Shown in pieces: positions 1-64,000 of a stretch of DNA of 64,000 nt; the first letter of the stretch is position 1, and each line of letters starts with the position of its first letter. Source of the stretch: Bacteroidota bacterium (GTDB lineage: Bacteria > Bacteroidota > Ignavibacteria > Kapaibacteriales > UBA2268); the NCBI GenBank assembly GCA_004322215.1, contig SCSM01000011.1, positions 62,001-126,000 on the forward strand. Direction: 5' to 3'. The notes beneath the pieces were generated by a model. That model made no database searches, had not been told where the DNA came from, and worked only from the letters and a program-made list of their open reading frames with translations. The translations under genes and the position numbers were made by a program.

Positions 1-743
1 TACTTCAAATAGATTCATTTAATATAGTTACTTCAATTACAAATATAGGAAATAATATTTTTGCAGGGACCAAGCATGGTGTATATATGACCACTGATAA
101 TGGAGATAATTGGTTTCCAAAAAATAATGGAATAGGAAATATTGAAACTTGGTCATTAGAAGTAAATGGTAATAATATTTATGCCGGTGCCGGTGGGAAT
201 CTTTTTCTATCTACTGACAATGGGGATAATTGGAACAAAATTAAAGATTCAATTGCAACTAAAGAAATAAAGATTAATGGAAATAATATTTTTGTGGGTG
301 GTTATGGGATAGATATTTCTACTGATAATGGAAAGAACTGGGTATCTAAAAATTCAGGATTACCAAGTTTAGGTATAATATCAATGATAATAAATGGCGA
401 ATATGTTTTTGTTGGGATTGATAATTATGGTATATTTAGAGCCAAGCTGAGCGACTTAGGTATTACGGATGTAAAAGAGCCAGAGCAAACAAATGAAATT
501 AAAATCTATCCCAATCCCGCTTCGGATGAATTTAGATTGAGGTTTCATTCGCCGATTGAAACTACAGTGCAGCTAAACGTTTTCGATTTGCTTGGCAACT
601 GTGTTTTAAGCCAGTCACTGCAAAGCACCGAAGGTACAAACGAAAAAACGATAAATTGCGAAAAACTGCCCCAGGGCTATTATTATGTAAAAATAAATAT
701 AAATGAAAATGTAGAAACTGTTCCACTGGTGCTAATAAAGTAA
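1..743 (+). CDS. T9SS-sorted beta-propeller (BNR/Ycf48-like) protein, 5' end outside window
   Basis: The frame is open from position 3 with no stop, so the gene begins before the window; the first internal ATG at 87 is probably not the start. The visible part repeats a unit with a TDNGDNW signature and an NNIYAG/NNIFVG strand, at about 40-residue spacing. This is typical of BNR/sortilin or Ycf48-like propeller blades. After a linker, the last ~80 residues form a type-A T9SS sorting domain: IKIYPNPASDEF, a core strand with FDLLGN, and a PQGYYYVKI strand near the end. The protein is therefore inferred to be exported through the outer membrane by the type IX system and anchored or released there. 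Its specific function cannot be read. Confidence 0.85.
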   Translation, partial: LQIDSFNIVTSITNIGNNIFAGTKHGVYMTTDNGDNWFPKNNGIGNIETWSLEVNGNNIYAGAGGNLFLSTDNGDNWNKIKDSIATKEIKINGNNIFVGGYGIDISTDNGKNWVSKNSGLPSLGIISMIINGEYVFVGIDNYGIFRAKLSDLGITDVKEPEQTNEIKIYPNPASDEFRLRFHSPIETTVQLNVFDLLGNCVLSQSLQSTEGTNEKTINCEKLPQGYYYVKININENVETVPLVLIK

Positions 744-950
744 ATTTTGAATGTTGGATGTTGAATTTTGAATGTAGGAACTGAAATTTTTCAGCACAGA
801 TAAATGTAGAATGGTTCAAAATTTCTTTGTGTGCTTTGAGATTAGAACTTTGTGGATTTTGTGTTAAAAATAGGTAATATTTTTAAAAATTGAAAATTAA
901 GTATTAGATATTCATTGAAAATTGTAAAATTGAAAATTGAAAATTTAATT
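744..950. repeat. AT-rich intergenic stretch with short degenerate direct repeats
   Basis: ATTTTGAATGT occurs at 744-754 and again at 765-775. ATTGAAAATT-type units recur between about 888 and 945, two of them overlapping in tandem. No convincing gene or terminator is visible. Similar ATTGAAAATT strings occur in other gaps of this window, before glgA and before the NfnB-like gene. Confidence 0.5.
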
Positions 951-966
951 ATATAGTGAGGTCAAA

Positions 967-1632
967 ATGAAAAATTCAATTGTAAAATTACTCGTTATTT
1001 TTTCCCTTTCATTTTTAATGATGGGACTATTATATGCAGAGTTCAATCCCAACGGAGGTGAGAACGGTGAGTTCTGGCAACAGAACACAACCAGGACAAT
1101 TAAATGGGATACGAGCTATTTCCATAATACAGTAAATATATATTTATGGAATATGACTTCTGCTACTTTCACCACAATTGATACAAGTGTGCAGGCATCA
1201 CTCGGAGAATACGACTGGGTAATACCTGATGACCATCCAACCGGTTCTAATTTCAGGGTGAAAATACAACAAACCGATAGTGCTTTATATCAATTCTCGG
1301 AAACATTTTTCCCGATTTATGAAGGTGGTTCACCACATAGCGATGTTGCAGAGAAAACTAATAATTCGGAGAATATATATATTTCCCCAAATCCCGGAAC
1401 AGACAAAATAAAAATCCGATTTAAGGATGAATTTATAAATTCATTGGAATTACAAATATTTAGCAGCTACGGACAGGAAATAATCAATACACCACCTTCC
1501 GACTTTCGATTTACAACTAACAACTGGCGATTATTTGAACTCGATGTATCCTTACTTTCAACTGGTATGTATTTCGCTGTGTTAAATGCAAATGGAAAAG
1601 TAATAACAAAACCTTTTGTAGTTCTTCATTAA
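967..1632 (+). CDS. Small secreted protein with Kre9/KNH-like Ig domain and T9SS sorting domain
   Basis: Residues 1-25 form a signal peptide (KNSIVKLLVIFSLSFLMMG, then a small-residue cleavage region). Residues ~28-115 match the Kre9/KNH-type Ig-like fold: NPNGGEN, a TIKWD strand, an IYLW strand, a YDWVIPDD strand and FRVKI. Residues ~135-221 are a type-A T9SS sorting domain (ISPNPGTDK, then LSTGMYFAVLNANGK and FVVLH at the end). The family is common in cell-surface proteins of this phylum, usually as one module of larger proteins; here it stands almost alone. The same KNH-like module recurs in the long protein starting at 61962. Role: likely surface adhesin or structural protein (inference). 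Confidence 0.8.
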   Translation: MKNSIVKLLVIFSLSFLMMGLLYAEFNPNGGENGEFWQQNTTRTIKWDTSYFHNTVNIYLWNMTSATFTTIDTSVQASLGEYDWVIPDDHPTGSNFRVKIQQTDSALYQFSETFFPIYEGGSPHSDVAEKTNNSENIYISPNPGTDKIKIRFKDEFINSLELQIFSSYGQEIINTPPSDFRFTTNNWRLFELDVSLLSTGMYFAVLNANGKVITKPFVVLH

Positions 1633-1666
1633 TAATAACCTGCTACGAAATCACTGGTTCTTTCAA

Positions 1667-1687
1667 GGGCAGATTTGGAATCTGCCC
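1667..1687. repeat. Perfect 9-bp hairpin between convergent genes
   Basis: GGGCAGATT, a TGG loop, then AATCTGCCC. It lies between two convergent genes (ending at 1632 and 1707). Neither strand has a U-run after it, so it is not a canonical intrinsic terminator. It may be a REP-like palindrome or a factor-dependent end. Confidence 0.5.
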
Positions 1688-1706
1688 CTCAATAAAAATC
1701 AATATT

Positions 1707-4700
1707 TTATCTTATATAATTCAGCAATCCTGTGATTTGTTTTCCATTAATTCTCAGTGAATAATAATAAATCCCACTCGTTAATCCTTTTGAAACAGCG
1801 TCGAAATTTATTATATGTGTACCAATTTCCATTATCCCGTTTTCGAGTGTTCCAACTTCATTTCCAAGAACATCATATATGGAAAGCCGAACCGATTGCG
1901 GTTTTTCCAGAGTTAAATAAAATGTTGTAATTCCATTGAATGGATTCGGGTAAACACTTAAAATGTTTTCGGTATTAAATTCCTCGACTGATGTAGTGTT
2001 TAAAACAACATCGAATGTATCGGATACAACATTATTACATTGATTTGAAACATAACAATAATACCTGCCTTCATCCTGCTTGGTAAATGGCTTCTTTGTA
2101 AGTGCAGAACTGTTTGTACCAGGTATTTCAAGACCATTTTTATACCAGCGATATAATATTGGCTCGTCGCCGCTTGCATCAACCGATAATTGCATTTCTC
2201 CCCCATCTTCAATTCTAAATATTCTAAGCGTGTCATTCCTTTGCAATTTCACTATGTTTTTGGCTATCAATTCAACTGTATCAGACGAAATTTGTATATT
2301 CCCCGGGTTAGCCGTAATTAAAACATAATACTTCCCTTCATCCCTTTTTATTATGTTATTAACAACTAATACTGATGTATCAACTCCAACAACCCTGCTA
2401 TCTCCGTTCAATTGCTGATTATCTTTATACCACTGATATGTCAAAGTTTTTTCACCTCCAAGTGCATTAACAGAAAAGGTTGCATCCTGTCCTTCACAGA
2501 GAGTTTGATGCACCGGCTGCGATTTAATATAACTATTATGCCATCCCTGCCTCCAATCGGAATAAACTGATGCTTCACCTTTATTCTTTGTTTCATCCTT
2601 TGTTGTTGCTCCGTTTCCTTCCTGGAATCGCCAATAACCGACTAAACCAGGTTCATTCCCAATTAAATTCGTATTCATATTCTGTATCAATTCTTTCTGT
2701 GTTCTTTCAATATTCCAGAATCTTGCTTCATCGATTGACCCGTCGAATGGTCTCGACAAATCGGAATTATTTCCGAACCTCAAAGCAATCTGTGAATTAT
2801 CTTTTATCAGTCCCCTGGGCAAATTCTGTGTTTTATATATCGTATCAACTATTTGCAATCCGTTAACATAAAACCTTACATTGCTGTCCCCATCATAAGT
2901 TACAGCAACATGGTTCCATACGTTAAAATTAATTTTATTCCTGTCTGTGAAAACATTCGAAGTTTTATTGCTGTCATTAGTAAATGTGAAACGGATTGAC
3001 CTGTCACCACCTATATAAAAAAGGAAATTCGATTTATCAGCAATTCTTCCGAAATATCCTCTACCCCCGCTTTTGGGCTTTATCCATGCCTCAATCGTAA
3101 GTCTGTTAAACAAATTAACAGGAGTTGATGCTTGCACTTCTGCATACCCGTCCCTGTTATTAAAATCAAGAGCACTCTCTCCGTCAAAAATGTAAACTCT
3201 CCTTGTAGTATCATAAATCCTGCTGCCACGGGTTATATTCATTATTACATCAAACGTACCCGGTACATTATAAGTCCATGTCGGATTTTTATCACTCGAA
3301 CTGCTTGCTTCTCCGTCTCCAAACTCCCAGTTCCAACTGTCAATCGGTTTTGTTGTTTGTGATTTATCATTGAAAATTACCTGCAATGGTGCATGTCCGG
3401 TCAACGGTTGTGCAGTGAAATCAGGCACCGAATAATTAATTGGAATTCCAAGAAAATTCATAATTCTCGAAACAAGCTCATATCTGGTACTTGGTTGTGC
3501 CATATCTTTTAGTTCAGCTAATGGATAAGCACTGTAAAAAGTTTTTTGATTGTACCAACCGATATTTTGAACTGCTACTGTTCCATATCCGGGTTGATAA
3601 AATGCTGTTGTCCCGTTGTCACCCGGAACCACCGTATCTACTGAACGGAATCCCGAAGAACGTGAGCCGATAAACTCCATATTCAATGTCAGTGCGGATG
3701 AATTGCCTTCCAAAGTATCGAGATTAACATTATCCAAACCGTCATCGCTGCTTTTCACACCAAATAACTCAAGCAATTCTTTATTATTTCTCTGGTCCCA
3801 TCCGAATATTTCTGTTCCTTCTATATAAACTTTTCCAGCTTTCAATAAATAATTCTTGATTACATCAGCCATCCAGTCATCAAATCCTGTCAAACCAAAT
3901 GAAGCTCCTGATTCCGTATTACCTATACTGCCGAAACAGAGAAATACAGCATCAAAACCGAATAATGTTGTCGGAAAATCATTTCCGTACATTACATTAA
4001 CACCTTGTTCCTTTAAAAAATCCCTGATAAATGAACCACTATAACCTCTCTGGGGTGCACCTTCCCATACCAATATTCCTCCGCTTGTAATCGGTATTTC
4101 AAAGTCCATTGAACTCCCATATACTATCTCTTCATTATCGGATGAGGTTTTCAATCTCATTTTAGCAAATCTCGATGTTGCTGATTTTGAAATTTTCACT
4201 TCAAATATGAGGGGAATATCCGTATATCCATCCGCCCCTACACCCCCGGTATATGACGATTGCAAAACTTCCACATCCGGGTCAAGAGATTCAACAGTGA
4301 ATTTTACAGAATTAGAGCTTACAAGATGTGCATAATTCCTTACAGTAAATCCGATATTAATCGAGTCACCCGGCTCCAAAGCGCCATTATTATTAGAAAT
4401 CGAGTCATTTGTATAAACCTGGTAAAGTTGTAACCTCAATTTTTTTGGAACTGACGGATTTGACATAATAAGTGAATAATATGGATTAACTCTTCCGGCA
4501 CCAAGTTTATTTATATAATTTACATTCATCGAATCAATATTATCAGCAGTACCGAGAAATTGAGCTTCGAGTGAATCAATAGACCAGCCGGGATGATATG
4601 CCCTGAGCAACCCCATACAGCCGGCAGCCACAGGACTTGCCATCGAAGTTCCCTGGTAACTTCCATAACTGTGATTGAGTAATGTACTCAATATCCCTCC

Positions 4701-5990
4701 GCCATTTCCATAATCACCACCGGGTGCAGATATATCAACACCAATCCCGTAATTCGAATAATTCGCTTTCCTGTCATCCACACCTACGGAGGCAACACTG
4801 ATTACATTCGGATAAGATGCAGGATAAAATGCTTCTTCACTGTTATCATTCCCCGCTGCAATAACAAGAATGGCTCCTAAGCTTGTTGCATAGGCAATTG
4901 CTTCAGCTTCTGATGTCGAATAACCGCCTCCTCCCCAACTGCAATTTATGACATCGGCTCCATTATCAGCCAGGTAAACAATTCCATCGAATCCTTTGTA
5001 AATATAATTATAATTAGGTGATGAGTGTGAGGTTACCATAAATTTAACATTCCAGCTAATCGAAGCAATACCTGTATCATTATTCGTACAACCCGCGGCA
5101 ATCCCCGATACGTGAGTACCATGGCTATTATAATCCCATGGGTCATTACCTTCGCTTTTTGTTGCCCAATCGGCAAGAAAATCCCATCCGATAAAATCAT
5201 CTGCAAATCCGTTAAAGTCATCATCTATATGATTCGTATCGCCGGGGTCAAACACCCATGTGCTGTCACTTTCCCTATACTCGAGCACATGTCCGTCGTG
5301 GTCAGCATCTTCACCAAGATTCTGTTTCAAATTATTCATTAAATCCGGATGGTCCCATTCCACTCCTGTATCGCTAATTCCTATAATTATTTCCTTTGTA
5401 CTATCTTCGCCTTTGAATACACCCCACGCAGAATCCGCTTTAATTTGGGGTAAATGCTGTTGCCGAGGATATAATGTATCATTTGGCATTTCAAGTAAGT
5501 ACATAATTGGAACCGGCTCGGCGTACTCAATATTCCTGTCATTATAGAATTCGGTTAATATGTTTCTGATATTTTTTGATTCCCCGAATTCCAATGTATA
5601 AATATTAGATAGGTCGGGTAAGTCCAAATTGTTTTTCTGAATAAAATCTTTATTTTTTTTAAGCAGCTCACTTCTTTGCTTATATGTTTTCTGTGTTATT
5701 ATTCCATACTTTTCTAATTTTTCATCTATGCTGCTTATTCCGAATCTGTATTTGCTGGTTCCCTGCAATTCATCAGGTGATTTCAAAAATGCTTTAACAT
5801 CCTTCTTTAATTTGATGTATATTTTGTCATTATAATACAACTGTCTTCCTTCTTTGTCCTTCTGACCGATTTGTTTAATACAATCAGCAATCGTTCTCGG
5901 CTTTGGTATTTTAGTATAACCCGGCTGTGACATCAGATGATTTGATGTGATAATGATAATTATGGCAATCAGAAAATATAATTTACTCAC
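1707..5990 (-). CDS. Secreted multidomain S8 subtilisin-like protease with T9SS sorting domain
   Basis: A 1427-residue protein with a GTG start at 5990. Order of parts: signal peptide (1-21); propeptide-like region (~22-165); S8 catalytic domain with Asp207 (GISDTGVEWDHPD), His290 (NSHGTHVSG), oxyanion Asn381 (AAGND) and Ser449 (GTSMASP). After a ~300-residue middle section come a PKD domain (~857-923, WNWEFGDG), a LamG/concanavalin-like domain (~935-1140, IEAWIKPKSG to VGYWRF), two Ig-like domains (~1157-1240 and ~1250-1330, YQWYKDN and YRWYKNG) and a type-A T9SS sorting domain (~1343-1427, VYPNPFNG). All catalytic residues are present, so an active extracellular protease is expected. The PKD, LamG and Ig modules suggest binding to polymeric or carbohydrate substrates (inference). 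Confidence 0.93.
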   Translation of the reverse strand: MSKLYFLIAIIIIITSNHLMSQPGYTKIPKPRTIADCIKQIGQKDKEGRQLYYNDKIYIKLKKDVKAFLKSPDELQGTSKYRFGISSIDEKLEKYGIITQKTYKQRSELLKKNKDFIQKNNLDLPDLSNIYTLEFGESKNIRNILTEFYNDRNIEYAEPVPIMYLLEMPNDTLYPRQQHLPQIKADSAWGVFKGEDSTKEIIIGISDTGVEWDHPDLMNNLKQNLGEDADHDGHVLEYRESDSTWVFDPGDTNHIDDDFNGFADDFIGWDFLADWATKSEGNDPWDYNSHGTHVSGIAAGCTNNDTGIASISWNVKFMVTSHSSPNYNYIYKGFDGIVYLADNGADVINCSWGGGGYSTSEAEAIAYATSLGAILVIAAGNDNSEEAFYPASYPNVISVASVGVDDRKANYSNYGIGVDISAPGGDYGNGGGILSTLLNHSYGSYQGTSMASPVAAGCMGLLRAYHPGWSIDSLEAQFLGTADNIDSMNVNYINKLGAGRVNPYYSLIMSNPSVPKKLRLQLYQVYTNDSISNNNGALEPGDSINIGFTVRNYAHLVSSNSVKFTVESLDPDVEVLQSSYTGGVGADGYTDIPLIFEVKISKSATSRFAKMRLKTSSDNEEIVYGSSMDFEIPITSGGILVWEGAPQRGYSGSFIRDFLKEQGVNVMYGNDFPTTLFGFDAVFLCFGSIGNTESGASFGLTGFDDWMADVIKNYLLKAGKVYIEGTEIFGWDQRNNKELLELFGVKSSDDGLDNVNLDTLEGNSSALTLNMEFIGSRSSGFRSVDTVVPGDNGTTAFYQPGYGTVAVQNIGWYNQKTFYSAYPLAELKDMAQPSTRYELVSRIMNFLGIPINYSVPDFTAQPLTGHAPLQVIFNDKSQTTKPIDSWNWEFGDGEASSSSDKNPTWTYNVPGTFDVIMNITRGSRIYDTTRRVYIFDGESALDFNNRDGYAEVQASTPVNLFNRLTIEAWIKPKSGGRGYFGRIADKSNFLFYIGGDRSIRFTFTNDSNKTSNVFTDRNKINFNVWNHVAVTYDGDSNVRFYVNGLQIVDTIYKTQNLPRGLIKDNSQIALRFGNNSDLSRPFDGSIDEARFWNIERTQKELIQNMNTNLIGNEPGLVGYWRFQEGNGATTKDETKNKGEASVYSDWRQGWHNSYIKSQPVHQTLCEGQDATFSVNALGGEKTLTYQWYKDNQQLNGDSRVVGVDTSVLVVNNIIKRDEGKYYVLITANPGNIQISSDTVELIAKNIVKLQRNDTLRIFRIEDGGEMQLSVDASGDEPILYRWYKNGLEIPGTNSSALTKKPFTKQDEGRYYCYVSNQCNNVVSDTFDVVLNTTSVEEFNTENILSVYPNPFNGITTFYLTLEKPQSVRLSIYDVLGNEVGTLENGIMEIGTHIINFDAVSKGLTSGIYYYSLRINGKQITGLLNYIR

Positions 5991-6047
5991 TTAATCCACT
6001 CCCGATTAATATTTAAATTCATTGATTTCTAAGTTACGCAATTTTTT

Positions 6048-6929
6048 TCAATTTTTAATTTGAAATGAAGGATTTACAGATTTATAAAAATATCCTTTGA
6101 AAAATCCCTTCAAAATAAATTTCAGGTCTTCCAAACTATTTATATGTATAAGTTCAATAATTAATATTTTAAATGGGCTTAACAACCTTACTGCAAAACT
6201 TCCGTGTTTCACCATGATTGCAATTAAATTCCTTGTTGTATAAAACTTTTTCCAGGGTGATATATCCTTGAATGTTGGCGGCTTAAGTTTTCTGTTAAGA
6301 TGTGCTTCACTGAATAGTACTATTTTATAATCAGTTTCTTTTAATCGCATGAAATATTCTGTGTCGTCTCCAAAAATGAAAAAATTAAATTCTGGTAAAC
6401 CGATTTTTTCTATTAATGTTCTATGAAATAATGGTCCCTCAAAAGTTATTCCTTCAAGCTTAATAAATTTCTCTTTTAAATGTCTCTCTGTAATAATTTC
6501 CTGCCAAAATTTTTTAAAAGGATTTTTCAGGTTATATTTTACTACATCATTGTAAAACGGCTTACCGTCCGGATTGTATCTCAATGGTACTCTTACTAAT
6601 TTCTCGCCTTCCTTTTCCATCAGCTTTTCGAGACAATTAGGTTCCGGTATGACATCATCATCCATTGTCCAAATCCAGTCAAATCCATCTTCATAAGCTG
6701 CTTTTATTCCTGTGTACTGACCTCCGGAACTTCCAACATTTTCCTGCTCGATTACTTTTAAATCTGATTGTTGCTGTAGCCATTCCTTAGTTCCATCTGT
6801 GCTGGAATTATTAACAACGATTATCAAATCCATTTTTAGACTTTGTTTTCGAAGTGAATCAACGATTTCTTTTAAAAAATCCAATCTGTTGTATGTAATG
6901 ACAACCGCTGCAATTTTTTTTTTACTCAT
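6048..6929 (-). CDS. Family 2 glycosyltransferase
   Basis: GT-A fold glycosyltransferase: VVITYNR near the N-terminus, NNSSTDGT (nucleotide-binding loop), MDDDVIPEP as the metal-binding DxD region, and FGDDTEYFMRL as the acceptor/catalytic acidic segment. It resembles rhamnosyl- and galactofuranosyl-type GT2 enzymes, but the sugar cannot be assigned. ATG at 6929 is preferred over the TTG one codon upstream. It has no membrane anchor and sits just downstream of the polysaccharide locus on the same strand, so it probably adds a sugar to a surface glycan. Confidence 0.85.
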   Translation of the reverse strand: MSKKKIAAVVITYNRLDFLKEIVDSLRKQSLKMDLIIVVNNSSTDGTKEWLQQQSDLKVIEQENVGSSGGQYTGIKAAYEDGFDWIWTMDDDVIPEPNCLEKLMEKEGEKLVRVPLRYNPDGKPFYNDVVKYNLKNPFKKFWQEIITERHLKEKFIKLEGITFEGPLFHRTLIEKIGLPEFNFFIFGDDTEYFMRLKETDYKIVLFSEAHLNRKLKPPTFKDISPWKKFYTTRNLIAIMVKHGSFAVRLLSPFKILIIELIHINSLEDLKFILKGFFKGYFYKSVNPSFQIKN

Positions 6930-7011
6930 CAAAATTCAGTATGATTTTCCAATTCTATTTTTAAGTTATATTTTATTATTATCCTAATTTTTAACTATGA
7001 ATTGCGAATAT

Positions 7012-7491
7012 TTATTTACTCTGAATTCCCTTTAATTCGAACAACTCATTCAATGTCCCATTAACAATATATTCGTGAAAAAATTTTGCACCGTCCTTAT
7101 GAGTTCTCAAAAATAATCTTTTGTAACAGTCTTTAAATGTAAGCCATTCAAATTGCTGATGTTCCTTTGATAATTTTACACTTTGGTTTTTACTTATAAG
7201 TGCTCCGAAAACTGGTGCAATATTAATTACATCTCTTCTGGGGTCATAGAAGGTAGTAACATAAGGAACAGACCATATTTTTTTCGGTTTAATACTTATT
7301 TCTTCAATTATTTCCCTAAGGGCTGTTGATATTGCTGTTTCGCCCTTCTTCATTTTACCTGTTACTACCTGCCAAACATTAGGATACAGCTTACTGTTTT
7401 TTGTTCTCTGTAATACAAGATATTTCGGTTCCTTATTTTTATCGAGCAGTGCAATATGTACTTGAATTGTGTTAGATACGATTTTTGGCAT
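7012..7491 (-). CDS. Nudix hydrolase
   Basis: A 159-residue single-domain protein. The Nudix box runs from Gly45 through Glu51 to Arg59-Glu60 and Glu63-Glu64 (GKMKKGE ... REIIEEIS). The final consensus Gly is Ser here, a tolerated change. The N-terminus (VHIALL, YLVLQRT, WQVVTGK) resembles NudB-type pyrophosphohydrolases that act on dihydroneopterin triphosphate or dATP, but the substrate is not certain. It hydrolyses a nucleoside diphosphate linked to another moiety in the cytoplasm. It follows accA on the same strand after a 112-bp gap. Confidence 0.85.
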   Translation of the reverse strand: MPKIVSNTIQVHIALLDKNKEPKYLVLQRTKNSKLYPNVWQVVTGKMKKGETAISTALREIIEEISIKPKKIWSVPYVTTFYDPRRDVINIAPVFGALISKNQSVKLSKEHQQFEWLTFKDCYKRLFLRTHKDGAKFFHEYIVNGTLNELFELKGIQSK

Positions 7492-7603
7492 TACTACTAT
7501 ACTTATTATTTATTTAAAATTCCGTCTTTATAATCAGATACATTTAATTATTTCATTTTTTAAAAATAATCACTCTTAATAGAAAATTAACAGTTATTAG
7601 TAA

Positions 7604-8560
7604 TTAATTTTCATCCCATACACCCATTTTTGCAAATTTCTCTCGTCTGTTCTTTATCAATTCTTCCTTACTCAATTTCAGTAAATTTTTAAGATTATTT
7701 GATATATACCTCTTAATAGTGGAAAACATTTCCTGTGGGTTATTATGAGCTCCTCCAACCGGTTCGGGAATGATTTCATCAATAATTCCGATTCTCTTCA
7801 AATCTTCAGCAGTTAATTGCAGTGCCTCTGCTGCCTGTTCTTTGAAATCCCAGCTTCTCCATAGTATACTCGAACATGATTCGGGAGAAATAACTGAATA
7901 CCAGGAATTTTCAAGCATCAGTATTCTGTCTCCGACTCCAATGCCAATAGCTCCACCGGAAGCCCCTTCGCCGATTATTATAATAATTACCGGTACTTTC
8001 AATTTTGACATCAATAATAAATTTCTCGCTATTGCCTCTGCTTGTCCCCTTTCTTCGGCTTCTATTCCGGGATAAGCTCCAGGTGTGTCAAGAAATGTGA
8101 TTATAGGATTACCATATTTCTCTGCCAATTGAAATAACCTGTTTGCTTTCCTGTAACCTTCTGGATGAGGCATACCGAAATTTCTATATAAATTTGATTT
8201 GGTATCTCTCCCTTTTTGATGACCGACTATCATAACAGGTTTTCCATCTAATTTCGCTATACCTCCCACAATTGATGGGTCATCTTTAAATTTCCTGTCT
8301 CCATGCAATTCATAAAAGTCTGTAAATACATTTTGAATATAATCAAGCGTAAAAGGTCTTTCGGGATGGCGGGCAATCTGAACCCTCTGCCATCTCGTCA
8401 AATTCTGATAAATTTGTAATCTAAGGTCATCGGCTTTTTTTTGGAGATATTCTATTTCATTACTTATGTCAAGTTCGCTCGAAAGTGATTTCATCTCCTC
8501 TATTTTCTTTTCAAGCTCAATTATTGGTTTTTCAAAATCTAATACTAACTTTTTTGCCAC
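7604..8560 (-). CDS. accA: Acetyl-CoA carboxylase carboxyltransferase subunit alpha
   Basis: A 318-residue protein, the usual length for AccA. It carries the N-terminal helical region ([17 protein letters not shown]) and the crotonase-like carboxyltransferase core: [52 protein letters not shown] and [11 protein letters not shown]. With AccD it transfers the carboxyl group from biotin to acetyl-CoA, making malonyl-CoA for fatty-acid synthesis. GTG start at 8560. Only one base separates it from the stop of the upstream glycosyltransferase fusion, so the two are probably co-transcribed. AccD, AccB and AccC are not in the window. Confidence 0.97.
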
Positions 8561-8561
8561 T

Positions 8562-10520
8562 TTATTTCCTGAAAAAATGTTTTAATAAAATATCTATATC
8601 TAATGAGAAACTGTAATTTATTAAGTAATATTCATTTAAATCGTTTACTATTTTCAAATTCAATTTATTTGTTTTACTAATATGAGCCAATCCCGTCAAT
8701 CCCGTTTTCCCTATCATTGGTTTCTCATTTGTAATTTTATATAATCCAATCAGGGATAACTCACCTGTAAAAACCTTCCAAATCCCCTTAATCGGTTTTG
8801 AATGCTTTTCAGACAGCAAATATACCAATGGTAACCCAATAGTCAAAAGAAAAAAGGAAGCAATCAAATCGAATGTTCTTTTAATAAATCTATATCTTAA
8901 TTTCAGGATATTATATTTTGATATTATTGATTCAGTCTTTGAGACATCATTAATTATCCTGGATGCTATTAAATCCTCATATTCGGTAACAAAATGAAAT
9001 TTGACGTTTAAATCGGATATCTTAGATATTAAATTTAGTAAATCACTCCTTTTTAATTGAGGTTCAGCAATTATTATCTCTTTTAATCCGTAATCCTCTA
9101 TTATTTTAGGCATTTCCTGTATATTACCGATAACAGGTACTCCTAATTCAATATTAATTGAATTATTTTCATCTGAAATCATTCCCATTAAATTAACATT
9201 TCTTGCTTCTCCCGATTTGAGCTGATTAATAATTTTTTCAGAATGTTCATTTATTCCGAGTATTGCTATTCTTCTGTCAGATTCCTTCCCCGAAATTCTA
9301 TCGTATAAACTTATGAAAAATCTCAATAAACCGGATAATAAAGTTGTAAACCCGATTGTAAACAAGAGGATACCACGACTAAATGCATATTCTCTGAAAT
9401 AATAAGTTAAGGAAGATAAAATAAAGAAACTTAGTAATAATCCATAAAATAATCTTCTGATTGTATTCTTACCTTCAAAGTATTCTCCAACAGCAATCAT
9501 TGAGCCAAATAAAATCAACGTAATTACTATGAAAACAGTTGGATAAGCATAATCCGGCAGATTGAATATTCCACCGAATTTATAATATGTTCCTATCATC
9601 ACAGAAAGATTCAGAAAAATAATATCAAACAGAATGATTCCAATCTGCCTCTTATATTTCAATAAATATGCTAACAATGTCCTTATTGAAATTCCTAATT
9701 TGATTAATAAAAGAAATAAGCTCGATGAATTATAATATTTTTTTGAAAATATTTCCATCGCATTATAAAAATGGTACAACTCTTTTATAGAGCTTTTTCT
9801 TGTGCTTTCACCTTTATAATGTATAATTGACGTTTCATGGTAATAAGCAATCTTCCAGCCCATTCTCTGAATGCTGTAACATAAATCAACGTCCTCACCA
9901 TACATAAAATACTGTTCATCGAATCCACCGACGGCCTCAAAAGCTTCACGTTTCACAAACATATAAGCACCTATCAACACATCGATATAATATGTTTCAT
10001 CAATGCTCCTGTATGTTTGATTATATTGGCTGAAAAATTTCACTTTTGGGAATAATTTCTGTAATCCGAACAATTTTGTAAAAGATGCCCAGGGAGTTGG
10101 CAATCCTCTCCTGCATGCTAACTGAAATGAACCGTCAGAATTAAGAACCTTACATCCAGCAGCACCAACTTCAGGATTTCCTTTCATATAATCAATCATC
10201 CTGGACAGATTATCTTCTTCTATGACTGTATCAGGATTGAGAATTAAAAGATACTTACCTTGAGATTCCTTGAATCCAATATTATTTGCTTTACCAAATC
10301 CTAAATTCTCATTCAATTTAATAAAATTTACTTTGGGAAATAATGGAGTTAAATATTCAATCGAACCGTCTGCTGAATTGTTGTCAACAACTATTATTTC
10401 TATTGAAAAGCCACGTTTTCCCGCTATAACTGATGCATTCTCAACAGACTTAAGACATTGATATAGGAATTCCTTAACATTGTAATTGACAATAATAACC
10501 GATATATCTTTTTCAGGCAT
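8562..10520 (-). CDS. Membrane GT2 glycosyltransferase fused to a degenerate polyprenyl-phosphate sugar transferase
   Basis: A 652-residue fusion. Residues 1-~250 are a WbbL-like rhamnosyltransferase-type GT2 domain ([21 protein letters not shown] at 95-98, MYGEDVDLC near 207-214). Residues ~263-405 hold several membrane helices. Residues ~415-520 look like the CoA/Rossmann domain of WcaJ-type phosphoglycosyl transferases ([20 protein letters not shown]). Residues ~546-652 resemble the catalytic PGT domain: [15 protein letters not shown], then FTGELSLIG, then [10 protein letters not shown]. The stretch that should lie between the membrane helix and FTGELSLIG is about 80 residues too short. 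The LDE(L/V)PQ segment with the Asp-Glu dyad, present in the gene at 11398, is missing. The GT2 half is probably active; the C-terminal half is probably not catalytic. Confidence 0.8.
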
Positions 10521-10647
10521 TCAATTAATTTTCAAGTAAATAGTTTAATTTTATTATAAATAATAAGTTAAGTGATTTTACAATTTTTAATATAATCGTA
10601 TAATTATTTTTATTTCAATAGATTAGTCAAGCGAGTTAAAATAAATT

Positions 10648-11388
10648 CTAACTTTTCATATTATTATGTATTTCTTTATCAAGATGGGCATGAAATCCAA
10701 ATCTTAATTTCCAAACTAAGAATATAGCTTCCCAAATAATCCCCTTATTCATTTTGGAAACACCGCTTCTTCTATCAATAAAAATAATCGGAATTTCTTT
10801 AATTTTAGCTCCATGCTTCCATAATCTATAATTCATCTCAATTTGAAATCCATATCCATTTGATTTTATTGTTGATAAATTAATACGAGACAATGCCTCT
10901 GCCCTAAAGCATTTAAAACCACCAGTTGCATCTTTAATAGGCATCCTGGTTATCAGTCTGGTATATACATTTGCTCCATAGCTTAAAATCAGACGGCTGA
11001 GCGGCCAATTAATCACATTCACACCGGTTATATACCTGGAACCAATTACAAGGTCATTGTTTTTCAATTCCTCTAAAAACTTTGGTATCATTGCAGGGTC
11101 ATGTGAAAAATCAGCATCCATTTCAAAAATTACTTCAAAGTTATTCTTCAGTGCATAAGCAAAACCTTCGCAATATGCTGTCCCTAATCCCATCTTACCG
11201 GCTCTGACTATCAAATGTAATGTGTTATCATTAACCTGCAATTTTTTAATGAGTTGTGCTGTCCCGTCAGGCGAATTGTCATCTACAACCAATATATTAA
11301 TAGTCTCGTCAATACTATGAATAGTATTAATCAGCCGTTCAATATTGTCAATTTCGTTATATGTTGGGATGACAACAATTGTTTTCAT
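10648..11388 (-). CDS. Polyprenol-phosphate mannosyltransferase (DPM1-like)
   Basis: A 246-residue GT2 enzyme of the Dpm1/Ppm1 type: VVIPTYNEIDNIE, VVDDNSPDGTA, MDADFSHDP (metal-binding), GSRYITG, DATGGFKCF and the IPIIFIDRRSGVSKM loop. It lacks the C-terminal membrane helices of some relatives. The reaction is transfer of mannose (or another hexose) from a nucleotide sugar to a lipid phosphate, giving a donor for periplasmic glycosylation. It lies 9 bp downstream of the PGT gene, in the same operon. GT-C enzymes that use such lipid-linked sugars are plausible partners; one candidate lies at 38370. Confidence 0.88.
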   Translation of the reverse strand: MKTIVVIPTYNEIDNIERLINTIHSIDETINILVVDDNSPDGTAQLIKKLQVNDNTLHLIVRAGKMGLGTAYCEGFAYALKNNFEVIFEMDADFSHDPAMIPKFLEELKNNDLVIGSRYITGVNVINWPLSRLILSYGANVYTRLITRMPIKDATGGFKCFRAEALSRINLSTIKSNGYGFQIEMNYRLWKHGAKIKEIPIIFIDRRSGVSKMNKGIIWEAIFLVWKLRFGFHAHLDKEIHNNMKS

Positions 11389-11397
11389 AAATAATCC

Positions 11398-12897
11398 TTA
11401 TGCTTGTCCATGACCTTTAATCATTAAAAACAGTGTTCTAATTAATATTTCGAAATCTAACCGGAGAGACATGTTTTCAATATAATAAAAGTCATCCTTC
11501 AAACGGTTTTCTATCTCCTCTTTAGATTCTTCATAAGCTGTATATTTTATTTGCCACCAGCCGGTAATTCCTGGTCTGACAACTAATCTTCTTTTGTAAT
11601 AAGGAACAAAATCAGTGAACTTATCAACCAAATTGGATAATTCCGGTCGCGGACCAACAATACTCATTTCACCTTTCAAAACATTAATAAATTGAGGCAC
11701 TTCATCCAAATGTGCTTTTCTGATGAATTTTCCGAATTTTGTCACTCTTGCATCATTAACAGATGTCCATCCGGGACCATTGTGTTCAGCATCGTCAACC
11801 ATTGACCTGAATTTATATATCATAAAGGATTTACAATCTTTTCCCGCTCTCTCCTGCAAATAAAAAATAGGTCCTTTCGATTCAAGTTTTATTATTATAG
11901 CAATTATTATCCATAATGGCAATCCCAATAATAAAGTCAAAGTACTGACTATAATATCAATAATCCTTTTTGTAATTGATTGCCAGGGTTTTAATAATTG
12001 TGTACTGATGTCAATTAATGGTATCCCGTATAAGTGTAAAGTCCGGGCTTGTCCTGTAAAATAATCATATAAATCGGGTACAATTTTCATTGAGCATTTT
12101 TTTTCTGCGCAAATTGATGTAATATTCAATAATAATTGATGCTCCGGATTTTCTACTGCTATCAATAGCTCCTCAGGATTCGTAACTGAAAATACTTCTC
12201 GTAAATTATCAATCATCCCCAATATTTGTGTTTGTTCTTGATTATTAAAATTCGCTGTATAATCAGACCATTTTATAACATCTTCATTGCTTTTAAGCAC
12301 AACTCCTATCGGTTTATATCCCCAATATTTCGCTTCGATGGTTTTGTCATATAATTCTTTCACTTCTTTAAATGTGCCGACTATTAATGTCGGTATGGTT
12401 ATAATCCTGTTGTTTCTTAATTTCCATTGAAGTTTTCTTGCTATAAATCTTCCGGCACCGACAATTATGATGAATAATGAAAAGTATATTAGAAATGCTA
12501 ATCTTGGTGATTTACTGCTATCAAGAAATATGAAGAAAAATATGATGAACGTACCAATAAATGCAGTCCTTATTATACTAAAAAGTTCATCAAAAGGTGA
12601 ACGTATATACCAATCCTTGTATAATCCGGATAACCAAAATAAAATAAACCAATATATCTGCAAACAAATAATAATAGTCAATAGATCCGTAATTTCCGGT
12701 TTAAATGATAATGAGAAAAGACCTGATTCAAAAAGCACGATATAAAATGCCAAATAGCTTAAAATCAATGTAATTACATCAAAGAAAAATTGCAAATAAG
12801 GTGCTGATAACTTACTTTTGAAGCTGAATTTCTTTTGATGAACAATAGGTATATCATCATCAACAATAGTTCCAATATTTATGGTTTGACTATTCAT
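11398..12897 (-). CDS. Polyprenyl-phosphate sugar phosphotransferase (WcaJ/WbaP-type, initiates glycan synthesis)
   Basis: A 499-residue priming phosphoglycosyl transferase. N-terminal membrane helices occupy ~35-150, then a CoA-binding-like domain (LIVGTFKEVKEL, ~170-260). The C-terminal monotopic PGT domain starts at TKRIIDIIVS (~309), with GPIFYLQERAGK, YKFRSM, the catalytic Asp398-Glu399 in HLDEVPQ, and LKGEMSIVGPRPE. It transfers a sugar-1-phosphate (glucose, galactose or a modified HexNAc) from UDP-sugar to undecaprenyl phosphate, the first step of repeat-unit assembly. It is the intact counterpart of the degenerate domain at 8562-10520. Confidence 0.93.
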   Translation of the reverse strand: MNSQTINIGTIVDDDIPIVHQKKFSFKSKLSAPYLQFFFDVITLILSYLAFYIVLFESGLFSLSFKPEITDLLTIIICLQIYWFILFWLSGLYKDWYIRSPFDELFSIIRTAFIGTFIIFFFIFLDSSKSPRLAFLIYFSLFIIIVGAGRFIARKLQWKLRNNRIITIPTLIVGTFKEVKELYDKTIEAKYWGYKPIGVVLKSNEDVIKWSDYTANFNNQEQTQILGMIDNLREVFSVTNPEELLIAVENPEHQLLLNITSICAEKKCSMKIVPDLYDYFTGQARTLHLYGIPLIDISTQLLKPWQSITKRIIDIIVSTLTLLLGLPLWIIIAIIIKLESKGPIFYLQERAGKDCKSFMIYKFRSMVDDAEHNGPGWTSVNDARVTKFGKFIRKAHLDEVPQFINVLKGEMSIVGPRPELSNLVDKFTDFVPYYKRRLVVRPGITGWWQIKYTAYEESKEEIENRLKDDFYYIENMSLRLDFEILIRTLFLMIKGHGQA

Positions 12898-12931
12898 TAA
12901 ACGAAATCATTCTACAAATAAATCCTATTAA

Positions 12932-14107
12932 TTAAATATTTTTATGAACATCGTCCCTCTCCCATTTTGCATTTTGCCCACCAATGAGAAACCACAAAAT
13001 GCCAATAATAAAACTAACGTTCATTGTTATAAATAGTAAAGAAATTCGAAAAGGAAGAAATTTAATATTAATTTTTTCAAATAACCACCCAATTAAAGCT
13101 GAAAAATATAAAATTAATTGCCCATAAACAAAAATAAGATATAAATCAGAATAAGCACTTAATATCAATGAGGATATGAAAATGCCTATTAACATAAAAG
13201 GAGAGGCATATCTGGCAATTTTATGAGAAATCACAAAGAATGAAATCCACCCATAATCCGGTAACAGTAATCTTTTCAATTTCCAAATTGTTGAAAGACT
13301 CCCGGCAGTAAGTCTGAATCTTCGGCGAAGTTCTCCCTTTAGTGATTTTTGTCTTACTTCGATAACTTCCGAATCATTATCAAATATTACTCGTTTTCCT
13401 TTGAAAGAGACATATAATATCCTATATAAATCATCACAAACGAGATTATTGGGTAAGGCATTATAATGCTCTTTTTTAATACAATAAAGAGTTCCTAAAC
13501 TATTTGTACATGAATAAATGCTGCTTTCCCACCTTCTGATAAATGTTTCGAGATACTGGTAAGAAGATTCTCCCAAATAACCGGTATTATCATCATACCT
13601 GACAATTTTAAGAGATGCCATTACGGAACCGACATCATCATCGGCTAAAATTGATAATAATTTATTGAAAGTTCCATAGCTAATACGTAAATCAGCATCC
13701 ATATAAAATATTATTTCTGTTTCAGCATTAGGAACCAACTGATTTAATAAATAATTCTTACCCGAGCGAGGATATTCAAATAATCTGATTTTCGGATATT
13801 TGTTGATTAATTGTTTTACGACATTACTCGTATTATCGGTGGAACCGTCCGAACCAATTAAAGTGTTTATTAATTCTGCGGGATATCCTGACTCATAAAT
13901 AGAATTTACGGCATCTTCAATATAATTTTCTTCATTATATGATGCGATTATAACAGTTATTTCAGGATAAAAATTTAAATTCTTCCGTACAGGTTTACTA
14001 AATAATTTCGAAAGAATACATAATATCCAGGGATAGAGAAAAAATGCATAAACCAATTCAAAAATAAAAAGGAAAAAAAATAAAGTTATTATTTGATATG
14101 AATTCAT
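12932..14107 (-). CDS. Membrane-bound family 2 glycosyltransferase (cellulose-synthase/IcaA-like)
   Basis: An N-terminal membrane helix (IITLFFFLFIFELVYAFFL) is followed by a GT2 domain (VIIASYNEENYIEDAV, GSDGSTDNT, MDADLRIS, CDDLYRI, then RRRFRLTAGS, a QxxRW-like segment). Three or four helices close the protein. This is the layout of processive synthases such as HasA/IcaA, though many non-processive enzymes share it. ATG at 14107 is chosen because AAGGAA lies 7 bases upstream, overlapping the stop of the preceding gene; a TTG 24 bases further upstream is less likely. It probably polymerises or extends the exopolysaccharide made by this locus. Confidence 0.85.
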   Translation of the reverse strand: MNSYQIITLFFFLFIFELVYAFFLYPWILCILSKLFSKPVRKNLNFYPEITVIIASYNEENYIEDAVNSIYESGYPAELINTLIGSDGSTDNTSNVVKQLINKYPKIRLFEYPRSGKNYLLNQLVPNAETEIIFYMDADLRISYGTFNKLLSILADDDVGSVMASLKIVRYDDNTGYLGESSYQYLETFIRRWESSIYSCTNSLGTLYCIKKEHYNALPNNLVCDDLYRILYVSFKGKRVIFDNDSEVIEVRQKSLKGELRRRFRLTAGSLSTIWKLKRLLLPDYGWISFFVISHKIARYASPFMLIGIFISSLILSAYSDLYLIFVYGQLILYFSALIGWLFEKINIKFLPFRISLLFITMNVSFIIGILWFLIGGQNAKWERDDVHKNI

Positions 14108-14117
14108 TGAAAATTCC

Positions 14118-15755
14118 TTAAAAATCTTCAAATCTTAAAATTAATCTTATTGCATTAGTTGTCGTTTTATCTATGGATTTTAAATGATAAAGTAAGTGAA
14201 GGTTGAATCCTCTGAAAATTTCATAACCGGCTTCTATTGTAGCATCTACTGTATTTACACGTTTACCGTCGAGGAAATAAACCGTTTCAGAATCAATTCC
14301 AAACCTGTTTGTTTGAAATGGATTTCCACCGACATTAATCAATTTACCTGTCGAATCTTTATAATTATCTCCATGTCTTTGGTATGCAATCTTTAATTTT
14401 ATCGGGTATCTTTCTCCCCACCAATAATATAAATTAAAAGATAATTCATCGGAATTCGGAAATAAGTAAGAGCCGTACAACATACTGTCATTAGTCATGG
14501 CATTTAATGAATCAAAATGAGTAAATGTATATGGTTCCACCCTTGCATATTCAATTGCAAAATCAATTGCAGGAATTAATGATGCAATCATTCCTATATT
14601 CCATGCAGATTTATTCCCCCATGAACCAGTTCCGATTTTTTCAAATCGCAAATCATCGAGTAAATAAGTTCCTTTGAATTGGATTCCGTCAAACGGTCTG
14701 AGTGTAGCATCCAATCCCATCATAGAATTATCTCTGTCTTTGAGAGCATGCTCCAAAGATTTAAAAAAACTAAGTGGATTGAGATAAGTTAAATCAATAC
14801 CTCTTTTCGAATAAATAATATTTTCCCAAAAACCGATTTCTCCCCATTTTGGTTTAATCGCAAAACGATGAATGGCAACATATTTTGAGGGAATATTGGC
14901 TGCAACTCCCAATCCGGGACCTGCTAAAGGAATTGCAAGTAAGCTGCCATGAGTGAATTTATACTTAAAATTTAAGAATTTTGCACCAACGCTAATTGCA
15001 TCAAATTGTGCTGCATTGTCCGATAAATAAATTCGTTGACTAATACCTGCACCGAGTAATCTTGTTTCCCTTCCGATCTCAGCATTAAACCAGCCATTTT
15101 GATAAACAACATGGGATTCAGCAAAATCAAAATCACTATTTAAATCTGCAAATTTTATGTTTTGCTGCAGCTTATGGACTTCGTGCAAGGCAAGTTCACG
15201 GCTTCCCGATAATACAGCACCATTAGATGCCTGGATGAAATACCCAAAGGTATTACTCAATGTACCATAAATTCTTACCCCAAGATTTCCATATATTACA
15301 TCTTTTTTAGTTGACTTTTCAAATCCGATTATTGATTCGAATGAACCAATAGGCAACACATTTACAATATAATTCGAATCTTTTAGATGATAGAAGAATT
15401 TTTCATCATTACCATAGAAGCGTGATGACAGTACCGGGTTCGAATCAGTAGAGCTAAAGAAAAGAACAGCATTATTACGTTTTACAATTTCAAATTCAGT
15501 TTCATATAATTGTAAAGATTTATAATCTGCATCACTGAGATTAGATTTATATTTTGAAATTTTTATCAGAGCATTAACAATTTCCTGTCTTTGCAAAGGC
15601 AATGAAGATAAAGAAAAATTTTCCAGTAATCCCTTTGTTTCCATGTGAAGAAGAAAATCATAAACCGGATGGACAACAGGAACATGCTCTATTTGAGAAA
15701 AAACAGGACTTGCAGATAATACTATTATAAAAAAAACAACTGATATTCGTAACAT
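14118..15755 (-). CDS. Wzi-like capsule assembly outer-membrane protein
   Basis: Signal peptide at residues 1-20 (VVFFIIVLSASPVFSQ). The first helical part (HPVYDFLLHMETKGLLENF, LPLQRQEIVNAL) matches the N-terminal signature of the capsule-assembly Wzi family. The rest alternates short amphipathic strands with turns, as in an outer-membrane beta-barrel, and ends in an aromatic residue (RFEDF). Wzi-type proteins help attach capsule polysaccharide at the outer surface. It lies directly between the exporter gene (15801) and a glycosyltransferase, which supports a role in surface presentation of the polymer. Family assignment is moderately sure; barrel topology is inferred. Confidence 0.68.
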   Translation of the reverse strand: MLRISVVFFIIVLSASPVFSQIEHVPVVHPVYDFLLHMETKGLLENFSLSSLPLQRQEIVNALIKISKYKSNLSDADYKSLQLYETEFEIVKRNNAVLFFSSTDSNPVLSSRFYGNDEKFFYHLKDSNYIVNVLPIGSFESIIGFEKSTKKDVIYGNLGVRIYGTLSNTFGYFIQASNGAVLSGSRELALHEVHKLQQNIKFADLNSDFDFAESHVVYQNGWFNAEIGRETRLLGAGISQRIYLSDNAAQFDAISVGAKFLNFKYKFTHGSLLAIPLAGPGLGVAANIPSKYVAIHRFAIKPKWGEIGFWENIIYSKRGIDLTYLNPLSFFKSLEHALKDRDNSMMGLDATLRPFDGIQFKGTYLLDDLRFEKIGTGSWGNKSAWNIGMIASLIPAIDFAIEYARVEPYTFTHFDSLNAMTNDSMLYGSYLFPNSDELSFNLYYWWGERYPIKLKIAYQRHGDNYKDSTGKLINVGGNPFQTNRFGIDSETVYFLDGKRVNTVDATIEAGYEIFRGFNLHLLYHLKSIDKTTTNAIRLILRFEDF

Positions 15756-15800
15756 ATTTACATTAAGAATAATTAAAAATGAATATAGATAATTGAATAG

Positions 15801-17546
15801 TTAGCGTATAGCCCAGATAACTGCATTAATGACTGCAGCCGTAGCACCCAATACACTGACAATCATAGCCCATTTCTGCAAATCAGTACCCGGCGGTGTA
15901 TCCTCTGCTCTTGGAACATAAATTTCATCGCCACCAAAAACAGCAACATCATTATCCCCTTCAGCCCAAGTATTATTTTTCCCCCTGATAATCCTGGTTC
16001 TGCCGGATTTGCCACCTTCTGCAATTCCACCGGCTTTTTCAAGGTACCAATCCATATTCTTTCCGTTTTCAAAAGGGACATAGCCCGGTTTGTTTACCTG
16101 CCCGTAAACAAAAACGCTACCCGGATTTGATGGGATTACAATCAGGTCTCCATCGAACAAACTTATATTATCAGATTGAGAATTACTTTTAAACAAAGCA
16201 TCGAAATCACATGAAACAATCGGCAATTTCAAATTCTGGTCGATGTTGAAACGTACGGTGTCCTGCAGAGTAAGGTCGCTGTATTGAAATTTTTCATCAA
16301 TTTCAGTTCTCGGATTTACCGAATAGGACAAGCCGTTGAATTTCCTGTAAATATTAGATAAAGGAAGATAAGCATCATCAGTAAATCCTCCTGCGAGTTC
16401 TATGATTTCTTTTAATTTGGTTTTACCATTTTTTATCGGATAAACTCCGGGACTCTTAATATGCCCAGATATGGCAACCATACCTAACTGGGAATGGGTT
16501 TCAACATTTTTCTTACCGACAAGTATCATACTCCCGGCATTCAAATCATAATCTCCATTCATTAAATTCATGGAACTATCAATATTGAGTTTAATCTTTT
16601 CTGAATTACCCTCCATCATAAGATAAATATTATCAATATCTGCTTCATCTGTTAAACCACCTGCAATTTTTAATAACATGGATGCTTTATCACCTTCTTT
16701 AAAAGGTAAAGTAGATGGATTAAGAACTCCACCAGAAATGGATATTTCCTGATAACTCACCGGTTCGAACGGAACAAGGATTTCGTCACCTTCTTTAATA
16801 TACGGGTCGTATAAGGGATTGTTAAAGGCAGTTGCTTTAATAATATCGGCAGTTTGCTGAGTGCCGTCAGAATGTTTTATATAAATATTTCTTGAATAAT
16901 AATGATGATGAATTGGACTTCCCGTCCCTGCATTAATTTTTGAAATTCTTTGTTTTTTTTCAATATATTTTAAATACGAGATAGATTCCGGCATTGTTGT
17001 TTTTGATGACAATGTTGGAAGAGCCGAGAGCTTATACGCAGTAGAAACATTATATGTTGCAGGTAAACTAAGAGTACCTTCCGAAAAAACATCCCCTTTA
17101 ATTGTTATTAAAACAGTTCTTGGTTTAAAAAGTGCAAGCGATGATAAAGAGTTCGGATTTCTTTGTTTAATTATATCAGTAATAATTTTCTTTGTCTCAG
17201 TTAAGGTTTTACCTTTAAGTGAGATTTCTCCGATTCTCGGAAGCATGACCGAATTTTCAGGCGAGACTATCAGATATTGTGTATTAGTCGAGGCAGATAA
17301 ATTCTGATAAGCGAAAATATCGCCTGGACCGACATAATAAAAATCAGGATTAATTACATTACCAACAGGCATGGTTTCCATTTTTTGAATTTTATCAGAT
17401 TCCTGGTTCGACAGAATATCCTCTTTCATTAAGGATTCCATATCCAATTGAGACAGACCTTTTAACTGAGAATAAGAAATTGTTGATTGAAATATTATAG
17501 ACAGAATCAATACTAAAAGGAAAATTACATTATTTTTTTTAATCAT
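15801..17546 (-). CDS. Wza-like polysaccharide export protein with SLBB domains
   Basis: A 581-residue secreted protein: signal peptide (NVIFLLVLILSIIFQSTISYSQ), a Poly_export domain (YYVGPGDIFAYQN to PRTVLITIKGDV), then several SLBB beta-grasp repeats (VSISGGV-like, VAISGHIKSPGVYPIKNG, VFVYGQVNKPGYVPFENG). A C-terminal hydrophobic helix (WAMIVSVLGATAAVINAVIWAIR) fits the outer-membrane-spanning helix of Wza-type channels. No lipobox Cys is seen in the signal peptide, unlike Wza. It should form the outer-membrane or periplasmic channel for the polysaccharide. No Wzc-like co-polymerase or tyrosine kinase is seen nearby. Confidence 0.9.
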   Translation of the reverse strand: MIKKNNVIFLLVLILSIIFQSTISYSQLKGLSQLDMESLMKEDILSNQESDKIQKMETMPVGNVINPDFYYVGPGDIFAYQNLSASTNTQYLIVSPENSVMLPRIGEISLKGKTLTETKKIITDIIKQRNPNSLSSLALFKPRTVLITIKGDVFSEGTLSLPATYNVSTAYKLSALPTLSSKTTMPESISYLKYIEKKQRISKINAGTGSPIHHHYYSRNIYIKHSDGTQQTADIIKATAFNNPLYDPYIKEGDEILVPFEPVSYQEISISGGVLNPSTLPFKEGDKASMLLKIAGGLTDEADIDNIYLMMEGNSEKIKLNIDSSMNLMNGDYDLNAGSMILVGKKNVETHSQLGMVAISGHIKSPGVYPIKNGKTKLKEIIELAGGFTDDAYLPLSNIYRKFNGLSYSVNPRTEIDEKFQYSDLTLQDTVRFNIDQNLKLPIVSCDFDALFKSNSQSDNISLFDGDLIVIPSNPGSVFVYGQVNKPGYVPFENGKNMDWYLEKAGGIAEGGKSGRTRIIRGKNNTWAEGDNDVAVFGGDEIYVPRAEDTPPGTDLQKWAMIVSVLGATAAVINAVIWAIR

Positions 17547-17613
17547 ACTATTTTATTATTATTTGCAACAAAAATATTTGTAAAAGACAAATGTAAGTAA
17601 TATTTATTTTTTG

Positions 17614-18726
17614 TTAATTTCGAGCCAACAGATTTGCAATTTTATCTGCAATTCTAAATGAAGCTATCCCATCCCATAGTTCAGGAACATTTCCTACTTT
17701 TCTTGGTAAATTTATCATATCGTTTATTACTTTGATAATATAACTTTCTTCCGGCTGAACGAGAATGTTTGTACCTAATTCAATCGTTACAGGTCTTTCT
17801 GTAGTGGTTCTTAAAGTCAGGCAGGGTATCTTCAAATAAGTTGTTTCTTCCTGGATGCCACCAGAATCAGTCATAATGAAATCAGCATCCAGCATCAATG
17901 ATAAAAAGTCAATATATCCTAACGGTTCAAGTAATATTAAACCGGGTATTTCATCAATTTTTTTTTCGAGACTGAAATATTTCAAATTCTTTCTTGTTCG
18001 GGGATGGACAGGAAATATGATTTTTCTATACCGGGAAAGATGCTTGAAAATCCGGAGAAATTCATCGAGACGTTCCGGCTCATCAACATTAGTTGGTCTG
18101 TGCAATGTTACCAATACATATTCTTTTGATGTTAAATTCAGTGAATTTCCTATCTGAGAATTTTTTGCTTTTTGAAGTGCATAATCCAGAGAATCAATCA
18201 TTGTGTTGCCTACAAAGAATATTCCGTTTTTATGAAATCCTTCGTTTATAAGATTTTTCACACCACTTTGTTCGGTAACAAAGCAATAATTACAAATTGA
18301 ATCGGTAACGATTCTGTTAATCTCTTCCGGCATTGAACGGTCAAAACTTCTGAGACCTGCCTCTATATGAGCTACTTTAATACCGAGTTTCACTGCTGTT
18401 AATGAACAAGCAACTGTCGAATTAACATCGCCGACAACCAAAACCAAATCGGGTTTAAGTTCTTTGCAAACCTTCTCAAATTCAACCATAATTTTTGCTG
18501 TCTGTTCGGCATGAGTTCCTGAACCGACACCTAAAAAATAAGAAGGTTTGGGCATTTCTAAGTCTTTGAAAAAAGCATCGGACATTGAGAAATCGTAATG
18601 CTGGCCGGTGTGAACTATCAGATGCTCGATTGTGTCATAATATTTTTGGAATGCTCTGTGCAAAGGAGCTACCTTCATAAAGTTCGGTCTTGCACCGACT
18701 ACCGATATTATTTTCTTTTTTGACAA
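17614..18726 (-). CDS. wecB: UDP-N-acetylglucosamine 2-epimerase (non-hydrolysing)
   Basis: A 370-residue protein with VVGARPNFMKVAPL at the N-terminus, HTGQHYD, VVGDVNSTVA, HIEAGLRSFDRSMPEEINR, TLHRPTNVDEPERL, HPRTRKNL and DSGGIQEE, all signatures of WecB/MnaA. It interconverts UDP-GlcNAc and UDP-ManNAc in the cytoplasm. TTG start at 18726 with a purine-rich AGGAAGGAAG just upstream. It is followed on the same transcript by polysaccharide export genes and preceded by a UDP-sugar dehydrogenase. The pair could together make UDP-ManNAcA. Confidence 0.96.
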   Translation of the reverse strand: MSKKKIISVVGARPNFMKVAPLHRAFQKYYDTIEHLIVHTGQHYDFSMSDAFFKDLEMPKPSYFLGVGSGTHAEQTAKIMVEFEKVCKELKPDLVLVVGDVNSTVACSLTAVKLGIKVAHIEAGLRSFDRSMPEEINRIVTDSICNYCFVTEQSGVKNLINEGFHKNGIFFVGNTMIDSLDYALQKAKNSQIGNSLNLTSKEYVLVTLHRPTNVDEPERLDEFLRIFKHLSRYRKIIFPVHPRTRKNLKYFSLEKKIDEIPGLILLEPLGYIDFLSLMLDADFIMTDSGGIQEETTYLKIPCLTLRTTTERPVTIELGTNILVQPEESYIIKVINDMINLPRKVGNVPELWDGIASFRIADKIANLLARN

Positions 18727-18744
18727 TTATTCTCTTCCTTCCTA

Positions 18745-20082
18745 TTATTTTCCATCACCAAGCAGAATAATATTTTTTCTATTCTTGATTTTTTTGCAGG
18801 CGTTTCTTGTGTCAATTACAATTTTGCTGTTTTTTGCTATCATATTAAAATCAAATAAAGAGTGGTCCGTTGTAATAATTACAACGTCATATTTTTTAAG
18901 TATTGATTGATTTAAAACCCTTTCAGATTTATATGAAACTGAATTTACTTTTATTTCAGGAATGTAAGGGTCATAATATGAAATCTTTCCCAAACCGTCA
19001 TTCTGGATTAGTTCTGCAACTTTCAGTGCAGGTGAATGGCGTAAATCATCAACATCCTTTTTAAATGCAACACCGAGAATTAAAACCTTAGCATTTTTAA
19101 TTGTAACATTTTGCTTAGCAATTTCATTTATAATCATATTGCGTACATAAAAAGGCATATACTCGTTAATTTCTGCAGCTAATGTGATAAAGTTCGTAAC
19201 GAAGTCATATTCGCGAGCCATCCACGCAAGGTAGTATGGGTCAATCAAAATGCAATGCCCACCAATACCCGGTCCGGGATAGAATGGCATAAAACCGAAT
19301 GGTTTGGTCGAAGCTGCATCAATCACCTCCCAAATATTAACACCGATTCTGTCACCTAACTGAGCAAGTTCATTGACAAGTGCAATATTGACACTTCTGA
19401 AAATGTTTTCGAGAAGCTTTTCCATCTCAGCAATCGAAGGAGAGCTGACAGGAACAACTTTTTCTATTGCAAGTGAAGTTACTGCACAAGCCAGTTCCGT
19501 GGATTTTTGAGTTATTCCTCCTACTACAACAGGAGTATTAGAAGTCGTCCATTTTTTGTTACCCGGGTCAATTCTTTCCGGAGAAAAGGCAAGGTGAAAA
19601 TCCTTACCGGCTTTTAATCCTTTTTTTTCTAATATCGGTTTTAAATATTTTTCAGTTGTTCCAGGGAATGTAGTGCTTTTCAATATTATAATCTGGTCTT
19701 TTTTTAAATATTTTGCAATCGTGTTTGTAGATTCAATTATATAAGAAATATCCGGCTCTTTATTTGGAGTGAACGGGGTCGGAACACAGATAAAAATCAC
19801 ATCACAATTTTTCAGCTTGGAAAAATCACCTGTGGCTGTTAATAATTTGTCATTAACACATTTTTTTACTTCATTTGAATCCAAATCCTGATTATAGTTT
19901 TTACCTTTATTCAGATAATCTATTTTATTTTTGTCAACATCAAAGCCAACCGTATGAATACCTTTTTTTGCGTATTCCATGGCTAAAGGTAAGCCGACGT
20001 ATCCGATACCAATAACTCCAATTGTTATTCTTTTTGATTTGATTTTGACAAGTATATTATTTTGATTTTTATCGTTCTTCAT
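18745..20082 (-). CDS. UDP-N-acetyl-hexosamine 6-dehydrogenase (WecC/WbpA type)
   Basis: A 445-residue nucleotide-sugar dehydrogenase. N-terminal Rossmann GVIGIGYVGLPLA, central SPERIDPGNKKW, the helix ENIFRSVNIALVNELAQ, and catalytic Cys277 in GPGIGGHCILIDPYY; C-terminal UDP-binding domain with VLILGVAFKKDVDDLRHSP. It performs two NAD-dependent oxidations of the C6 hydroxyl to a carboxylate, giving an acidic amino sugar. The motif set is closest to WbpA/TviB (UDP-GlcNAc), but the adjacent wecB also allows UDP-ManNAc as substrate. It predicts uronic-acid-type, negatively charged sugars in the polymer. Confidence 0.92.
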   Translation of the reverse strand: MKNDKNQNNILVKIKSKRITIGVIGIGYVGLPLAMEYAKKGIHTVGFDVDKNKIDYLNKGKNYNQDLDSNEVKKCVNDKLLTATGDFSKLKNCDVIFICVPTPFTPNKEPDISYIIESTNTIAKYLKKDQIIILKSTTFPGTTEKYLKPILEKKGLKAGKDFHLAFSPERIDPGNKKWTTSNTPVVVGGITQKSTELACAVTSLAIEKVVPVSSPSIAEMEKLLENIFRSVNIALVNELAQLGDRIGVNIWEVIDAASTKPFGFMPFYPGPGIGGHCILIDPYYLAWMAREYDFVTNFITLAAEINEYMPFYVRNMIINEIAKQNVTIKNAKVLILGVAFKKDVDDLRHSPALKVAELIQNDGLGKISYYDPYIPEIKVNSVSYKSERVLNQSILKKYDVVIITTDHSLFDFNMIAKNSKIVIDTRNACKKIKNRKNIILLGDGK

Positions 20083-20145
20083 TCCAAATCCTGTACTTCA
20101 ACACAAATATTTTATATCGTAATTTTATGAATTTAATTCAGAAAT

Positions 20146-20173
20146 CAGAATTCAGAATTCAGAATTCAGAATT
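20146..20173. repeat. Four tandem copies of CAGAATT
   Basis: Four perfect 7-base units end 9 bases before the stop codon of rfbB, in the gap between rfbB and the dehydrogenase gene. This is too short to be a CRISPR and has no spacer structure. It could vary by slippage and shift the spacing of the downstream gene's leader. Confidence 0.75.
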
Positions 20174-20182
20174 ATTAATTTA

Positions 20183-21196
20183 TCAATTATCTCCATATTG
20201 CATTTTATAATATTCTCTATACGCACCTGTTCTGACGTTATTGCACCATTGAGGATTATCAATATACCATTGAATAGTTTCCCTGATGCCTTGTTCGAAA
20301 TTTAAACGGGGTTTCCATCCCAATTCATAAGAAATTTTTTCAATATCCATTGCATATCGTCTGTCGTGCCCGGGTCTGTCATTAATAAATTTAATTAAAG
20401 TTTCCGGTTTATTCAATTGTTTAAGTATGGTTTTTACGACTTCGATATTCGTCAATTCGCAATTTCCTCCGATATTATAAACCTGACCAAGTTCACCATT
20501 ATTATATACGGTCCAAATTGCCTCGCAATGGTCCTGAACATGAATCCAGTCTCTTACATTCAAACCATCACCATATACAGGAAGCGGCTTATCTTCAATT
20601 GCATTTAGTATCATCAACGGTATTAATTTCTCGGGAAATTGAAAAGGCCCATAATTATTAGAACATCTCGTTATAATAGCAGGTGAATTGAATGTACTTA
20701 CAAATGCATTAACAAGTAAGTCGGATGACGCTTTTGATGCTGAATACGGTGAATTCGGCGATAATGGTGTGAACTCTGTAAATTTACCTTCCTTCCCAAG
20801 GGAACCATATACCTCGTCAGTTGAAACATGTACTAATTTAGTTAGTTTTAACTCGTTTAATGTTTCAAGCAAAACTAATGTCCCGAGAACATTAGTATCT
20901 ATGAAAGGATGTGCGTTAATAATTGAGCGGTCAACATGTGATTCCGCAGCAAAATTTATTATTGATGTTACATTATGCTTTTCACAAATGGATTTTACAA
21001 GTTCAGCATTTTGAATCGAGCCATGTACAAATGTATAATTCGTTTTTTTTTCAATTTGTGTAAGATTTTCAGGATTTCCGGCATAGGTCAAAGCATCCAA
21101 ATTGACAATTCTAACATCCTCTGTTGAAAGAATGTGTCTGATAAAACAGCTTCCGATGAAGCCGGCTCCTCCTGTTACAAGAATAGTATCACTCAT
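20183..21196 (-). CDS. rfbB: dTDP-glucose 4,6-dehydratase
   Basis: A 337-residue short-chain dehydrogenase-type protein: TGGAGFIGS (NAD binding), FAAESHVDRSI, active-site STDEVYG (Asp127-Glu128), Tyr151 and Lys155 in PYSASKASSD, and NNYGPFQFPEKLIP. The Asp-Glu pair after Thr distinguishes dTDP-glucose dehydratases from epimerases. It makes dTDP-4-keto-6-deoxyglucose, precursor of rhamnose and other 6-deoxy sugars. RfbA, RfbC and RfbD are not in the window. First gene of the minus-strand polysaccharide block that continues down to 8562. Confidence 0.95.
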   Translation of the reverse strand: MSDTILVTGGAGFIGSCFIRHILSTEDVRIVNLDALTYAGNPENLTQIEKKTNYTFVHGSIQNAELVKSICEKHNVTSIINFAAESHVDRSIINAHPFIDTNVLGTLVLLETLNELKLTKLVHVSTDEVYGSLGKEGKFTEFTPLSPNSPYSASKASSDLLVNAFVSTFNSPAIITRCSNNYGPFQFPEKLIPLMILNAIEDKPLPVYGDGLNVRDWIHVQDHCEAIWTVYNNGELGQVYNIGGNCELTNIEVVKTILKQLNKPETLIKFINDRPGHDRRYAMDIEKISYELGWKPRLNFEQGIRETIQWYIDNPQWCNNVRTGAYREYYKMQYGDN

Positions 21197-21270
21197 AATT
21201 GTTAATTAAATAAATTCAAATTTTTTGAAAATAGATTTTATTAAAAATAATCATTAATAGCAGCCATCGT

Positions 21271-21924
21271 TTACTTATTATGGCATGTAAGACATAATGC
21301 ACTACCGCTATTGGATTTTCTAAGCGACAAAGTAATAGTTTGAAACGGGTGCATTTGATGACAACCAATACATCCGGAAGTATTTCTATGAACATGTACA
21401 TCATGACAAGATATACATTCCAGTTTGTTATTGACCAGCAAATCCTGGGCTATAGTATTACCCAACCCGGAAGATTGAGTTGATGGGTCGTGAAGCCTGC
21501 CGTCTGCATTTGCAAGTGCAGTCGAATATTCAAATGAAATAGGATGCTGGTTTCTCATATCGGTCCCGAAACTTCCAGTTGTCATAAATCTTGTTCCGTT
21601 TGATGTTCCACCATAACTATCTATGGCAATAGTTCCGTCATGGCACGCTAAACACAGTTTTGAAACTCCGCTGGGCTGCCCCACTGTTGCATTCAGAGTA
21701 CTGCTTGTATATGTCTGATACGATGATGCTGTATTCTGATGATTCCATAAAGCAGAATTAAATACAGTCTGATTGGCATTATGTGGTGTATGACAAACGA
21801 CACAAATTTCATAACCAGACCAAGATGAACCACTGAAATCATGGTGCGAATAACGAATTCCGCCATATAAATTTGATTTCAGAGTTATTATTATAATAAT
21901 AACGATAATATTTATGAATCTCAT
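21271..21924 (-). CDS. Secreted five-heme c-type cytochrome (doubled CXXCH type)
   Basis: Signal peptide at residues 1-~21 (a run of Ile). Five CxxCH heme sites follow: CVVCH, CLACH, CISCH, CIGCH and CLTCH, the last four residues before the C-terminus. Spacing and sequence (HTPHN after the first, HDG after the second, two close motifs in CISCH and CIGCH) match the doubled-CXXCH family of periplasmic or surface multiheme cytochromes. It probably carries electrons in the periplasm; a partner oxidoreductase is not seen. It is divergent from the SulP gene across 172 bp. Confidence 0.9.
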   Translation of the reverse strand: MRFINIIVIIIIITLKSNLYGGIRYSHHDFSGSSWSGYEICVVCHTPHNANQTVFNSALWNHQNTASSYQTYTSSTLNATVGQPSGVSKLCLACHDGTIAIDSYGGTSNGTRFMTTGSFGTDMRNQHPISFEYSTALANADGRLHDPSTQSSGLGNTIAQDLLVNNKLECISCHDVHVHRNTSGCIGCHQMHPFQTITLSLRKSNSGSALCLTCHNK

Positions 21925-22002
21925 TTTTTAAAATTGATATGTTAATAAAATGCAAATTTAATTAAATTTTACTAATTTTTTTGGCATATCATACATCCAT
22001 AT

Positions 22003-22032
22003 AACAGTGGTTACAGAATATAAAACACTGTT
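22003..22032. promoter_or_regulatory. Inverted repeat in the divergent cytochrome/SulP gap (possible operator)
   Basis: AACAGTG and CACTGTT are perfect 7-base inverted arms separated by 16 bases, placed 65 bp before the SulP start and about 80 bp before the cytochrome start. The spacing could suit a dimeric regulator. Function is inferred only from position and symmetry. Confidence 0.3.
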
Positions 22033-22096
22033 TTATAAATATTTACAATTAACTAATTTTCCCTGAAACTCATACATTTATTAGTGAGAAATCATA

Positions 22097-24373
22097 ATGT
22101 TCAGTAAATTATTCCCATTTTTAAAATGGTTTAAAAGCTATAATAAAAATAATCTCAAAAATGACATTATTTCAGGATTAACTGTATCTCTGATTTTGAT
22201 ACCTCAATCTATGGCTTACGCTCAATTAGCGGGGTTGCCTGCTTATTACGGCTTATATGCTTCATTTCTACCGCCACTGATTGCTGCTTTATTTGGTTCA
22301 AGCTTCCAGCTTTCTACCGGTCCGGTAGCAGTTGTATCATTAATGACAGCGGCAACGTTGGAACCAATCGCTACAGCAGGTACGCAAGGATTTATCGAAT
22401 ATGCAATAGTACTCGCACTTGTTGTTGGAATTTTTCAATTAGGATTGGGAATATTACGACTTGGCTTAATAGTTAATTTCATGTCTCATCCGGTTGTAAT
22501 CGGATTTACAAATGCCGCAGCAATAATTATAGCAACGACTCAATTAACCAAGTTATTCGGAATTTATGTTGATGATGCCGAACATTACTATGAAACAATT
22601 TATTTAATAATTAAAAGCATATTCGAGTATATACAGCCGGAAACATTTTACATGGGAATTGGTTCGATTTTAATAATGATACTTTTAAAAAAATACAGCC
22701 CCAAACTGCCAAATGTATTAATTGCTGTTGTCATAACATCAATTATTTCCCGGTTTATCGGCTTTGAACATAATTATAATGCGACAATTGAACAAATAAA
22801 ATCAGAGGATTATCAGCGAACCATAAAAGAGTATAACAGGGAAGTTAAATTAATCTCACAAAATATCGAGGAAAGAGCAACCATTGGAGACAAATTAGAT
22901 GCTATGCGTGATGCTACTACAAATTTTCAGAAATTACTCGATATGGAGTATTACGATGAATTGCTTGGATACAGAATAGGAAGTGAAAGGAAAGAAACAA
23001 GAACAATCAGGGAAAAACTCAGAAAGTATAAATTCTCAAGCGTTGTACAATCAGATGGAAAATTAGTATTCTATGAAAAGGGAAAAGTACCGGATTCTTT
23101 GAATTCAGAAAATAGAACCTGGACAATGCGTGTAACAAACCTTCCATTGAATGAAAATAAATTATCAATGAAAGGAGGTGGAGGTGTTGTCGGAGATATA
23201 CCAAGGGGTTTACCGGAATTCACAATACCTCATTTTCATTTAAAGACTTTTTTTAAATTGTTTCCTTATGCAATAATAATTTCATTGCTTGGGTTTATGG
23301 AGGCAATATCCATTGCCAAAGCCATTGCAGCAAAAACAGGACAGAAAATAGACCCAAACCAGGAACTTATTGGACAAGGACTTGCAAACATAGCAGGTGC
23401 ATTCGGCAAAAGTTTTCCGGTTTCCGGTTCATTTTCCCGTTCCGCTGTTAATTATCAGGCAGGTGCTACAACTGGTATTTCAATGGTAATTTCGAGTTTA
23501 TTTGTAGTGATGACTTTATATTTCCTAACCCCACTTTTATATCATTTGCCAAAATCGGTTTTATCGGCAATTATAATTGTTGCAGTAATCGGTTTAATTA
23601 ATTTAAGTTCTTTTAAAAATATAATGACTGCAAAATGGTATGATGGATTAACTGCCTGGATTACATTTTTCGGTACTCTTTATTTTGCACCTCATCTCGA
23701 TAAAGGTATTGTTTTGGGTGTTGTAATTTCTGTCTTAATATTTCTATATAAAAGTATGCGGCCCAAAGTTGCATGTCTTTCGATGTCACAAGACTTTTCA
23801 TTAAAACCCGCTAAGGATTTCAGATTGAAGGAATGCAGCCATATTGCAGCTATAAGATTCGACGGAACATTGTTTTTTGCAAATGCAAGTTATCTTGAAG
23901 ATAAGGTATTGGAAATAATTTCAAAGAAGCCCAAACTAAAACACATCATAATAATGTCATCGGGAATAAATGACATTGATGCATCGGGTGCCGAATCACT
24001 TGAATTGTTAATTAAAAGAATGCATAGTGCCGGCTACGGAATGTCATTTTGTGGATTAAATGAAAAGGTAACACGTGTTTTAATCAAAACAAAAATTATT
24101 GATTTGATTGGAAGTGAAAATATTTACCCGATTGAAGAAGAAGCATTGGAAACTATATTTTTCAAAACACATACTGCCGGTTCTACCGAAGCTTATGCAT
24201 GTCCTCTGATGAATTATATACCAAATGAAAATAGCAAAAAGGAAGATATTAAAAAATCAAAATTAGAAAAGCATTTTGATAAAATTGAACCGCACTTATT
24301 AATTCTGACACCAACTATAGGAACTGAAGATATAAGAAAGGAATTTGAAGATAAGAAGAAAAAGAAAAAGTAA
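22097..24373 (+). CDS. SulP-family inorganic anion transporter with large internal insertion and STAS domain
   Basis: A 758-residue membrane protein. The SulP core is clear: GLTVSLILIPQSMAYAQLAGLPAYYGLYASFLPP, STGPVAVVSLM, FTNAAAIII, and FPVSGSFSRSAVNYQAGA after residue 440. A STAS domain (~575-690; VLEIISKKPKLKHIIIMSSGINDIDASGAESLELL) and a Lys-rich tail close it. Residues ~225-362 are an unusual ~138-residue hydrophilic, partly helical insertion placed before GDIPRGLPEF, where ordinary SulP proteins have only a short loop. Likely substrate is sulfate or another oxyanion such as bicarbonate; the sequence does not decide. It is convergent with the GH3 gene, whose stop lies 6 bp away. Confidence 0.92.
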   Translation: MFSKLFPFLKWFKSYNKNNLKNDIISGLTVSLILIPQSMAYAQLAGLPAYYGLYASFLPPLIAALFGSSFQLSTGPVAVVSLMTAATLEPIATAGTQGFIEYAIVLALVVGIFQLGLGILRLGLIVNFMSHPVVIGFTNAAAIIIATTQLTKLFGIYVDDAEHYYETIYLIIKSIFEYIQPETFYMGIGSILIMILLKKYSPKLPNVLIAVVITSIISRFIGFEHNYNATIEQIKSEDYQRTIKEYNREVKLISQNIEERATIGDKLDAMRDATTNFQKLLDMEYYDELLGYRIGSERKETRTIREKLRKYKFSSVVQSDGKLVFYEKGKVPDSLNSENRTWTMRVTNLPLNENKLSMKGGGGVVGDIPRGLPEFTIPHFHLKTFFKLFPYAIIISLLGFMEAISIAKAIAAKTGQKIDPNQELIGQGLANIAGAFGKSFPVSGSFSRSAVNYQAGATTGISMVISSLFVVMTLYFLTPLLYHLPKSVLSAIIIVAVIGLINLSSFKNIMTAKWYDGLTAWITFFGTLYFAPHLDKGIVLGVVISVLIFLYKSMRPKVACLSMSQDFSLKPAKDFRLKECSHIAAIRFDGTLFFANASYLEDKVLEIISKKPKLKHIIIMSSGINDIDASGAESLELLIKRMHSAGYGMSFCGLNEKVTRVLIKTKIIDLIGSENIYPIEEEALETIFFKTHTAGSTEAYACPLMNYIPNENSKKEDIKKSKLEKHFDKIEPHLLILTPTIGTEDIRKEFEDKKKKKK

Positions 24374-24379
24374 TAAACT

Positions 24380-25930
24380 TCAATCAATAAATAATTGTCT
24401 TCCGCTGAGAGTAACAATTGATGCTGCTATGCTTGGCAATGAATCTGAATATGTAAGTAAATAAGTATCAGCATTGATTGTTTCTTTCAAATAAGGATTG
24501 CCAAATAATACTGCAATTGTTTTCTTATTTTCCGATAATTCTGAAACGATATGTTTAATTTTATCTGTTACATTTATAGTACTTTTATATGCCTTTGCAC
24601 GATAGAAGAATGCAAGAAGTATAATATCAGATTTAGAAACTCCCTCTTTTAAAGATTGCAGGTCTTCTCCAGAAATTTCATCATTTATGAATCCGAAATC
24701 GCAGTCATTATCCAATGCCTGTGCGAACATTTTGAAGAACAGAACTCCGGGTTGTATATCATCGTCGGGAATAAAAGCGAATCCACCGATAGAGATTTTC
24801 TCTCTTATAGGAATTAATTCCCTGTTCCCAAATATTGAAATAGATTTGATAGCAACTTTTAGTGCAAGCTTCCCGTTCTTTTCTGCTAATTCATTCAAAT
24901 TAATTTGTTGTTTATTTTCATCAAATAAACCGCACCATTTCTTTGCTTCAAGGATTTTACCGACACTTATTTTTACTTGCTCAAGTAAATCTGCATCATT
25001 TGTAATTAATGATTCAAGTGTGTTAATTGCCTCACTACAATCAGGAGGGAGTAATGCAATATCAGCTCCAGATTTGAAAAGCAATTCTATCGCTTGTTTA
25101 TTTGAATAATTTGATGTAATCGAATTCATATCCAATGCATCGGTAATTATTAGACCATTATAACCAAGTTTTTCTTTTAATATACTTGAAATTATTTTTT
25201 TCGATAGTGATGCAGGCAGGCATGAATCATCAAATGAAGGAACAGAGAGATGACCTATCATAATAGAACTAACGCCATTGTTAATTGCATTTATGAATGG
25301 CTTTAGTTCAAGAGCAAATAGTTCTTCCCGGCTTTTATTTAAAACGGGCAAAGATAAATGTGAATCAATCGCAGTATCGCCGTGTCCCGGGAAGTGCTTT
25401 GCACATGACAAAACATTAACCGACTGAATTCCCTGGATATATTCATTGCTGTGGCTTTCAACAATTTCTGAATTTTCTCCGAATGAACGTATATTTATTA
25501 TCGGATTATCAGGATTTGAATTTACATCACATACAGGAGCAAGATTCCAGTTAATGCCTATAGCTTTTGCTTCTTCGGCGATTGCTTTAGCACACTGAAA
25601 GGTTAAATCTATTTCATCAGCTTTACCGAAAGCCATAGCATGAGGAAATGCAGTTCCATCCTGCAATCTCATTGTCAAGCCATTTTCGAAGTCGGCACAA
25701 AATATTAATGGGATTTCTGATAGTGATTGTAATTCGTCAATCATTTTTTTTGTTTCAGAAGTAGTTCCTTTAAAAATACAGAAACCACATATACCTGATT
25801 TGACAAGCGATTTGATATTTTCCCTATAATTTATGTCTTTGTAATAATCCTCTGAAGAGAGCCGCCCGATAATACATTGGGCAGCAAGCTTAAGCGGTGA
25901 TAAATCATTTAATTTTGTTATTATTTCCAT
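24380..25930 (-). CDS. Family 3 glycoside hydrolase, NagZ-like beta-N-acetylhexosaminidase
   Basis: A 516-residue protein without a signal peptide. It has the GH3 TIM barrel: ICGFCIFKG, FCADFENG, WNLAPVCDVNSNPDNPIINIRSFG, KHFPGHGDT (178-186) followed by Asp189-Ser190-His191 (acid/base loop typical of NagZ), and nucleophile Asp264 in IITDALDM. A C-terminal domain (~360-516) extends beyond a minimal NagZ. NagZ enzymes remove GlcNAc from muropeptides during peptidoglycan recycling. The cytoplasmic location fits, though other beta-hexosaminidase roles are possible. Confidence 0.88.
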   Translation of the reverse strand: MEIITKLNDLSPLKLAAQCIIGRLSSEDYYKDINYRENIKSLVKSGICGFCIFKGTTSETKKMIDELQSLSEIPLIFCADFENGLTMRLQDGTAFPHAMAFGKADEIDLTFQCAKAIAEEAKAIGINWNLAPVCDVNSNPDNPIINIRSFGENSEIVESHSNEYIQGIQSVNVLSCAKHFPGHGDTAIDSHLSLPVLNKSREELFALELKPFINAINNGVSSIMIGHLSVPSFDDSCLPASLSKKIISSILKEKLGYNGLIITDALDMNSITSNYSNKQAIELLFKSGADIALLPPDCSEAINTLESLITNDADLLEQVKISVGKILEAKKWCGLFDENKQQINLNELAEKNGKLALKVAIKSISIFGNRELIPIREKISIGGFAFIPDDDIQPGVLFFKMFAQALDNDCDFGFINDEISGEDLQSLKEGVSKSDIILLAFFYRAKAYKSTINVTDKIKHIVSELSENKKTIAVLFGNPYLKETINADTYLLTYSDSLPSIAASIVTLSGRQLFID

Positions 25931-25955
25931 ATAACAAAATTAATCAACTTTATTT

Positions 25956-26909
25956 TTATTTTGTATTTTTAATACTCTGATTTATCCAATCAAGAATTGT
26001 TGAAATTCTAACCCAATAACTGCTATGACAATAATATCCTGTTTTTCTAAATTGTTCAATATTTATTCCAGCTGATGGAGATACTCCTGCCAATAACCAT
26101 TGACCTTTTTTTTCAATAAATAAACCCCCACCAGAATCTCCTGCAATGGTTGAAAATTCCAAATTTAATGGTTTTGAATCACCGGTTTTATTACAATTTG
26201 AATCAGTGGGACTATCAAAATCATACACAAGAGTCCCGGGAAGTCCATCACGAAAATTCCAAATTGTATCTATCATATTTTCTCCTGCCAGTTTTTTTCC
26301 GTAATTCAATTCTTTGTCATAAGCTCCTCCGTAATAGCCCCATCCCACTCCAACTGCTTTTCTCCCAACTTCATTAGCGTTTTTATTGAGTTTTGGTATT
26401 TTAATCTTTGTCACTGGTTCTTTCAATTTAATTATTGCAACATCATAATTATTCCATTGCCCTTTGACATCAAGAGAAAAATATTTCGAATGAAGGATAA
26501 TTGTATCAGCTTCCAATAATCTTCCATCTAAATCAAATCTGAATTTACTGCTTGGTAATTGATTCTCGCCCAAAACAATATATGAATCTATTTTTGTCCC
26601 ATCATCCATAATATATGTAGTATCCTTTTTAATGAGATTTGTGAAGCAATGAGCAGCAGATAATACATATTGTTCCGAAATCAATTCACATGAACACCAG
26701 GGCTTCAATGTATCACCTTTTGCATGCCTCGATTCCCATTTATCAGTTGTATCACTTTCATTTATAATCTTGAACATTCTGCCAACACAATTGAATTGCT
26801 CTTCTTGTGCAAGTTTTAAATAATCGGAGGAATCTTTGTCATGCCTGTAAATAATAGCAAAGTTAACAGTGTAATTAATAACTAATAGAATAATTATAAA
26901 AAATTTCAT
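25956..26909 (-). CDS. Secreted trypsin-like (S1) serine protease
   Basis: A 317-residue protein with an N-terminal signal peptide (FFIIILLVINYTVNFA). The chymotrypsin-fold catalytic triad is complete: His87 in LSAAHC, Asp156 in NNYDVAII, Ser259 in IAGDSGGGLF. Cysteines around Cys88 suggest disulfides, as in eukaryote-like S1 proteases. No T9SS sorting domain or extra module follows, so it probably remains periplasmic or is released by another route. It ends about 25 bp before the GH3 gene on the same strand. Confidence 0.9.
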   Translation of the reverse strand: MKFFIIILLVINYTVNFAIIYRHDKDSSDYLKLAQEEQFNCVGRMFKIINESDTTDKWESRHAKGDTLKPWCSCELISEQYVLSAAHCFTNLIKKDTTYIMDDGTKIDSYIVLGENQLPSSKFRFDLDGRLLEADTIILHSKYFSLDVKGQWNNYDVAIIKLKEPVTKIKIPKLNKNANEVGRKAVGVGWGYYGGAYDKELNYGKKLAGENMIDTIWNFRDGLPGTLVYDFDSPTDSNCNKTGDSKPLNLEFSTIAGDSGGGLFIEKKGQWLLAGVSPSAGINIEQFRKTGYYCHSSYWVRISTILDWINQSIKNTK

Positions 26910-27070
26910 TGAGTAACCTTTAAAATTTATAATAAATTACATTTAATATTATTCTTATTACAAAATTTAATAGAGTGGTTAAGAAATAATTATTTTTTAT
27001 GACTGAAAATTTTAATAAAAAACATGATTATAAATATTTAAATTCAATTTAAAATCAATAGTAATGTAAA

Positions 27071-28459
27071 TCATTTCTCAACAATAACTCGTTGTACTGC
27101 TTGTTCTCCACAGTCAGAAATAACTGATATCAAATACAATCCAGGTTGTACATTATGCAGGTAAAAACTCTTTGTGTAAGTTCCAGCAACAAGCATTGTA
27201 CTATTCATCAATTCAAGAATCTTAACACCGGATAAATCATTCATTATAATTCTAATTTGTCTTTCAGATTTTAAATTAAATTCCACATTTATTTTTTCTG
27301 AGGTTGGGTTTGGATATAAATTAAGTTTTTCAATGGCACCATTACAGGCTCTCCAAACATCAAAAAAAGGTTCTTCTCCGGCTATTGTTTTTGGTAAAAT
27401 TTGACAATTATTTGTTTCATCCTTGATAGCATCAATTTCATTGTTAATTTTATTTCGATACTTTTCCGGTAATTTTTCAATAAATTCGGTTGTCGGTTCG
27501 AACCATAAAATAAAAGCGTAATCATCGTTTCTATTGAAATTGTCTTTATTTAAATTTTTACCCATATAAACTTCTATTGAAATCAGTTTGTTGACTTTAA
27601 GATAATCGTCTAAATTTTTATTGATTTGTTTAAAATATTTTTTATTATAAACATCACTTATAGAATCAATACTATTCTCATTTTTACTAAAAATACTATC
27701 ATCTTTAAACCATGTAATTCTTCTGTTACCTGCATTATCCGTAATCATTTTTATTGACGTGGGTAAACAATTTAAGCTTTTGTTTTCAGTATTATTTAGT
27801 GAATATTCTTTACCATCTATAGTTAATCCTCCCTCGACATGCAAAGTGCATAATTTCAAGTTATTCCCCTTAAATTTTTCATAATATGAGATTCCGCCTC
27901 CATGCCAGGCATTTGATTCTATCTTAATTCCAATGGCAGCCAACTCATCATTACTCAGTTCAATCATTTGTATTCCTTTTACATTTACTTTATAAAATAA
28001 TTGTAAATCGGAATCTTTTTGTAATGTTTGGATTTTTCTTTTTTTCGAAGTATCTGTTTGTGAATATAATTTTATTGATGTTTGGTTATTATTATAAGAT
28101 TGTGTTGATTTTTCCTTATCTATAAAATTAGTACCTTTTTTGTCAACGTATAAATCTTTACTTTTTCCCAGATTATTATTTACACTTACATTTTGATATT
28201 TACTTTTATTATTGAATATCAATTGTTGGTTAAATAAACTTATTATTAAAAAACTTAAAGTGATTATTACAATTCCTGTTATTATTAAAATATTTAAAGG
28301 ATATAATTTATCCCAAAAGCTATGTTTTGATTTGCTTAATTTAATGTTTGCTTTTGAAGCTTTTTCAACAAAATTTTTAAAGTCTTCCTGTGAAAAATAA
28401 AGCTGTTCTTTTCTAGCATTATTAAAAAAATCATCAATTGATTTATTCTGACTTTTCAT
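27071..28459 (-). CDS. Single-pass membrane protein with anti-sigma-like topology and a T9SS sorting domain
   Basis: A 462-residue protein encoded 22 bp downstream of an ECF sigma factor gene. Residues 1-~48 are hydrophilic and helical (DDFFNNARKEQLYFSQEDF, FVEKASKANIKLSK). One membrane helix lies at ~52-75 (LNILIITGIVIITLSFLIISLF), so the N-terminus should be cytoplasmic, as in transmembrane anti-sigma factors. A long extracytoplasmic region of unknown fold follows. The last ~80 residues are a clear type-A T9SS sorting domain (LYPNPTSEKINVEF, then PGLYLISVISDCGEQ). A T9SS tail on an inner-membrane anchor is topologically odd. Anti-sigma function is inferred from gene order and topology, not from a recognised zinc-finger motif. 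Confidence 0.72.
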   Translation of the reverse strand: MKSQNKSIDDFFNNARKEQLYFSQEDFKNFVEKASKANIKLSKSKHSFWDKLYPLNILIITGIVIITLSFLIISLFNQQLIFNNKSKYQNVSVNNNLGKSKDLYVDKKGTNFIDKEKSTQSYNNNQTSIKLYSQTDTSKKRKIQTLQKDSDLQLFYKVNVKGIQMIELSNDELAAIGIKIESNAWHGGGISYYEKFKGNNLKLCTLHVEGGLTIDGKEYSLNNTENKSLNCLPTSIKMITDNAGNRRITWFKDDSIFSKNENSIDSISDVYNKKYFKQINKNLDDYLKVNKLISIEVYMGKNLNKDNFNRNDDYAFILWFEPTTEFIEKLPEKYRNKINNEIDAIKDETNNCQILPKTIAGEEPFFDVWRACNGAIEKLNLYPNPTSEKINVEFNLKSERQIRIIMNDLSGVKILELMNSTMLVAGTYTKSFYLHNVQPGLYLISVISDCGEQAVQRVIVEK

Positions 28460-28481
28460 AGGATATATATATAATTAATAA

Positions 28482-29087
28482 TTAATAATTACTTATTTCC
28501 ATTTTAATATCTAAATATTTTAAATCGTTAAAAGTTTCGATTTTTTTTGTTTTGCCATTTTTATTATCTAATTCTCCTTTTTCTTTAACAATATTTGCTC
28601 CCATCAAATGTGCAAGTTTATTTCTACCACGTTGTAAACGTGATTTTATACTTGATAAAGTTCCTCCTTGTATTTGTCTTATCTCCTGAAGTGAAAAGCC
28701 GGATAACTCAAATAATAATAATGCTTCTTTTTGTTTATAAGGTAATTTCTCTAAAACTTGATAAAGGAACGAAACATCAGTCGCACATTCGGGCGATGGA
28801 TCATTACATTCAATTGATTCTGCATAATCCTGGTCAAATAAGCCAAAAATTTTAGTTCTAATTTTTCGCCTTCTATATAGTCTGCTTGCTGTTGTAAAAA
28901 GGAAGCTGAGAAAAGCTTTTTTCTTTTCAATTTTTTCAAAATTTTCATAAGCTATCATTATAGTATCCTGTAAAAGATCTTTAGCATCTTCTCTGGAACG
29001 TGTGAGTGCCATAACAAACCTTGTTAAGCTTTCTCTAACGGTTTCTAATATCTTTGAAAATTCTTCCTGCTTATTTTTTTGAATCAT
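28482..29087 (-). CDS. ECF-family RNA polymerase sigma factor
   Basis: A 201-residue protein with region 2 (RFVMALTRSREDAKDLLQDTIMIAYENFEK, split here by description; residues ~20-75) and region 4 (LEKLPYKQKEALLLFELSGFSLQEIRQI, then SIKSRLQRGRNKL; ~110-160). These are the core promoter-binding and -35-binding parts of group 4 sigma factors. The C-terminal ~35 residues are a Lys/Asn-rich tail. It heads a two-gene operon with the membrane protein at 27071-28459, its likely regulator. Target genes cannot be read from this window. Confidence 0.92.
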   Translation of the reverse strand: MIQKNKQEEFSKILETVRESLTRFVMALTRSREDAKDLLQDTIMIAYENFEKIEKKKAFLSFLFTTASRLYRRRKIRTKIFGLFDQDYAESIECNDPSPECATDVSFLYQVLEKLPYKQKEALLLFELSGFSLQEIRQIQGGTLSSIKSRLQRGRNKLAHLMGANIVKEKGELDNKNGKTKKIETFNDLKYLDIKMEISNY

Positions 29088-29178
29088 AAATTTTTTTATA
29101 TTTCTGTCTTTCTAAGTAAGAGACATAAATTATAAAAAAGTCGCATTCAATTTTAAATAAATTTTTTTATTATTTTAT

Positions 29179-29658
29179 TCAATCTAAAAATATTACATCA
29201 TTTCCTTCGAAATTTCGCACCAATTCACGGTATTTATCTGATATTCTTTCCGGCTGTCGGGTTTTAATATCTACCTGAACGAGTACAGCACTCGCTTTTA
29301 CGAGAAGCAATCCGCTTTCGAGCCGGATGATATTATCAAACCCGAAGGATGAATTTTTAATGTATGATATTCTTGTGAGAACCTCATAAGCATCATCAAA
29401 ACCTGAAGTATTGAAATAATCAATCTCATTATGAGCAGAAATAACAGGAAATTCGAATAGTGATATTTTCTCTGACTCTTTTCCCAGAACTTTACGCAAA
29501 TATTCTATTCTCGCCCACTCCAGCCAATAAAAGTATTGAAGATTGTGGACTATTCCATAAGAATCAACCTCATTAAATTTCACTCTTCCATTAACTTTGA
29601 ATTTAAATTTCGTTAATGACTTTTCGATTACTTCTATTTTTTTGTTTTCAGAATTCAT
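29179..29658 (-). CDS. Hotdog-fold acyl-CoA thioesterase (YbgC/4HBT type)
   Basis: A 159-residue protein with the 4-hydroxybenzoyl-CoA thioesterase signature RVKFNEVDSYGIVHNLQYFYWLEWARIEYLR, in which the Asp of EVDSYGIVHN is the conserved active-site residue of this family. Downstream strands (ISYIKNSSFGFDNII, ASAVLVQVDIKTRQPERI) complete one hotdog domain. It likely hydrolyses short or medium acyl-CoA in the cytoplasm. It begins 9 bp after the stop of the small secreted-protein gene on the same strand, so the two may be in one operon with ltaE. Confidence 0.88.
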   Translation of the reverse strand: MNSENKKIEVIEKSLTKFKFKVNGRVKFNEVDSYGIVHNLQYFYWLEWARIEYLRKVLGKESEKISLFEFPVISAHNEIDYFNTSGFDDAYEVLTRISYIKNSSFGFDNIIRLESGLLLVKASAVLVQVDIKTRQPERISDKYRELVRNFEGNDVIFLD

Positions 29659-29667
29659 AATTATTAA

Positions 29668-30138
29668 TTATTTATTTGTTGAATATAACTTTTCTACTGA
29701 TTCAACCACAGTCTTATGATAATCATTGAATTTATTGAAATCCTCATCTGCCTTTGTTCTCAAATAAGTCATTAACAACTTTGAATCTTCTTTCATAGAA
29801 AATAAAGTTTTGATGATTTCCTTTAAAAATTTATTATCATCTTTATTCAATGCCTGTTTTTCTAAGATTTCACCTAATTTTTTTATTTCATCTTCAATGG
29901 TGAAAATTACAGAATTAACAACATCGGAATAATTTGAATATCGTGTCGTGTCATCATCGAGTTCAATGTTTTGCTTGATTACTGAAATCGTAGTTAGCGA
30001 CAAATAAATGTTATTTGAAGAAAAAGAAGCAATAGTTTTTAGATATTGTTCTTCAGTTGTTGGAGACTCATCCTGAGCGTAAGAAACATTACTCATTATG
30101 AAAAATATTATCGGAATAATCTGCCAAATTTTTCTCAT
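29668..30138 (-). CDS. Small secreted protein of unknown function
   Basis: A 156-residue protein with a signal peptide (IWQIIPIIFFIMSNVSYAQ, cleavage after YAQ). The mature part is helical and charged, with no cysteines or known motif. Its ATG overlaps the ltaE stop by one base (TAATG), implying translational coupling. I do not recognise the family. Position in an ltaE-thioesterase operon does not indicate a function. Confidence 0.75.
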   Translation of the reverse strand: MRKIWQIIPIIFFIMSNVSYAQDESPTTEEQYLKTIASFSSNNIYLSLTTISVIKQNIELDDDTTRYSNYSDVVNSVIFTIEDEIKKLGEILEKQALNKDDNKFLKEIIKTLFSMKEDSKLLMTYLRTKADEDFNKFNDYHKTVVESVEKLYSTNK

Positions 30139-31187
30139 TATTTTGACTTCCCTTTGATTATATTGTTCAAAACATCCTTTATGATATTTACAACAAGTTC
30201 AACTTTTGATTCATCCACCTGGTAATGAAACACGACACGTATTGAATTATTTCCAAGATGAAGAAGTAACAGACCTTTTTTCTTGCACTCACTTTCAAAC
30301 TCCACTGCATTGATTTGAGGGCTAAGTTTGAAATATACAATGTTTGTCTCAACCCTATTAAAGTCAAGAGTAATGAATTCCAAATCAGCCAGAAGTTTAG
30401 CAATAGTTTTTGCATTTTCGTGGTCTTGTTCCAATTTTGGCAGATTATTTTTTAATGCGAATAAGCCGGCAGCAGCAATAATTCCTGCCTGACGCATACC
30501 GCCTCCCATCAGCTTTCGTTTTCTTCTTCCTTCAGCAATTAATTCCTTTGAACCAACCAGTACAGAGCCAACAGGAGCCCCAAGAGCTTTTGAAAGACAA
30601 ACAGAAACGGTATCAAATGGCTCTGCATATTCTTTGGGTGAAATTCCTGCTGCAGCACATGCATTCCAAAGACGAGCTCCGTCGCAATGAAAGGATAACT
30701 GCTTATCATCAACAATTTGCTTCACTTGTTTTATATAATCGAGTGGTATCACTGCCCCGCCATGACGATTATGCGTATTTTCAAGACAAATCAATGCTGT
30801 ATGAGGGAAATGGTCATCCAGAACACGAATCGAATTTTTTATTTCTTCGAGAGGAATTATTCCCCGTTCTGTTTTTATCGGTCTTAATTGCACACCTGAA
30901 ATTACGGCAGGTGCTGCTGCCTCATAATAATAAATATGAGCATCTGCATCAACGATGACCTCATCTGCACGTTTAGTCTGAACAGCTATAGCAATTTGGT
31001 TGCTCATTGTCCCTGATGCGACATACAATGCAGCTTCCTTGCCGAGTAAATCAGCCGTGTATTCCTGCAATTCATTAACAGTCGGGTCATCGCCGAAGAC
31101 ATCATCGCCCACCTTGGCATTAACAATTGCATCGAGCATTTCCTTAGTAGGAACAGTTACCGTATCGCTTCGTAAATCTATTAACAT
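30138..31187 (-). CDS. ltaE: Low-specificity L-threonine aldolase
   Basis: A 349-residue fold-type I PLP enzyme: [14 protein letters not shown] at the start, [51 protein letters not shown], and PLP-binding Lys200 in [15 protein letters not shown]. It splits L-threonine or L-allo-threonine into glycine and acetaldehyde. It is translationally coupled to the downstream secreted-protein gene. Confidence 0.96.
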
Positions 31188-31259
31188 AACTTGAATTCTA
31201 ATTAATAATTTAGGGGAAAATTTTTCATAATTATATTTATCATTCTTTCTATTCAGGAA

Positions 31260-31925
31260 TTAATTTAATAAGTGAATATAAGATAAATGAAAAAGATATT
31301 GTGATACAAATTCACCAAGCCACATCAGAACGCAAATACTGATAGGGATTGAAATATTATCATCAACCTTCAATATCCTGGATGCCGCCTCCACAATACC
31401 TCCAAAAAATGAAGCAATATATCCGAAAACGAAAAATGTCCATGGTGCTTTTGTCAAATATCCGATAAAACTCACAACTAAAAATGCAACAAATATGAAA
31501 GCAGATGTACCTTCCCAGCTTTTATCGAATAGTGGTGTTTTACCGAATTTCCTTCCGAATAAACAGGCACTTATATCCGATAATATTAAAATTGTGAAGC
31601 CGGTGATAAATAAAATTTTCGGAAATATCAAAACACCGATAGTTGCCGAAATCAAAACCCAGGAAGCACCGTTTAATGTATATTCTTTTTCTACTTCGTG
31701 GCGTCTGAGCATTTTACCAAAAATCAAACGGACAAAGAATTGTGCCTTATTTCTTTTTTTACTTAGTACATCCATTATTATAAAGAGGATAGTTACTGGT
31801 ATAAGAATTGATAGACCTATTCTTTGAGTAATAAACAGATAAGTAATAGGAATCGTCAATGACATCAGATGGATGCTTTTTCTGAGAACTTCCTGGCTAT
31901 AAGGGATTTCGTGAAATTCGTCCAT
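31260..31925 (-). CDS. Dolichol kinase / phosphatidate cytidylyltransferase-like membrane protein
   Basis: A 221-residue multipass protein with about six helices. VLRKSIHLMSLTIP near the N-terminus, IIMDVLSKKRN, LNGASWVLISATIG, LSDISACLFGRKFG and KSWEGTSAF resemble the SEC59/VTE5 (polyprenol, farnesol or phytol kinase) family related to CDP-diacylglycerol synthases. It would phosphorylate a prenyl alcohol with CTP; this is family inference. Its start lies only 17 bp from the divergent ispE start, so both may serve isoprenoid metabolism. Confidence 0.75.
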   Translation of the reverse strand: MDEFHEIPYSQEVLRKSIHLMSLTIPITYLFITQRIGLSILIPVTILFIIMDVLSKKRNKAQFFVRLIFGKMLRRHEVEKEYTLNGASWVLISATIGVLIFPKILFITGFTILILSDISACLFGRKFGKTPLFDKSWEGTSAFIFVAFLVVSFIGYLTKAPWTFFVFGYIASFFGGIVEAASRILKVDDNISIPISICVLMWLGEFVSQYLFHLSYIHLLN

Positions 31926-31942
31926 TTATATAAATTTTAAAT

Positions 31943-32794
31943 ATGGAAATAATAACTGTAAAAGCATACGCCAAAATTAATTTAGGTCTTGAAATCCTCA
32001 ATAAGAGGCAAGACGGCTACCATAACATTAATTCTGCAATGACAAGAATAAGCCATGCAGATTCAATTTATCTCCGCAAAAATAAGGAAATAATTGTAAA
32101 TTCTTCACCGGAGCTTAATATACCATGCGAACATAATCTTGTTTATAAAGCAGCATTGCTTTTGAAAAGAAAATTTGATATTAATGAAGGAGTTGAGATT
32201 AATATTGAAAAAAATATTCCGATGGGTGCAGGGCTTGGCGGAGGCAGTTCTGATGCTGCTTCAACTATTTTAGGGCTGATGAAGTTGTGGAGTTTGGATA
32301 TGAGGGGTATAACTTCAGCCACACTATCAGAATTGGCAAAAGAATTAGGTGCCGATGTCCCTTTTTTCCTGAAAAAAGGTAATGCAATAGCTTCAGGAAA
32401 AGGAGACGAATTGGAGTATTTTGATTTCGGTTTACATTATTATGTATTAATTGTAATGGCTGAAATATCAATTTCGACAAAATGGGCGTATGAAAACCTG
32501 AATGAAACTCATTTTGCAAAAGAAAAAACTGCTCTGAAAACAGTACTTGAAATTGCAAAAACAAATAAAAGTATTTTAAAAGAGAAAGTTTTTAATAATT
32601 TTGAACTTTTAATTTTTGACCACTTTCCTGAAATAAGAATAATAAAAGAGGAATTATATAGAAACGAAGCATTTTTTGCATTAATGAGCGGAAGCGGAGC
32701 AAGCGTTTACGGATTGTTCGATACCCGGGAAGAAGCTCTTGCGGCTTCACTGAAATTTAGTAATTATAAATGTTTTGTTTGTGAACTGATTTGA
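31943..32794 (+). CDS. ispE: 4-diphosphocytidyl-2-C-methyl-D-erythritol kinase
   Basis: A 283-residue GHMP kinase: AYAKINLGLEI at the start (Lys11 and Asn13 conserved), the ATP loop PMGAGLGGGSSDAAS (93-107), GADVPFFL, and LMSGSGASVYGLF near the C-terminus. It phosphorylates CDP-ME in the non-mevalonate isoprenoid pathway. The 17-bp gap to the divergent gene at 31925 leaves little room for separate promoters. Confidence 0.96.
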   Translation: MEIITVKAYAKINLGLEILNKRQDGYHNINSAMTRISHADSIYLRKNKEIIVNSSPELNIPCEHNLVYKAALLLKRKFDINEGVEINIEKNIPMGAGLGGGSSDAASTILGLMKLWSLDMRGITSATLSELAKELGADVPFFLKKGNAIASGKGDELEYFDFGLHYYVLIVMAEISISTKWAYENLNETHFAKEKTALKTVLEIAKTNKSILKEKVFNNFELLIFDHFPEIRIIKEELYRNEAFFALMSGSGASVYGLFDTREEALAASLKFSNYKCFVCELI

Positions 32795-32796
32795 AA

Positions 32797-32868
32797 AATT
32801 AATAATTGAAAATTGATTGATTTTGAAAATTTAATAATAAAAATTTATTTAGAATTGAAAATTTATTT
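32797..32868. repeat. AT-rich leader with ATTGAAAATT-type repeats before glgA
   Basis: ATTGAAAATT occurs at the start and end of this gap, with related TTTGAAAATTT between. The same unit recurs in other intergenic gaps of the window. No clear promoter box is seen. Confidence 0.4.
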
Positions 32869-34347
32869 ATGAGGATACTTTTAACATCGGCAGAAATGAC
32901 GCCATTTGCCAAGACTGGCGGATTGGCGGATATAACTGCATCGTTACCGATTGAATGGGAGAAGCAGGGACAAGAGACAATAATTGTAATGCCTAAGTAT
33001 GCTCATATAGATGTTTATGCCTATGGTTTCAAACCGACATTCATGGTTGTATATGTTCCGATAAGTAGCTGGATGGAATTCGCACATGTATGGAAGGGAT
33101 ATTTGCCAAATTCAAATGTACCTGTTTATCTTCTCGAGAATAATGATTATTTCAACAGGAGAGGTATTTACGGTGACCCGCATGAATATCCCGATAATGA
33201 CAGAAGATTTATATTTCTTAGCCGTGCAGTTTTTGAAGTTGCAAGAATGGTGGATTTCACTCCGGATGTTATACATGCTCACGACTTTCATACCGCATTC
33301 ACTATGGCATTTCTGAAATCACAATACAGGCATGACCCAAAATTCTCAAAAACAGCAGGTATATATACGATTCATAATCTTGCCTACCAAGGGTGGTTCA
33401 ATCCGCAAAGGTCGTTGGATTTCGCCGGATTTGGGATGAAAGAGTTTTATCCCGGTTCCTGGTTCGAGCATAAATCCGCAGTTAATGCAATGAAAACAGG
33501 AATTATGTTTGCCGATAAAATAACCACAGTCAGTCCTACTTATGCCAAAGAGATTAGGCATCCTTATTTCAGTGAAGGACTTCAGGATGTATTGAATGCA
33601 AAAGGTGGAGATTTAATAGGAATTCTTAATGGAATATATTATAATGAATGGGATCCGGAAAAGGATATTTATCTACACTCAAAATATAATAAAGATTATT
33701 TGCAGGGAAAAAGAATCAATAAGATTAACTTTCTCAAAGAGACCGGATTGAATGACAGCGATGAATTGAATTTACCATTGGTCGGAATGGTTTCACGCCT
33801 TACGGAACAAAAAGGAATTGATTTGTTAATAGACAAACTTGAATATTTTCTCAGCAATAATTTATTTAGATTTGCACTTCTTGGTTCAGGTGAATCGAGG
33901 TATGAAGATTTCTTCAGGTATCTTGCCTGGAAATATCCTAAGCGTGTATATGTTAATATTGGCTATAATAACATACTTTCTCACAGGATAATATCCGGTG
34001 CCGATTTTATGGTCCTGCCCTCGAGATTTGAGCCATGTGGATTGACTCAGATGTATGCATTAAAGTACGGCACTATTCCGATTGTCAGGAAGACAGGTGG
34101 TTTGGCAGACACGATTGAAGAATATAACCCCAGCACGAAAAAGGGAAACGGCTTCACTTTTATTAATTATAATGCAGATGATTTTGCTTATGCGGTTAAC
34201 CGGGCTTTGGCATTATATAATAATGGTACAGATTGGAATAAAATCAGGTTGAACGCAATGCAATGCGATTTTTCTTCCAGCCGTTCCGCTCTCGAATACC
34301 TCAAGGTTTTCAAGTGGGCAATAGATAAAGCAAGACCAGTCAAATAA
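32869..34347 (+). CDS. glgA: Glycogen (starch) synthase, ADP-glucose type
   Basis: A 492-residue GT5 enzyme: MRILLTSAEMTPFAKTGGLAD with the ADP-glucose-binding KTGGLAD (15-21), HAHDFHTAFTMAFLK, YTIHNLAYQGWF, TVSPTYAKEI, NGIYYNEWDPEKD, SRLTEQKGIDLL, and LPSRFEPCGLTQMYAL with KTGGLADTI in the C-terminal lobe. It adds glucose from ADP-glucose (possibly UDP-glucose) to a growing alpha-1,4-glucan in the cytoplasm. GlgC and GlgB are not in the window. Confidence 0.96.
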   Translation: MRILLTSAEMTPFAKTGGLADITASLPIEWEKQGQETIIVMPKYAHIDVYAYGFKPTFMVVYVPISSWMEFAHVWKGYLPNSNVPVYLLENNDYFNRRGIYGDPHEYPDNDRRFIFLSRAVFEVARMVDFTPDVIHAHDFHTAFTMAFLKSQYRHDPKFSKTAGIYTIHNLAYQGWFNPQRSLDFAGFGMKEFYPGSWFEHKSAVNAMKTGIMFADKITTVSPTYAKEIRHPYFSEGLQDVLNAKGGDLIGILNGIYYNEWDPEKDIYLHSKYNKDYLQGKRINKINFLKETGLNDSDELNLPLVGMVSRLTEQKGIDLLIDKLEYFLSNNLFRFALLGSGESRYEDFFRYLAWKYPKRVYVNIGYNNILSHRIISGADFMVLPSRFEPCGLTQMYALKYGTIPIVRKTGGLADTIEEYNPSTKKGNGFTFINYNADDFAYAVNRALALYNNGTDWNKIRLNAMQCDFSSSRSALEYLKVFKWAIDKARPVK

Positions 34348-34541
34348 TTATAAATCAACAAATCAAAATTAAAATTATTAATTAAGTATTGTCGTAAAAT
34401 ATTCAAAATAGAATTTTTTTATTACTGTTCCAATCATAATATAATAATCTGATAATTTTTTATTTAATTGTTAGGATGGACAAAGTTTGCATTCATCAAC
34501 TATTTTCCTATTTCATAATTATGTGGTATTTTTGAAACCGT

Positions 34542-34549
34542 TAAATTTG
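34542..34549 (+). promoter_or_regulatory. Possible -7 promoter box TAAATTTG before the NfnA-like gene
   Basis: This matches the Bacteroidota sigma-70-type -7 consensus TAnnTTTG about 43 bp before the ATG at 34592. There is no TTG at the ideal upstream spacing, so support is partial. Confidence 0.3.
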
Positions 34550-34591
34550 AAAAAACAAGTTTGTTACAGAAGTAAAATTATTTGGATTAAT

Positions 34592-35446
34592 ATGAATAGA
34601 ATAATTGAAGCGAGATTTTTAGCACCTGATATTAAATTATTTAAGATTGAAGCCCCAAAAATAGCACTTAAAAGAAAAGCAGGTCAATTCATTATATTAA
34701 GAGTTCATCCGGATGGTGAAAGAATTCCATTGACTATTGCAGACTCTGATACAAAGGATGGAACAATTACAATCATCGTTCAGGGTGTTGGAAAAACCAC
34801 AAAACAATTAAATACATTGGAAGCCGGAGAATATATACAGGATTTGGTCGGACCACTTGGTAAAGCATCGGATATTGAATTCTACGGTACAGCAGTCAGC
34901 ATTGGCGGTGGTGTCGGAACAGCAATTGCCTACCCGACTGCAAAAGCACTAAAAGAAGCAGGAAATAAAGTAATCAGCATTATCGGAGGAAGAACAAAGG
35001 AACTCGTATTATTAGAAGATGAGATGAAAGCCGTATGCGATGAGGTGTATCCGACAACCGATGATGGTTCTTATGGCTTTCATGGTTTTGTAACACAAAA
35101 GCTTCAGGAATTGATAAATGAAGGAATAAAGATAGACCTTGTACTGGCAATCGGACCGATACCTATGATGTCTGCTGTAGCTGAAGTAACCAGACCTTAT
35201 GGTATTAAGACAATCGTAAGTTTAAACCCGATAATGATTGATGGAACCGGCATGTGCGGCGGATGCAGGGCAATTGTTGACGATAAAACCGTTTTTGTTT
35301 GCGTTGACGGTCCAGAATTCGATGCACACAAAGTAAACTTCAACATTTTAACAAAAAGGAACAGGATGTATCTTTTGCAGGAAAAAATTTCTTATGAGCA
35401 TTTCTGCAAATTGGACAAAATGGTAAAAGAAACTGTTAGTAATTAA
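34592..35446 (+). CDS. NfnA / sulfide dehydrogenase beta-type flavoprotein subunit (FNR family)
   Basis: A ~284-residue protein with the MNRIIEARFLAPDIKLFKIEAP start typical of the family. An FAD domain (GQFIILRVHPDGERIPLTI), an NAD(P) domain (VSIGGGVGTAIAYPTAKAL, IIGGRTKELVLL) and a C-terminal 2Fe-2S cluster site (MIDGTGMCGGCR, VFVCVDGPEFDAHKV) follow in order. ATG at 34592 is preferred over an upstream TTG. With the adjacent 474-residue partner it forms an NfnAB (NADH-dependent ferredoxin:NADP oxidoreductase) or SudBA (sulfide dehydrogenase) complex; sequence alone does not separate these. Confidence 0.9.
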   Translation: MNRIIEARFLAPDIKLFKIEAPKIALKRKAGQFIILRVHPDGERIPLTIADSDTKDGTITIIVQGVGKTTKQLNTLEAGEYIQDLVGPLGKASDIEFYGTAVSIGGGVGTAIAYPTAKALKEAGNKVISIIGGRTKELVLLEDEMKAVCDEVYPTTDDGSYGFHGFVTQKLQELINEGIKIDLVLAIGPIPMMSAVAEVTRPYGIKTIVSLNPIMIDGTGMCGGCRAIVDDKTVFVCVDGPEFDAHKVNFNILTKRNRMYLLQEKISYEHFCKLDKMVKETVSN

Positions 35447-35476
35447 GTTTTGAAAATTGATAATTGGAATTGAGAT

Positions 35477-36901
35477 ATGGCAGAGATAACACCAAAGGAA
35501 AGAATGGCTATTAAAAGGCATCACATGCTCGAACAGGATGCTGATGTTAGAAATAAAAATTTTAGTGAAGTAAATCTCGGATATACTGTCGAATTGGCAA
35601 AAGAAGAAGCATTGAGATGCATTCAATGCAAAAAACCACTATGTATTGGCGGTTGTCCGGTATCAATAAATATACCCGCATTTATAAAAAAAATTGAGGA
35701 AGGAGATTTTAAATCTGCTGCTGCTATTCTGAAAAAAGATAATGCATTGCCTGCAGTTTGTGGCAGAGTTTGCCCTCAGGAAGAACAATGCGAAAAAGTA
35801 TGTACGGTCGGGAAAAAGAATGCACCGGTAGCTATCGGATATCTTGAAAGATTTGCTGCCGATTGGGAGAGGGAGAATCTTGGAATTCAATTGGCTGAAA
35901 AAAAACCGAATAGCGGAAAGAAAGTAGCGATTGTCGGTGGAGGTCCTGCCGGATTAAGCTGTGCGGGTGATTTGATACAGATGGGACATGATGTAACAGT
36001 CTTTGAAGCATTACATGATATAGGAGGAGTTCTGATTTATGGTATTCCCGAATTTCGTTTGCCTAAGGCAATAGTCAGGGCTGAAGTTGAAGGATTAAAG
36101 AAAATGGGTGTCGAATTCCGCACAAATTCTGTAATCGGATTGACAGATACAATTGACGAACTTCTCGAGGAATACGATGCGATATTCATTGGTGTCGGTG
36201 CAGGACTACCCTACTTCCTTAATGTACCCGGCGAGCAATTGAATGGAGTGTATTCTTCCAATGAATATCTTACCCGTGTAAATCTAATGAAAGCTTATGA
36301 TTTCCCGAGAAGCGACACACCAATGTTTAATATTGAAGGAAAGCAGGTTGCAGTGTTCGGCGGGGGCAATACAGCAATGGATGCAGTAAGAACTTCACTG
36401 CGTCTTGGTGCAAAAAGAGCAATGATTTTATATCGAAGGACAGAAGCAGAAATGCCTGCAAGAATTGAGGAAATAAAGCATGCAAAAGAAGAAGGTGTCG
36501 AGTTTATGCTTCTTGTGGGACCAATCGAATTCAAAGGTACTGATGACGGTTGGCTTAGAAGTGTTGTCATCCAAAAAATGGAACTCGGCGAACCTGACGC
36601 TTCTGGAAGAAGAAGACCTGTACCAATAGAAGATGCAATTGAAGAAATTCCTATAGAAGTAGCTGTGATTGCTATCGGTAACGGCTCAAATCCGATTATC
36701 AGCAAAACAACACCCGATTTAAATGTTAATAAATGGGGAAACATTTTAGTTGATGAAAATTCAATGAAAAGCAGTAAAAAAGGCGTTTTTGCCGGTGGTG
36801 ATATAGTTACAGGAGGAGCTACAGTAATCCTTGCTATGGGTGCCGGAAGAAAAGCCGCAAAGGCAATTGACGAATATGTCAGAAATAAAGAAACCTGGTA
36901 A
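35477..36901 (+). CDS. NfnB / SudA / glutamate synthase small chain-type flavoprotein
   Basis: A 474-residue protein: N-terminal 4Fe-4S domain (CIQCKKPLCIGGCPVSINIP, CGRVCPQEEQCEKVC), then FAD-binding KVAIVGGGPAGLSCAGDL, NADP-binding VAVFGGGNTAMDAVRTSL, and GVFAGGDIVTGGATVILAMGAG. It lies 30 bp after the FNR-like subunit. This order is the rule for NfnA-NfnB and SudB-SudA pairs, favouring an electron-bifurcating transhydrogenase over glutamate synthase, whose large GltB is absent here. Two hairpins follow the gene. Confidence 0.9.
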   Translation: MAEITPKERMAIKRHHMLEQDADVRNKNFSEVNLGYTVELAKEEALRCIQCKKPLCIGGCPVSINIPAFIKKIEEGDFKSAAAILKKDNALPAVCGRVCPQEEQCEKVCTVGKKNAPVAIGYLERFAADWERENLGIQLAEKKPNSGKKVAIVGGGPAGLSCAGDLIQMGHDVTVFEALHDIGGVLIYGIPEFRLPKAIVRAEVEGLKKMGVEFRTNSVIGLTDTIDELLEEYDAIFIGVGAGLPYFLNVPGEQLNGVYSSNEYLTRVNLMKAYDFPRSDTPMFNIEGKQVAVFGGGNTAMDAVRTSLRLGAKRAMILYRRTEAEMPARIEEIKHAKEEGVEFMLLVGPIEFKGTDDGWLRSVVIQKMELGEPDASGRRRPVPIEDAIEEIPIEVAVIAIGNGSNPIISKTTPDLNVNKWGNILVDENSMKSSKKGVFAGGDIVTGGATVILAMGAGRKAAKAIDEYVRNKETW

Positions 36902-36904
36902 ATA

Positions 36905-36942
36905 TTATTCAATATTAATAATTTATTATTAATATTGAATAA
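36905..36942. repeat. Perfect 17-bp AT-rich hairpin after the NfnB-like gene
   Basis: Arms at 36905-36921 and 36926-36942 with a TTTA loop are perfectly complementary, starting 4 bases after the stop. The stem is A/T-only except for one C-G pair, so it is a weak RNA fold for its length; it may be a protein site or a 3'-end stabiliser. Confidence 0.6.
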
Positions 36943-36997
36943 CAAAAGTAAAAAAATTTCAACTTTCCATTGAATAGAATTTTATTTTGATTAATTT

Positions 36998-37030
36998 GGA
37001 CAGAACATGGTTCTGTCCTTTTATTTTTTT
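36998..37030 (+). terminator. Intrinsic terminator
   Basis: GGACAGAAC, ATG loop, GTTCTGTCC forms a perfect 9-bp stem followed by a U-rich tract (TTTTATTTTTTT). It ends the transcript of the NfnAB-like pair, 97 bp after the stop, and precedes the HGSNAT-like gene. Confidence 0.88.
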
Positions 37031-37060
37031 GTTAACAATAGGTTTATTTAAATAAAATTA

Positions 37061-38305
37061 ATGTCTGAAGAAATTCAAAATATTCAAATACCAGAAGAGG
37101 TTAAGGAATATAAAAATAAAAATATAAAAGCAAAATTACTGTCTTCACAGCGAATTACATCATTGGATCTGGCAAGATTAATGGCAATGATTACGATGAT
37201 AATGGGACATTCGCTGGATGCTATTGCCAATCCTGCAGAGCTCGATATTACTCAATTCCCATGGAATATCTGGCATTATATAAGAAGATTTACTGCTCCA
37301 ATATTTTTAACCGTATCAGGTGCAGTTCACGTTTTTGCAAACAAGCGTGATGAAAATGGCAAATTGAATAAAAATACTATTATCCGTAGAATAAAAATGG
37401 CGGTAATTCTTTCTGTAATCGGATATTTGTTCATGTTTCCCGCATATTCATTCTTTGATGCATTTTTTATAGAAGCAAAACTTTGGAAACCATTTTTCCA
37501 GGTGAACATTTTACAATTGATTGGTTTCTCTTTGTTATTTGTATTATTTTTATTTTTAATAACAAAAAAAGATAAATCATTGGGAATAATTTCTTTTTCT
37601 TTGGCAGTTATAATAACTATTAGTTCTCCTTTTGTACATAGTATCAACTGGTTTAAGTATCTACCTGAATTCTTTGCCTCTTACCTTTCAACTGAACATG
37701 GTTCATTATTCCCGATATTTCCTTATACCGGATTTATGTTATATGGAGTTACCTTCGGCACACTGTTAAAGCAAATGAATCCGGAAAAAAGAACAAAATT
37801 TTTAATGTGGGCAGGTGTTCCTATCGGGATTGCTTTCCTGATTCCAAGCTTTTTTATAACAGATTTTTTCAAATATGAAATGCCATTTAAAGTTCTGGAT
37901 AAGGTAAATCCGGGTATTATTTTGAATCAAATTGGTGTCGTATTTATTGTATTGTCATTTGCATCTATATTATACATATTCACAAAAAAACTATCATTCT
38001 ATTATGCATTTTTCGGGAAAAAAGCATTATTCATATATATTGCCCATCTGATTGTTTTATTCGGTACGGGCTGGTTCCCAAGCATTGCGAGATTATATCC
38101 GAAATCAATTCATATAATTCCCTCGATAATTATATCGGTTATAATAGTATTATTAACACTGGGAACAGCATATTTTTATGAGTTTACAATTAATAAATTC
38201 CCAAATGCAAGAAAATATTACAAATATGCATTTTATATTATACTCTCTTATTTTCTTATTATTGGCACATTAGCACAATTGGTTTACCAGGAAATATTCA
38301 GATGA
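37061..38305 (+). CDS. HGSNAT/DUF1624-like membrane acyltransferase
   Basis: A 414-residue multipass protein. RITSLDLARLMAMITMIMGHSLDA and the IRRFTAPIFLTVSGA helix match the heparan-alpha-glucosaminide N-acetyltransferase catalytic family (DUF1624), which moves acetyl groups across membranes onto glycans. About ten helices follow; FPIFPYTGFMLYGVTFG and FFGKKALFIYIAHLIVLF near the end are also family-typical. It is followed by a GT-C-like protein and a Wzy-like protein on the same strand, so acylation of a glycan is a reasonable inference. Confidence 0.78.
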   Translation: MSEEIQNIQIPEEVKEYKNKNIKAKLLSSQRITSLDLARLMAMITMIMGHSLDAIANPAELDITQFPWNIWHYIRRFTAPIFLTVSGAVHVFANKRDENGKLNKNTIIRRIKMAVILSVIGYLFMFPAYSFFDAFFIEAKLWKPFFQVNILQLIGFSLLFVLFLFLITKKDKSLGIISFSLAVIITISSPFVHSINWFKYLPEFFASYLSTEHGSLFPIFPYTGFMLYGVTFGTLLKQMNPEKRTKFLMWAGVPIGIAFLIPSFFITDFFKYEMPFKVLDKVNPGIILNQIGVVFIVLSFASILYIFTKKLSFYYAFFGKKALFIYIAHLIVLFGTGWFPSIARLYPKSIHIIPSIIISVIIVLLTLGTAYFYEFTINKFPNARKYYKYAFYIILSYFLIIGTLAQLVYQEIFR

Positions 38306-38369
38306 ATTGCATACAGATGATATTTTATATGAATAATACAGGTTAGATTAAATATATAGGAAATTAATA

Positions 38370-39890
38370 ATGAAATACCTGACAATTTTATCGTTTATTA
38401 TTTTAATAGGAATAATATCTTTATCATTCAGAGGAGAATCATCAATAATAGACCATCCGATTATAGAGGATGCTTATTATACATTTTCTGTCGCAAAGAA
38501 TCTTGCACATGGGAATGGTGTCACAGTTGATGGTGAAACTTTGACAAATGGATTTCAGCCGCTATATACTTTTATTATTGTCCCTGCTTTCGCAGTTACA
38601 AATAATGACTTCGTCTCGGTTAGAATAATATTCATTTTCCTCGTTTTGATATTTATATTATCCGCTTATTTATTTGCTGTAATAATAAGGGATTCATTTT
38701 CAGGGTCGTTAAAAATCGGCAAACAGGAATTGTTTTGGATTTCTTTCCTGACTTATATGTCATCAACATTATTTTTTAAAAATCAATTAAATGGTCTTGA
38801 GACCGGCTTAATCTTTCTGTTTTTATTAATTTTAATCAGGTATTACCAAAAGATTGAAATTTTTAATTTTAAGAACATTATTATTCTCGGTATAATACAG
38901 GGATTATTGGTACTGACAAGAATTGATGCGGTATTTCTTGTAATTTTATTTTTCACTTATTTATTATTCAAGAAGGAAATTATCTTAAAGAAAAGGTTTA
39001 CTTTTGCAATTATATCCGGCTTAATAGCAATAGTAATTTCATCACCATGGTGGTGGTACAACTATAATTATTTTAACTCTATTATGCCGACCAGTGGGCA
39101 GGCACAGTTTGGATTCGAAATAAATTTTTTAAGGTTTCTCAATACACTTAGTGCAATATCACAAAATTTAGTTCCTGATACTTATACTTTTGATAGGTTC
39201 ATTCCCGGCGGATTTGTTGGGATATTATTCAGATTGGTAATATTTGGTTTTATAATTATAATATTAAAATTAAAATTACCGGGTTCAATTAAGAAATTAA
39301 AAGAAAATGTTAATTTTAATAAAAGGACTCTGGAAATATTATATATTACACTTCTTTATTCCATTTTATTAGCTCTGTATTATTTATTATTCTCTTCAGC
39401 CACACATTTTTATCATAGATACTTATGCCCTTTGACGTTAATCGGACAATTGTTTACAGTAATTTTCATCAGCTATTTATTTGTAAATAAAAAGCTGTAC
39501 TTTTATCCAATAACAATTGTAATTACATTAGCAATATTGATGATTTCAGTTACGATGCATTCGGGAAAACTTATGAATAAAAGCCAATTCTATAAGTATC
39601 AATTACCTCTCGTAACAAAATATGTTCCCTCAAACGAAATCGCATCATCAACGCAAAGCGGTACACTTGGATTTTTCAGAAATAAAGTGCTGAATTTGGA
39701 TGGTAAAGTAAACAATGAAGTATTAAAATATAAAAATAATATCCCCGAATATTTAGCAATGAAAAAAGTAAGTTGGTTCTGTGACTGGAAATCTTTTGCA
39801 GATATATATCTCGGTAAGAATCCAGAGAAAATCGGATGGGTTATAGTTGCACGTTATGGTGATTTTTATTTATATCATAAACAGCCATAA
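38370..39890 (+). CDS. Polytopic membrane protein, probable GT-C fold glycosyltransferase
   Basis: A 506-residue protein with about ten membrane helices. After helix 1, a loop carries IIEDAYYTFSVAKNLAHGNG and GFQPLYTF. An acidic pair near an aromatic DAYYT segment in the first extracytoplasmic loop is the hallmark of GT-C enzymes (PMT, ArnT and relatives), which use polyprenyl-linked donors. A soluble C-terminal tail (~400-506) ends in DFYLYHKQ. The exact family is not recognised. The DPM1-like gene at 10648 could supply its donor (inference). Confidence 0.65.
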   Translation: MKYLTILSFIILIGIISLSFRGESSIIDHPIIEDAYYTFSVAKNLAHGNGVTVDGETLTNGFQPLYTFIIVPAFAVTNNDFVSVRIIFIFLVLIFILSAYLFAVIIRDSFSGSLKIGKQELFWISFLTYMSSTLFFKNQLNGLETGLIFLFLLILIRYYQKIEIFNFKNIIILGIIQGLLVLTRIDAVFLVILFFTYLLFKKEIILKKRFTFAIISGLIAIVISSPWWWYNYNYFNSIMPTSGQAQFGFEINFLRFLNTLSAISQNLVPDTYTFDRFIPGGFVGILFRLVIFGFIIIILKLKLPGSIKKLKENVNFNKRTLEILYITLLYSILLALYYLLFSSATHFYHRYLCPLTLIGQLFTVIFISYLFVNKKLYFYPITIVITLAILMISVTMHSGKLMNKSQFYKYQLPLVTKYVPSNEIASSTQSGTLGFFRNKVLNLDGKVNNEVLKYKNNIPEYLAMKKVSWFCDWKSFADIYLGKNPEKIGWVIVARYGDFYLYHKQP

Positions 39891-39931
39891 TATTACGTCA
39901 AATATCTATAATTTAAATAATTGATTTATTA

Positions 39932-41383
39932 ATGGTTCAAATTTTTTTAATATCAATATTTTTTACAATTTTTTTGTACAATTACCAGGTATTCCCATTA
40001 TTTGGTACTTATGGTGTAACCTCGTTGGATTTAGTAACATTATTATTTTACATGTACTTTGCCAAAAGAGTGATATGGAATGGAGATAGACTTACAATTG
40101 GCTGGCATAATGCTATTTATTACTTTATCGGATTATTAGCGGCTATATTTATTTCAGGATTAACTCCGCTATTTACAGGTTCAGCACCGGAAGTAATTCA
40201 ATTTTTAAAAACATCAGTACATTTTGTATTCCTCGGATTCATCGTTTTCATTGCAATCAGTTATCCGATTAAAACAGAAGTTTGGACTAATGTCATAAGA
40301 ATGTGGATGATATTATCTATTATAATTAATATATTCGGGATGTACCAAATACCTGCGCGAGCATACGATTTACCATTTGCTTGGCTCGATTTCACGAATA
40401 TAAGTATGGGTGTAAGGGGGTCGGTCGATGTTTCACAAATTAAACAATTGAGTTTGCATTATGGAGATTTCTTTAGGGCAACTTCAATATTTCCTGAACC
40501 GTCTGCATTAGCATCATTCAATGTTGTCATTTTTATTTTTCTTTTAATTCCATATATTCAAAAAACAAAACCTTTCTTCAAATCAAAAATCCTGAATACA
40601 GTGATGTTTGTAACTACACTGACAGGATTATTTTTAACATTTTCGATGACCGGTTTCATAGGTGTATTTCTTATAATATTTGGAATTTTCATGCTTGAAA
40701 GTTTCAGGCGGTTAGTCCCATTGATTATAATATTAATATCATCGATTATATTAATTTTCCTGACTGATTCTATAACAGAGAAATTTACAGGTGTAAGTGT
40801 AGCAGGGTTATTCCAAAACAGAATCGAAGGCATCTGGCATTATGGTTCCGTTACTAAAGAAGGAATGGAAGGAGAATCAATATACGGAAGAGTTCATACT
40901 GCAAAAAGGAGCATAAATATCTGGAAGAAACACCCAATTAACGGATGCGGAATCGGATTAACTGCTTATGACAAAAAAGAAGGAATTTATTTCAGTGATT
41001 TTTCCTCGTTAACTGCACTTGCCGAAACAGGTCTAATAGGTTTTATTTCACTGACCGGAATGTTTATTTTCTTGATTATTATTACAGGTAAATATATTAC
41101 AAGGAAACTATTAATTACTGATTTTTCTATTGAGCATAAGCGTCTCCTTGGCTTATTATTCTACCTTATGCTCCACCAGGTATTGATAAATTACATGACA
41201 GGGAATAATTTTGTCAAAGATGCATTATGGGTACCGATGGGCATGATTTTTTCAGTAATCAATGTTACAATTATTAAACAAGGCGGTAAAGTTTTCACTT
41301 TAGAATTAATGAAAATCCCATTGAAAAATACAATCGGAAGAGCTTTAAATAAATATCTATCAATTAAAGAAAAAAAATTATAA
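39932..41383 (+). CDS. O-antigen ligase/polymerase-like (Wzy_C) membrane protein
   Basis: A 483-residue protein with about twelve helices. The large periplasmic loop ends in GRVHTAKRSINIWKKHPINGCGIG, then SLTALAETGLIGFISL, which is the Wzy_C (O-antigen ligase/polymerase) signature with its conserved Arg, His and Gly positions. It joins or polymerises lipid-linked glycan units outside the inner membrane. It is the third gene of the second glycan group; ligase and polymerase are not distinguishable by sequence alone. Confidence 0.82.
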   Translation: MVQIFLISIFFTIFLYNYQVFPLFGTYGVTSLDLVTLLFYMYFAKRVIWNGDRLTIGWHNAIYYFIGLLAAIFISGLTPLFTGSAPEVIQFLKTSVHFVFLGFIVFIAISYPIKTEVWTNVIRMWMILSIIINIFGMYQIPARAYDLPFAWLDFTNISMGVRGSVDVSQIKQLSLHYGDFFRATSIFPEPSALASFNVVIFIFLLIPYIQKTKPFFKSKILNTVMFVTTLTGLFLTFSMTGFIGVFLIIFGIFMLESFRRLVPLIIILISSIILIFLTDSITEKFTGVSVAGLFQNRIEGIWHYGSVTKEGMEGESIYGRVHTAKRSINIWKKHPINGCGIGLTAYDKKEGIYFSDFSSLTALAETGLIGFISLTGMFIFLIIITGKYITRKLLITDFSIEHKRLLGLLFYLMLHQVLINYMTGNNFVKDALWVPMGMIFSVINVTIIKQGGKVFTLELMKIPLKNTIGRALNKYLSIKEKKL

Positions 41384-41411
41384 AAAAAGAGACGCATGGC
41401 AGTGCGTCTCT
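41382..41411 (-). terminator. Intrinsic terminator of serC (minus strand), palindromic repeat-like
   Basis: Read on the minus strand, AGAGACGCA, a 6-base loop, then TGCGTCTCT form a perfect 9-bp stem followed by a run of seven T, 36 bp after the serC stop. The palindrome overlaps the end of the Wzy-like gene. The plus strand lacks a following T-run. Its core resembles a dispersed AGAGACG palindrome seen in diverse bacteria (recollection). Confidence 0.8.
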
Positions 41412-41446
41412 ACATATTGCATTAAACTTTTTTAATTATTTATTTA

Positions 41447-42529
41447 TCACTTGTTATCTTTCATAAATTCATCCATGAACTTCACTAATGCCTCAACAGC
41501 ATCCAAAGGACAGGCATTATATACTGAAGCCCTGATACCGCCAACACTACGATGACCTTTAAGATTTGTCATGTTGTATTTCTTTTTCGCTTCTTCAACG
41601 AATTTTGCTTCTAATTCCGGTGTGTTCAGATTCCATGTTATGTTCATCAAAGAACGGTCTTCTTTATTTGTTACAGTACCTTTATAAAAATCAGAATGAG
41701 CATCCAAATAATCATATAATAAATTTGCTTTTTTAATATTATTCTGCTCAATTGCTTCCAATCCACCTTGTGCCATAATCCACTTGAATGTCCTTCCGAC
41801 AATATACACCGGCAAACACGGTGGTGTATTGAACATAGAATTAGCGTCAGTATGTGTCTTATAAGAAAGCATAGTTGGTACATTCTCTTTTTGTTTTTCA
41901 AGAAATGATTTTTTAATCACTACCATCGTAACACCTGCAGGTCCAATATTCTTTTGTGCACCTGCATAAATCAAGCTGAATTTTGAATAATCCAAAGGTC
42001 GGCTCATAAAGTCGGATGACATATCGGCAAGGAGTGGTATATTTCCTGCATCAGGCATTTTATTCCATCTTGTACCATAGATCGTATTATTTGTAGTGAT
42101 ATGAGCATAATCGGCATCAGGATTAAATTTCACATCCTTCGGAATATAATTAAAATTCTTGTCCTCCGAAGAAGCAACAACATTTGTTTCCCCAACCCAT
42201 TTTGCTTCTTTAATTGCCTTTTTTGCCCACACTCCCGTTGATACATAGTCGGCTTTTTTATTTAAAAAATTCATTGGCACCATTAAAAACTGCAAGCTGG
42301 CTCCTCCTCCAAGAAATAACACATGATATTCATCAGACGATAAACCTAATATTTTCAGACCATCATTTTGTGTTTCGACAAATACAGCATCATACTCCTT
42401 TGAGCGATGGCTCATTTCCATTATTGACATTCCGGTATTATTATAATCAACAACTGCTTTAGCAGTTTCCTCTAAAACCGGAATAGGAAGTATTGCAGGA
42501 CCAGCACTAAAATTATAAGCTCTTTTCAT
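41447..42529 (-). CDS. serC: Phosphoserine aminotransferase
   Basis: A 360-residue PLP enzyme starting MKRAYNFSAGPAILP, with GGGASLQFLMVPMN, STGVWAKKA, DMSSDFMSRPLD and PLP-binding Lys193 in YAGAQKNIGPAG. It converts 3-phosphohydroxypyruvate and glutamate into phosphoserine and 2-oxoglutarate. ATG at 42529 is chosen because AAGGAG lies upstream (10-base spacing); a TTG further up would place this SD inside the coding region. A TAACTTTG box (42598-42591) lies at promoter distance, and an intrinsic terminator follows. Confidence 0.96.
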   Translation of the reverse strand: MKRAYNFSAGPAILPIPVLEETAKAVVDYNNTGMSIMEMSHRSKEYDAVFVETQNDGLKILGLSSDEYHVLFLGGGASLQFLMVPMNFLNKKADYVSTGVWAKKAIKEAKWVGETNVVASSEDKNFNYIPKDVKFNPDADYAHITTNNTIYGTRWNKMPDAGNIPLLADMSSDFMSRPLDYSKFSLIYAGAQKNIGPAGVTMVVIKKSFLEKQKENVPTMLSYKTHTDANSMFNTPPCLPVYIVGRTFKWIMAQGGLEAIEQNNIKKANLLYDYLDAHSDFYKGTVTNKEDRSLMNITWNLNTPELEAKFVEEAKKKYNMTNLKGHRSVGGIRASVYNACPLDAVEALVKFMDEFMKDNK

Positions 42530-42590
42530 AAAAATCAAACTCCTTGTCAAATTTCGTTAACTAATATTGTTTTATACGTATTTATTGAAG

Positions 42591-42598
42591 CAAAGTTA
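42591..42598 (-). promoter_or_regulatory. Possible serC promoter -7 box TAACTTTG
   Basis: TAACTTTG on the minus strand lies about 62 bp before the serC ATG and fits the Bacteroidota TAnnTTTG box. The -33 TTG is not at ideal spacing. The identical box precedes serA and lies in the leader of the VTC gene. Confidence 0.4.
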
Positions 42599-42629
42599 AG
42601 ACAAATTATCAACATTTTGATAAAGAAAC

Positions 42630-42654
42630 AGCCAAATTTTTTCAAAATTTGGCT
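42630..42654 (+). promoter_or_regulatory. 11-bp perfect hairpin just before the TauE/SafE start
   Basis: AGCCAAATTTT, TTC loop, AAAATTTGGCT ends 11 bases before the ATG at 42666, where a ribosome-binding site should be. In RNA it could hide the start region; as DNA it is a palindrome in the divergent gap between serC and the permease. No T-run follows on either strand. Confidence 0.45.
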
Positions 42655-42665
42655 AATTTTACGGA

Positions 42666-43409
42666 ATGGATAGTAACATTATTTTTATTCTTGTTTTAGT
42701 AATAATATTTTGTGCTTCACTTTACCGTGCAACATTCGGTTTTGGTGATGCACTGATAGCAATGCCATTATTAGCATTACTTATTAACATTAAGATTGCA
42801 ACTCCAATAGTTGCATTTATGGGATTTGCAGTATCTGTATTTATTCTTTTAGGTAACAGGCAGAAGCAGAATTTTACAAAAATCTGGCAATTGGTCATTT
42901 TTTCGATAATCGGAATTCCTATAGGATTGTTTTTTCTTAAAAGTATAAATGAGAACATTGTAAAGATTGTTCTTGCATTTATATTAATAATATATTCATT
43001 GTTCAGTCTTACATATCCCCATTTATATTTAAAAACAAATAAATCAGCTTTCGCATTCGGAATCATATCAGGTATTCTCGGTAGTGCCTACAACACTAAC
43101 GGTCCTCCGATTATAATGTACGGCACACTCAGAAAATGGACTCCTGAAGAGTTCAGACTTTTATTGCAGGGAGTATTTTTACCAACTAATATGTTTATAA
43201 TTATAGGGCACGGATTTGCGGGATTGTGGACAGGAGATGTCGTCAAAGTGATGTTATATGCTTTGCCGACAGTAATGACAGCAACAATTATCGGAAACAT
43301 ATTAAATAAAAAAATACCTTCAGAAAAATTCGAGAAGCTTGTTTATTATTTTTTGATTGGGATTGGTATGATACTACTTATACAGTCAATTGTTAAGATT
43401 GTGAATTGA
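42666..43409 (+). CDS. TauE/SafE-family (TSUP) anion permease
   Basis: A 247-residue protein with about eight helices in two repeats. FGFGDALIAMPLLALL in helix 1 and GIISGILGSAYNTNGPPIIMYG at the centre are the twin TSUP signatures. Members move sulfite, sulfoacetate, taurine-derived or other organic anions; the substrate is unassigned. No ribosome site is obvious, and a hairpin occupies the leader. Its 3' end overlaps that of the convergent small membrane protein gene by 17 bp. Confidence 0.88.
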   Translation: MDSNIIFILVLVIIFCASLYRATFGFGDALIAMPLLALLINIKIATPIVAFMGFAVSVFILLGNRQKQNFTKIWQLVIFSIIGIPIGLFFLKSINENIVKIVLAFILIIYSLFSLTYPHLYLKTNKSAFAFGIISGILGSAYNTNGPPIIMYGTLRKWTPEEFRLLLQGVFLPTNMFIIIGHGFAGLWTGDVVKVMLYALPTVMTATIIGNILNKKIPSEKFEKLVYYFLIGIGMILLIQSIVKIVN

Positions 43410-43665
43410 TTTCAGTAATATCTTTTGATTTCCCTTTAAATTTTAGTTTTATGAAAAGATTCCGTATTACTTCCCTGTTTTGACCAATCTGAAAACCAAC
43501 AATCAACATTAAAAATCCAAGAATCATATAATTATTCTTAATTTTTTCTTCAAAACCAATATTTATAAGAATCAACATCATCATTAAATAAATCCAAATC
43601 AATAAGATTTGGCCTAAATCTTTTTTTGCAGGTTTAAACAGCTTTTTAAAAGTTAATTTTTCCAT
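43393..43665 (-). CDS. Small two-helix membrane protein, unknown function
   Basis: A 90-residue protein with two helices (ILLIWIYLMMMLILINIG and YMILGFLMLIVGFQIG), with basic residues before the first and after the second. I do not recognise the family. It overlaps the end of the convergent TauE/SafE gene by 17 bp. Sequence character (membrane pattern, positive-inside rule, acceptable codon use) supports it as real. Confidence 0.6.
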   Translation of the reverse strand: MEKLTFKKLFKPAKKDLGQILLIWIYLMMMLILINIGFEEKIKNNYMILGFLMLIVGFQIGQNREVIRNLFIKLKFKGKSKDITEINSQS

Positions 43666-43814
43666 AATTTCACAATTACTATATGTGGTTTAAAATCATG
43701 CAAATGCAATATAGTAAAATCACTAACAAATTTCAATAGAAATTACATAATCACATATTTAATTATCATATTATAAAATAGTAAATACAGTTTTAGCATC
43801 TTTCCGATTTTCCT

Positions 43815-43822
43815 TAACTTTG
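43815..43822 (+). promoter_or_regulatory. Possible serA promoter -7 box TAACTTTG
   Basis: This TAnnTTTG match lies about 48 bp before the serA ATG. Only T-rich sequence, not TTG, lies at the upstream -33 position. It shares the exact eight bases with the serC box. Confidence 0.4.
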
Positions 43823-43869
43823 AAGCTAAATTAATTTCATTTATTATAAATGATAAATAAGGAGAATCA

Positions 43870-44775
43870 ATGAAAATTTTAATTTCGGATGGTATTGAAT
43901 CTGCCGGTGAGAAAATTCTGAAAGATGCCGGACATGAAGTTGTTAATCAGAAATTCACTCCCGAAGAACTTCTGCAAAAAATTCCGGATTTTGATTGCAT
44001 TATGGTTCGCTCTGCAACAAAAGTAACTAAAGAAGTTTTAGAAGCAGGAAAAAAGTTGAAAGTGATTGCAAGAGGCGGTGTCGGGCTCGATAATATTGAT
44101 GTGGCTTATGCTAAAGAAAAAGGTATCAAAGTACTAAACACACCGGGTGCTTCTTCGATTTCTGTCGCAGAACTGGCTGTGGCACACATGTTTACTGTAT
44201 GCAGATTTTTAAACCTCAGCAATACTGAAATGCGTATGGGTAAATGGCCCAAAAAAGAATATTCAAAAGGATTGGAGTTAACTGGAAAAACACTCGGTTT
44301 GATGGGTATAGGAAATATTGGCAAAGAAGTTGCAAAGAGAGCTATTGGACTGGGTATGACAGTAATAGCATTTGACCCTTACGTTACTACTGTTGACCTC
44401 GATGTCAAGCTTGTATCAAAGGATGAATTATTAGCAAAGTCCGATTTTATTTCAATGCACATGCCATTCATTAAATCGGAAGGTCCGGCTATAGCAGCAA
44501 CTGAAATTGCAAAAATGAAAAAAGGGGTGATACTCATTAATTGTGCAAGAGGTGGAGTTATTTCCGAAAAAGATTTACTTGATGCTCTGAACAACGGAAA
44601 AGTTTCTGCTGCGGGAATTGATGTTTTCGAAACCGAACCCCCATCAGAGGCACAAAAGGAATTGATTAATCATCCGAGAGTTTCTGTAACTCCCCATATC
44701 GGCGCCTCTACTGAAGAAGCACAATTGCGCGTTGGAGTTGAAATTGCAGAAAAAGTAGTTGATGCATTGAAGTAG
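43870..44775 (+). CDS. serA: D-3-phosphoglycerate dehydrogenase, short form
   Basis: A 301-residue D-2-hydroxyacid dehydrogenase: substrate-binding RSATKVTKEVLEAGKKLK, RGGVGLDNIDV, NAD-binding GIGNIG (146-151), catalytic Arg227 in NCARGGVI, Glu256 and His276 in TPHIGAST. The C-terminal ACT regulatory domain of longer SerA proteins is absent, so serine feedback of that kind is not expected. It starts at an ATG with AAGGAG 5 bases upstream. Neighbours serC (divergent side) and the DUF1015 gene support a role in serine synthesis. Confidence 0.92.
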   Translation: MKILISDGIESAGEKILKDAGHEVVNQKFTPEELLQKIPDFDCIMVRSATKVTKEVLEAGKKLKVIARGGVGLDNIDVAYAKEKGIKVLNTPGASSISVAELAVAHMFTVCRFLNLSNTEMRMGKWPKKEYSKGLELTGKTLGLMGIGNIGKEVAKRAIGLGMTVIAFDPYVTTVDLDVKLVSKDELLAKSDFISMHMPFIKSEGPAIAATEIAKMKKGVILINCARGGVISEKDLLDALNNGKVSAAGIDVFETEPPSEAQKELINHPRVSVTPHIGASTEEAQLRVGVEIAEKVVDALK

Positions 44776-44785
44776 TAAATTCATT

Positions 44786-44899
44786 TTGTCATTCTGAATG
44801 AAGTGAAGAATCAAAAAAACCCCTTTGCTCCACCTTTAAAAAAAGGGGGCAATCTTTACAGACACAATTCGAGATTCTTTGTTTCACTCAGAATGACAA
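44786..44899. repeat. 114-bp element with imperfect 27-bp terminal inverted repeats (MITE/REP-like)
   Basis: Left arm 44786-44812 and right arm 44873-44899 start with TTGTCATTCTGA on opposite strands and match over about 22 of 27 positions. The middle carries CCCCTTTG and AAAAGGGGGC, which can pair as an inner stem. No coding frame is present. It lies in the gap between serA and the DUF1015 gene. Elements with GTCATTCTGA ends are known as dispersed repeats in several bacterial groups (recollection). Confidence 0.7.
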
Positions 44900-44942
44900 G
44901 ACAATAAAAAATTTGTATTTGGTTAAATATAAGGACAATTTG

Positions 44943-46184
44943 ATGGCGATATTTAGACCGTTCAAGGCATACAGACCACTTCCTCAATATGCACTGGGAG
45001 TAGCTGCAAAGCCGTATGATGTATTGAATTCAAATGAAGCAAGAGAAGAAGTAAAAGGACATCCTATTTCATTTTTACATGTAGGCAAACCTGAAATTGA
45101 CTTAGACCCGGGAATCAATATATATGACCCCAAAGTTTATGAAAAAGGAAAAGAAAATTTATGGAAACTAATTAAAGATGGAATTCTCAAAGAAGACCCG
45201 GAATCATATTTTTATATTTATGCACAAACTATGGATGGCAGGACTCAGTATGGTTTAGTCGGTTGTGCGTCGGTTGATGACTATTGGAATGATGTAATAA
45301 AAAAGCACGAAAAGACCAGAAAAGACAAAGAAGAAGACAGGTCGAATCACGTTAGGGTTACAAATTCACATTCCGGTCCAATATTTTTAACATACAGAGA
45401 TAATGACGAATTAAATAAAATCGTATCAAAAATTACTATTAATTCACCGGAAATAGATTTGGTGGCACTCGATGGGATAAGGCATCAATGCTGGGTTATA
45501 AAGAATAAAGATATTATCGATAAAATAATAACAACATTATCCGGTGTACCGAATTTTTATGTAGCTGATGGTCATCACCGTTCTGCAGCGGCTGGTATTG
45601 TAGGAAGAGAGAGACAAAAAGCAAATCCGAATCACCTTGGTGATGAAGAATATAATTTCTTCCTTGCTGTTTTGTTTCCTGCGAGTCATCTTTATATAAT
45701 GGATTATAACCGTATTATTAAAGATTTGAATGGTTTGACCAATGAAGAATTTTTTGAGAAGCTGAATAAACATTTCACAATCGCAGAAATGCAATCAAGA
45801 TTTAAACCATCAAAAAAAGGTGAAATCGGGATGTATATTGAGGGGAAATGGTATTGCCTGAAAATCAATGAGGACTTATTGAGAAATCCCGACCCTGTGG
45901 AAGGGCTTGATGTAGCAATTCTACAAAAATATATTAATAATGAAATTCTCGGAATAGAGGACTCACGTACAAGCAAACGAATTGATTTTGTAGGTGGAAT
46001 AAGAGGATTGGAAGAATTAGAAAAACGTGTAAATTCAGGTGAGATGAAGGTAGCATTCGCAATGTATCCCACTTCTGTTGAGGAATTGATGAAAATAGCA
46101 GATGCCGGAAAAATTATGCCTCCCAAGTCAACCTGGTTTGAACCAAAGCTTAGGGATGGCTTGTTCGTGCATTTTTTGGATTAA
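44943..46184 (+). CDS. DUF1015 family protein (ParB/SerK-like), candidate role in serine metabolism
   Basis: A 413-residue cytoplasmic protein starting MAIFRPFKAYRP, with KPYDVLNSNEA near the start (typical of DUF1015), and VADGHHRSAAA with Asp209-Gly-His-His-Arg213. The DGHHR segment resembles the active site of ParB/SerK-type serine kinases. ATG at 44943 follows AAGGA at 7-base spacing; an upstream TTG is rejected. It follows serA on the same strand after a repeat element. I recall reports of kinases acting on serine with ParB-like folds, some PPi-dependent; membership of this exact family needs checking. Function is otherwise unassigned. Confidence 0.85.
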   Translation: MAIFRPFKAYRPLPQYALGVAAKPYDVLNSNEAREEVKGHPISFLHVGKPEIDLDPGINIYDPKVYEKGKENLWKLIKDGILKEDPESYFYIYAQTMDGRTQYGLVGCASVDDYWNDVIKKHEKTRKDKEEDRSNHVRVTNSHSGPIFLTYRDNDELNKIVSKITINSPEIDLVALDGIRHQCWVIKNKDIIDKIITTLSGVPNFYVADGHHRSAAAGIVGRERQKANPNHLGDEEYNFFLAVLFPASHLYIMDYNRIIKDLNGLTNEEFFEKLNKHFTIAEMQSRFKPSKKGEIGMYIEGKWYCLKINEDLLRNPDPVEGLDVAILQKYINNEILGIEDSRTSKRIDFVGGIRGLEELEKRVNSGEMKVAFAMYPTSVEELMKIADAGKIMPPKSTWFEPKLRDGLFVHFLD

Positions 46185-46304
46185 TACAAAAGTCTGAACC
46201 ACAGATTAAGCAGATTGAAGGATTACACAGATTGTAAAATTAAAATCCCCATTTTGCAGATGGAGATTATTTTTACTTTGTTCGATTATTTCAATTTTTT
46301 TAAA

Positions 46305-46553
46305 CTAATGTGGATCATAATCAGGATTAGGTTCTTTTATAACTGCATTTTCATAATCAGGTTCATCTTCTCCATAGGTTTTACTGAAGTTAATCATAGA
46401 AAAACGTAGCCATTCATCTCTTTCTTTATCAAAATCTGATTCAATATTATCGTCAGGTTCAATTTTATAAAAATCAACCTGCATTTTATTCAAAAGCTCA
46501 TATACCAAGAACAATTCATCTTTTGTTTTTGGTTTCACTAATATTGATGTCAT
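46305..46553 (-). CDS. Small antitoxin-like protein without adjacent toxin
   Basis: An 82-residue acidic protein starting MTSILVKPKTKDELFLVYELLNKM, a helical N-terminal pattern seen in small type II antitoxins of this phylum, followed by an acidic tail (EDEPDYENA). A strong SD (AAGGAG) precedes the ATG. No open frame for a toxin lies directly downstream. The 120 bp to the DUF1015 gene hold only short repeats such as CAGATT units. Antitoxin assignment is by resemblance and setting only. Confidence 0.5.
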   Translation of the reverse strand: MTSILVKPKTKDELFLVYELLNKMQVDFYKIEPDDNIESDFDKERDEWLRFSMINFSKTYGEDEPDYENAVIKEPNPDYDPH

Positions 46554-46691
46554 ATTAAAACTCCTTAAAGATTCAGAGTTTCAAACGATTTAATAATGAG
46601 ATAATTTTATTATCAAAATATAATTACTTCTTCTCTCTCTTCTCCAAAAATCAGCACTCTGTTTCATTTTTTTTTGTCTTTGTACAAATGA

Positions 46692-46904
46692 TTATTTCTT
46701 CTCTTTTTTTCTCTTAGAATAAATTGCATTTGCTACATCATCAATTGTTAAACCTTTTTGGAAATTTTCTCTTTCTTTAGTATAATCGCCATAACCGATT
46801 TCAAATTGCTCAAGAAATCTCAATGTACCATAATACCCTAATCTTTCAGTGAGAGCCTTCATGCCTTCCCTTCGGATTTCATTTATACTTGCTGTTTGTA
46901 TCAT
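46692..46904 (-). CDS. Putative antitoxin of the PIN-domain pair
   Basis: A 70-residue protein: SINEIRREGMKALTERLGYYGTLRFLEQF, then GYGDYTKERENF and a basic C-terminal tail. It resembles small antitoxin-like partners of PIN toxins in Bacteroidota. Its start overlaps the PIN gene's stop by 4 bp (ATGA), so the two are translationally coupled, with toxin first and antitoxin second. AAGGAG lies before its ATG. Confidence 0.65.
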   Translation of the reverse strand: MIQTASINEIRREGMKALTERLGYYGTLRFLEQFEIGYGDYTKERENFQKGLTIDDVANAIYSKRKKEKK

Positions 46905-47341
46905 AAATACTCCTTAATAAATTCAATAGGATTTACAACCTTAATTTTGATATATTTCTTGTTTTTTTGTGCCAATGATATTAGTTTATCATCTGTTGTT
47001 ATTATTACGTTTATTTCATTTAAAACAGAAGTAGCAATATGTAATGCATCAAATGTCTTAAATCCAAAATGTTCTATTTCTTTAGCATAATTAATTATTT
47101 CATTATTTAATAATACCTTGTTACTCGTTTGGTTAAGTAGCTCCAATGAAAGTTCTCTTTTTAAATCGTCAGGATTCAAATTTAGTTCAAATTCTAAAAT
47201 ATCGCTTGAATATAATTCAAATAATCCTATATCAATTCGATTGAGAATATATCCAATCGAAATTGTTTCCAATCTAATTCTTTCAAGTGTCTGGTCATCA
47301 AAAGGCCTACTATAGCAACATGTATCAAGATAAATCTTCAT
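46901..47341 (-). CDS. PIN-domain ribonuclease, VapC-like toxin
   Basis: A 146-residue PIN domain: first acidic residue Asp6 in IYLDTCCYSRPF, a middle acidic residue in SSDILEFE, Asp98 in FDALHIATS, and Asp117-Asp118 in ITTDDKLI. These are the metal-binding positions of PIN nucleases. Paired with the coupled 70-residue gene it looks like a type II toxin-antitoxin system, cleaving RNA when free. The reversed order (toxin upstream) is less usual than antitoxin-first. Confidence 0.82.
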   Translation of the reverse strand: MKIYLDTCCYSRPFDDQTLERIRLETISIGYILNRIDIGLFELYSSDILEFELNLNPDDLKRELSLELLNQTSNKVLLNNEIINYAKEIEHFGFKTFDALHIATSVLNEINVIITTDDKLISLAQKNKKYIKIKVVNPIEFIKEYL

Positions 47342-47468
47342 ATCCTTTTATATACCATTAGATATTTAATTAAACGTTTAACATTTTTATTAATTTTATT
47401 ATGTTATTCAAACTTAATAATAATCAATTACAGAGCTAAATTTTACAATTAGCTATTATTATAAAATT

Positions 47469-49094
47469 TTACTTCTTTCCTCTCTTCTCCAAAATACTCA
47501 ACAAACGATTGCATTTTTCTTTTGCTCGCTTTACAATAGCTTCTGCTTCTTCTAATGTCTGTTTTTTGAATGATTCATCCTCAATACCGGGAAGATTAAT
47601 TAACACATTCTTATATGCTCCCCAGATACCTGTTTCGAGAGCTTTTGAGCCGACTTCGACATCGGATTTTGATGCAATGTTGCCGTACTTTGCAAGTTCA
47701 ATCATCGAATCCCAAGCACTGTCGCCAAGACGCATAGTCGTTAGAGGAACTTCAATTGCTTTTTTCAAACCTGCCTGCATTGCGGCATTTCGTGCTGCTT
47801 GCTGTTCGGGAGTGTCCTTAGGCATTCGAACACCTTCGAGGTAATCATTAAATGCATTTGTATCAGCATCAATCATCGGTATAAGTTTTTGTGTCAATTC
47901 GTATAAAGGAGGAATTATTTTCCTAATTTTCGGTTCAACTTCTTCGAATTTACGGACACCATAAGTTAAGCGAGACACCATTGTTCCTAAGCCAACACCG
48001 AGGGAAGCAAGAAGTGCAGATACCGAACCGCCACCGGGAGCTGATGTCCTTGCAGCAACGCTCTCTACAAATTTTCTAACACTAAGTGATGCCAGAGGTT
48101 CATTTTTTTCTTCAGCAACAATATATTCAATGATTTTCTTATTCGGTTCAAATTTTGAAATTGAATTTAAACCAAGCCGGTCAACAACGAGCTTGATTTT
48201 CTGGTCTTCTTCGATTATAAATAAATTTTCTTTTTTGATATAATAATCAGCAGCCATTAACATAGCATTTAATGGAATGAGACCGACCAACTCAGAACCG
48301 GCAACTCCGACTTTCAATGCTTTCGCTTCCTTAAGAACCTGTTCAAATACCTCATGCGGCGGTGAAACAAGATAATTTGTCATATTAATCGAAACCTGAG
48401 CCATATTATATTCATCCACGAACCAGCCGATTGCTTTGATTTCTTTCATTAAACCCGGCTCTTCATCTCCTCTACCCGCTTCACGTATATTAAGTGCAAT
48501 GCGGTGTGCCTGGTTATTAGTTCCAAGGATATTAATATTATATGCTATTAAGAAAAATCTTGCACCGGTAACAGTAGCACCCCACTCAGGAACAAATTCA
48601 GCAGGACCGAAATCCGGCTTCCATTCTTTCTGTTTGATTCGTTGCGGAATGGCTTCGTACTCCCCTTCCCTGATTTGAGGAAGTTTTTTCCTGTAATCTT
48701 TTTCCTGGGCAAATTCATATAGATAAATCGGAATACCGATTTCCTCGGCAGCCCTTCTTCCAAATTCATTAGCACACTTGACACAATCCTCCATTGTAAC
48801 ACCGGCAACAGGAACAAATGGGCATACATCCATTGCTCCCATTCGCGGATGTTCCCCGTGATGATTTCGCATGTCAATTAACTTTTTTGCGACTTTTGCT
48901 GAATTCAAGGCACCTTCGACGATTGCTTCAGGAGAGCCGACAAATGTATAAACAGTGCGGTTTGTTGATTTGCCGGGGTCAACATCAAGTAATGTACAAC
49001 CGGGAGTTTGCCTGATTGCATCGGCAATTGATTCAATAATTTCTGGGTTTCTGCCTTCTGAATAATTCGGTACACATTCTACAAGTTTTCTCAT
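47469..49094 (-). CDS. ftcD: Bifunctional glutamate formimidoyltransferase / formimidotetrahydrofolate cyclodeaminase
   Basis: A 541-residue fusion. Residues 1-~300 are the formimidoyltransferase (VECVPNYSEGRNPEII, DVDPGKSTNRTVYTFVG, His82 in HHGEHPRMG, AYNINILGTNNQAHRIA). Residues ~335-541 are the cyclodeaminase (VRKFVESVAARTSAPGGGSVSALLASLG, DADTNAFNDYLEGVRMPK). In histidine degradation it moves the formimino group of formiminoglutamate to tetrahydrofolate and then deaminates it. Both domains look intact. Other hut genes are not in the window. Confidence 0.95.
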   Translation of the reverse strand: MRKLVECVPNYSEGRNPEIIESIADAIRQTPGCTLLDVDPGKSTNRTVYTFVGSPEAIVEGALNSAKVAKKLIDMRNHHGEHPRMGAMDVCPFVPVAGVTMEDCVKCANEFGRRAAEEIGIPIYLYEFAQEKDYRKKLPQIREGEYEAIPQRIKQKEWKPDFGPAEFVPEWGATVTGARFFLIAYNINILGTNNQAHRIALNIREAGRGDEEPGLMKEIKAIGWFVDEYNMAQVSINMTNYLVSPPHEVFEQVLKEAKALKVGVAGSELVGLIPLNAMLMAADYYIKKENLFIIEEDQKIKLVVDRLGLNSISKFEPNKKIIEYIVAEEKNEPLASLSVRKFVESVAARTSAPGGGSVSALLASLGVGLGTMVSRLTYGVRKFEEVEPKIRKIIPPLYELTQKLIPMIDADTNAFNDYLEGVRMPKDTPEQQAARNAAMQAGLKKAIEVPLTTMRLGDSAWDSMIELAKYGNIASKSDVEVGSKALETGIWGAYKNVLINLPGIEDESFKKQTLEEAEAIVKRAKEKCNRLLSILEKRGKK

Positions 49095-49114
49095 AATCTT
49101 AGTATTTTTTCCTC

Positions 49115-49714
49115 TTATTTAATTATGTATATTTTTATATTCGATATTTTTCCAATCCATCTGTTTATAGTCTGGTCCTGGGGAAATACGATAGAGCCGC
49201 TATTAAAAATCCTGAATTTTTCTCCCTGGGAAATAGTTTTTATTTGAAGGTAAATTCTTTCGACAATAGATTTTTGTAATTCCTTTTCAACCATTGATAA
49301 ATCAACGACACCTTTTTTCCCTTTGACATCAGATACTTTTATTGTATCACCAACAGACCCCTGAACAGTTTTTAAAATTAGAACCGGAGCTAATTTTGTG
49401 TTATTAGGGTCATAATCGAAATAAGTAGATGTGATTGCTTCGCTATCTGATGATTCGGCTACTATTAACAACCTGCATTTCTCTTGTTCATTAAGATGTT
49501 TAATACTTCCTGCAATAATATCGTTAATATCAACGCAAATGTATTTCCCGTAACTTTTTTTGGTTGCGGAAAGAAATTCTACGGTTTTCGTTTTATTATT
49601 TTTACCGATTTCATTCAAATCAACATTAATTTTTGCCAGTTCATAAGGATTGTCAGCAGAATAGAGAAATATTGCTGAAAAAAGTGTAATATATATTTTT
49701 AATAATAAATTCAT
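49115..49714 (-). CDS. Secreted protein of unknown function
   Basis: A 199-residue protein with a signal peptide (LLLKIYITLFSAIFLYSA). The mature part has several short beta strands and ends in KISNIKIYIIK. Only one cysteine is obvious (KCRLL). No family is recognised. It lies 20 bp upstream of ftcD on the same strand and is divergent from panD. Confidence 0.65.
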   Translation of the reverse strand: MNLLLKIYITLFSAIFLYSADNPYELAKINVDLNEIGKNNKTKTVEFLSATKKSYGKYICVDINDIIAGSIKHLNEQEKCRLLIVAESSDSEAITSTYFDYDPNNTKLAPVLILKTVQGSVGDTIKVSDVKGKKGVVDLSMVEKELQKSIVERIYLQIKTISQGEKFRIFNSGSIVFPQDQTINRWIGKISNIKIYIIK

Positions 49715-49808
49715 AAACCTGTCTTAATTTATCTAACTAAATATAAATATGCAAATTAACACATTTTATTTATTTTTTAATTTTAAAAGTTTTTCGTTAC
49801 ATACATCA

Positions 49809-49838
49809 TTGATTTAAAATAATTTTACCGTAATTTTG
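49809..49838 (+). promoter_or_regulatory. Bacteroidota-type promoter of panD (TTG-N19-TAATTTTG)
   Basis: TTG at 49809-49811, a 19-base spacer, and TAATTTTG at 49831-49838 fit the TTG/TAnnTTTG consensus of the Bacteroidota primary sigma factor. Transcription would start near 49845, giving a leader of about 34 bases to the panD ATG at 49879. Confidence 0.6.
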
Positions 49839-49878
49839 TTAATTGTAAATGGAAATATTTTGCCGATAATTGGATAAG

Positions 49879-50274
49879 ATGATGCAGAGAATAATGTTAA
49901 AATCGAAAATACACAGGGCGAGAATTACAGATTCGAACCTTTACTATGAAGGCAGTTTTACAATTGATGAAGAAATACTTGAAGAAGCTGATATTTTACC
50001 AAATGAACAGGTTTCGGTTGTTAATATAAATAACGGTGAAAGATTCGAAACTTATGTCATCCCGGGTAAACGCGGTGGAAGAGATTTCTGTTTAAATGGT
50101 GCTGCTGCCCGTAAGGGGGCAATAGGTGATGAAATGATAATTATAAGTTATGCTCATCTTAATGAGGAAGAAATTAAAAATCACAAACCTACAATAATTC
50201 TTGTTGACAAAAACAATAATATTATAGAGAAATCATATTCGGTTGAACCAAAAAAGAAATTCATCTCTAATTGA
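49879..50274 (+). CDS. panD: Aspartate 1-decarboxylase precursor
   Basis: A 131-residue pyruvoyl enzyme: [25 protein letters not shown] contains the Gly-Ser self-cleavage site that generates the pyruvoyl group; then NGERFETYV and [20 protein letters not shown]. It makes beta-alanine from aspartate for coenzyme A synthesis. Two consecutive ATGs (49879, 49882) are both possible; an upstream TTG is less likely. The next gene begins one base after its stop, so the two are coupled. Confidence 0.95.
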
Positions 50275-50275
50275 A

Positions 50276-51046
50276 ATGAGTTCGGTTGCGAATCAAAACC
50301 TAATTATAATCATCCTGGCTGCTGGCAAAGGTAAAAGGATGAATAATCCCTTGATGGCTAAGGTAATGGCTGAGCTTGACGGAATACCTTTAATAGGTCA
50401 TGTATTGAATCAAGCAATTAAATTATCACCTGAGAAAATCATAATCGTCGTTGGTCATCAAAAAGACAGTGTGATAAATTATATAAATTCACTCGCTTAT
50501 GATAATATTACATTCGTTGAGCAGAAGGAGCAACTCGGTACAGGACACGCTGTAAATCAGGCAAAACCTGAATTAAGTAATTACAACGTTAAAATTTTAA
50601 TTCTTGCTGGCGACGTTCCAATGCTTAGTTCAGATACACTCAAAAAATTTATTAATTATCATAATGTACAAAAATCAGATGTATCAGTACTGTCAACTGT
50701 TGCACCAAACCCCTTTGGATATGGCAGAATAATCAGAGACGAAGAAGCTAATTTCATTAAAATCGTTGAAGAAAAGGATGCATCAGATGATGAAAGAAAT
50801 GTCACCGAAATCAATAGTGGTGTATTTCTTTTAAATGCAGATTTATTATTTAAATCACTGCAGGAAGTATCAAATAAAAATTCACAAGCAGAGTATTACC
50901 TTACGGATATAATAGAAATCCTGAAAAACAAAGGTACAAGAGTGCATGCTTTTGCAGGAGCTGAGTTTGATGAATTGCAGGGAGTAAATTCACCCGAAGA
51001 TTTAAAGAAAGTCGAAGATTTTTATTATTTTAGAAACCGTCAATGA
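50276..51046 (+). CDS. GlmU-head-like nucleotidyltransferase without acetyltransferase domain
   Basis: A 256-residue GT-A-type NTP-transferase: LAAGKGKRMNN (NTP loop), QLGTGHAVNQAKPEL, ILAGDVPMLSSDTL, GYGRIIRDEE, EINSGVFLLNADLL and AEYYLTDIIEILKNKG. These motifs match the uridylyltransferase half of GlmU. The C-terminal left-handed beta-helix (acetyltransferase) half is missing, and the protein ends after the pyrophosphorylase fold. It may make UDP-GlcNAc from GlcNAc-1-phosphate or act on another sugar-1-phosphate. It starts one base after the panD stop and overlaps the next gene by 4 bp. Confidence 0.85.
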   Translation: MSSVANQNLIIIILAAGKGKRMNNPLMAKVMAELDGIPLIGHVLNQAIKLSPEKIIIVVGHQKDSVINYINSLAYDNITFVEQKEQLGTGHAVNQAKPELSNYNVKILILAGDVPMLSSDTLKKFINYHNVQKSDVSVLSTVAPNPFGYGRIIRDEEANFIKIVEEKDASDDERNVTEINSGVFLLNADLLFKSLQEVSNKNSQAEYYLTDIIEILKNKGTRVHAFAGAEFDELQGVNSPEDLKKVEDFYYFRNRQ

Positions 51047-51381
51047 GTGATTCAAAAAATATTCATCCTGAGATTTTGAAAATGGTTAAAGAATATTTAC
51101 AAGAACTTAATAAAAATGGAATAAAAATAACCAGAGCAATTCTCTATGGCAGTTACGCACGTTCTGAACAAAATGAGAATAGTGATATTGATTTGTTATT
51201 AATTTCGCCACTTTTTGATAATGGCAGTAATAAATACGCAGGAAAAATTTGGCAATTAACAAAAGTTTCTGATTATAAAATTGAACCGATTGCTGTCGGA
51301 GAAAAAAGATTCCTGGAGGATGACGCAACTCCACTACTTGAAATCGCAAGAACAGAAGGAATTGAAATTGCTTTACCATAA
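51043..51381 (+). CDS. MNT-type small nucleotidyltransferase
   Basis: A 112-residue protein with the minimal nucleotidyltransferase signature GSYARSEQNENSDIDLLLIS (GSx10DxD) and a conserved tail (FLEDDATPLLEIARTEG). It overlaps the preceding gene by 4 bp (ATGA). Such proteins are often paired with HEPN toxins as antitoxins that modify the HEPN partner, but no HEPN gene is adjacent here. Stand-alone MNT proteins of this type also occur. Confidence 0.8.
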   Translation: MSDSKNIHPEILKMVKEYLQELNKNGIKITRAILYGSYARSEQNENSDIDLLLISPLFDNGSNKYAGKIWQLTKVSDYKIEPIAVGEKRFLEDDATPLLEIARTEGIEIALP

Positions 51382-51384
51382 ATA

Positions 51385-51786
51385 ATGATAAAATCATTAA
51401 ACCATATCGGAATTGCTGTAAAAAACCTGGATGAAAGCATTGAAATATTCAGGAAGATTTTTTCTTTTGAAAATATTCATCGTGAAACTGTCGAAGAACA
51501 AAAAGTTGAAATTGCATCATTCAAAGTCGGTGATTTATTAATTGAACTGACCACACCAAAAGATAATTCTTCCCCTATAACGAAATTTCTCGAAAAAAGA
51601 GGTGAAGGAATCCATCATATTTCATTTGAAACTGATGATGTAAATAAAGAACTGGAGCGGCTTTCAAATGAAGGAATCCAATTGATTAATCAAACTGCAA
51701 CAAATGGAGCTCATGATTTGAAAATTGCATTTCTTCATCCGAAAACAACAAACGGAGTATTAATTGAGATTTGTCAGAAGAAGTAG
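51385..51786 (+). CDS. mce: Methylmalonyl-CoA epimerase
   Basis: A 133-residue VOC-fold protein: NHIGIAVKNLDESIEIF, VEIASFKVGDLLIELTTP, GIHHISFETDDV and FLHPKTTNGVLIEICQK. His and Glu metal ligands sit in NHIGI, IELT, HHIS and LIEI, as in Mce. It interconverts (R)- and (S)-methylmalonyl-CoA in propionyl-CoA metabolism. The mutase genes are not in the window. It follows the MNT gene by 3 bp. Confidence 0.92.
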   Translation: MIKSLNHIGIAVKNLDESIEIFRKIFSFENIHRETVEEQKVEIASFKVGDLLIELTTPKDNSSPITKFLEKRGEGIHHISFETDDVNKELERLSNEGIQLINQTATNGAHDLKIAFLHPKTTNGVLIEICQKK

Positions 51787-51797
51787 GAATTAACAAA

Positions 51798-52127
51798 TTA
51801 ATTAATGATTATTTCTTCGCTATTCCTCAATATATCTGATAGAATGCTTACCGGTTCAAGGTTTTCAAGTTCACTTTCAAAAACACATTTTGGTTCTATA
51901 CGGATGTCAATTTTTCTTGCTAGTAAAAATAATCTCTTAGAAATTTCGATTTTCTTTCTCTTATCATTTAAATTCAACAAAACGGCAACATCAATATCAC
52001 TGTCAGATTTCTGTAAACCTTTAGCATAAGAGCCATAAAGAAGAATCTTATAAACATCAAATTCTTTTCTTACAAGTTTTGAATACTCGATTAGTTTAGA
52101 TTTTATTGTATCTTTGCTTTCAGCCAT
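51798..52127 (-). CDS. MNT nucleotidyltransferase, partner of the disrupted HEPN gene
   Basis: A 109-residue protein with GSYAKGLQKSDSDIDVAVLL (GSx10DxD). It lies 44 bp downstream of the HEPN-like pseudogene on the same strand, the order of HEPN-MNT toxin-antitoxin pairs. In such systems MNT adenylylates the HEPN nuclease to silence it. The gene is convergent with mce (12-bp gap). Confidence 0.82.
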   Translation of the reverse strand: MAESKDTIKSKLIEYSKLVRKEFDVYKILLYGSYAKGLQKSDSDIDVAVLLNLNDKRKKIEISKRLFLLARKIDIRIEPKCVFESELENLEPVSILSDILRNSEEIIIN

Positions 52128-52171
52128 ATAAATAGTTCTTCAGTTTTTAATAAAATATTTTTCGCTTTTCT

Positions 52172-52494
52172 TTAATTTAAAAATTTTGCTAAATCTTCGA
52201 TTTCTTCACTATATCTTGATTCAATATAATAAATATTAAGTTCAGTTATAAATTCAAATTTATCATCATTAATTTCATTAGAAATTGAAGAGTTATCAAG
52301 CCATCTTTGAAGATTGTGAGTATAAGGAGGCGTTTGATTATGGTCTTTGATAAATAAAGCTTTCAATAATTTTTCAATTGTTTGTTGACAAATAAATGCA
52401 ACATATAAATACTCCCAGACTCAAGCATGGCCCTTGCTGTTGAAATATCATACTCAGCTAATTTGACCCAATTATTTATTGTTTTATTATTCAT
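52172..52494 (-). pseudogene. HEPN-domain gene with a single-base frameshift
   Basis: An ATG at 52494 opens MNNKTINNWVKLAEYDIST and runs to ARAMLESG, then hits a stop in that frame near position 52363. In the next frame, YLYVAFICQQTIEKLLKAL continues the HEPN domain, down to ELNIYYIESRYSEEIEDLAKF at 52172. The two parts join exactly as in intact HEPN proteins if one base is added near 52411-52412. It is therefore a recent frameshift, a sequencing error or, less likely, programmed shifting. It was probably the toxin of the MNT pair just downstream. Confidence 0.85.
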
Positions 52495-52529
52495 ATAAAA
52501 AAGATATATTTCAATTTAAATATTTATTT

Positions 52530-53294
52530 TCAATCCCCATTCAGAACTCTTATTGTTTTACCCTGATTGGCAACCGATTCGATTGACTTTTTAATTGACT
52601 CAAAATCTCCAAGATAATATTTTTTTAACGGCTTCAAATCATCATCAAGCTCATAAACTAAAGGAATTCCGGTTGGAATGTTGTACTTGATTATTTCGTC
52701 TTCAGACATATTATCTAAATATTTTACTAATGAACGCAAACTGTTACCATGGGCAACAACCAATACCTTTTTTCCTGTTTTGACTGCCGGAGCAATTGCG
52801 TCATGCCAGAATGGAATGAATCTGTAATAAGTGTCTTTAAGACTTTCACCAAGCGGGAGTACATCCTCGCTCAATTCCTGGTAACGCGGATCTTTGCCTG
52901 GGTACATATCGTGATTTTTACTGATATGAGGAGGTGGAATATCATAGCTTCGCCTCCATATCAAAACCTGTTCCTCACCGTATTTCTTCGCTGTCTCTGC
53001 TTTATTTAATCCCTGCAAAGCTCCATAGTGTCTTTCGTTCAACCGCCATGATTTGATAAACGGCAGCCACATCATATCCAAGCCATCGAGGATAATCCAC
53101 ATTGTCCTTATTGCCCTTTTTAAAACAGATGTAAAAACAATATCAAATGTATAGCCGGATTCTCTGAGTAATTGAGCCGCTTCCCATGCTTCGTTCTTGC
53201 CTTTCTCAGACAGGTCAACATCAACCCATCCGGTGAATTTATTTTCTTTATTCCATGTGCTTTCACCATGACGCACTAATACTAATTTTTTCAA
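52530..53294 (-). CDS. gpmA: 2,3-bisphosphoglycerate-dependent phosphoglycerate mutase
   Basis: A 254-residue histidine phosphatase-fold enzyme: [20 protein letters not shown] with phospho-acceptor His9, [30 protein letters not shown]. It interconverts 3- and 2-phosphoglycerate in glycolysis and gluconeogenesis. The start is a TTG, supported by AGGAGG at 5-base spacing. It sits downstream of pckA across an intrinsic terminator, so it is probably transcribed separately. A possible TAAATTTG box lies at 53318-53311 on the minus strand. Confidence 0.96.
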
Positions 53295-53343
53295 GTTTAC
53301 CTCCTGAACACAAATTTACCTTTATGTAATCAAATTACATTCC

Positions 53344-53385
53344 AAAAAAAGCCCGTTAATCAAATAATAATTAGCGGGCTTTTTT
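53344..53385 (-). terminator. Intrinsic terminator between pckA and gpmA (bidirectional shape)
   Basis: GCCCGTTAAT (53351-53360), a 9-base loop and ATTAGCGGGC (53370-53379) pair with one G-T wobble. A-runs and T-runs flank both sides, so it works on either strand. Its position just after the pckA stop makes it the pckA/aminotransferase operon terminator. Confidence 0.88.
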
Positions 53386-53393
53386 ATTAATTT

Positions 53394-55046
53394 CTATTTT
53401 GGCTGCCGTTTAGGACCCGCATTTATTACCTTATCTGGTATTCCTTCTGCAAATAATTTAAAGTTCTCGATATAACGTGAAGCAAGTGCATCATATTTCA
53501 TCCAGTACTCATTTTTATTACCCCAGGCATTTGATGGCTCGAACACATCATCAGGTACTCCTGGACATGTCAAAGGAACTTCAAATCCAAATAATTTATC
53601 CTTACGGTATTCTACATTATCGAGCTGCCCTTCGAGAGCGGCATTGAGCATATTTCTTGTGTGACGAATGCTAATACGCTTACCAACTCCGAATTTCCCG
53701 CCTACCCAACCGGTATTGACAAGCCAGCAATTGGCACCATGTTTCTCCATTTTCTGTCTCAGTAAATTTGCATAATAGAACGGATGATGTACCATAAACG
53801 GTGCTCCAAAGCATGCACTGAAGGTTATTTCCGGCTCGATTCCCAAACCGATTTCGGTTCCAGCAATTTTGGAGGTATAACCGCTGATAAAATGATACAT
53901 TGCCTGGTCCATATTCAGTTTGGCTATCGGGGGAAGAACGCCTGTTGCATCGCATGTTAAAAAGATAACATTCTTCGGATGTGAACGCGCCATTTTCTCC
54001 GGCATGGCATTCGGAATAAATTCAAGTGGATAAGAAGCCCTTGTGTTTTCTGTCCGGGATTCATCATCAAGGTCAATTCTGCGTGAAGCAGGGTCCCAAA
54101 TCACATTCTCAAGTATTGTTCCGAATTTCCTTGTGCATTGATAAATTTCCGGTTCTGCTTCAGCCGATAAACGAATCACTTTAGCATAGCAGCCACCTTC
54201 AAAGTTAAACACACCTTCATCGCTCCAGCCATGTTCATCGTCTCCAATCAATTTACGCTTAGGGTCAGCGGATAAAGTTGTTTTACCGGTGCCGCTTAAA
54301 CCGAAAAATAAAGCAACATCACCATTATCACCGACATTTGCAGAGCAATGCATTGCCATAACATTTTCCAATGGCTTGAGGTAATTCATAACTGTAAATA
54401 CAGTCTTTTTAATTTCACCGCCATAGCTTGTCCCTGCAACAATCGCAAGACGTTGCGAGAAATTAATTATCATTGCAGTTTCAGAACGGGTGCCATCAAT
54501 TGCCGGCTCACATTTAAAAGACGGCGATGCAATAACCGTAAATTCGGGTACATGTCTTTTAAGCTCATCGCGATTAGTTATTTTAATAAACATATTCCTG
54601 GCGAATAAGCTCTGCCATGCAGTATCTGTAATAATCCGAATCGGCATCCTGTAATTTGGGTCAGCACCGACATAACAATCCTGCACAAAAAGTTCTTCAC
54701 CCTGTAAAAATGCTTGTAATCTTGTTAAAAGATTTCCATATTTCTGCGGGTCGAATGGACGGTTATAAACACCCCACCAAATATTATCCTCTGTAGTTTG
54801 TTCTTTTACGATGAATTTATCATTTGCCGCCCTCGCTGTCCATTTACCTGTATTAACAATAAACGGGCCGCCATAAACAACATGTCCTTCACCCCTGAAA
54901 ACTGCCTCTTCATATAGTGCCGATGTAGGCAGATTCCAGAAAACATTGTCAAGATACTGAAGTCCATGATTTTTTAATTTATAATCACTTGCATATTCTC
55001 CTGCATGTTTAATTGCAGGTGTATCAAATTCAAGATATTTTGTCAT
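53394..55046 (-). CDS. pckA: Phosphoenolpyruvate carboxykinase (ATP)
   Basis: A 550-residue enzyme: YGGPFIVNTGKWTARAAND, FARNMFIK, FFGLSGTGKTTLS (P-loop ~248-259), LIGDDEHGW (kinase-2 metal site), EGGCYAKVIRL, NTRASYPLEFIPNAMPE and TGWVGGKFGVGKRI. The GSGTGKT-type loop and length fit the ATP-dependent class. It forms PEP from oxaloacetate. ATG at 55046 overlaps the aminotransferase stop (ATGA), so the two genes are coupled. The preceding enzyme could supply oxaloacetate from aspartate. Confidence 0.97.
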   Translation of the reverse strand: MTKYLEFDTPAIKHAGEYASDYKLKNHGLQYLDNVFWNLPTSALYEEAVFRGEGHVVYGGPFIVNTGKWTARAANDKFIVKEQTTEDNIWWGVYNRPFDPQKYGNLLTRLQAFLQGEELFVQDCYVGADPNYRMPIRIITDTAWQSLFARNMFIKITNRDELKRHVPEFTVIASPSFKCEPAIDGTRSETAMIINFSQRLAIVAGTSYGGEIKKTVFTVMNYLKPLENVMAMHCSANVGDNGDVALFFGLSGTGKTTLSADPKRKLIGDDEHGWSDEGVFNFEGGCYAKVIRLSAEAEPEIYQCTRKFGTILENVIWDPASRRIDLDDESRTENTRASYPLEFIPNAMPEKMARSHPKNVIFLTCDATGVLPPIAKLNMDQAMYHFISGYTSKIAGTEIGLGIEPEITFSACFGAPFMVHHPFYYANLLRQKMEKHGANCWLVNTGWVGGKFGVGKRISIRHTRNMLNAALEGQLDNVEYRKDKLFGFEVPLTCPGVPDDVFEPSNAWGNKNEYWMKYDALASRYIENFKLFAEGIPDKVINAGPKRQPK

Positions 55047-56260
55047 AACCAATCCCTCACTAATTTTCTAAGTCCAATATACAGTTCATTCGGTGAATTC
55101 GGGTCGAGTGCCCATTTGATTCTTTCTATTCCTTCGGTAATATCTTTAATGGAACCACATGTTGAAATCCTTAGAAATCCTTCCAATCCGAATTCAACAC
55201 CCGGCACAGTAACAACACGAACCTTATCTATTAGAAAATGAGCCAGTTTAATCGAATCTTTATTGTAATAACTGAAATCAGCAAAACAATAAAATGTTCC
55301 GTCAGGTTTATATGCTTTAACGCCATCGAATGCATTCAGCCGTTCAATCAGTACATTACGGTTATTTTCAAGTGTCAGTCTCAAGCTTTCAACTGAGGAT
55401 TGTACTCCGTTCAATGCACCCACCGCAGCTTTTTGCATTACAACCGAAGGTCCTGATGTCTGATGCGATTGAATATTAGTCATCACTTCAATTAATTTTT
55501 TATTAGCTACAGCCCAACCGATTCTGAATCCGGTCATTGCATATTGTTTAGAAACACCATTAACAACAATCAGTTTTGAATTTTCACTCAAATCCTTTGC
55601 ATAATTGTAACAATTGATTGGCTTTCTTCCATCGAAAATCAAACGGTGATATATATCATCCATAATAAGATACAATCCTTTTCTTTCGCAGAATTCAACA
55701 ATTTCAGCAATGAAATTCTCTGAATACATAGCACCGGTAGGATTATTCGGGCTGTTGATAATCACACATTTTGTGTATGATGTAACAAGTCTTTCAATAT
55801 CTTGTAATCTCGGGTAAAAAGAACCATCCTCCGCATAGCAAGGAACAGGAACTGCTCCAATCATCTTAGCCATTTCAGGATAACTCACCCAATAAGGTGC
55901 GGGATAAATCACTTCTTCCTGTGGATTGAGGATTGCCTGCAGAGCAACCATTATCGCCTGCTTTGCACCACCAGAAGCAATTACATTTTCCGGCTCAACC
56001 TTCCTGTTATAAAATTCTTCAGTATAGCGTATTATTGCCTGCTTTAAGGCAGGTATTCCGTCTGCAGGTGTGTATCTGACTTCACCCGAATTAATAATCC
56101 CTGCTGCAGCAACGAGAGCGTCGAGAGGGGCTTTGCTTTTGGGTTCTCCACCGCCTAAGTGAATAACAGGTTCCCCCTTGTCTCTCAGTATTGCAGCAAT
56201 TTCGTTTAATTTAAGAGTTGCAGATGCACTGATTGACTTACCAATTAAACTAATACTCAT
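55043..56260 (-). CDS. Class I aspartate/aromatic aminotransferase (aspartate transaminase type)
   Basis: A 405-residue fold-type I PLP enzyme: LGGGEPKSKAPLDAL, YTPADGIPALKQAI, ASGGAKQAIMVALQAI, NSPNNPTGAMYS, MDDIYHRLIFDG and PLP-binding Lys238 in VNGVSKQYAMTGFRIGW. The family includes aspartate and prephenate aminotransferases; aspartate:2-oxoglutarate is most likely given operon linkage to pckA. GGAG lies about 13 bases before the ATG. A TAATTTTG box lies at 56319-56312 (minus strand). Confidence 0.9.
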   Translation of the reverse strand: MSISLIGKSISASATLKLNEIAAILRDKGEPVIHLGGGEPKSKAPLDALVAAAGIINSGEVRYTPADGIPALKQAIIRYTEEFYNRKVEPENVIASGGAKQAIMVALQAILNPQEEVIYPAPYWVSYPEMAKMIGAVPVPCYAEDGSFYPRLQDIERLVTSYTKCVIINSPNNPTGAMYSENFIAEIVEFCERKGLYLIMDDIYHRLIFDGRKPINCYNYAKDLSENSKLIVVNGVSKQYAMTGFRIGWAVANKKLIEVMTNIQSHQTSGPSVVMQKAAVGALNGVQSSVESLRLTLENNRNVLIERLNAFDGVKAYKPDGTFYCFADFSYYNKDSIKLAHFLIDKVRVVTVPGVEFGLEGFLRISTCGSIKDITEGIERIKWALDPNSPNELYIGLRKLVRDWL

Positions 56261-56801
56261 TTTTAAATTATTACTCCTTCGAAAAAAATTTAATTTTTAA
56301 ATAAATTTAATCAAAATTAATCCGACTTATGATTTTTCATAAGTGCTTTTAAAATAAACTTCAAAATTGCTGAAAAAAAACGCATAAACAAAAAGAATTT
56401 TATATAATTTTTGTTTTATTAATATCTTAATACATAATAAGAGTAATATGATTAATCATTGATTAGTACCTGATATAAATTAAACACTAAAATAAACTTT
56501 TCAAATATTGAAATAATAGTTAACTTTGTAGTTTATTAAGTTGTTATTTATGAATTATTAATAAATTTTTTGTTAACATTCTGTAAATAATTTTTATTAT
56601 ATTTTTAAAAATTCTAATAAGTAATATATAAATTATTAAAAATTTTTTGAGACCAAATTCCGTTTCATGTGTCATTATATTTAGAAAAAATGCAATTTTC
56701 AAAATAGTTAACAATTTTTTCCCGTTTTTTGGGATTGACATATTAAAAATAAGGAGGCGGAATAGAGCATTAGTACATAGTTTAATTAATTACTGATGTA
56801 A
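56261..56801. other. 541-bp divergent intergenic region, AT-rich
   Basis: No gene is supported. On the minus side a TAATTTTG box (56319-56312) could serve the aminotransferase-pckA operon. On the plus side TAACTTTG (56521-56528) could serve the VTC module, but would leave a leader of ~270 bases. A strong SD-like AAGGAGG at 56751-56757 has no start codon at working distance; the nearest frame closes at once. A TTGACA at 56735-56740 has no matching -10. The long leader could hold an RNA regulator, but no conserved fold is visible. Confidence 0.5.
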
Positions 56802-57596
56802 ATGTATAGTTCCGTTGAGCAAAAAACAGATAATAAATTAGAACAGTTCGATACTGTTTCTCTCGATTATTTAAATAACCTGAATCTTAACTGCCGTCAG
56901 GATACAAAGTATGCTTTTAAGTATATTGAGTTGCCGCCTATTTTTGAAGAATTAAAAAATAATTACAAAATCCTCGATATAGAGAATAAAAAAGAATTTC
57001 TTTATGAGAACCTTTATTACGACACTCCTGACCTGTTTATGTATTTTCAGCATCATAACGGTAAGCTGAACCGATATAAAATCAGGTATAGAAAATATAT
57101 TGATAATAAAACTTGTTTTTTCGAGATCAAAAGAAAAACCAATAAACTTACTACGATAAAAAACAGGATACAACAAGAAAGGATTGAAGAAACTCTCACT
57201 GATGAAGCAAAAGAACTAATAAATGGAGAAGTTAATATTGTTACAGACAATCTATCTCCAAAGTTATGGGTTAAATATTCGAGAATTACTCTTGTTCATA
57301 ATGAGAGAAACGAGAAAGTGACATTTGACAAAGATTTGTCATTCAAAGGCATGGTCAACGGCTGGTCCTATCTTCCGGGTCTTGTTGTTGCCGAAATCAA
57401 GCAGGAAAGATTCAATCCTAATTCTGAATTTATAAAATTGATGAACAAACTAAGAATACGCGAAATCAGGATAAGCAAATATGCAACAGGAAGCATTATG
57501 TCTTACCCTGAAATCAAATACAATAGATTTAAACCAAGATTACTTTTTATTAACAAGCAATGCGACGGACAGGATGGATACTTCAAATTTCTTTAG
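56802..57596 (+). CDS. VTC-domain polyphosphate polymerase-like protein
   Basis: A 264-residue protein with the tunnel-fold VTC domain: RQDTKYAFKYIELPPIF, YYDTPDLFMYFQHHNGKLNRYKIRYRKY, CFFEIKRKTN, LWVKYSRITL, GLVVAEIKQERF and RISKYATGS. Alternating Lys/Arg strands and the EIK segments match the catalytic tunnel of Vtc4-type enzymes that make polyphosphate from ATP. It begins right after an in-frame stop, so this ATG is the first start. The next gene overlaps it by 23 bp. Polyphosphate synthesis is inferred from the fold. Confidence 0.87.
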   Translation: MYSSVEQKTDNKLEQFDTVSLDYLNNLNLNCRQDTKYAFKYIELPPIFEELKNNYKILDIENKKEFLYENLYYDTPDLFMYFQHHNGKLNRYKIRYRKYIDNKTCFFEIKRKTNKLTTIKNRIQQERIEETLTDEAKELINGEVNIVTDNLSPKLWVKYSRITLVHNERNEKVTFDKDLSFKGMVNGWSYLPGLVVAEIKQERFNPNSEFIKLMNKLRIREIRISKYATGSIMSYPEIKYNRFKPRLLFINKQCDGQDGYFKFL

Positions 57597-58212
57597 CTTT
57601 CATATATTTAACGGAGATTTCTACTTTCATTTCTTTTTAAGATTTGTTATTAATATTGTCTCTATATTCATTATTACCAGACTTATTTATTTTCATTTCA
57701 GAAGAAAAAGAGAATACCTATTCACATTCTTTGTTTTGAATTTATTGGTATTTCTCGTATGCTTCCTGCTTCAAAGCAGTGAACTCAGCATCGGTTTTGC
57801 ATTCGGAATTTTTGCTATCTTTTCCATACTCAGATACAGAACGATAACCGTTCCTATAAAGGAAATGACTTATGTTTTCATTTCTATTGCGATAGCACTT
57901 ATCAACTCCCTTATTAGCGATCATAATACATATTTATTTATGGGTGTAATAAACCTCATTGTAATTGTAGGAATTTTCATACTCGAAAAAGGATTCGTTA
58001 AGAATGAAAGTCAGAAAGAAGTGGTATATGAGAAAATTGATTTAATCAAGCCATCCAATCATCATCTACTTATACAAGACTTAAAAGAAAGAACCGGTTT
58101 GAATATCCATAGATTCGACATCATTAGGATTGATTTTCTTCGGGATGTAGCGAGAATTCGTGTCTATTACTTTGATAAATTTCATACCGACGACCAGGAT
58201 ATTAGCCGATAA
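57574..58212 (+). CDS. DUF4956 membrane protein (VTC partner)
   Basis: A 212-residue protein with four membrane helices (HFFLRFVINIVSIFIITRLIYF; YLFTFFVLNLLVFLVCFLL; ISIAIALINSLI; YLFMGVINLIVIVGIFIL). Between them is GFAFGIFAIFSILRYRT-VPIKEMTY, typical of DUF4956. A soluble C-terminal domain (~135-212) follows. ATG at 57574, with GGACAGG just upstream, overlaps the VTC gene by 23 bp; an in-frame ATG at 57481 would overlap it by 116 bp. DUF4956 next to VTC is a recurrent pairing in bacteria; the role is unknown, perhaps membrane translocation or anchoring. Confidence 0.85.
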   Translation: MDTSNFFSFHIFNGDFYFHFFLRFVINIVSIFIITRLIYFHFRRKREYLFTFFVLNLLVFLVCFLLQSSELSIGFAFGIFAIFSILRYRTITVPIKEMTYVFISIAIALINSLISDHNTYLFMGVINLIVIVGIFILEKGFVKNESQKEVVYEKIDLIKPSNHHLLIQDLKERTGLNIHRFDIIRIDFLRDVARIRVYYFDKFHTDDQDISR

Positions 58213-58237
58213 CATAATTACTAATGACTAAATAAAA

Positions 58238-58927
58238 ATGGTTATGTCTATGTTTTATAGTATTTTCAATAAAACCAGAAAATTGTTTAAGATAATAATA
58301 ATATTAATTATTCCATTATTTAACTTAACTAATTTGTTTTCTCAGCAAAAGGATACTGAATTATGGACCGGTACAGGAATCGACATACCTGTATGGGATA
58401 AACTGAGTATTGAACCTGCAGAACAATTCAGGTTTGATAATGGAATCACTAAATTAAAATCTGCAATTACTGACTTAAGCTTGAAATACAAAATAAATAA
58501 GTATTTTAAAGTTTCCACAACCTACCGTCTTTATGCGATACCGGATGGAATACCTAATCATGCATTGTATCTAAGCGGTTATTTTAAATATGAAAACAAA
58601 CCTTTGGAACTCGCATACAGATTAACTTATAAGAAGAAATTTGAAGAAAAAAATCAAAAACAGGAACATATAAGAAATAAAATTACTGCCGAATTTGAAG
58701 CATCAGATTGGTTAAAGCCATTCATTGCTTACGAATTATTTTATAGGTTAAATTATAAAAAGGGCGACAGGTTTGACAATTACAGATTTTATCTGGGATG
58801 TAACTTTAAGATTAATAAAGACCATGAAATCCAGCTTTATTATATGCGGGAAGAAGAAATAAATATGAAAAAGCCGAAAAGGACTGATATAATAGGAATA
58901 TTTTATAATATAGACAGTTGGTTTTAA
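58238..58927 (+). CDS. DUF2490-like outer-membrane protein
   Basis: A 229-residue protein with a signal peptide after a basic stretch (LFKIIIILIIPLFNLTNLFSQ). The mature part has alternating strands (LSIEPAEQFRFDN, KYFKVSTTYRLYA, LELAYRLTYKKKF, LKPFIAYELFYRL, HEIQLYYMREE), ending in DSWF, which suits a small outer-membrane beta-barrel of the DUF2490 type. It follows the DUF4956 gene by 25 bp, so it is likely the third member of the VTC module. Confidence 0.78.
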   Translation: MVMSMFYSIFNKTRKLFKIIIILIIPLFNLTNLFSQQKDTELWTGTGIDIPVWDKLSIEPAEQFRFDNGITKLKSAITDLSLKYKINKYFKVSTTYRLYAIPDGIPNHALYLSGYFKYENKPLELAYRLTYKKKFEEKNQKQEHIRNKITAEFEASDWLKPFIAYELFYRLNYKKGDRFDNYRFYLGCNFKINKDHEIQLYYMREEEINMKKPKRTDIIGIFYNIDSWF

Positions 58928-58968
58928 TTAATGTATAGTTAATAATACAAAAAGATTAAATGAATTTA

Positions 58969-59745
58969 TCAAAATGAATCAATGTATTCGATTCCTAATC
59001 TTCTTAATGCTCCTTTTCCACCTTTCATATTATTCAATAAGTCAATAAATTGAAATTCGATGGTCATATTTTGGGTGAATGCATATCTTATTGATAAATT
59101 AAACAAACCCCTTTTATTCATAACTAATCCCGTCTTTTCATCGAGATTTGCATTATATTCAAAATTCACCGAACTCCTGTTGCCCAACGACTGTTCAATA
59201 CCTCCATAGAAATTAGGTAACCTATCAGAAAATTCCGGCTCAATTGAATAATTAATGCCACCATGAAAACCGAGCATACCTATTTTCCATGTGTAAAATT
59301 TACTTGCAGACAGAAAAAATCCCGGAGATTGATTTTGAAATCTTTTTAATTCAGATAAATAGGTACCACGCCCCTGCGAATTAAAACCAATTGCTATTGC
59401 CGGAAAACTTAAAGATTCATCGAAAATTCGGATTCTGATAAGAATACCGGGTAAATTTTGCCATGTTATATCCTGGTTACCCAAAATATTAATTCCACCA
59501 TAGCTGAAACCCAAATTGAAGTTACTGAAGGGAGCTGTATTTAATTCCATCAGGATACCTGAATTCTCGAATATATCTGCATTAAATGAAAATGAGCTTT
59601 TAGTAAGAATTCCTGCATTCGGCATATTTACTATATATTGAGATTCATATTTTGCTCTTTCTCCCGCAGAACCCTGAGAGAAAATTTCTGTGAATGAGAC
59701 AGATAATATAAACAGCAAAAAGGTTATTTGTTTAATTCTTAACAT
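58969..59745 (-). CDS. Predicted outer-membrane beta-barrel protein, unknown function
   Basis: A 258-residue protein with a signal peptide (IKQITFLLFILSVSFTEIFSQ). Strand-turn repeats (SFSFNADIFE, NFNLGFSYGGINIL, GIEQSLGNRSSVNFEYN, GLFNLSIRYAF, MTIEFQFIDLL) fit a barrel, and it ends in IEYIDSF. YjbH-like resemblance is weak. It is convergent with the DUF2490 gene and divergent from a lipoprotein gene, with a 19-bp tandem duplication directly upstream of its start. Confidence 0.65.
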   Translation of the reverse strand: MLRIKQITFLLFILSVSFTEIFSQGSAGERAKYESQYIVNMPNAGILTKSSFSFNADIFENSGILMELNTAPFSNFNLGFSYGGINILGNQDITWQNLPGILIRIRIFDESLSFPAIAIGFNSQGRGTYLSELKRFQNQSPGFFLSASKFYTWKIGMLGFHGGINYSIEPEFSDRLPNFYGGIEQSLGNRSSVNFEYNANLDEKTGLVMNKRGLFNLSIRYAFTQNMTIEFQFIDLLNNMKGGKGALRRLGIEYIDSF

Positions 59746-59747
59746 TT

Positions 59748-59785
59748 GATAAATTAAATTACCGATGATAAATTAAATTACCGAA
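59748..59785. repeat. Tandem duplication of a 19-bp unit
   Basis: GATAAATTAAATTACCGA(T/A) occurs twice head to tail, 2 bases before the minus-strand gene start at 59745. It lies in the 92-bp divergent gap and so occupies the leader of that gene. Confidence 0.8.
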
Positions 59786-59837
59786 TAATCGTTATTACAA
59801 ATTGTAAATATTATTTTTAAAAAAATGAACAAATATT

Positions 59838-60677
59838 ATGCCTAAAATATTCATTATTTTTCTTTCTTATGTATTAATCCTAACGGGATGCGGCACAACG
59901 AAAATCATTGATAAAAATCCACCACCCTATTTACCAAAGGTTAATATAACTAATAATAACGGTAATGCCCAATTCATCTTCACTCTGCAGGCAAATAAAA
60001 GCGAACCGCAGGATAAATTTGATTTTATTAATGCAATAACTATCGTTAAACTCGAAATAGTCAGCCCTGAAGATACTATTATTCACACAATCGATTTCGG
60101 TCAATTGGATATAAAAGGAACTACTGATAAGGAGACACAAACTTCATTGGCAATTTCCGGTTACTCAAATTGGTTTTTACCTGAAAAAATTAATTTGGAG
60201 GAATTAAAATACAGATTTAAAATTTTTGCAAATAATAAATTTTATGATATGACAAAAACTTATTCACAACTGTACAATGAAGAAGAAGTGGAACAACCTG
60301 CTTTGACTTTAGAACCATTTATCGAAAATCAAACGTACAATTCTGCTGTTTTCGGAGTTAAGGCAACCCGGAATAAAATAGTTGAAAACGAATATATACC
60401 TACATCAGAAACGTTTCGAGTTGATATATTAAATCGTAAAGGAGCAATCGTTTGGAGTTCAGGTTACGGTCAGAATTTTCTGCAGGTGATAAATCCGGTT
60501 CTTCCGAAATCAAAAGGTGAAACACATAAATACACTGTCGAATGGTATGGCAACAGTTCTAACCAGATTCCATTAATCCCGGGTGAATATACATTGAGAA
60601 TGACTATCCCTGCAAAACCGAATTCGTATACAAGCACAATGAATTTTAAATGGAAGCTCAATGACGATAACAAATGA
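59838..60677 (+). CDS. Lipoprotein of unknown function
   Basis: A 279-residue protein with a lipobox LTGC (lipid-modified Cys18). Several beta strands follow; the C-terminal part (LIPGEYTLRMTIPAKP) resembles intracellular protease-inhibitor (BsuPI-like) or FN3-type sandwich folds, but no family is certain. Its 3' end overlaps ribD by 17 bp. Likely anchored in the outer membrane. Confidence 0.7.
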   Translation: MPKIFIIFLSYVLILTGCGTTKIIDKNPPPYLPKVNITNNNGNAQFIFTLQANKSEPQDKFDFINAITIVKLEIVSPEDTIIHTIDFGQLDIKGTTDKETQTSLAISGYSNWFLPEKINLEELKYRFKIFANNKFYDMTKTYSQLYNEEEVEQPALTLEPFIENQTYNSAVFGVKATRNKIVENEYIPTSETFRVDILNRKGAIVWSSGYGQNFLQVINPVLPKSKGETHKYTVEWYGNSSNQIPLIPGEYTLRMTIPAKPNSYTSTMNFKWKLNDDNK

Positions 60678-61761
60678 GCAGGCAATGAAAAGGGCTATTG
60701 TATTGGCTTTGAACGGAATTGGCTACGTATCCCCTAATCCTATGGTCGGAGCCGTAATTCTGAAAAACGATGAAATAATTTCTGAGGGGTGGCATCACAA
60801 ATTCGGAACCAAACATGCCGAAATCGATGCTATTGACAATGCCGCCGGTATTGACCTCGAAGGATGTACACTCGTTGTAAATCTCGAGCCATGCTCACAT
60901 CAGGGGAAAACTCCTCCATGCACAACTGCCATAATTGAAAAAAAAATCTCTAAGGTCATTATTGGTTTAAAAGACCCTAATCCGAGTGTAAACGGAGCCG
61001 GAATGAATATTTTATCAGATTCTAATATTGAAATATTGTCTGATATACTTCCAAATGAATGTCGCTGGTTAAACCGTTTTTTTATAAAACATATTACGAC
61101 AGGAATCCCTTATGTGATTTTAAAATGTGCTCAATCCATTGACGGCTGTATCGCAACTTCAAAAGGAGAATCTCATTGGATTTCAGGAGAGGAAAGCAGG
61201 AAACGCACACATCGGCTCAGGGCTTTGGTGGATGCTGTTTTAATTGGTAAGCGAACAGCAGAAATTGATAATCCGAGTTTGACTGTACGCAATGTGAATG
61301 GAAGAAATCCTTTTAGAATAATCCTGGATTCAGAATTATCTATTTCGCCTTCAAACAAAGTTTTCAGTGAAAATGAAAAGTACAAAGTCATAATAGTCTG
61401 CCATGAAAATTACCGCCATTCCAAACGGGCTGAAAATTTAAGAGCTTCAGGTATCAATATTTTAGCAGTAGAAGAAGACGAAGATTCAAAACTCAGCTTA
61501 AAAGAAATTTTAAAATCACTTTATTCCGAATATCGCATCGGTTCAGTATTAGTCGAGGGAGGTGCAGGTATATTTTCATCATTTGCGAGAGCAAATATGA
61601 TAGATGAACTCCATATTTTTACTGCCCCAAAAATTATAGGAGACGGAATTCATTCTTTCGAAAGATTCAATATTACGAGATTGGCTTATGCTACGAATTT
61701 AAAATTAATTTCTTCGGAGTTGAGCGGTGAAGATATTCATTCAGTATTCATTAATTCATAA
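60661..61761 (+). CDS. ribD: Bifunctional riboflavin biosynthesis deaminase/reductase
   Basis: A 366-residue protein. N-terminal deaminase: GYVSPNPMVGAVI, zinc ligands His52 (HAE, with Glu54), Cys78 and Cys87 (PCSHQGKTPPC). C-terminal reductase (~150-366): LKCAQSIDGCIATSKGESHWISG, VDAVLIGKRTAEIDNPSLTVR, VLVEGGAGIFSSF. It deaminates the pyrimidinedione intermediate and reduces the ribosyl side chain. Other rib genes are not in the window. The ATG at 60661 overlaps the lipoprotein gene; M9 is a less likely start. Confidence 0.96.
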   Translation: MTITNEQAMKRAIVLALNGIGYVSPNPMVGAVILKNDEIISEGWHHKFGTKHAEIDAIDNAAGIDLEGCTLVVNLEPCSHQGKTPPCTTAIIEKKISKVIIGLKDPNPSVNGAGMNILSDSNIEILSDILPNECRWLNRFFIKHITTGIPYVILKCAQSIDGCIATSKGESHWISGEESRKRTHRLRALVDAVLIGKRTAEIDNPSLTVRNVNGRNPFRIILDSELSISPSNKVFSENEKYKVIIVCHENYRHSKRAENLRASGINILAVEEDEDSKLSLKEILKSLYSEYRIGSVLVEGGAGIFSSFARANMIDELHIFTAPKIIGDGIHSFERFNITRLAYATNLKLISSELSGEDIHSVFINS

Positions 61762-61961
61762 AAAAATTTAAATAAATAATGAATTAATTCATCTCAAACG
61801 ATAAACGAAATATCCAAATCCCTTTGTTAACATTCCATACAAAAAAAATTTCATTAAAAAAAAATAAAATATTAATAAGATAGTCTCATGTAGTAATGAT
61901 TAGATGAAACTAACATAATATTTATATATATCTAAATTCTTTAATTTATATGGGGTGTGTT

Positions 61962-64000
61962 ATGAGGTTATTTACAAAATTTTTTTCGAAAAAAAGGTAT
62001 TTTTATTTAAAATATCTTATTATTTTATCTACAATTGCTGTATGGTTTAGTTTAACAACTTATGCACATAGAGCAGGTATTACGGGATTGACATCCACAA
62101 CTTCGGGAGGTTGTTCTTGTCATAGTTCAGGTTCGAATTCTGCTGTTACAGTTTCCAACACAAGTGGTAGCGGCAGTTATGTATTCGACCCAAATTCTAC
62201 TAATTCCTTTTCAGTTACTGTTACACATGCATCACAACCGGCTTGCGGTGTCAATATAGCAGTCAAAACCGACCAGACAGGCAATACGAATGCAGGAACG
62301 TTGAATCCCGGCACCGGGCTTCAGAATATCGGAGGTGAACTTACACATACTAATGCATTTATGCTATCAGGCGGTCAGGTAACAGTTAATTTCACATGGG
62401 TGTCTCCTTCAACCCCGGGAATTTACTATTTAAGAGCGATTTCCAATGCAGTAAATAATAATTTTTCTGCTGACCCAGGAGATATTTGGAATTGGATGAC
62501 AGTACAACAATTGACTGTAGCCGGTGTAACAGTTTCAGGACCTAATGGTGGTGAATCCTGGTGTGCCGGTACTACACATAATATTACATGGACATCCCTT
62601 GGATTAACAACAGTTAAAATAGAAATATCCGGAAATGGAGGCAGTTCTTATTCCTTACTTGCTTCAGGAATACCTGCATCATCAGGAAGTTGGTCATGGG
62701 ACATACCCGCCGGACAAACAGCAGGCAATCAATATAGAATAAGAGTAACCGATGAATCAAATCCGAACAGGAAAGATGAATCCAATGCAAATTTCACTAT
62801 TGCTTCCGGTTTGTCAATCACAGCACAACCACAATCTCAAACTGCATGTACTGAAAGGTCAATACAATTTTCAGTAACAGCTACCGGTGGAGGTTTATCA
62901 TATCAGTGGAGAAAATCAAGTGCAAATATAAGTGGTGCCTCATCGAGTGTTTATACTATTACTTCTGTTAAAACAACCGATGCAGGTGTTTATGATTGCG
63001 TTGTAAGTAGTGCCTGCGGCTCACCGGTAACAAGTAGCCCGGCTACCTTATCCGTTGATATTACTCCGTCAATTACAACACAGCCCCAATCTCAGACTGT
63101 GTGCAAAGGTGAGAATGTCAACTTTACTGTAACAGCCGTCGGTACCGATATTACTTACCAGTGGAAGAAAAATGGAACAAACATTAATGGTGCCACCGCC
63201 ACAACATATTCAATTTCAAATGTCCAAACAAATGATGCTGCACAATATACTGTGGAAGTATCCGGTAAATGCACACCTCCAAAGACAAGCCAGCCGGCAA
63301 TCCTTTCAGTGAATACAGCGCCGGTAATTTCTAAGGAACCGGATTCTTTGCAAGTTTGTATAAGGAAACCGGCAGCTTTCTCAGTTATTTCTTCTGGCTT
63401 AAACAATACATATAAATGGTTCAAGAATGACATTGAAATACCAAACTCTAATGCTCCTACTTATAGTATCACTGCTGTAAGTAAGAACGATGAAGGTAAT
63501 TATCATGTTATAATCAGCAATAGCTGCAATCCGCAAACATCGAGCCGAATAGCATTATTAACAGTTAACGAAGCTCCATTTATATTAAATCAGCCGGAGC
63601 CGCTGAAAGTAACTGTCGGTGCAAATGCATCGTTTTCAATAACTGCAAATTCGGCAACAGGATTTCAATGGAGAAAAAATAATAATATTCTCACAGGAAA
63701 AACTTCTTCGACTCTGAATTTAACTAATGTCCAATTAGCTGATTCTGGTAATTATGACTGCATTGTATCGAACAGTTGCGGCAAAGATACAAGCATATCA
63801 GTGAAGCTCACAGTAGAACCGGCTGGTGCGGGTCCCCTTCTTACCGTAAGTAATTCCACGATTGATTTTGGAACAATCGTAACAGAAAATATAAAAGATA
63901 CTACTATCAGCAGCTTGTTGAAAAACACAGGTACTGCAAAGCTGGATATAAATGCAATTAGTATCATAGGTAAAGACAGTGCTTCATTTTCGATTGTCGG
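61962..64000 (+). CDS. Long secreted multi-Ig protein with CSCH N-terminus, 3' end outside window
   Basis: The frame stays open from an ATG at 61962 to the window end (679 codons visible). Residues ~1-36 form a long signal peptide. At 51-54 a CSCH motif sits in a Gly/Ser context followed by a reelin-like (choice-of-anchor V-type) domain to ~185; a canonical CxxCH is not present. A KNH/Kre9-like domain follows (~188-285, PNGGESWCAGTTHNITW). Four Ig-like domains follow, at about 286, 371, 456 and 542 (QPQSQTACTE and QPQSQTVCKGE start the first two; YQWR/YQWKK/YKWFK/FQWRK cores). A choice-of-anchor D (Hydin/ASPM-type) domain begins near 626. A T9SS tail is expected beyond the window (inference). 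Confidence 0.88.
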   Translation, partial: MRLFTKFFSKKRYFYLKYLIILSTIAVWFSLTTYAHRAGITGLTSTTSGGCSCHSSGSNSAVTVSNTSGSGSYVFDPNSTNSFSVTVTHASQPACGVNIAVKTDQTGNTNAGTLNPGTGLQNIGGELTHTNAFMLSGGQVTVNFTWVSPSTPGIYYLRAISNAVNNNFSADPGDIWNWMTVQQLTVAGVTVSGPNGGESWCAGTTHNITWTSLGLTTVKIEISGNGGSSYSLLASGIPASSGSWSWDIPAGQTAGNQYRIRVTDESNPNRKDESNANFTIASGLSITAQPQSQTACTERSIQFSVTATGGGLSYQWRKSSANISGASSSVYTITSVKTTDAGVYDCVVSSACGSPVTSSPATLSVDITPSITTQPQSQTVCKGENVNFTVTAVGTDITYQWKKNGTNINGATATTYSISNVQTNDAAQYTVEVSGKCTPPKTSQPAILSVNTAPVISKEPDSLQVCIRKPAAFSVISSGLNNTYKWFKNDIEIPNSNAPTYSITAVSKNDEGNYHVIISNSCNPQTSSRIALLTVNEAPFILNQPEPLKVTVGANASFSITANSATGFQWRKNNNILTGKTSSTLNLTNVQLADSGNYDCIVSNSCGKDTSISVKLTVEPAGAGPLLTVSNSTIDFGTIVTENIKDTTISSLLKNTGTAKLDINAISIIGKDSASFSIV

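What the first reader, a model, noticed from the sequence alone, without database searches (positions are those of the whole stretch)
27071..29087. ECF sigma factor paired with a membrane protein that joins anti-sigma topology to a T9SS sorting domain
Gene order, a short cytoplasmic N-terminus and one membrane helix all suggest an anti-sigma factor. The extracytoplasmic end is a type-A T9SS sorting domain, normally the export signal of proteins crossing the outer membrane. A regulator could use the sorting domain to sense T9SS activity or blockage: if the tail engages the T9SS machinery, the sigma factor could be held or released.
Basis: inference. Interest (0 to 1): 0.72.

Follow-up and report, generated by a model that had tools for sequence, protein, structure and literature searches.

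The report
Anti-sigma factors carrying T9SS export tails
In a poorly known group of bacteria related to Ignavibacteria and Kapaibacterium, many gene switches are paired with a membrane protein that looks like the switch's off-lock but ends in the address tag of a protein-export machine, so the cell may use this export route, or the outer membrane it leads to, to decide when to turn genes on.

Summary
Window 28482-29087(-) encodes an ECF sigma factor and 27071-28459(-) a 462-aa protein: two predicted N-terminal helices, one membrane helix, a disordered tether, a folded periplasmic region and a canonical type-A T9SS tail (PF18962; fold like the PorU, mirolase, NucA and PorZ tails). A profile without tail or sigma gave 59 members from 27 of 60 genomes. 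All 57 that keep the N-terminal helix/membrane region have an ECF sigma gene just upstream (one fused); the 2 with a signal peptide have none. Twenty further members repeat this (17/17 versus 0/2; one fragment set aside). A cargo-tail HMM hits 58 of 59 members and 0 of 10 partners of the genome's other ECF sigmas. Sigma, N-terminus, core and tail co-evolve paralogue by paralogue. A promoter-like motif taken from two of the three operons occurs nowhere else in 4.2 Mb. Best reading: membrane-anchored anti-sigma factors docked to the outer membrane through the T9SS, as Dma anti-sigmas are through a beta-barrel. That they sense T9SS activity is plausible but untested; AlphaFold did not settle sigma docking.

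The parts
28482..29087 (-). ECF sigma factor gene (201 aa)
   Evidence: Sigma70_r2, Sigma70_r4_2, TIGR02937; closest paralogues in the genome are the sigmas of the two other pairs, 49% and 42% identity, next 34%
29117..29141 (-). Putative autoregulatory ECF promoter, ACTTTTT-N9-TGTCTCTTA
   Evidence: Pattern (spacer 9-12) derived from this site and the C22 paralogue; no other site in the 4.2-Mb genome, 0 in the reversed-pattern control; 0.01 expected in the window by shuffling
27071..28459 (-). Putative membrane anti-sigma factor with T9SS tail (462 aa)
28304..28459 (-). Cytoplasmic N-terminus, residues 1-52, putative sigma-binding region (predicted helices 8-17 and 24-36)
   Evidence: conserved L..(F/Y)F..A(R/K)-like pattern in the family; co-evolves with the sigma
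28220..28303 (-). Membrane helix, residues about 53-80, signal-anchor type
   Evidence: family of 53: hydrophobic peak at median residue 56, K+R 2.94 before vs 1.30 after per 15 residues, signal-peptidase-like site in 3 of 53
28004..28210 (-). Low-confidence, probably disordered polar tether, residues 84-152
   Evidence: pLDDT under 50 for residues 86-151; polar composition after the membrane helix in the family
27341..28003 (-). Folded periplasmic region, residues 153-373, with the GI..LxLs..EL..LGI motif and the juxta-tail LIPV...ILWYxPTxEFI..LPERYR motif; low confidence at about 251-290, 301-310 and 351-360
27071..27340 (-). Type-A T9SS sorting domain, residues 374-462 (plus stop)
   Evidence: PF18962; cargo-tail HMM; fold matches include PorU CTD Z 10.4, mirolase CTD 9.8, NucA CTD 8.8, PorZ 8.7
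25956..26909 (-). Downstream trypsin-like protease gene (317 aa), 161 bp after the anti-sigma gene; possible third member of this subtype
   Evidence: PF00089; a 317-aa trypsin homologue sits at the same place after the orthologue in genome G002

Best explanation
The pair is an ECF sigma factor with its membrane-bound anti-sigma factor. The N-terminal cytoplasmic helices hold the sigma at the inner membrane. A flexible tether and a periplasmic domain place the C-terminal type-A sorting domain where the T9SS (a PorV-type barrel, the PorM motor arm or the translocon) can engage it, so the protein is docked at or through the outer membrane while its N-terminus stays in the cytoplasm. It is a T9SS-docked counterpart of the Dma anti-sigma factors, which reach the outer membrane with a beta-barrel. 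A change in that docking (blockage, pulling, or cleavage of the extracytoplasmic part followed by membrane proteolysis) frees the sigma, which then activates at least its own operon. Shown here: architecture (by prediction), conservation, linkage, co-evolution, and tail identity by sequence and predicted fold. Inferred: sigma binding, T9SS engagement, the docking-to-release step, and autoregulation (from a promoter-like motif).
For: Three paralogous pairs in one genome. 59 members found without using tail or sigma: all 57 with the N-terminal helix/membrane region have an ECF sigma gene just upstream, 33 of the 53 simple pairs with overlapping genes, one as a single fused chain. A second set of 20 behaves the same (17 of 17). 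Four relatives with a signal peptide instead of that region have no sigma but keep the tail. Tail in 58 of 59 by a cargo-tail HMM and in 0 of 10 partners of other ECF sigmas. Sigma-tail distance correlation 0.61 against mean 0.25 (max 0.44) for within-genome re-pairing, 0 of 1000. Two N-terminal helices, membrane helix, tether, CTD fold. SprA in 59 of 60 genomes; PorV and PorU in the window genome. In P. gingivalis, the CTDs of PorA, RgpB, Mfa5, PPAD and Kgp bound PorV, that of Hbp35 did not (PMC7712824 section 9); motifs D and E affect PorM and PorV binding (PMC10202324 passages).
Against: No direct evidence of sigma binding: the fusion model has low confidence outside the sigma (pTM 0.45). 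No direct evidence that the T9SS can use the tail while the N-terminus is held in the inner membrane; type-A cargo is described as having a signal peptide and being exported to the periplasm first. No T9SS gene was found under the strict or relaxed promoter pattern, and the third pair of the genome (C12) does not match the strict pattern. The family's presence tracks the number of T9SS tails, but tracks genome size as well. One member, L098, has a transglycosylase domain instead of core and tail. Four of the 53 sigma frames are short (127-144 aa); one of them, L057, is interrupted by a stop codon. Plain Foldseek shows no T9SS entry in its top 50 rows.
Confidence: 0.68

Rival explanations
1. 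Surface-signal sensor: the tail only delivers or anchors the extracytoplasmic domain at the outer membrane or cell surface, and the cue is external (ligand, polymer, envelope damage), not the state of the T9SS.
For: The region between membrane helix and tail varies greatly (201-822 aa in 53 members) and in a few members carries other domains (TonB_C in two, PPIase in one); subtypes have different third genes (trypsin, YCF48-like, VIT/VWA, DUF1573). Thirteen genomes have more than one pair, which suggests several cues. PorA has a CTD and is proposed to relay a surface signal to SigP in P. gingivalis (abstract and Discussion part 1).
Against: The juxta-tail domain and the tail are the most constant parts (tail 79-85 aa), which points to the tail itself as more than an address label.
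Confidence: 0.4
2. Secretion-coupled switch with FlgM logic: a working T9SS exports or processes the extracytoplasmic part (after a cut, or through the translocon), which destroys the anti-sigma and releases the sigma.
For: The tail is canonical and intact; relatives with the same module but an ordinary signal peptide look like plain T9SS cargo, so the module is probably exportable. FlgM is an anti-sigma that is itself exported (PMC3595227 passages).
Against: FlgM is soluble (recalled); here the N-terminus is membrane-anchored by prediction, and apart from the signal-peptidase-like motif test I did not look for a cleavage site.
Confidence: 0.25
3. The Ig-like tail is a generic binding domain that no longer contacts the T9SS.
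For: PorU and PorZ keep uncleaved CTDs as docking domains (PMC10202324 passages), so a CTD need not be an export signal; Foldseek's top 50 rows hold no T9SS entry, and in the VIA list generic Ig-like domains score as high as T9SS tails (best row Vpr, Z 10.9).
Against: An HMM made only from ordinary cargo tails of the same genome hits 58 of 59 members; length is nearly invariant; the terminal motif is kept.
Confidence: 0.12
4. Ordinary T9SS cargo with a long signal-peptide n-region, next to a sigma gene by chance.
For: It has a T9SS tail and one N-terminal hydrophobic segment.
Against: Sigma linkage in 74 of 74; hydrophobic peak at residues 40-120, median 56, with a signal-peptidase-like site in 3 of 53, against a hydrophobic 12-mer within the first 30 residues in 19 of 20 cargo proteins of the same genome (a different measure); co-evolution with the sigma; natural fusion.
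Confidence: 0.02

Closest known systems
Dma (dual membrane-spanning anti-sigma) family of Bacteroidota, e.g. Dma1/Dma2 of Bacteroides thetaiotaomicron (PMC13088901, abstract and passages; the 2024 Dma1 paper is not held)
   Same: N-terminal sigma-binding region, one transmembrane helix, disordered tether, C-terminal domain that belongs to the outer membrane; encoded next to an ECF sigma
   Different: The C-terminal domain is a T9SS sorting domain, not a beta-barrel; Dma sigmas are reported as ECF21 (not tested here); a role in vesiculation is unknown here
[quoted passage not shown]
   Same: Short sigma-binding region with two helices
   Different: No anti-sigma chain matched the family profile at E up to 1; binding not shown
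PorA of Porphyromonas gingivalis (PMC7712824: abstract, Discussion part 1, section 9)
   Same: A type-A CTD protein that acts upstream of an ECF sigma (SigP)
   Different: PorA has a signal peptide, is on the cell surface, is placed upstream of PorXY, and is not an anti-sigma
ECF/anti-sigma pair among the SM6 promoters of Flavobacterium psychrophilum, which also transcribe T9SS genes (PMC9723704 passages)
   Same: An ECF sigma with anti-sigma linked to T9SS
   Different: The link is through the regulon; the passages describe no T9SS tail on the anti-sigma
FlgM (PMC3595227 passages)
   Same: An anti-sigma that is itself exported by a secretion machine
   Different: Flagellar type III export, FliA (sigma-28); soluble (recalled)
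Type-A T9SS cargo (PF18962/TIGR04183; PMC10202324 passages)
   Same: The tail
   Different: Cargo has a signal peptide; this has a predicted cytoplasmic N-terminus and signal anchor

Membership tests
Membrane-bound ECF anti-sigma factor | Encoded with its ECF sigma | tested here: met
   74 of 74 members with the N-terminal region, the window's included
Membrane-bound ECF anti-sigma factor | Cytoplasmic N-terminus and one membrane helix, N-in | tested here: met
   By prediction only:
Membrane-bound ECF anti-sigma factor | Co-evolves with the sigma | tested here: met
   Sigma vs N-terminus r 0.43, within-genome re-pairing mean 0.19, max 0.35, 0 of 1000
Membrane-bound ECF anti-sigma factor | Binds and inhibits the sigma | tested here: inconclusive
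   AlphaFold2 of the sigma + N-terminus part of a natural fusion: pTM 0.45, low confidence outside the sigma
Class II anti-sigma (CnrY type) | Two helices that wrap around the sigma | tested here: inconclusive
   Two helices predicted; wrapping not seen
Type-A T9SS cargo | Type-A C-terminal sorting domain | tested here: met
Type-A T9SS cargo | N-terminal cleavable Sec signal peptide | tested here: not met
   By prediction: hydrophobic segment at 57-75, signal-peptidase-like site in 3 of 53 members, cargo control
Type-A T9SS cargo | Crosses the outer membrane, tail removed by PorU | not testable with these tools
   needs fractionation
Dma family | N-terminal sigma-binding region, transmembrane helix, disordered tether | tested here: met
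   By prediction: (definition from PMC13088901); sigma binding itself not shown
Dma family | C-terminal beta-barrel | tested here: not met
   C-terminus is an Ig-like T9SS tail
Dma family | Partner sigma of group ECF21 | not tested
   no ECF-group models at hand
PorA-like CTD regulator | Signal peptide and cell-surface location, upstream of PorXY | tested here: not met
   No N-terminal signal peptide by prediction; location and PorXY link not tested
FlgM | Anti-sigma-28 exported by the flagellar system | tested here: not met
   Membrane helix and ECF partner

The most novel reading that the evidence does not exclude
Probability: 0.33. Interest if true: 0.88.

Novelty: new variant of a known kind. 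Interest (0 to 1): 0.74.

Why it matters
As far as my searches show, these would be the first anti-sigma factors carrying a T9SS address, and so a direct candidate link between T9SS or outer-membrane state and transcription. What I saw in print on that link is the PorA-PorXY-SigP route of P. gingivalis and an ECF/anti-sigma pair sharing promoters with T9SS genes in Flavobacterium psychrophilum. It also suggests a rule: Bacteroidota anti-sigma factors fused to domains that belong to an outer-membrane biogenesis pathway (barrel or T9SS tail). Searches: ('anti-sigma' + 'T9SS') listed 11 papers, and I looked inside four (PMC7712824, PMC9505793, PMC9723704, PMC12045153); one search found none, and the titles listed named no such protein. 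The library holds open-licence papers only.

Tried and rejected
Sigma docking: three alignments for a fused model. A8 and A9 were dropped because the aligner placed the isolated N-termini on the sigma; A10, with one natural fusion, three read-through chains and 40 sigma rows, gave a sound sigma and an uncertain N-terminus (pTM 0.45; structure comparison one search covered mainly residues 1-165). Inconclusive.

Regulon: the relaxed promoter pattern gave 5 sites against 3 in the reversed-pattern control, so no targets beyond the two sigma operons can be named. The strict pattern was derived from those two operons, so only its absence elsewhere is informative; the third pair (C12) has a similar stretch that does not fit it. 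A -35-like AAC(C/T)(C/T)TT-type stretch is in 30 of 53 upstream regions against a mean of 7.7 (max 20) for 200 mononucleotide shuffles; 23 of 53 lack that exact form, the window's among them (GACTTTTTT).

T9SS load: presence of the family correlates with the first-look number of T9SS tails (rho 0.76) but as well with genome size (0.78); partial correlation 0.28 given size. Not used as evidence. SprA is in 59 of 60 and tails in 60 of 60 genomes, so co-occurrence says little.

Beta-barrel nature of six other ECF partners: all six end in F, but Pfam and NCBIfam name no barrel (NCBIfam matches two of them, near the N-terminus, to an anti-sigma model, far below its cut-off), and my alternation score stayed within the shuffled range for all six. 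Suggestive only.

Fold of residues 153-373: the VIA rows concern mainly 373-462 and Foldseek's rows were not informative, so the periplasmic fold is not tested. A sequence-profile search of solved structures matched T9SS tails weakly (best E 0.0055) and chance hits. Chance linkage and long-signal-peptide cargo were rejected (see rivals).

Rows dropped: from 59 members to 53 pairs: the fusion L103, L082 and L106 (no sigma), L098 (no tail), L074 (split gene) and L101 (one ORF between sigma and partner). L066 (genome G014, the 28th) was missed by my filter and recovered. L209 (fragment: sigma present, no N-terminal region or tail in the ORF) is left out of 17/17. One search printed a probability for 75 versus 4 before L209 was set aside; with 74 versus 4 it is about 7e-7 by hand, without correction for relatedness. 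Of the other ECF loci only the nearest partner each was scored for a tail (10 of 11 loci; L158 had no same-strand ORF within 700 bp; second ORFs at L149 and L151 were not scored), and ECF sigmas too distant to be found with the window sigma were not examined.
Full report
What is there. On the - strand, 28482-29087 encodes a 201-aa ECF sigma factor and 27071-28459, 22 bp downstream, a 462-aa protein. The sigma carries regions 2 and 4. The partner has one hydrophobic segment (57-75) and, at 381-460, a type-A T9SS sorting domain over the Pfam cut-off. AlphaFold2, with the 59-row family alignment, gives helices 8-17 and 24-36, a membrane helix 53-83, low confidence for 86-151, a folded region with some weak stretches, and a tail with block pLDDT 88-98. 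Among the 50 rows shown by VIA-align, T9SS tails are PorU Z 10.4, mirolase 9.8, NucA bound to the T9SS 8.8 and PorZ 8.7; other Ig-like domains score alike, the best (Vpr) 10.9. Plain Foldseek shows no T9SS entry in its top 50 rows. The tail assignment therefore rests mainly on sequence.

It is a family. The same genome has two more pairs (C22 and C12), whose sigmas are 49% and 42% identical to the window's and are its closest paralogues found there. To avoid circularity I built a profile of the three partners without their tails and searched 60 genomes, the own one included: 28 have matches. Fifty-nine proteins from 27 of them, the window's three included, were collected; the 28th genome's member (L066) was recovered later. 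PF18962 is found in 56 of 59 and TIGR04183 in 55 of 59. An HMM made from 20 ordinary cargo tails of the window's genome finds 58 of 59; the exception, L098, carries a transglycosylase domain instead.

Sigma linkage follows the N-terminus. Of the 59, 53 sit directly behind an ECF sigma, with gene gaps of -65 to 259 bp, 33 of them overlapping and 15 by exactly 4 bp (starts are the first start codon of the frame). One is fused to the sigma in a single frame (L103). L098 overlaps its sigma by 4 bp. L074 is split in two ORFs, the first overlapping the sigma. L101 has one ORF in between. The remaining two, L082 and L106, have an N-terminal signal peptide in place of the helix/membrane region and no sigma in the fetched stretch. 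Twenty further members, 19 from the tail-free core search over the phylum plus L066, repeat the pattern: 17 with the N-terminal region all have sigma and tail, two with a signal peptide have no sigma within 1.5 kb upstream, one is a fragment. Together 74 of 74 against 0 of 4, not corrected for relatedness. Four of the 53 sigma frames are short (127-144 aa), and that of L057 is interrupted by a stop codon.

The parts move together. Across 53 pairs, distances of sigma and tail correlate at 0.61, sigma and core 0.59, sigma and N-terminus 0.43. Re-pairing paralogues within each genome, which keeps species history, lowers these to means of 0.25, 0.23 and 0.19, and none of 1000 re-pairings reaches the observed values. 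The tail is thus inherited with its own sigma rather than exchanged freely among cargo proteins. Its length is 79-85 aa, while the stretch between membrane helix and tail ranges from 201 to 822 aa.

Topology. In the 53, the hydrophobic peak lies at residues 40-120 (median 56), lysine plus arginine are commoner before it than after it (2.94 versus 1.30 per 15 residues; before > after in 38, equal in 9, less in 6), and a signal-peptidase-like site is present in 3. Of 20 ordinary tail proteins of the same genome, 19 have a hydrophobic 12-mer within the first 30 residues of the longest frame; one has none. These are predictions, not measurements.

Control within the genome. Eleven other ECF sigmas were found with the window sigma and examined. 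Ten have a same-strand ORF within 700 bp downstream; none of the nearest partners matches the cargo-tail HMM. Six of them are 402-474 aa with one central membrane segment and end in phenylalanine. They look like the Dma layout of sigma-binding region, membrane helix, tether and barrel, but neither Pfam, NCBIfam nor my alternation score identified a barrel.

Promoter. Upstream of the window sigma and its C22 paralogue lies ACTTTTT-N9-TGNCNCTTA, and near-identical stretches stand before the two G002 orthologues. I derived the pattern from these, so the informative result is that it (spacer 9-12) has no other site in the genome. A relaxed form gives 5 against 3 in the control. So autoregulation is likely, and the wider regulon is unknown.

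Variants and third genes. L103 joins sigma, N-terminal region, membrane helix, a parvulin-type PPIase and the tail in one chain. L089 and L100 carry a TonB C-terminal domain. Subtypes share a third gene: trypsin-like protease (window and G002), YCF48-like propeller (Pfam on L010 and L075; similar ORFs after L080 and L083 by eye), VIT protein, with VWA in L097 and L108 (L097, L108, L107), DUF1573 protein (L058, L110). These suggest different inputs or outputs for different copies.

Where. Named relatives are metagenome-assembled Ignavibacteriae/Ignavibacteria and Candidatus Kapaibacterium (NCBI places Kapaibacterium in Bacteroidota). In a sample of 395 genomes of the phylum, 19 match: 17 in the window's order (own genome included) and two in another family of the same class, the latter with sigma and tail too (L194-L197). 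SprA is found in 59 of 60 genomes and PorV and PorU in the window's genome.

How it most likely works. The co-inheritance and the strict association with the N-terminal region make the anti-sigma role very likely (about 0.93), although binding was not shown: the model of 298 residues of the natural fusion is sound for the sigma and uncertain for the rest. The tail is very likely a real T9SS domain (0.9) and probably engages the machinery (0.7). In P. gingivalis several CTDs bind PorV, though not that of Hbp35, and motifs D and E affect binding to PorM and PorV; PorU and PorZ keep their CTDs as docking domains. A tether of about 65-70 disordered residues could reach about 20 nm if extended (inference), enough with the folded parts to reach the outer membrane. 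This is the layout of Dma anti-sigmas with the barrel replaced by a T9SS tail. Whether the sensed quantity is T9SS activity, outer-membrane integrity or a surface ligand is open.

Novelty. Anti-sigma factors, CTD-bearing regulators (PorA) and two-membrane anti-sigmas (Dma) are each known; an anti-sigma with a T9SS tail did not turn up in the searches, which cover only the held open-licence library and of which I read passages of few papers. I rate it a new variant of a known kind.

Noticed in passing
L150, L152-L156 (window genome, other ECF loci): Six ECF-adjacent proteins of 402-474 aa with one central membrane segment and a C-terminal F: candidate Dma-like (two-membrane) anti-sigmas outside Bacteroides; barrel not confirmed.
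   Followed up: partly
L103:2268-4790: One open frame joins ECF sigma, the anti-sigma N-terminus, a membrane helix, a parvulin-type PPIase and a T9SS tail; could be a true fusion or a lost stop codon.
   Followed up: partly
L089:1894-3831 and L100:2479-4485: Family members with a TonB C-terminal domain between membrane helix and T9SS tail.
   Followed up: no
L098:1190-2536: Same N-terminus and sigma linkage, but a lytic transglycosylase (SLT) domain instead of core and tail.
   Followed up: partly
L082, L106, L198, L200: Relatives with a signal peptide instead of the anti-sigma N-terminus, no sigma nearby, tail kept: apparently plain T9SS cargo with the same module.
   Followed up: partly
L010:3450-4439, L083:5478-6410, L080:797-1726, L075:620-1549: A YCF48-like propeller gene (Pfam on L010 and L075 only) follows one subtype of the pair, overlapping or within 11 bp.
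   Followed up: partly
L108, L097, L107 downstream genes: VIT-domain protein (with VWA in L108 and L097) as third gene of another subtype; DUF1573 proteins after L058 and L110.
   Followed up: partly
window 25956-26909: Trypsin-like protease gene right after the pair, conserved at the same place in G002 (L056:4728-5681); could act in the pathway.
   Followed up: partly
G000 C20:134334-135401, C33:118634-119686, C29:82121-83023, C38:35577-36446: Four PorV-family genes over the curated cut-off in one genome; perhaps different PorV-type barrels serve different tails. The first lies next to the PorU-type sortase gene (C20:135595-138900), about 8-13 kb beyond the window's end.
   Followed up: no
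L057:3928-4311 and upstream: The sigma frame of one G002 pair is interrupted by a stop codon while its partner is open: a decayed pair or an assembly error.
   Followed up: no
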